Source: Burkholderiales bacterium
GTDB lineage: Bacteria; Pseudomonadota; Gammaproteobacteria; Burkholderiales; Burkholderiaceae_E
NCBI GenBank assembly: GCA_020348765.1
Contig: CP070753.1
Location: forward strand, 2,596,787 to 2,609,093
Direction: 5' to 3'
DNA: 12,307 nucleotides
Shown here: positions 1-12,307 of the stretch, in pieces
Layout: every line of letters begins with the position of its first letter
How positions within the stretch are numbered: position 1 is the stretch's first letter
The notes under the pieces: model-generated
Told to the model about the DNA's origin: nothing
What the model saw: only the letters and a program-made list of their open reading frames with translations
Database searches by the model: none
Program-made: the position numbers and the translations under genes

Positions 1-2
1 AG

Positions 3-2429
3 GCGGCGATCGACGCGGCGGCCGCGGACGCGGCCAACGACTCCGCGGTCAACTCGGCGTCGGCCTTCAAGGTGTTGCAGGACGCCGGCGTGCCCGCGGT
101 CGTGGTCAACAGCCCGCCGCAGGTCAACTTCACCGTGTTCTCCGACGGTGCGGTCAAGACCGGGCTGAGCACTTCGAACGTGCGGTTCGCGATCGCCAAG
201 CTGGTCAAGGGCACCGATGGCGCGCCGGATCGGTGGGTCAACTATGTCTACCGCACCGAGAACGCGACGCCAGGCGTCGGGCCCGGTGGCGTGCCGGTGC
301 TCGAGAGCGCCCAGCAGGCGACCACGGATCCGGGCTCGGCCGAGCAGCTGGTGTTCAACTACGCCGGATATTACACGTACACCTTCAGCACCGACATCAC
401 CGACCCGTCCCAGACCAACGGCGTCGCTTTCGAGCCGGGCCGCACGCACCGGATCGCGATCCAGCTGAGCTACACGAACCTTCTCGGCGAGGCAGTCAGG
501 GTCAATCCTTACTTCGACATCACCTTCGATGCCAGCGGCAACTCGGTGCCGGTCACCGACCCGAACGCGACACGCAAGATGGCCGACGTGTCCTCGTGCA
601 ACAGCTGCCATGACAAGCTGTCGCTGCACGGCGGCGGACGGGTCGACGTGCAGTACTGCGTGATGTGCCACAACCCGGGCACGACCGATGCCAACAGCGG
701 CAACGTGCTGACGATGGCGACGATGGTGCACAAGCTGCACGCCGGCCGCCTGCTCAAGGCCAAGCTCGACGCGGGCGAAGGCGGCGAGGAATACGTGATC
801 TGGGGCTACCGCGACAGCCGGCACGACTACTCGGAGGTGGGGTTCCCGCAGGACCTGAGGAACTGCACCAAGTGCCATGACGGCGCCAACCCGGACACGC
901 CGCAGGGCGACAACTGGAAGACCGGCGCCAGCCAGTCGGCCTGCCTGACCTGTCACGCGAACCGGCCGGGGTCGGACTGGTACGCGAGCCACACCACCAT
1001 TGCCGAGGCAATTTTCGGAGCCGGAGCCTCGCCTGCGGAACTGGACGACTCGCTGTGCAAGAACTGCCACCGGCCTGGCTCCAGCGTCGGTCCGGATCGG
1101 GTGCACCGGAACCAGAACGAGGAAAACGCGGCCCGGTACAAGTTCAACATCGAGGAGGTGACGGTCCTGCAGGTGCCGACCGACACCGCCGAGGGCCAGG
1201 TCCAGGTCAAGTACTACCTGTCCGACCCGACCAACGATGACCGGGCGTACAGCCTCGAGTCGGATCCCGAGCGATTCGGTCGCCTGCGCCTTTACCTGGC
1301 CTACCAGAACCTGGTCGGCCAACCGGGTAATGTCACCGAGTTCTCGTCTTACAACAACGGCGGCAACAGCGCGCGTGTGGACGCGATCGACGGGACCAAC
1401 GACGGCAGCAACCGCTACACGCACGTGATCACGATCCCGCCCAACTCGGCCACCGCAGTGGCGGCCGGCACGGCACGCGTGATCAGCATCGGCCAGGTGG
1501 TCGAGCCGAAGCTCGAGGTCAAGTCGGCGACCGACCCGCGTCCGGAAGTGGTGCCGCGCGAGACGGTCAACGTCGTGGTCCAGAACACGTTCCGGGACTT
1601 CGCGCTGACCGGCACCCTGGCCCCGCGCCGGACGATCGTCTCGAACGACAAGTGCAACGCCTGCCACGGAGCGCTCGGTACGACGTCGGGGTCGAACACG
1701 CTGGCCAACGCCTTCCACGGCGGAGCGCGCAACACGGTCGAAGCCTGCGTGCTGTGCCATGACGCGAATCGCTCGTCCTCGACGGTCATGACCAACGGTC
1801 TCGCGTTCCAGGAGTCGTATCACTTCAAGCGCATGATCCACGGCATCCACGGCAACTCGCGGCGCGACTACCCATTCACGCACGGCAACCCGGTCCAGGG
1901 CGCGTTCGGCAAGGACGGCTCGTTGCAGGGCGGCGGCAGCTTCCTGAACGACTATTCGATCCGGGGCTTCGCCCAGACCGTGTTCGCGGCGGGAACGCCG
2001 GTGCCGGCGGGATCGAGTTTCGAGTCGATCGGCGAGCTGATCACCGAGGCGGCGCGCGCCCTGGGCTACACGGGCAGCCCGGTCGAGATCGAGAACTACG
2101 CGGCCGAGGTCGCGTGGCCGGGCGTGGGCATCAACTGCAATGCCTGCCACGTGAACAACTCGTACAAGGACGATCGCGGCCCGCTCGGATCGGTGGTATC
2201 GCTGCGTGAAGGCGACCCGCCGGGCTGGTCGGTGATCTCGCCCAAGGCGGCCACCTGCACGGCCTGTCACGACTCGAGCCAAGCGATCGGGCACGTGACC
2301 AGCTTCGGAGGTGCTGTCTTCGGCAACCTGAGCCAGGGCGAGTGGTGGAACAGTCCGCAGGAAACCTGCAGCGACTGCCACGCGAGCGGCGTGTTCATGG
2401 GTGTGGACATCGTCCACGGCCAGAACTAG
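3..2429 (+). CDS. OmcA/MtrC-family decaheme c-type cytochrome, 5' partial
   Basis: The reading frame is open from the first complete codon, so the true start, signal peptide and any lipobox lie outside the window. The visible 808 residues contain ten CXXCH heme sites, beginning at residues 199, 219, 288, 314, 352, 551, 582, 712, 752 and 789. The order is beta-rich region, five hemes, beta-rich region (about 370-540), five hemes, which matches the four-domain plan of MtrC/OmcA. All 20 cysteines are in heme motifs. Histidines outside the motifs number at least five in each heme half, including an MVHKLH and an MIHGIH segment, enough for bis-His ligation. Family members sit on the cell surface and pass electrons between the MtrAB conduit and extracellular minerals, electrodes or shuttles. 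The dmsE- and mtrB-like genes follow on the same strand. The N-terminal edge is alanine-rich. Direction of electron flow and exact substrate cannot be read from the sequence. Confidence 0.93.
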   Translation, partial: AAIDAAAADAANDSAVNSASAFKVLQDAGVPAVVVNSPPQVNFTVFSDGAVKTGLSTSNVRFAIAKLVKGTDGAPDRWVNYVYRTENATPGVGPGGVPVLESAQQATTDPGSAEQLVFNYAGYYTYTFSTDITDPSQTNGVAFEPGRTHRIAIQLSYTNLLGEAVRVNPYFDITFDASGNSVPVTDPNATRKMADVSSCNSCHDKLSLHGGGRVDVQYCVMCHNPGTTDANSGNVLTMATMVHKLHAGRLLKAKLDAGEGGEEYVIWGYRDSRHDYSEVGFPQDLRNCTKCHDGANPDTPQGDNWKTGASQSACLTCHANRPGSDWYASHTTIAEAIFGAGASPAELDDSLCKNCHRPGSSVGPDRVHRNQNEENAARYKFNIEEVTVLQVPTDTAEGQVQVKYYLSDPTNDDRAYSLESDPERFGRLRLYLAYQNLVGQPGNVTEFSSYNNGGNSARVDAIDGTNDGSNRYTHVITIPPNSATAVAAGTARVISIGQVVEPKLEVKSATDPRPEVVPRETVNVVVQNTFRDFALTGTLAPRRTIVSNDKCNACHGALGTTSGSNTLANAFHGGARNTVEACVLCHDANRSSSTVMTNGLAFQESYHFKRMIHGIHGNSRRDYPFTHGNPVQGAFGKDGSLQGGGSFLNDYSIRGFAQTVFAAGTPVPAGSSFESIGELITEAARALGYTGSPVEIENYAAEVAWPGVGINCNACHVNNSYKDDRGPLGSVVSLREGDPPGWSVISPKAATCTACHDSSQAIGHVTSFGGAVFGNLSQGEWWNSPQETCSDCHASGVFMGVDIVHGQN

Positions 2430-2454
2430 GCCGTTGCCAGGAGGCTATGTACAC

Positions 2455-2486
2455 GGGGGCGCCTGCGCTGGGCCCCCTTTTCGTTT
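2455..2486 (+). terminator. Terminator-like hairpin between the two cytochrome genes
   Basis: GGGGGC (2455-2460) pairs with GCCCCC (2472-2477). The stem can extend by CC/GG across one bulged G, leaving a short loop. It is followed directly by TTTTCGTTT (2478-2486). This is the arrangement of a Rho-independent terminator, though the T tract is interrupted. It starts 26 bases after the upstream cytochrome stop. It may end or attenuate transcription before the dmsE-like gene. Confidence 0.5.
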
Positions 2487-2514
2487 CCAATGCCGAATGA
2501 CGACGATCCGGTGG

Positions 2515-2534
2515 CCGACGTCGCACTGCGTCGG
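2515..2534. other. Second intercistronic inverted repeat
   Basis: CCGACG (2515-2520) and CGTCGG (2529-2534) form a perfect 6-bp inverted repeat with an 8-base spacer, between the terminator-like hairpin and the dmsE-like start. No T tract follows, so it is not a typical terminator. An RNA-stabilising stem or a chance match in G+C-rich DNA are both possible. Confidence 0.25.
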
Positions 2535-2578
2535 AAGCGCCTGGAGCCGCGGCAGTTGGCCGAGTGACGTTGGTGACT

Positions 2579-2584
2579 GAGGGG
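2579..2584 (+). promoter_or_regulatory. Ribosome binding site deciding the dmsE-like start
   Basis: GAGGGG ends five bases before ATG 2590. An in-frame GTG at 2584 overlaps this site itself, so it cannot use it, and the ATG is the better start. Confidence 0.6.
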
Positions 2585-2589
2585 TGCGC

Positions 2590-3558
2590 ATGAGAATCAG
2601 GACTGCGCTGGCAATCGTCGGCTTGTGCGTGTTCGGCCTGGTCGGAACCGCGTGGGCCGCGACCGACGAGGAGATCTCCGAGGAGTGCGTCGAGTGCCAT
2701 GACGAGGAGGACCTCCCGGATTGGAGCAAGAGCGCGCACGCGGTGGCTACCGACGCGCGCGCGCCGACCTGCGTGTCCTGCCACGGCCCGAGCCCGAAAC
2801 ACATCGACCCGCCCGAGGATGCGGACGGACGGCCATCACCGGATTGGGTCTTCAGCGCCGACGGCGGGTCGCTGCCGATCGACCGCAGCGCAGTGTGCAT
2901 GAGCTGCCATGACAAGGATCCGGTGCGCGCGTTCTGGGGCGGCAGCGAGCATCACAATGCCGATGTCGCCTGCACGGCGTGCCATGACATCCATGTGAAC
3001 AAGGACACGGTGCTGGACAAGCGCATGCAGGCCGAGACCTGTTACACCTGCCACAAGACGCAGCGGGTCCAGGTCAACCGTCCCTCGCGCCACCCGATCC
3101 CCGAGCTGAAGATGACCTGCTCGGACTGCCACAACGTGCACGGCTCGGTGGGCCCGAAGCTGGTCAACCGCGACAGCACCAACGACACCTGCTACACCTG
3201 CCACGCCGAGAAGCGCGGCCCGTTCGTGCACCAGCACGAGCCGGTGGTCGAGGACTGCGCCTACTGCCACAACCCGCACGGGAGCACGCTGCCGGCGATG
3301 CTGACCGCACGGCCGCCGATTCTGTGCCAGCAGTGTCACACGCCGCACGTCGCCGGCGGCATCGGTGCGCTCGGCGGGCAGCCCGGCGTGTTCTCGCCGG
3401 CGGCGCCCGGATTCGGTCCCCAGATCGACTCGGTGTCCAGCGGCAAGAACGTCGTCACGATGTGGCAGGCGCGCAGCTGCATGAACTGCCACACGCAGGT
3501 CCACGGCTCGAACAATCCTTCGGCCACGAATCCGACGCCGCAGTTGATGTTCCGCTGA
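2590..3558 (+). CDS. DmsE/MtrA-family periplasmic decaheme c-type cytochrome
   Basis: The 322-residue protein begins with a Sec signal peptide: MRIR, a hydrophobic core, and a probable cleavage after AWA near residue 22. Ten CXXCH sites start at residues 33, 61, 103, 128, 151, 177, 201, 223, 246 and 297. About a dozen further histidines can serve as distal ligands. Length, ten hemes and a C-terminal heme followed by QVHGSN match the MtrA/DmsE/PioA group. Members of this group fill the MtrB barrel and carry electrons across the outer membrane. The only cysteine outside a heme motif is in the signal peptide, with Leu before it, so it is not a lipobox. The barrel gene follows after 16 bases, as expected for partners. 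No dmsAB-like reductase is in view, so a role with the upstream surface cytochrome and the barrel fits better than DMSO respiration. Confidence 0.93.
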   Translation: MRIRTALAIVGLCVFGLVGTAWAATDEEISEECVECHDEEDLPDWSKSAHAVATDARAPTCVSCHGPSPKHIDPPEDADGRPSPDWVFSADGGSLPIDRSAVCMSCHDKDPVRAFWGGSEHHNADVACTACHDIHVNKDTVLDKRMQAETCYTCHKTQRVQVNRPSRHPIPELKMTCSDCHNVHGSVGPKLVNRDSTNDTCYTCHAEKRGPFVHQHEPVVEDCAYCHNPHGSTLPAMLTARPPILCQQCHTPHVAGGIGALGGQPGVFSPAAPGFGPQIDSVSSGKNVVTMWQARSCMNCHTQVHGSNNPSATNPTPQLMFR

Positions 3559-3574
3559 GAAACGGAGCGAAGCC

Positions 3575-5764
3575 ATGACATCGATCGTTCGACCAACCGG
3601 CATTCGCGAAACGGCGCTGGCGTTGGCCCTGCTCGCGGCCTTCGCGCCCGCGCATGCCGATGACGAGAGCGTGATGGAGGCCTCGGTCGCCGCGGGCCTC
3701 GGGACGGCGAGCGGCGACAGCGCCGATCGGTCCCTGTTCGGCCAGTACAACGGCCTGCGCCGGCGCAGCGTGTACGGCCTGCTCGACGGCGACTACTACC
3801 GCCGCAATGACGACGAAGGGACCATGACCCGGTTGCAGGCCTTCGACCTGCTGGGCGAGACCCGCACCGTCAGTTTCGTCTGGAAGCGGCAGGGGCGCTG
3901 GAAGCTCGGGCTCGACTACAGCGACCTGGTGCGTCACGAGCCGTACATCGTCAACACCGGGATGCTCGGTGCCGGCACGACGACTCCGCGCGTGGTGCAC
4001 CTGCCGGGCGGCCCAGGCACCGGCTCGGACCTGGAGCTGAAGACCAAACGCTCGCGGCTCGGCCTTTCCTACGCCACCTGGCTGGCACCGTCGCTCGAGC
4101 TGCAGACCAAGGTCACGACCGAGAACAAGGACGGTTCGCGGCTGTTCGGCGCCGGCATGGGCTGCCCGAGCTTCGTCGCGCCGGGATGCGGCTTCACGAC
4201 CAACATCAGCGCCGGCTGGGGCGTCCTGTTCCTGCCCGAGCCGGTCGAGTCCAACCACACCCAGGTCGAGTTGAGGCTCAGCTACGCAGCCGACAAGCTG
4301 CGCCTGAGCGGCGGCTACTACGGCTCGTTCTACAGCAACTCGGCCGGTTCGCTCGACCCGGACGTACCCGGGAGCCTGAACAACCCGCTCGGCGTGCTGC
4401 TGCCGCTCAGCCCGGGCCTGCAACCCATTCTCGGCCAGCGCATCGCACTGTGGCCGGACAACCAGGCGCATCACTTCGACCTCGCGGGCGTGTACGTGTT
4501 CACGCCGAGCACCAGGGCCAACTTCAAGCTCGGCTACTCGCGCGCCACGCAGAACCAGAGCTTCGCCGGCGCCGGCCTGAGCGGGGCGCCGGCAGGCGTC
4601 GCCGACCTCGGTGCCGAGGTGAACACGACGCTGGCCCACGTGCGGGTCACCTCGCGACCGATACGCAAGCTCTCGCTGAGCGCGGAGATGCGGTACACGG
4701 ACCGCGACGATGACACGCCGCTGGACGAATACAACCTGATCCGCAGCACGACCTTCACCAACCGCCAGTTGTCCCGCACCAAGCTGCGCGGCAAGCTGCA
4801 GGCGAGCTACCAGTTCAGCAGCGACTATCGCGGCACGCTGGGCGCCGAGTACGAGTCGATCGACCGCGACGCGTTCACGATCACCAGCGCGGTCAGCGGC
4901 ATCAGCGCCCTGCGCCAGAAGACCGACGAGGTCTCGTACCGCGCCGAGCTTCGGCGCCGCATGTCGGACGACTTCAGCGGTGCGATCAGCTGGGTCACCA
5001 GCCGTCGTGACGGTTCGAACTGGCAGCGGGTCAACAGCGGACTCGGGGTGACCGAGATCACCGACCCGGCGATCGACCTGGTCACCGGATCGGTGTTCAT
5101 GCCGACGGTCGCCGATCGCGAGCGGGACAAGATCCGACTGGTGGCCAACTGGCAGGTGGACCGCGACCTGTCGCTGCAGTTCAGTGCCGAGGACGGAAGG
5201 GACCGTTTCACGACCCTGCGCAACCTGGGCCTGAAGAACACGCGCATGGCGACGTACACGGTCGACTGGGACTACCGGATCACACGGCGGTGGAATTTCA
5301 GCGGCTACGTCTCGCACGGGCTGCAGAAGCTGAATCAGGCGCGCCAGGCCGGCTACGTGATGGCCTACGACAACTCGAGCATGGACATCGGGCTGGGCCT
5401 GACCGGCAACCCCACCGGTGATCTGGAGGTCGGCGGCAGCCTGTCTTTCATCTATGACACGAGCCGCGACGCGCAGACGCTCGAGGCGAGCGGCAACGCG
5501 AACAGCGCGGCGCTGCTGGCTGCGTCCGGCGGCCTGCCGGACATCGTTTTCCGGCGCATGCAGCTGAGCCTGTTCGGCAGCTACGAGCTCTCGGACGAGT
5601 CGTCGGTTCGCGTCGACCTGGTCCACCAGCGCGCGCGGCTCAACGACTGGGCCTTCGGCTACGACGGCGTGCCGTTCGTCCATGGTGACAACACGACGGT
5701 GTCGCAGCAGCCGCGCCAGAGCGTGACCTTCTTCGGCATCCGCTACATCCACCGGTTCGAGTGA
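3575..5764 (+). CDS. MtrB/PioB-family outer-membrane beta-barrel of the electron conduit
   Basis: The 729-residue protein has an Arg-containing N-terminus, a hydrophobic core and an AHA cleavage site near residue 29. The rest is rich in alternating, aromatic-flanked strands with polar turns, typical of a large beta-barrel. Length and position directly after an MtrA-like decaheme cytochrome match the MtrB/PioB family, whose barrel sheathes the cytochrome so electrons can cross the outer membrane. The start ATG has GGAG (3564-3567) seven bases upstream. The mature N-terminus lacks the CXXC known from Shewanella MtrB. The only cysteines are Cys197 and Cys205, spaced for a loop disulfide. The protein ends in His-Arg-Phe-Glu, one residue past the terminal aromatic usual for barrel proteins. 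Its stop codon overlaps the next gene's GTG start (GTGA, 5761-5764). The family call is firm; strand number cannot be given by eye. Confidence 0.9.
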   Translation: MTSIVRPTGIRETALALALLAAFAPAHADDESVMEASVAAGLGTASGDSADRSLFGQYNGLRRRSVYGLLDGDYYRRNDDEGTMTRLQAFDLLGETRTVSFVWKRQGRWKLGLDYSDLVRHEPYIVNTGMLGAGTTTPRVVHLPGGPGTGSDLELKTKRSRLGLSYATWLAPSLELQTKVTTENKDGSRLFGAGMGCPSFVAPGCGFTTNISAGWGVLFLPEPVESNHTQVELRLSYAADKLRLSGGYYGSFYSNSAGSLDPDVPGSLNNPLGVLLPLSPGLQPILGQRIALWPDNQAHHFDLAGVYVFTPSTRANFKLGYSRATQNQSFAGAGLSGAPAGVADLGAEVNTTLAHVRVTSRPIRKLSLSAEMRYTDRDDDTPLDEYNLIRSTTFTNRQLSRTKLRGKLQASYQFSSDYRGTLGAEYESIDRDAFTITSAVSGISALRQKTDEVSYRAELRRRMSDDFSGAISWVTSRRDGSNWQRVNSGLGVTEITDPAIDLVTGSVFMPTVADRERDKIRLVANWQVDRDLSLQFSAEDGRDRFTTLRNLGLKNTRMATYTVDWDYRITRRWNFSGYVSHGLQKLNQARQAGYVMAYDNSSMDIGLGLTGNPTGDLEVGGSLSFIYDTSRDAQTLEASGNANSAALLAASGGLPDIVFRRMQLSLFGSYELSDESSVRVDLVHQRARLNDWAFGYDGVPFVHGDNTTVSQQPRQSVTFFGIRYIHRFE

Positions 5765-6564
5765 GTCGCCGCAATCGTTCGAAGGCCGCGCGCCGCGCCA
5801 GCGAAGGGGCGCCGGCGCAGGCGGCCGGGGCAACCGCCTCGCAGCAGCCGACACCCCGCCGCAGCGGCATGAAGTGGGTGGTGGCGCTGGTGCTCGCGCT
5901 GCCGATCCTGCTCGCACTCGCGTACGGGCTGCTCTCCCGGGCGCTGTGGGCCCCGGGCCCGGGCGCCACCGCGACCGCACTCGCGCTGTCGCGCCAACCG
6001 CGACCGGCCGAACCGGGCGCACCGGGCGCGGGCAGTGCGCGGCCCCCGGCGGCACCTGTCACGAGCGGCGCGCCACCCGCGGCTGCGCCGCGAGCGAGTG
6101 GCGCGATGCCGGGAACGACCGTGGGCGAGTTCGAGCAGCTCGCGGACCGGCTCGCGCAGCGCCTTCAGGCGCAACCGAACGACCCGGTCGGCTGGAACAC
6201 GCTGGCGCACACCTACTACGTGCTGAAACGGTTCCCGGACGCGGCCCAGGCCTACGAGCGCCTGGTGACCATCTCGACGCCGGACGCCGAAACCCTGGCC
6301 GACTACGCGGATGCGCTGGCGATGGCCCAGGGCCGAAGCCTGGAGGGCAAACCGATGGAGCTGGTGCGCCGGGCACTCGAGCTCGACCCGTCGCAGTGGA
6401 AGGCCCTGTCGATGGCGGCCACGTACGCGTTCGAACGGCAGGACTATGCCAGCGCGATCGAACACTGGGAGCGCGCGCTCGCCGGCGCGCAGCCCGGCTC
6501 GGATCTGGCCAGGAGCATCGAGGCCAACATCGCGCAGGCGCGCACGCTCAGCGCATCGAAATAG
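5761..6564 (+). CDS. Membrane-anchored TPR protein, CcmI/NrfG-like, coupled to the barrel gene
   Basis: The 267-residue protein has a basic N-terminus (MSRRNRSK), one transmembrane segment (about 37-58), an Ala/Pro-rich linker (about 61-115) and a TPR block (about 120-260). Positive charge before the membrane segment predicts the TPR block faces the periplasm. The block parallels that of the CcmI encoded at 7332: ALAMAQGRSLEGKPMEL followed by RALELDP here, against VMLAQGGNFAGRP and RALAIDP there. CcmI and NrfG TPR domains bind the C-terminal parts of apocytochromes c for heme ligation. This protein lacks CcmI's first membrane segment, its loop and its C-terminal domain. The GTG start overlaps the barrel stop (GTGA), indicating translational coupling. 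No strong ribosome site is seen. ATG 5869, just before the membrane segment, is an alternative start. Domain type is sound; a role as chaperone for the multiheme cytochromes is inferred. Confidence 0.8.
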   Translation: MSRRNRSKAARRASEGAPAQAAGATASQQPTPRRSGMKWVVALVLALPILLALAYGLLSRALWAPGPGATATALALSRQPRPAEPGAPGAGSARPPAAPVTSGAPPAAAPRASGAMPGTTVGEFEQLADRLAQRLQAQPNDPVGWNTLAHTYYVLKRFPDAAQAYERLVTISTPDAETLADYADALAMAQGRSLEGKPMELVRRALELDPSQWKALSMAATYAFERQDYASAIEHWERALAGAQPGSDLARSIEANIAQARTLSASK

Positions 6565-6572
6565 CCTCGACA

Positions 6573-6614
6573 CCGGCGACCGCAGCCGTGTCGCCGGCGG
6601 TAGCGGTCACCGCT
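6573..6614. terminator. Hairpins between the convergent TPR and CBS genes
   Basis: CCGGCGAC (6573-6580) pairs perfectly with GTCGCCGG (6590-6597) over a 9-base loop, just after the TPR gene stop. A second near-perfect palindrome, AGCGGT-C-ACCGCT (6602-6614), covers the stop codon of the minus-strand CBS gene. There is no T tract on either side, so these may be weak bidirectional or Rho-assisted terminators. Confidence 0.35.
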
Positions 6615-7035
6615 GGATGTATTGCACGAGCTGGTCGATCACGAACTGCTGGTCGGCGTTCTTGCTCTTGACCAGGTCGCCAATGGACACGATTCCGATC
6701 AGCTTGCCCTGATCGAGCACCGGCAGGTGCCTGACGTGCTTGTCGGTCATCACCGCCATGCACTCGTCCACGGTCTCTTCGGGTCTGACGCACATGACAT
6801 GGGTGCTCATGATCTCGCGCACCGGCGTCGTCGGAGACCGCCTGCCCTTCAGGAACACCTCGCGCGCGTAGTGACGCTCGGTGAAGATGCCGACCAGCTT
6901 GTCGTCGTCGAGCACGACCAGCGCGCCGACGTCATGCTCGGCCATCTTGCGAATGGCATCGACCACGCTCGCGTCAGGACCGACGGCATGAACCTCGTTT
7001 CCCTTCTTGACCTGCAATTGCTGCACGGTTTGCAT
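6607..7035 (-). CDS. Small tandem CBS-domain protein
   Basis: The 142-residue protein consists almost entirely of two CBS domains. The first covers about residues 10-65, with PDASVVDAIRKMAEHDVGAL and a KLVGIFTERHYAR strand-helix. The second covers about 75-132, with the parallel PEETVDECMAVM and KLIGIVSIGDLV. Stand-alone CBS pairs usually bind adenine nucleotides or related ligands and sense energy state. Its partner is unknown, and no catalytic or DNA-binding domain is attached. The ATG at 7035 is preceded by GGGAGG at six bases' distance, which settles the start against longer open frames upstream. It is convergent with the TPR gene and divergent from ccmI, so it belongs to neither operon. 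A cytosolic protein is expected, since no signal peptide or membrane segment is present. Confidence 0.88.
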   Translation of the reverse strand: MQTVQQLQVKKGNEVHAVGPDASVVDAIRKMAEHDVGALVVLDDDKLVGIFTERHYAREVFLKGRRSPTTPVREIMSTHVMCVRPEETVDECMAVMTDKHVRHLPVLDQGKLIGIVSIGDLVKSKNADQQFVIDQLVQYIQR

Positions 7036-7041
7036 TGCCCG

Positions 7042-7047
7042 CCTCCC
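7042..7047 (-). promoter_or_regulatory. Ribosome binding site of the CBS gene
   Basis: On the minus strand this reads GGGAGG, six bases before the ATG at 7035. It supports that start over upstream in-frame alternatives. Confidence 0.65.
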
Positions 7048-7083
7048 GCATCGCTCAAACCGAGCGTATCCACTGTGCCACAT

Positions 7084-7120
7084 CACGATCATACGCCGCG
7101 CGCCACGATCATACGCCGCG
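7084..7120. repeat. Perfect 17-base direct repeat at 20-base period
   Basis: The 17-mer CACGATCATACGCCGCG occurs at 7084-7100 and 7104-7120 with no mismatch, separated by three bases. The copy-to-copy distance of 20 bases is about two helical turns, so both copies face the same side of the DNA. Position upstream of the CBS gene suggests an operator, but a recent small duplication is also possible. Confidence 0.8.
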
Positions 7121-7331
7121 TGCGGGCAAACGTCTCGGGTCGGACCGTGACCCACGATCATCGAGCCGCGGCGCCCCGCGCGGTGGCTTCGCCTGCACGT
7201 GGGCCCAGGCCCGCGGTGGCGGCGTGCGCAGCATCGACCCTGCCGGCAGTCCGGTACGCCGAGATCGATATGCGACGATGTGCGACAATCCCGTCGGTTC
7301 GAGTCTGCGCAGTTATTCCCTGCATCGGCAA

Positions 7332-8663
7332 ATGTTCTGGTTCTGGCTTGCGGTCGGCGTGCTCGCCTGCGTCGCGACCGCGTCTCTCGCCTTCCCTCTC
7401 CTGTTCGGCGCCCGCCGTGATCCCTCCGCCGCTGCACCTAGCGACGAGGCGCGCCGGGTGGCCGTGTATCGGGACCGCCGGGCCGAGATCGAGGCCGAGC
7501 GGGCCGCCGGCCGACTGACCGAAGACGAAGCGAAGCGCGCGCTTGACGAGCTGATCGAGGACGCTGCCCGTCAGTTGTCCGGGCCCGACACCGACGCGGC
7601 ACCCCAGGCATCGCAGCCGCGACCGGCCGCCGGCCTGCAGAACACCGTGCTCGTTGTGCTGGCCGCGCTGATCGTGCCGGCGACAGCGCTGGCCGTGTAC
7701 GCGATGCTGGGCACGCCGCAGGTGGTCGGGCTGGATCGCGCGGCACTGCGCGGCGAGATGAGCCCGGCCAGCCTTTCGCAGTCGCTGACGATGCTGCGTG
7801 AGCGGGTCCGGCGATCGCCGGACGACGTCGAGGGCTGGGTGCTGCTCGGGCAGGCCACGCGGATGAGCGGCAATCATGCCGAGTCCGCGGCCGCGTACGA
7901 GCGCGCCAGTGCGCTTGCGCCGAACGAGGCATGGCTGATCGCCGAGCAGGCCGAGTCGGTGATGCTTGCGCAGGGCGGCAACTTCGCGGGTCGGCCGGTC
8001 CAGCTGCTCGAGCGTGCGCTCGCGATCGACCCGAACGACAGCAAGTCCGTGGCGCTGATGGGTGCCGCCCAGTTCCGGCTCGGCAATCGCGAGCAGGCGC
8101 TCGTCTACATGAGGAAGCTCCAGACGTCGATGCCGCCAGGCTCGCCCGAGGCGCAGCACATCGGCGAGCTGATCGCGAGGATCGAGTCCGGGCTCGGTGG
8201 CGCCGGCGGTGGGTCTGCGCGCGGCGGCGCGCCGGCCGATGGCGCGGGAGCCGCGGGCGCGAGGGCTTCGGCATCGGCGCCTGCGCCGGGCTCGGCGGTC
8301 GCGCCGGGTGCGACGGCTGCGACCGCGATCTCCGGCACCGTGACCATCGACCCCGCGCTGCAGGCGCAGGTGCCGCCGGGAGCGACGATGTTCGTGCTGG
8401 CGCGCGGCACCGACGGCTCCCGGGTCCCGATCGCCGCGCAGCGGGTTCGCGTCGACCGCTGGCCGATCGCGTTCACGTTGAGCGACGCGCAGGCGATGAA
8501 TCCCGGGCGGCTGCTGTCTGAGGCCGATTCGGTGATTCTCGAGGCGCGCGTGAGCCGCGGCGGCACGGCGGCCCGACAGAGCGGCGACCCGTTCGGGGTC
8601 AGCGCAGCGGTCAAGCTCGGGGCCCAGGGCATCGTGTTGCACATCGACCAGAAGGTGCCATGA
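7332..8663 (+). CDS. ccmI: CcmI (CycH), apocytochrome c chaperone of the Ccm system
   Basis: The 443-residue protein starts with a membrane segment (about 3-25, MFWFWLAVGVL). A charged helical loop follows (about 38-80, rich in Arg/Glu/Ala). A second membrane segment lies at about 103-126, TPR repeats at about 147-290 and an Ala/Gly-rich linker at about 290-330. The C-terminal beta-rich domain (about 333-443) starts with ISGTVTIDP. This is the full bipartite plan of CcmI, which binds apocytochrome C-termini and presents them to the CcmF/CcmH heme ligation complex. ATG 7332 is chosen because the membrane segment starts immediately after it, as in the family. The ribosome site is weak, and ATG 7278 or an upstream TTG would add unlikely sequence. 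The stop overlaps ccmA (ATGA, 8660-8663). In many operons ccmI is last; here it is first. Confidence 0.88.
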   Translation: MFWFWLAVGVLACVATASLAFPLLFGARRDPSAAAPSDEARRVAVYRDRRAEIEAERAAGRLTEDEAKRALDELIEDAARQLSGPDTDAAPQASQPRPAAGLQNTVLVVLAALIVPATALAVYAMLGTPQVVGLDRAALRGEMSPASLSQSLTMLRERVRRSPDDVEGWVLLGQATRMSGNHAESAAAYERASALAPNEAWLIAEQAESVMLAQGGNFAGRPVQLLERALAIDPNDSKSVALMGAAQFRLGNREQALVYMRKLQTSMPPGSPEAQHIGELIARIESGLGGAGGGSARGGAPADGAGAAGARASASAPAPGSAVAPGATAATAISGTVTIDPALQAQVPPGATMFVLARGTDGSRVPIAAQRVRVDRWPIAFTLSDAQAMNPGRLLSEADSVILEARVSRGGTAARQSGDPFGVSAAVKLGAQGIVLHIDQKVP

Positions 8664-9397
8664 GTGCCCCGCTGCTAAGGGTCTCGGAGCTCGCCTGTAC
8701 GCTCGGCTATCGGACGCTGTTCTCGGATCTGGGATTCGAGCTGGACGCTGGCCAGTGGATGATGCTGACCGGTGCCAACGGTGCCGGCAAGTCCACGCTG
8801 CTGCGCGTTCTGGCCGGGCTGGTGGCACCGACTGCCGGCTCCGTGTGCTGGTATGGGACCCCGCGCCGGGCCGAGGACCCGGACTGGCATGCGCGCCTCG
8901 TGTACCAGGGCCATGCGTTCGGCTGGAAGGACGCGTTGACGACGACCGAGAACCTGGCGATGCAGGCGGCACTCGACCTGGGCGTCGGGCATCCGGCCAC
9001 CCGCGGCGATGCGATCGAGGGTGCGCTCGAGCGGGTCGGGCTGGCCCGCCAGCGCAAGCTCGCGTTCGCCCGGCTGTCGGCAGGACAGCGGCGACGCCTG
9101 GGCCTGGCCCGGCTGGTCCTGGTGCGCCGCCCGCTGTGGCTGCTCGACGAGCCGACCACCGCGCTCGACACGGACGGCCAGCGGCTGTTCGCGAGACTGC
9201 TCGAGGGCTATCTCGGCGCCGGCGGATGTGCGGTGATCGCGACCCACCTCGAGTTCCCGACCACGCTGCCTGCGGTCGCACTGCGGCTCGGTGAAGTCGC
9301 CGGCGCCGCTGCGGGCGCCCGACCGGCGAGCGGCCCCGGCGCGCCGTTGGCCGGCGCCGGCGAAGTGCCCATCGCAGCGGTGCCGGGCCGTGCGTGA
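8660..9397 (+). CDS. ccmA: CcmA, heme-exporter ABC ATPase
   Basis: This 245-residue ABC ATPase shows Walker A GANGAGKST (38-46), a Q-loop (YQGHAFGWKDALTTTENL), the signature LSAGQRRRL (from 139), Walker B LWLLDEP (159-165) and the switch His196 (IATH). LSAGQ in place of LSGGQ is common in CcmA. With CcmB it forms the cytoplasmic-membrane ABC complex that, with CcmC and CcmD, releases heme-loaded CcmE. The ATG overlaps the ccmI stop in an ATGA, implying coupling. The conserved ATPase ends near residue 208, about the usual family length. It is followed by about 35 residues of Ala/Gly/Pro-rich tail of unknown role. Neighbouring ccmB and ccmC remove doubt over which ABC family this is. Confidence 0.95.
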   Translation: MSAPLLRVSELACTLGYRTLFSDLGFELDAGQWMMLTGANGAGKSTLLRVLAGLVAPTAGSVCWYGTPRRAEDPDWHARLVYQGHAFGWKDALTTTENLAMQAALDLGVGHPATRGDAIEGALERVGLARQRKLAFARLSAGQRRRLGLARLVLVRRPLWLLDEPTTALDTDGQRLFARLLEGYLGAGGCAVIATHLEFPTTLPAVALRLGEVAGAAAGARPASGPGAPLAGAGEVPIAAVPGRA

Positions 9398-9416
9398 CCC
9401 GCGCGTGTTCGGCTCG

Positions 9417-10190
9417 ATGACTGCGGCGGCTCCAGACGCCACGTCGGTGCCGGTCGAAAGCGCGCCGTCCGGCGCGACGTCCGCGCTCGGCGCCGCGATG
9501 CCGTCGCCCGAGACCGTGAGCGCGACTCGGGCGATCGCCTGGGCCTGCTCGCGCGACCTGGTGCTCGCGCTGCGTGCCAAGTCCGAGGTCGCACTGATCG
9601 TGGTGTTCTTCGTGCTGGTGGTCTCGCTGTTCCCGCTCGGCGTCAGCCCCGATCCGGACCTGCTCGAGCGGATCGCGGCCGGGATCGCCTGGGTGGCGGC
9701 ACTGCTGGCGTCGCTGCTGTCGCTGCCCCGGCTGTTCGCCCTCGATCACGCCGACGGCACCCTGGAGCAACTGGTCCTGGCGCCGGCCGCGCTGCCCGCA
9801 CTGGTCGCCGGCAAGGTGCTCGCACACTGGCTGACCAACGGGCTGCCGCTGGTGCTGCTGGCGCCGGTCGCCGGCCTGCAGTTCGGCATGCATGCCGAGG
9901 CGATCGGCGCGCTGACCGTGGCGCTGCTTCTCGGCACCCCGACCCTGTCCTGGCTCGGGGCGATCGGCGCCGCGCTGACCGTGGGTACCCGCTCGGGCGG
10001 GGCGCTGCTGGCTCTGCTGGTGTTGCCGCTCGCGGTGCCGGTGCTGATCTTCGGCGCCGGGGCGCCCGAGGCGACGACCGCCGGTCTCGGCGCTCAGGCA
10101 CACCTGTCGCTGCTGGGCGCCGGGCTGATCCTGGCGTGCGTGCTCGGGCCGTTCGCGACCGCAGTTGCGATTAGAATTGCTTACAAGTAG
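9417..10190 (+). CDS. ccmB: CcmB, heme-exporter ABC permease
   Basis: This is a membrane protein with about six hydrophobic segments. The family-like N-terminal part, ACSRDLVLALRAKSEVAL followed by VVSLFPLGVSPDP, leads into a first membrane span. The segment LFALDHADGTLEQLVLAP, conserved in CcmB, follows. It is the permease partner of CcmA in heme handling for CcmE. Starting at ATG 9417 gives 257 residues, longer than the usual 220 or so. ATG 9498 would give 230 and fits family length better but leaves a 100-base gap. GTG 9390 would overlap the ccmA stop. None has a good ribosome site, so the start is uncertain; the first 27 residues from 9417 are low-complexity Ala/Ser/Pro. The stop lies three bases before ccmC. 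Confidence 0.9.
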   Translation: MTAAAPDATSVPVESAPSGATSALGAAMPSPETVSATRAIAWACSRDLVLALRAKSEVALIVVFFVLVVSLFPLGVSPDPDLLERIAAGIAWVAALLASLLSLPRLFALDHADGTLEQLVLAPAALPALVAGKVLAHWLTNGLPLVLLAPVAGLQFGMHAEAIGALTVALLLGTPTLSWLGAIGAALTVGTRSGGALLALLVLPLAVPVLIFGAGAPEATTAGLGAQAHLSLLGAGLILACVLGPFATAVAIRIAYK

Positions 10191-10193
10191 GTC

Positions 10194-10940
10194 ATGGCAG
10201 GCATCAACTGGTTCAAGTACGCTTCCCCGGCCAGCTTCTATCCGCTGGCCGGCAGCATGATTCCGTGGTTCGCAACGGCGGCGGCCGTGCTCACGGTGAT
10301 CGGGCTCTACATTGGCTTCTTCGTCGCGCCCACCGACTACCAGCAGGGCGAGGCTTACCGAATCATCTTCATCCACGTGCCGGCGGCCTGGATGGCGATG
10401 TTCGCCTACGTCGTGATGGCCGGCTGGTGCGCCGTGTCGCTGATCTGGAACACGCGGCTGGCGGCGATGATGGCGCAGGCGATCGCGCCGACCGGGGCGA
10501 TGTGGGCATTCATCGCGCTGTGGACCGGCGCGTTCTGGGGCCGTCCGACCTGGGGCGCCTACTGGGTCTGGGACGCGCGCCTGACGTCGACCCTGATCCT
10601 GCTGTTCCTGTACCTGGGCTACATGGCGCTGCGGGCGGCGATCGACGATCCGCGTCGCGCCGACCGTGCCAGCGCGCTGCTCGCGCTGGTCGGCGTCATC
10701 AACGTGCCGATCATCTATTTCTCGGTCAAGTGGTGGAACACGCTTCACCAGGGAGCGAGCGTGTCGCTGACGGCGGCGCCCAAGATGGCGCAAGCCATGC
10801 TGGCGTCGATGTTGATCATGGCGATAGCGGCCTGGTTCTACACGATTGCGACATCGCTCGCGCGCGTGCGTGCCATCATCATGGTCCGTGAGGCGCACGC
10901 GGAGTGGGCGCAGCGCTGGGTGAGCGGAGGTCGGGCATGA
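10194..10940 (+). CDS. ccmC: CcmC, heme-handling protein that loads CcmE
   Basis: The 248-residue polytopic protein of the heme-handling family carries the tryptophan-rich WWD motif, WGRPTWGAYWVWD, at residues 115-127. It has the two periplasmic heme-ligand histidines expected of CcmC, His61 (FIHVPAAW) and His185 (WNTLHQGAS), on either side. Six membrane segments are apparent. CcmC binds heme on the periplasmic face of the inner membrane and attaches it to CcmE. The ATG follows the ccmB stop after three bases, with AGTAGG overlapping that stop as a possible ribosome site. The stop overlaps the ccmD start (ATGA). Length and motifs are normal for the family. Confidence 0.96.
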   Translation: MAGINWFKYASPASFYPLAGSMIPWFATAAAVLTVIGLYIGFFVAPTDYQQGEAYRIIFIHVPAAWMAMFAYVVMAGWCAVSLIWNTRLAAMMAQAIAPTGAMWAFIALWTGAFWGRPTWGAYWVWDARLTSTLILLFLYLGYMALRAAIDDPRRADRASALLALVGVINVPIIYFSVKWWNTLHQGASVSLTAAPKMAQAMLASMLIMAIAAWFYTIATSLARVRAIIMVREAHAEWAQRWVSGGRA

Positions 10941-11095
10941 TCGACTGGTTCCGGATGGGCGGCTATGGGTTCTTCGTCTGGAGCTCGTACGGCGTTCTGG
11001 CGCTGGCGATCGTGATCGAGGTGGTCGCGCTGCGCCGCCAGCGCGACAGTGCGCGTGAACATGTCGTCGAGACGACCGAGGAGGAAAGGGCGTGA
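10937..11095 (+). CDS. ccmD: CcmD, small heme-exporter subunit
   Basis: This is a 52-residue single-span protein. The aromatic [13 protein letters not shown] segment, typical of CcmD, leads into a membrane helix (about 11-32). A basic RRQRD stretch and an acidic C-terminus follow. CcmD stabilises the CcmABC-CcmE complex and aids release of heme-loaded CcmE. The ATG overlaps the ccmC stop (ATGA). It is preceded by GGAGG (10926-10930) at six bases, the clearest ribosome site in the operon, which rules out a longer upstream start. The stop overlaps the ccmE GTG start (GTGA). Confidence 0.92.
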
Positions 11096-11571
11096 AGCCT
11101 CGACACAGAAGGATGATCTGGATCGCGGCCGGGGTCGGCGCGTTGGGCGTCGCCGCGGCGTTGGTGCTGAACGCGTTCCGCAGCAACCTGGTGTTCTTCT
11201 ACACACCGACGCAGATCGCGGTTGGCGAGGCGCCCACCGGCAAGACGTTCCGGGTCGGCGGTCTGGTCGAGCCGGGCAGCGTCAGCCGCCAGGGCGACGG
11301 AACGACGGTCACCTTTCGCGTGACCGACAGCGCCAAGGCGATCCAGGTCTCGTATCGAGGCATCCTGCCCGATCTGTTCAAGGAGGGACGGGGCATCGTG
11401 GCGCAGGGCGCGCTGCAGGCCGACGGTTCGTTCCAAGCCAGCGAGGTGCTGGCCAAGCACGACGAGAACTACATGCCACCCGAGGCGGCCGAGGCGCTCG
11501 AGCGGGCCGGTCACCCGATCGGCGCGCCGGTCGAGTTCCTCGACAAGGCACGGCAGACCACCACACAGTGA
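11092..11571 (+). CDS. ccmE: CcmE, periplasmic covalent heme chaperone
   Basis: The 159-residue protein has an N-terminal membrane anchor (about 8-27) after a basic start, then an OB-fold-like beta domain. The decisive motif [12 protein letters not shown] contains His123, which binds heme covalently, and Tyr127, an axial ligand. These correspond to His130 and Tyr134 of E. coli CcmE. It takes heme from CcmC and delivers it to CcmF. The start is GTG 11092, overlapping the ccmD stop in a GTGA, with GAGGAGG (11078-11084) seven bases upstream. The standard HxxxY form is present, not the CxxxY variant found in some archaea and bacteria. Confidence 0.96.
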
Positions 11572-11581
11572 GGCCTTTCGC

Positions 11582-12307
11582 ATGATCGCAGAGCTCGGGC
11601 ATTTCGCGCTGATCCTCGCCCTGCCGGTAACCTTGCTGGCGGGCCTGCTGACCCTGTATGGCGCCTTCCGCCGGGACGCGTCGATGATGGCGGTCGCGGC
11701 GCCGGCGGCGATCGGCCAGTTCGCGCTGGTCGCGTTCGCATTCGGCTGCCTGCTGGCCTCGTTCGCGGCCAACGACTTCTCGGTGGCGCTGGTCGCCACG
11801 CACTCGAATCTGGCGCTGCCCGACGCGTACCGGATCGCGGCAACCTGGGGCTCGCATGAAGGCTCGATGCTGCTCTGGATCTTGATGCTGGCCGGCTGGA
11901 GCGCCGCGGTCGGAACGCTGTCCGGATCGCTGCCGGCGACCCTGCGTGCCCGGGTACTCGGCACGATGGCGCTGATCACCTTCGGCTTCCTGCTGTTCCT
12001 GCTGCTGACCTCGAATCCGTTCGAGCGGCTGCTGCCGGCCGCCGCCGACGGCCGCGACCTGAATCCGCTGCTGCAGGATCCGGGCATGGTGTTCCATCCG
12101 CCGCTGCTGTACATGGGCTACGTCGGCTTCGCGGTCGCGTTCGCGTTCGCGGTCGCGGGCGTGCTGGAAGGCCGTTTCGACGCGGCGTGGGCGCGCTGGG
12201 CGCGACCCTGGACCACGGTGGCCTGGTGTTTCCTGACGCTGGGTATCGCGCTCGGGTCGTTCTGGGCCTACTACGAGCTCGGCTGGGGTGGCTGGTGGTT
12301 CTGGGAC
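11582..12307 (+). CDS. ccmF: CcmF, cytochrome c heme lyase subunit, 3' partial
   Basis: The frame is open from ATG 11582 to the right edge, giving 242 of about 650 expected residues. It begins [14 protein letters not shown] and contains [11 protein letters not shown]. His172 lies in [12 protein letters not shown] and corresponds to the periplasmic heme-ligand His173 of E. coli CcmF. The visible part ends exactly inside the conserved tryptophan-rich motif, [11 protein letters not shown]. CcmF receives heme from CcmE and, with CcmH and CcmI, ligates it to apocytochrome c. GAGG (11570-11573) lies eight bases before the start, and the gene begins 10 bases after the ccmE stop. Genes for CcmG and CcmH would be expected next, outside the window. 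Confidence 0.95.

What the first reader, a model, noticed from the sequence alone, without database searches (positions are those of the whole stretch)
5761..6564. A second CcmI-like TPR protein is coupled to the electron-conduit operon
The gene after the MtrB-like barrel encodes a one-span TPR protein whose TPR block parallels that of the CcmI at 7332 (shared AQG...GRP/GKP and RAL-IDP/LDP segments). It lacks CcmI's other domains. E. coli makes a comparable split in NrfG, a TPR helper for one cytochrome. Here every heme site is ordinary CXXCH, so an unusual heme motif does not explain it. A chaperone for heme-dense decaheme apocytochromes would be a new specialisation.
Basis: partly seen in the sequence, partly recalled or inferred. 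Interest (0 to 1): 0.72.

Follow-up and report, generated by a model that had tools for sequence, protein, structure and literature searches.

The report
Truncated CcmI helper in metal-respiration operon
An operon for moving electrons across the cell's outer membrane ends in a cut-down copy of CcmI, the protein that hands unfinished cytochromes to the heme-attaching machine; it comes from another CcmI lineage than the cell's own copy and probably serves the operon's ten-heme cytochromes, which has not been tested.

Summary
Window 5761-6564 (+) encodes a 267-aa, one-span protein whose periplasmic part is the CcmI/NrfG-type TPR domain (PF23914, E 1.5e-21). It overlaps the mtrB stop by 4 bp and follows mtrC-mtrA-mtrB. 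It lacks CcmI's first span, cytoplasmic loop and Ig-like domain. All 20 heme sites of the two decahemes, as far as held, are CXXCH. A TPR-domain tree puts it in a supported short clade inside CcmI, not beside its own CcmI (26% identity). The nearest full-length CcmIs (weak node) come from ccm operons beside mtrAB, and the MtrB tree largely agrees. Adjacency of mtrCAB and ccm operons is published (PMC8805035). Best reading: a CcmI half that stayed with mtrAB as a private apocytochrome holdase, working like NrfG or SirG. Limits: the short gene follows mtrB at four loci (window, L006, L007, G028); in one genus it follows a nine-heme membrane cytochrome instead; related MtrBs without it exist; outside the order the link was absent (0 of 20 loci). 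Function is inferred.

The parts
5761..6564 (+). Short CcmI-type TPR protein, 267 aa (GTG start overlapping the mtrB stop by 4 bp)
   Evidence: PF23914 E 1.5e-21; junction; relatives share the N-terminus
5878..5934 (+). Single predicted transmembrane span (residues 40-58); probably corresponds to CcmI's second span
   Evidence: hydropathy; weak TIGR03142 match at model 78-112 of 118; helix 37-63 in the model
5941..6117 (+). Ala/Pro-rich low-confidence linker (residues about 61-119)
   Evidence: pLDDT about 47-58 in these blocks
6118..6543 (+). Periplasmic TPR domain (residues 120-261), eight helices
3575..5764 (+). mtrB/pioB outer-membrane barrel
   Evidence: TIGR03509 412 bits, cut-off 240
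2584..3558 (+). mtrA (DmsE family) decaheme cytochrome, 10 CXXCH
   Evidence: TIGR03508 282 bits; heme count
3..2429 (+). OmcA/MtrC family outer decaheme cytochrome, 10 CXXCH in the held part, runs off the window start
   Evidence: TIGR03507 550.6 bits; heme count
7332..8663 (+). Full-length CcmI of the host's ccm operon (comparator)
   Evidence: TIGR03142, PF23914 and PF23892 matches; lies with three CcmIs of the same family, 96/68
6607..7034 (-). CBS-domain-like protein on the opposite strand, between the mtr operon and the ccm operon
   Evidence: ORF list; the domain name is recalled from the sequence, no profile was run

Best explanation
The protein is the substrate-binding half of a CcmI: one membrane anchor plus the periplasmic TPR domain. 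It lies inside the CcmI tree and most likely descends from a CcmI of the kind found in ccm operons joined to mtrAB in Burkholderiales. It lacks the first span, the cytoplasmic loop and the Ig-like domain, and is the last gene of the mtrCAB operon. It most likely acts as a dedicated apocytochrome holdase: its TPR groove holds newly exported apo-MtrA and/or apo-MtrC while ten hemes are attached, and passes them to the cell's shared CcmF/H/I ligase. Shown here: the domain make-up, the place inside CcmI, the gene linkage and purifying selection. Inferred: the mtr-ccm origin (weak node), the substrate, the binding mode and the hand-over.
For: Domain content and one span. Short clade of 28 rows (98/89) nested in CcmI (39-row set 99/97), nearest to a clade of CcmIs from mtrAB-ccm loci (100/98; joint node 92/48, weak), the window's own CcmI lying elsewhere. 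TPR identity 73% to L006, 54% to the L011 CcmI, 26% to the own CcmI. The MtrB tree holds the window, L006 and L007 in a 97* set of five, next to four mtr-ccm loci (99*), together 100*. TPR and MtrB distances correlate (Mantel r 0.32, p 0.009, all 16 pairs). A 4-bp overlap recurs in L198, the same contig as L007. dN/dS 0.15-0.36 in eight pairs. In the family, 7 of 10 MtrB-positive genomes have the short gene against 1 of 64 others (not corrected for kinship). One CcmH match in the own genome (57% complete), so no private NrfF-like partner is evident. [quoted passage not shown] SirG is a second chaperone beside CcmI for SirA (PMC6976685).
Against: No binding or deletion data. The joint node with mtr-ccm CcmIs is weak (92/48), and of the 12 mtr-linked CcmIs in the tree 5 are in that nearest clade, one (L158) in the wider set and 6 elsewhere. 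The four genus-g16 genomes carry the short gene behind a nine-heme membrane cytochrome and on another contig than mtrB, so the substrate is not always Mtr. G449 has the gene without an MtrB match. G450, G452 and G454 have MtrB without it; G454 and G293 have MtrBs inside the window's own MtrB set but no such gene in the stretch around mtrB. Of 42 MtrB-positive genomes read in the order, only 2 have the short gene there. 0 of 20 mtrB loci outside the order have a CcmI-type TPR gene. The MtrBs of G028 and L008 are a distant type. C-CcmH is dispensable in E. coli (PMC3601427).
Confidence: 0.56

Rival explanations
1. A general CcmI-like booster: the short protein helps all multiheme c-type cytochromes of the cell, and the operon position only times its expression with the heaviest heme load.
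For: It sits beside different cytochromes in different genomes (mtrB; nine-heme membrane cytochrome). CcmI-type genes outside ccm operons lie within 10 kb of ORFs with 9 or more hemes more often than ccm-operon CcmIs do (13 of 23 against 22 of 94, p 0.004; threshold looked at afterwards).
Against: At 8 of the 9 loci of the short clade that I could read it stands in or just behind a cytochrome or mtrB gene (G449 is the exception). SirG was needed for SirA and not for NrfA, DMSO or TMAO respiration (PMC6976685, passages). At 5 or more hemes the enrichment is not significant (16 of 23 against 44 of 94, p 0.06).
Confidence: 0.24
2. A relic: a piece of ccmI left over when the ccm operon next to mtrAB was lost, kept by chance and without a role.
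For: The short clade lies near CcmIs of mtr-ccm loci, so a remnant is a natural origin.
Against: dN/dS 0.15-0.36 in all eight pairs compared; open reading frames over the TPR domain at the nine loci read; conserved TPR across the 28 sequences of A1; found also behind other cytochrome genes.
Confidence: 0.05
3. An assembly factor for the MtrAB complex, in which the TPR domain holds MtrA during insertion into the MtrB barrel rather than during heme attachment.
For: The gene directly follows and overlaps mtrB. TPR domains serve many assembly tasks, and many TPR folds match the model about as well as NrfG.
Against: Its sequence kin is CcmI. In genus g16 the gene follows a cytochrome gene with no MtrB match in the fetched stretches. 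Most mtrB loci read lack it (40 of 42 genomes; 20 of 20 loci).
Confidence: 0.11

Closest known systems
NrfG (E. coli NrfEFG heme lyase subunit)
   Different: 22% identity; 48.3 bits against the NrfG cut-off of 306; no NrfE/NrfF-like genes beside it in the window and a single CcmH match in the genome; no CXXCK in the two decahemes
SirG of Shewanella oneidensis
   Same: Second apocytochrome chaperone beside CcmI for one cytochrome; locus tag SO_0482 near sirA SO_0479 (PMC6976685, abstract and passages)
   Different: Serves a cytochrome with an atypical heme site and is proposed to work with SirEF; its sequence was not compared here
CcmI of mtrAB-linked ccm operons (Burkholderiales)
   Same: Nearest full-length relatives of the TPR domain in the tree (48-54% identity) and linked to mtrAB; adjacency of mtrCAB and ccmA-I is published (PMC8805035, passages)
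   Different: Full-length CcmI with N-terminal part and long C-terminal part, inside a ccm operon

Membership tests
CcmI/CycH TPR domain (PF23914) | TPR domain above the curated cut-off | tested here: met
   77.3 bits, cut-off 42
CcmI (full protein) | CcmI N-terminal part with two spans and a cytoplasmic loop (TIGR03142) | tested here: not met
   14.6 bits against 29.3; one predicted span only
CcmI (full protein) | C-terminal Ig-like domain (PF23892), present in the window's CcmI | tested here: not met
   not among its matches; 6 residues after the TPR profile end
NrfG | NrfG equivalog score | tested here: not met
   48.3 bits against 306
NrfG | Phylogenetic grouping with E. coli NrfG | tested here: inconclusive
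   NrfG is a long branch; AU test of short clade + NrfG p 0.188
NrfG | Operon partners NrfE/NrfF and a CXXCK substrate | tested here: not met
   neighbouring genes are mtrB and an opposite-strand gene; one CcmH match in the genome, 57% complete; only CXXCH in the two decahemes
Dedicated apocytochrome chaperone (NrfG/SirG type) | Binds its own apocytochrome and is needed for its maturation | not testable with these tools
   bench assay needed

The most novel reading that the evidence does not exclude
In Burkholderiales, heme-dense cytochrome loci (mtrAB, nine-heme membrane cytochromes, octaheme nitrite-reductase-like proteins, and giant proteins of up to 62 hemes, one shown to be built of MtrA-like modules) have repeatedly taken up a CcmI-type gene, often cut down to the TPR half, as a private holdase that feeds the shared ligase. 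The driver would be the number of hemes per chain, not an unusual heme motif.
Probability: 0.35. Interest if true: 0.72.

Novelty: new variant of a known kind. Interest (0 to 1): 0.52.

Why it matters
Decaheme conduits need ten hemes fixed to one chain, and how the general Ccm machine copes is, as far as I recall, an open question. A TPR half-CcmI encoded with the conduit gives a single-gene knock-out target for asking whether heme-dense apocytochromes need their own chaperone. If true, it could also help when electron conduits are moved into new hosts, where cytochrome maturation can be limiting (recalled, not from a call).

Tried and rejected
Recent tandem duplicate of the neighbouring CcmI: rejected on identity (26% against 73% to L006) and on the tree, although the AU test of the two window copies as a pair was only p 0.057, with the own CcmI on a long branch.

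NrfG orthology: not supported by profile or partners, not excluded by the tree.

Enrichment of cytochromes beside CcmI-type genes outside ccm operons: not significant at 5 or more hemes (16 of 23 against 44 of 94, p 0.06). At 7 it is 15 of 23 against 35 of 94 (p 0.02), at 9 13 of 23 against 22 of 94 (p 0.004), at 15 7 of 23 against 3 of 94 (p 0.0004); I looked at these three after the first. The 23 include the short clade itself, and 7 of the 23 have no 5-heme ORF nearby. Five genes with less than 6 kb of flank were left out (3 of 5 had a 5-heme ORF).

Fold search does not discriminate among TPR proteins: designed repeats, Tom70 and MamA score like NrfG.

Contexts of the metagenome-only relatives (most P rows) could not be read, so the count of four mtrB loci is a floor. 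My local Ig-domain profile drifted onto the TPR (seen) and was not used for conclusions. The promoter and terminator scan gave nothing I rely on. Papers: no hits for mtrB + CcmI + tetratricopeptide, decaheme + tetratricopeptide + mtrA + operon, CcmI-like + multiheme, or ccmI + mtrA + extracellular electron transfer + Burkholderiales. One search (CcmI + paralog + multiheme cytochrome + tetratricopeptide) listed only the two reviews already seen in passages. Only the open-access library was searched.

Full report
What is there. The window holds mtrC (OmcA/MtrC family, cut at the window start), mtrA (DmsE family), mtrB, then a 267-aa TPR protein at 5761-6564, all on the + strand, followed by a small opposite-strand gene and the host ccm operon beginning with ccmI at 7332. 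The TPR gene begins at a GTG that overlaps the mtrB stop by four bases; in L198 an ATG overlaps the mtrB stop in the same way, and in L006 the two genes are separate. Relatives share the basic N-terminal stretch that follows the GTG. The protein has one predicted span, a low-confidence linker and a confident eight-helix TPR domain.

Where it came from. In a tree of 80 TPR domains (142 columns; few for so many rows), 28 short sequences form one clade (98/89) inside CcmI. The clade joins, with weak support (92/48), the CcmIs of L008, L011, L031, L036 and L143, which come from ccm operons beside mtrAB; a wider set of 39 rows including some other CcmIs is well supported (99/97). Of the 12 mtr-linked CcmIs in the tree, six lie elsewhere and L158 lies in the wider set. 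The window's own CcmI, a long branch, lies with three CcmIs of its family (96/68). In the MtrB tree (62 rows) the window, L006, L007, G454 and G293 form a 97* set next to L011, L036, L067 (the same contig as L143 by length and coordinates) and L031 (99*), together 100*. The two trees thus tell largely the same story, with two clear exceptions, G028 and L008, whose MtrB is a distant type. Distances correlate (r 0.32, p 0.009 for all 16 pairs; r 0.56, p 0.0001 after leaving out those two), though shared species history may add to this. Adjacency of mtrCAB and complete ccmA-I operons is already published for six clusters, mostly Betaproteobacteria (PMC8805035, passages read; 'TPR' and 'tetratricopeptide' do not occur in its main text).

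How strong the link is. In 399 genomes of the order, 44 have an MtrB match. I read the surroundings in 42 of them (G177 and G235, weak partial matches, were not fetched; several stretches are cut by contig ends). Eleven have two or more ccm genes within the stretch (G213, G136, G318, G049, G411, G045, G156, G115, G301, G381, G000), and two have a short TPR gene (G000, G028). In the family, 8 of 74 genomes hold the short gene at 230 bits or more and 10 hold MtrB; 7 hold both (Fisher p 5e-7, not corrected for kinship), but four of the seven belong to one genus in which the gene is on another contig than mtrB, directly behind a nine-heme protein with a membrane part that I read as cytochrome b-like (Pfam, run on the L200 copy, found only heme-type matches). 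G449 has the gene with no MtrB match; G450, G452 and G454 have MtrB without it. G454 and G450 carry mtrC-mtrA-mtrB with no CcmI-type gene in the stretch. Outside the order, 0 of 20 mtrB loci from 18 genomes (of 35 positive genomes other than G000 in the class sample of 369) carry a CcmI-type TPR gene and 1 of 20 has ccm genes nearby. The link is real but, in what I read, confined to part of the Burkholderiales and not obligatory.

Selection. Eight pairs of short TPR genes give dN/dS 0.15-0.36 over the TPR codons, so the gene is maintained.

How it probably works. [quoted passage not shown] In Shewanella, SirG and CcmI are both apocytochrome chaperones for SirA, and SirG was not needed for NrfA (PMC6976685, abstract and passages). 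The window protein keeps one anchor and the TPR part. From general knowledge (recalled), the N-terminal part of CcmI contacts the CcmF/CcmH ligase, so the short protein probably holds substrate and passes it on. The own genome has one CcmH match (genome completeness given as 57%), so a private ligase is not evident. Both decahemes have only CXXCH sites in the held sequence, so the need would come from the number of hemes per chain rather than from an odd motif. This last step is inference.

A wider pattern. Other CcmI-type genes lie near very heme-rich ORFs: 62 hemes in L243, L244 and L247 (in L247 a ccm operon is adjacent too), 34 and 24 in L242, 59 and 24 in L255, 27 and 17 in L251, 24 and 18 in L265, 35 and 24 in L027. 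The 62-heme ORF of L243, the one searched, carries six MtrA-like (TIGR03508) stretches. A separate short lineage (five rows, 100/100) stands beside seven-CXXCH proteins; the two whose sequence I read (L011, L207) also have a CXXCK site, and the L207 one matches cytochrome c552. With a threshold of 5 hemes the enrichment against ccm-operon CcmIs is not significant (p 0.06); at 7, 9 and 15 hemes p is 0.02, 0.004 and 0.0004, thresholds looked at afterwards. This is a lead, not a result.

Verdict. A real, conserved, truncated CcmI paralogue carried by an electron-conduit operon; a new variant of the NrfG/SirG kind. Its place inside CcmI is well supported (I would put it near 0.9); the mtr-ccm origin and the dedicated chaperone function are likely but not shown.

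Noticed in passing
L243:1625-6694 (also L244, L247): ORFs of 1683-1690 aa with 62 CXXCH motifs; the L243 one has six DmsE/MtrA-like decaheme stretches; a CcmI-type gene with a short tail lies about 3 kb downstream.
   Followed up: partly
L207:7836-10161; L008, L011, L036, L020, L249: A separate short CcmI-type clade (100/100 for L008, L011, L036, L020, L207; L249 was not in the tree) beside seven-CXXCH proteins; those read in L011 and L207 also have a CXXCK site, and the L207 one matches cytochrome c552.
   Followed up: partly
L200:298-8698 (also L201, L203; L202 in part): Short TPR gene directly behind a nine-heme protein with a membrane part, with a six-heme ORF upstream in three of the four (NapC/NirT-like in L200, the one searched): perhaps another electron conduit.
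   Followed up: partly
window 7332-12307: The host ccm operon runs ccmI-A-B-C-E-F with ccmI first; the genome's only CcmH match lies about 165 kb away (G000:C1:2439564-2439920).
   Followed up: no
P0043: A 280-aa database protein that joins a CcmI N-terminal part to an end like that of the short protein P0007; it may be an assembly chimera or a real intermediate.
   Followed up: no
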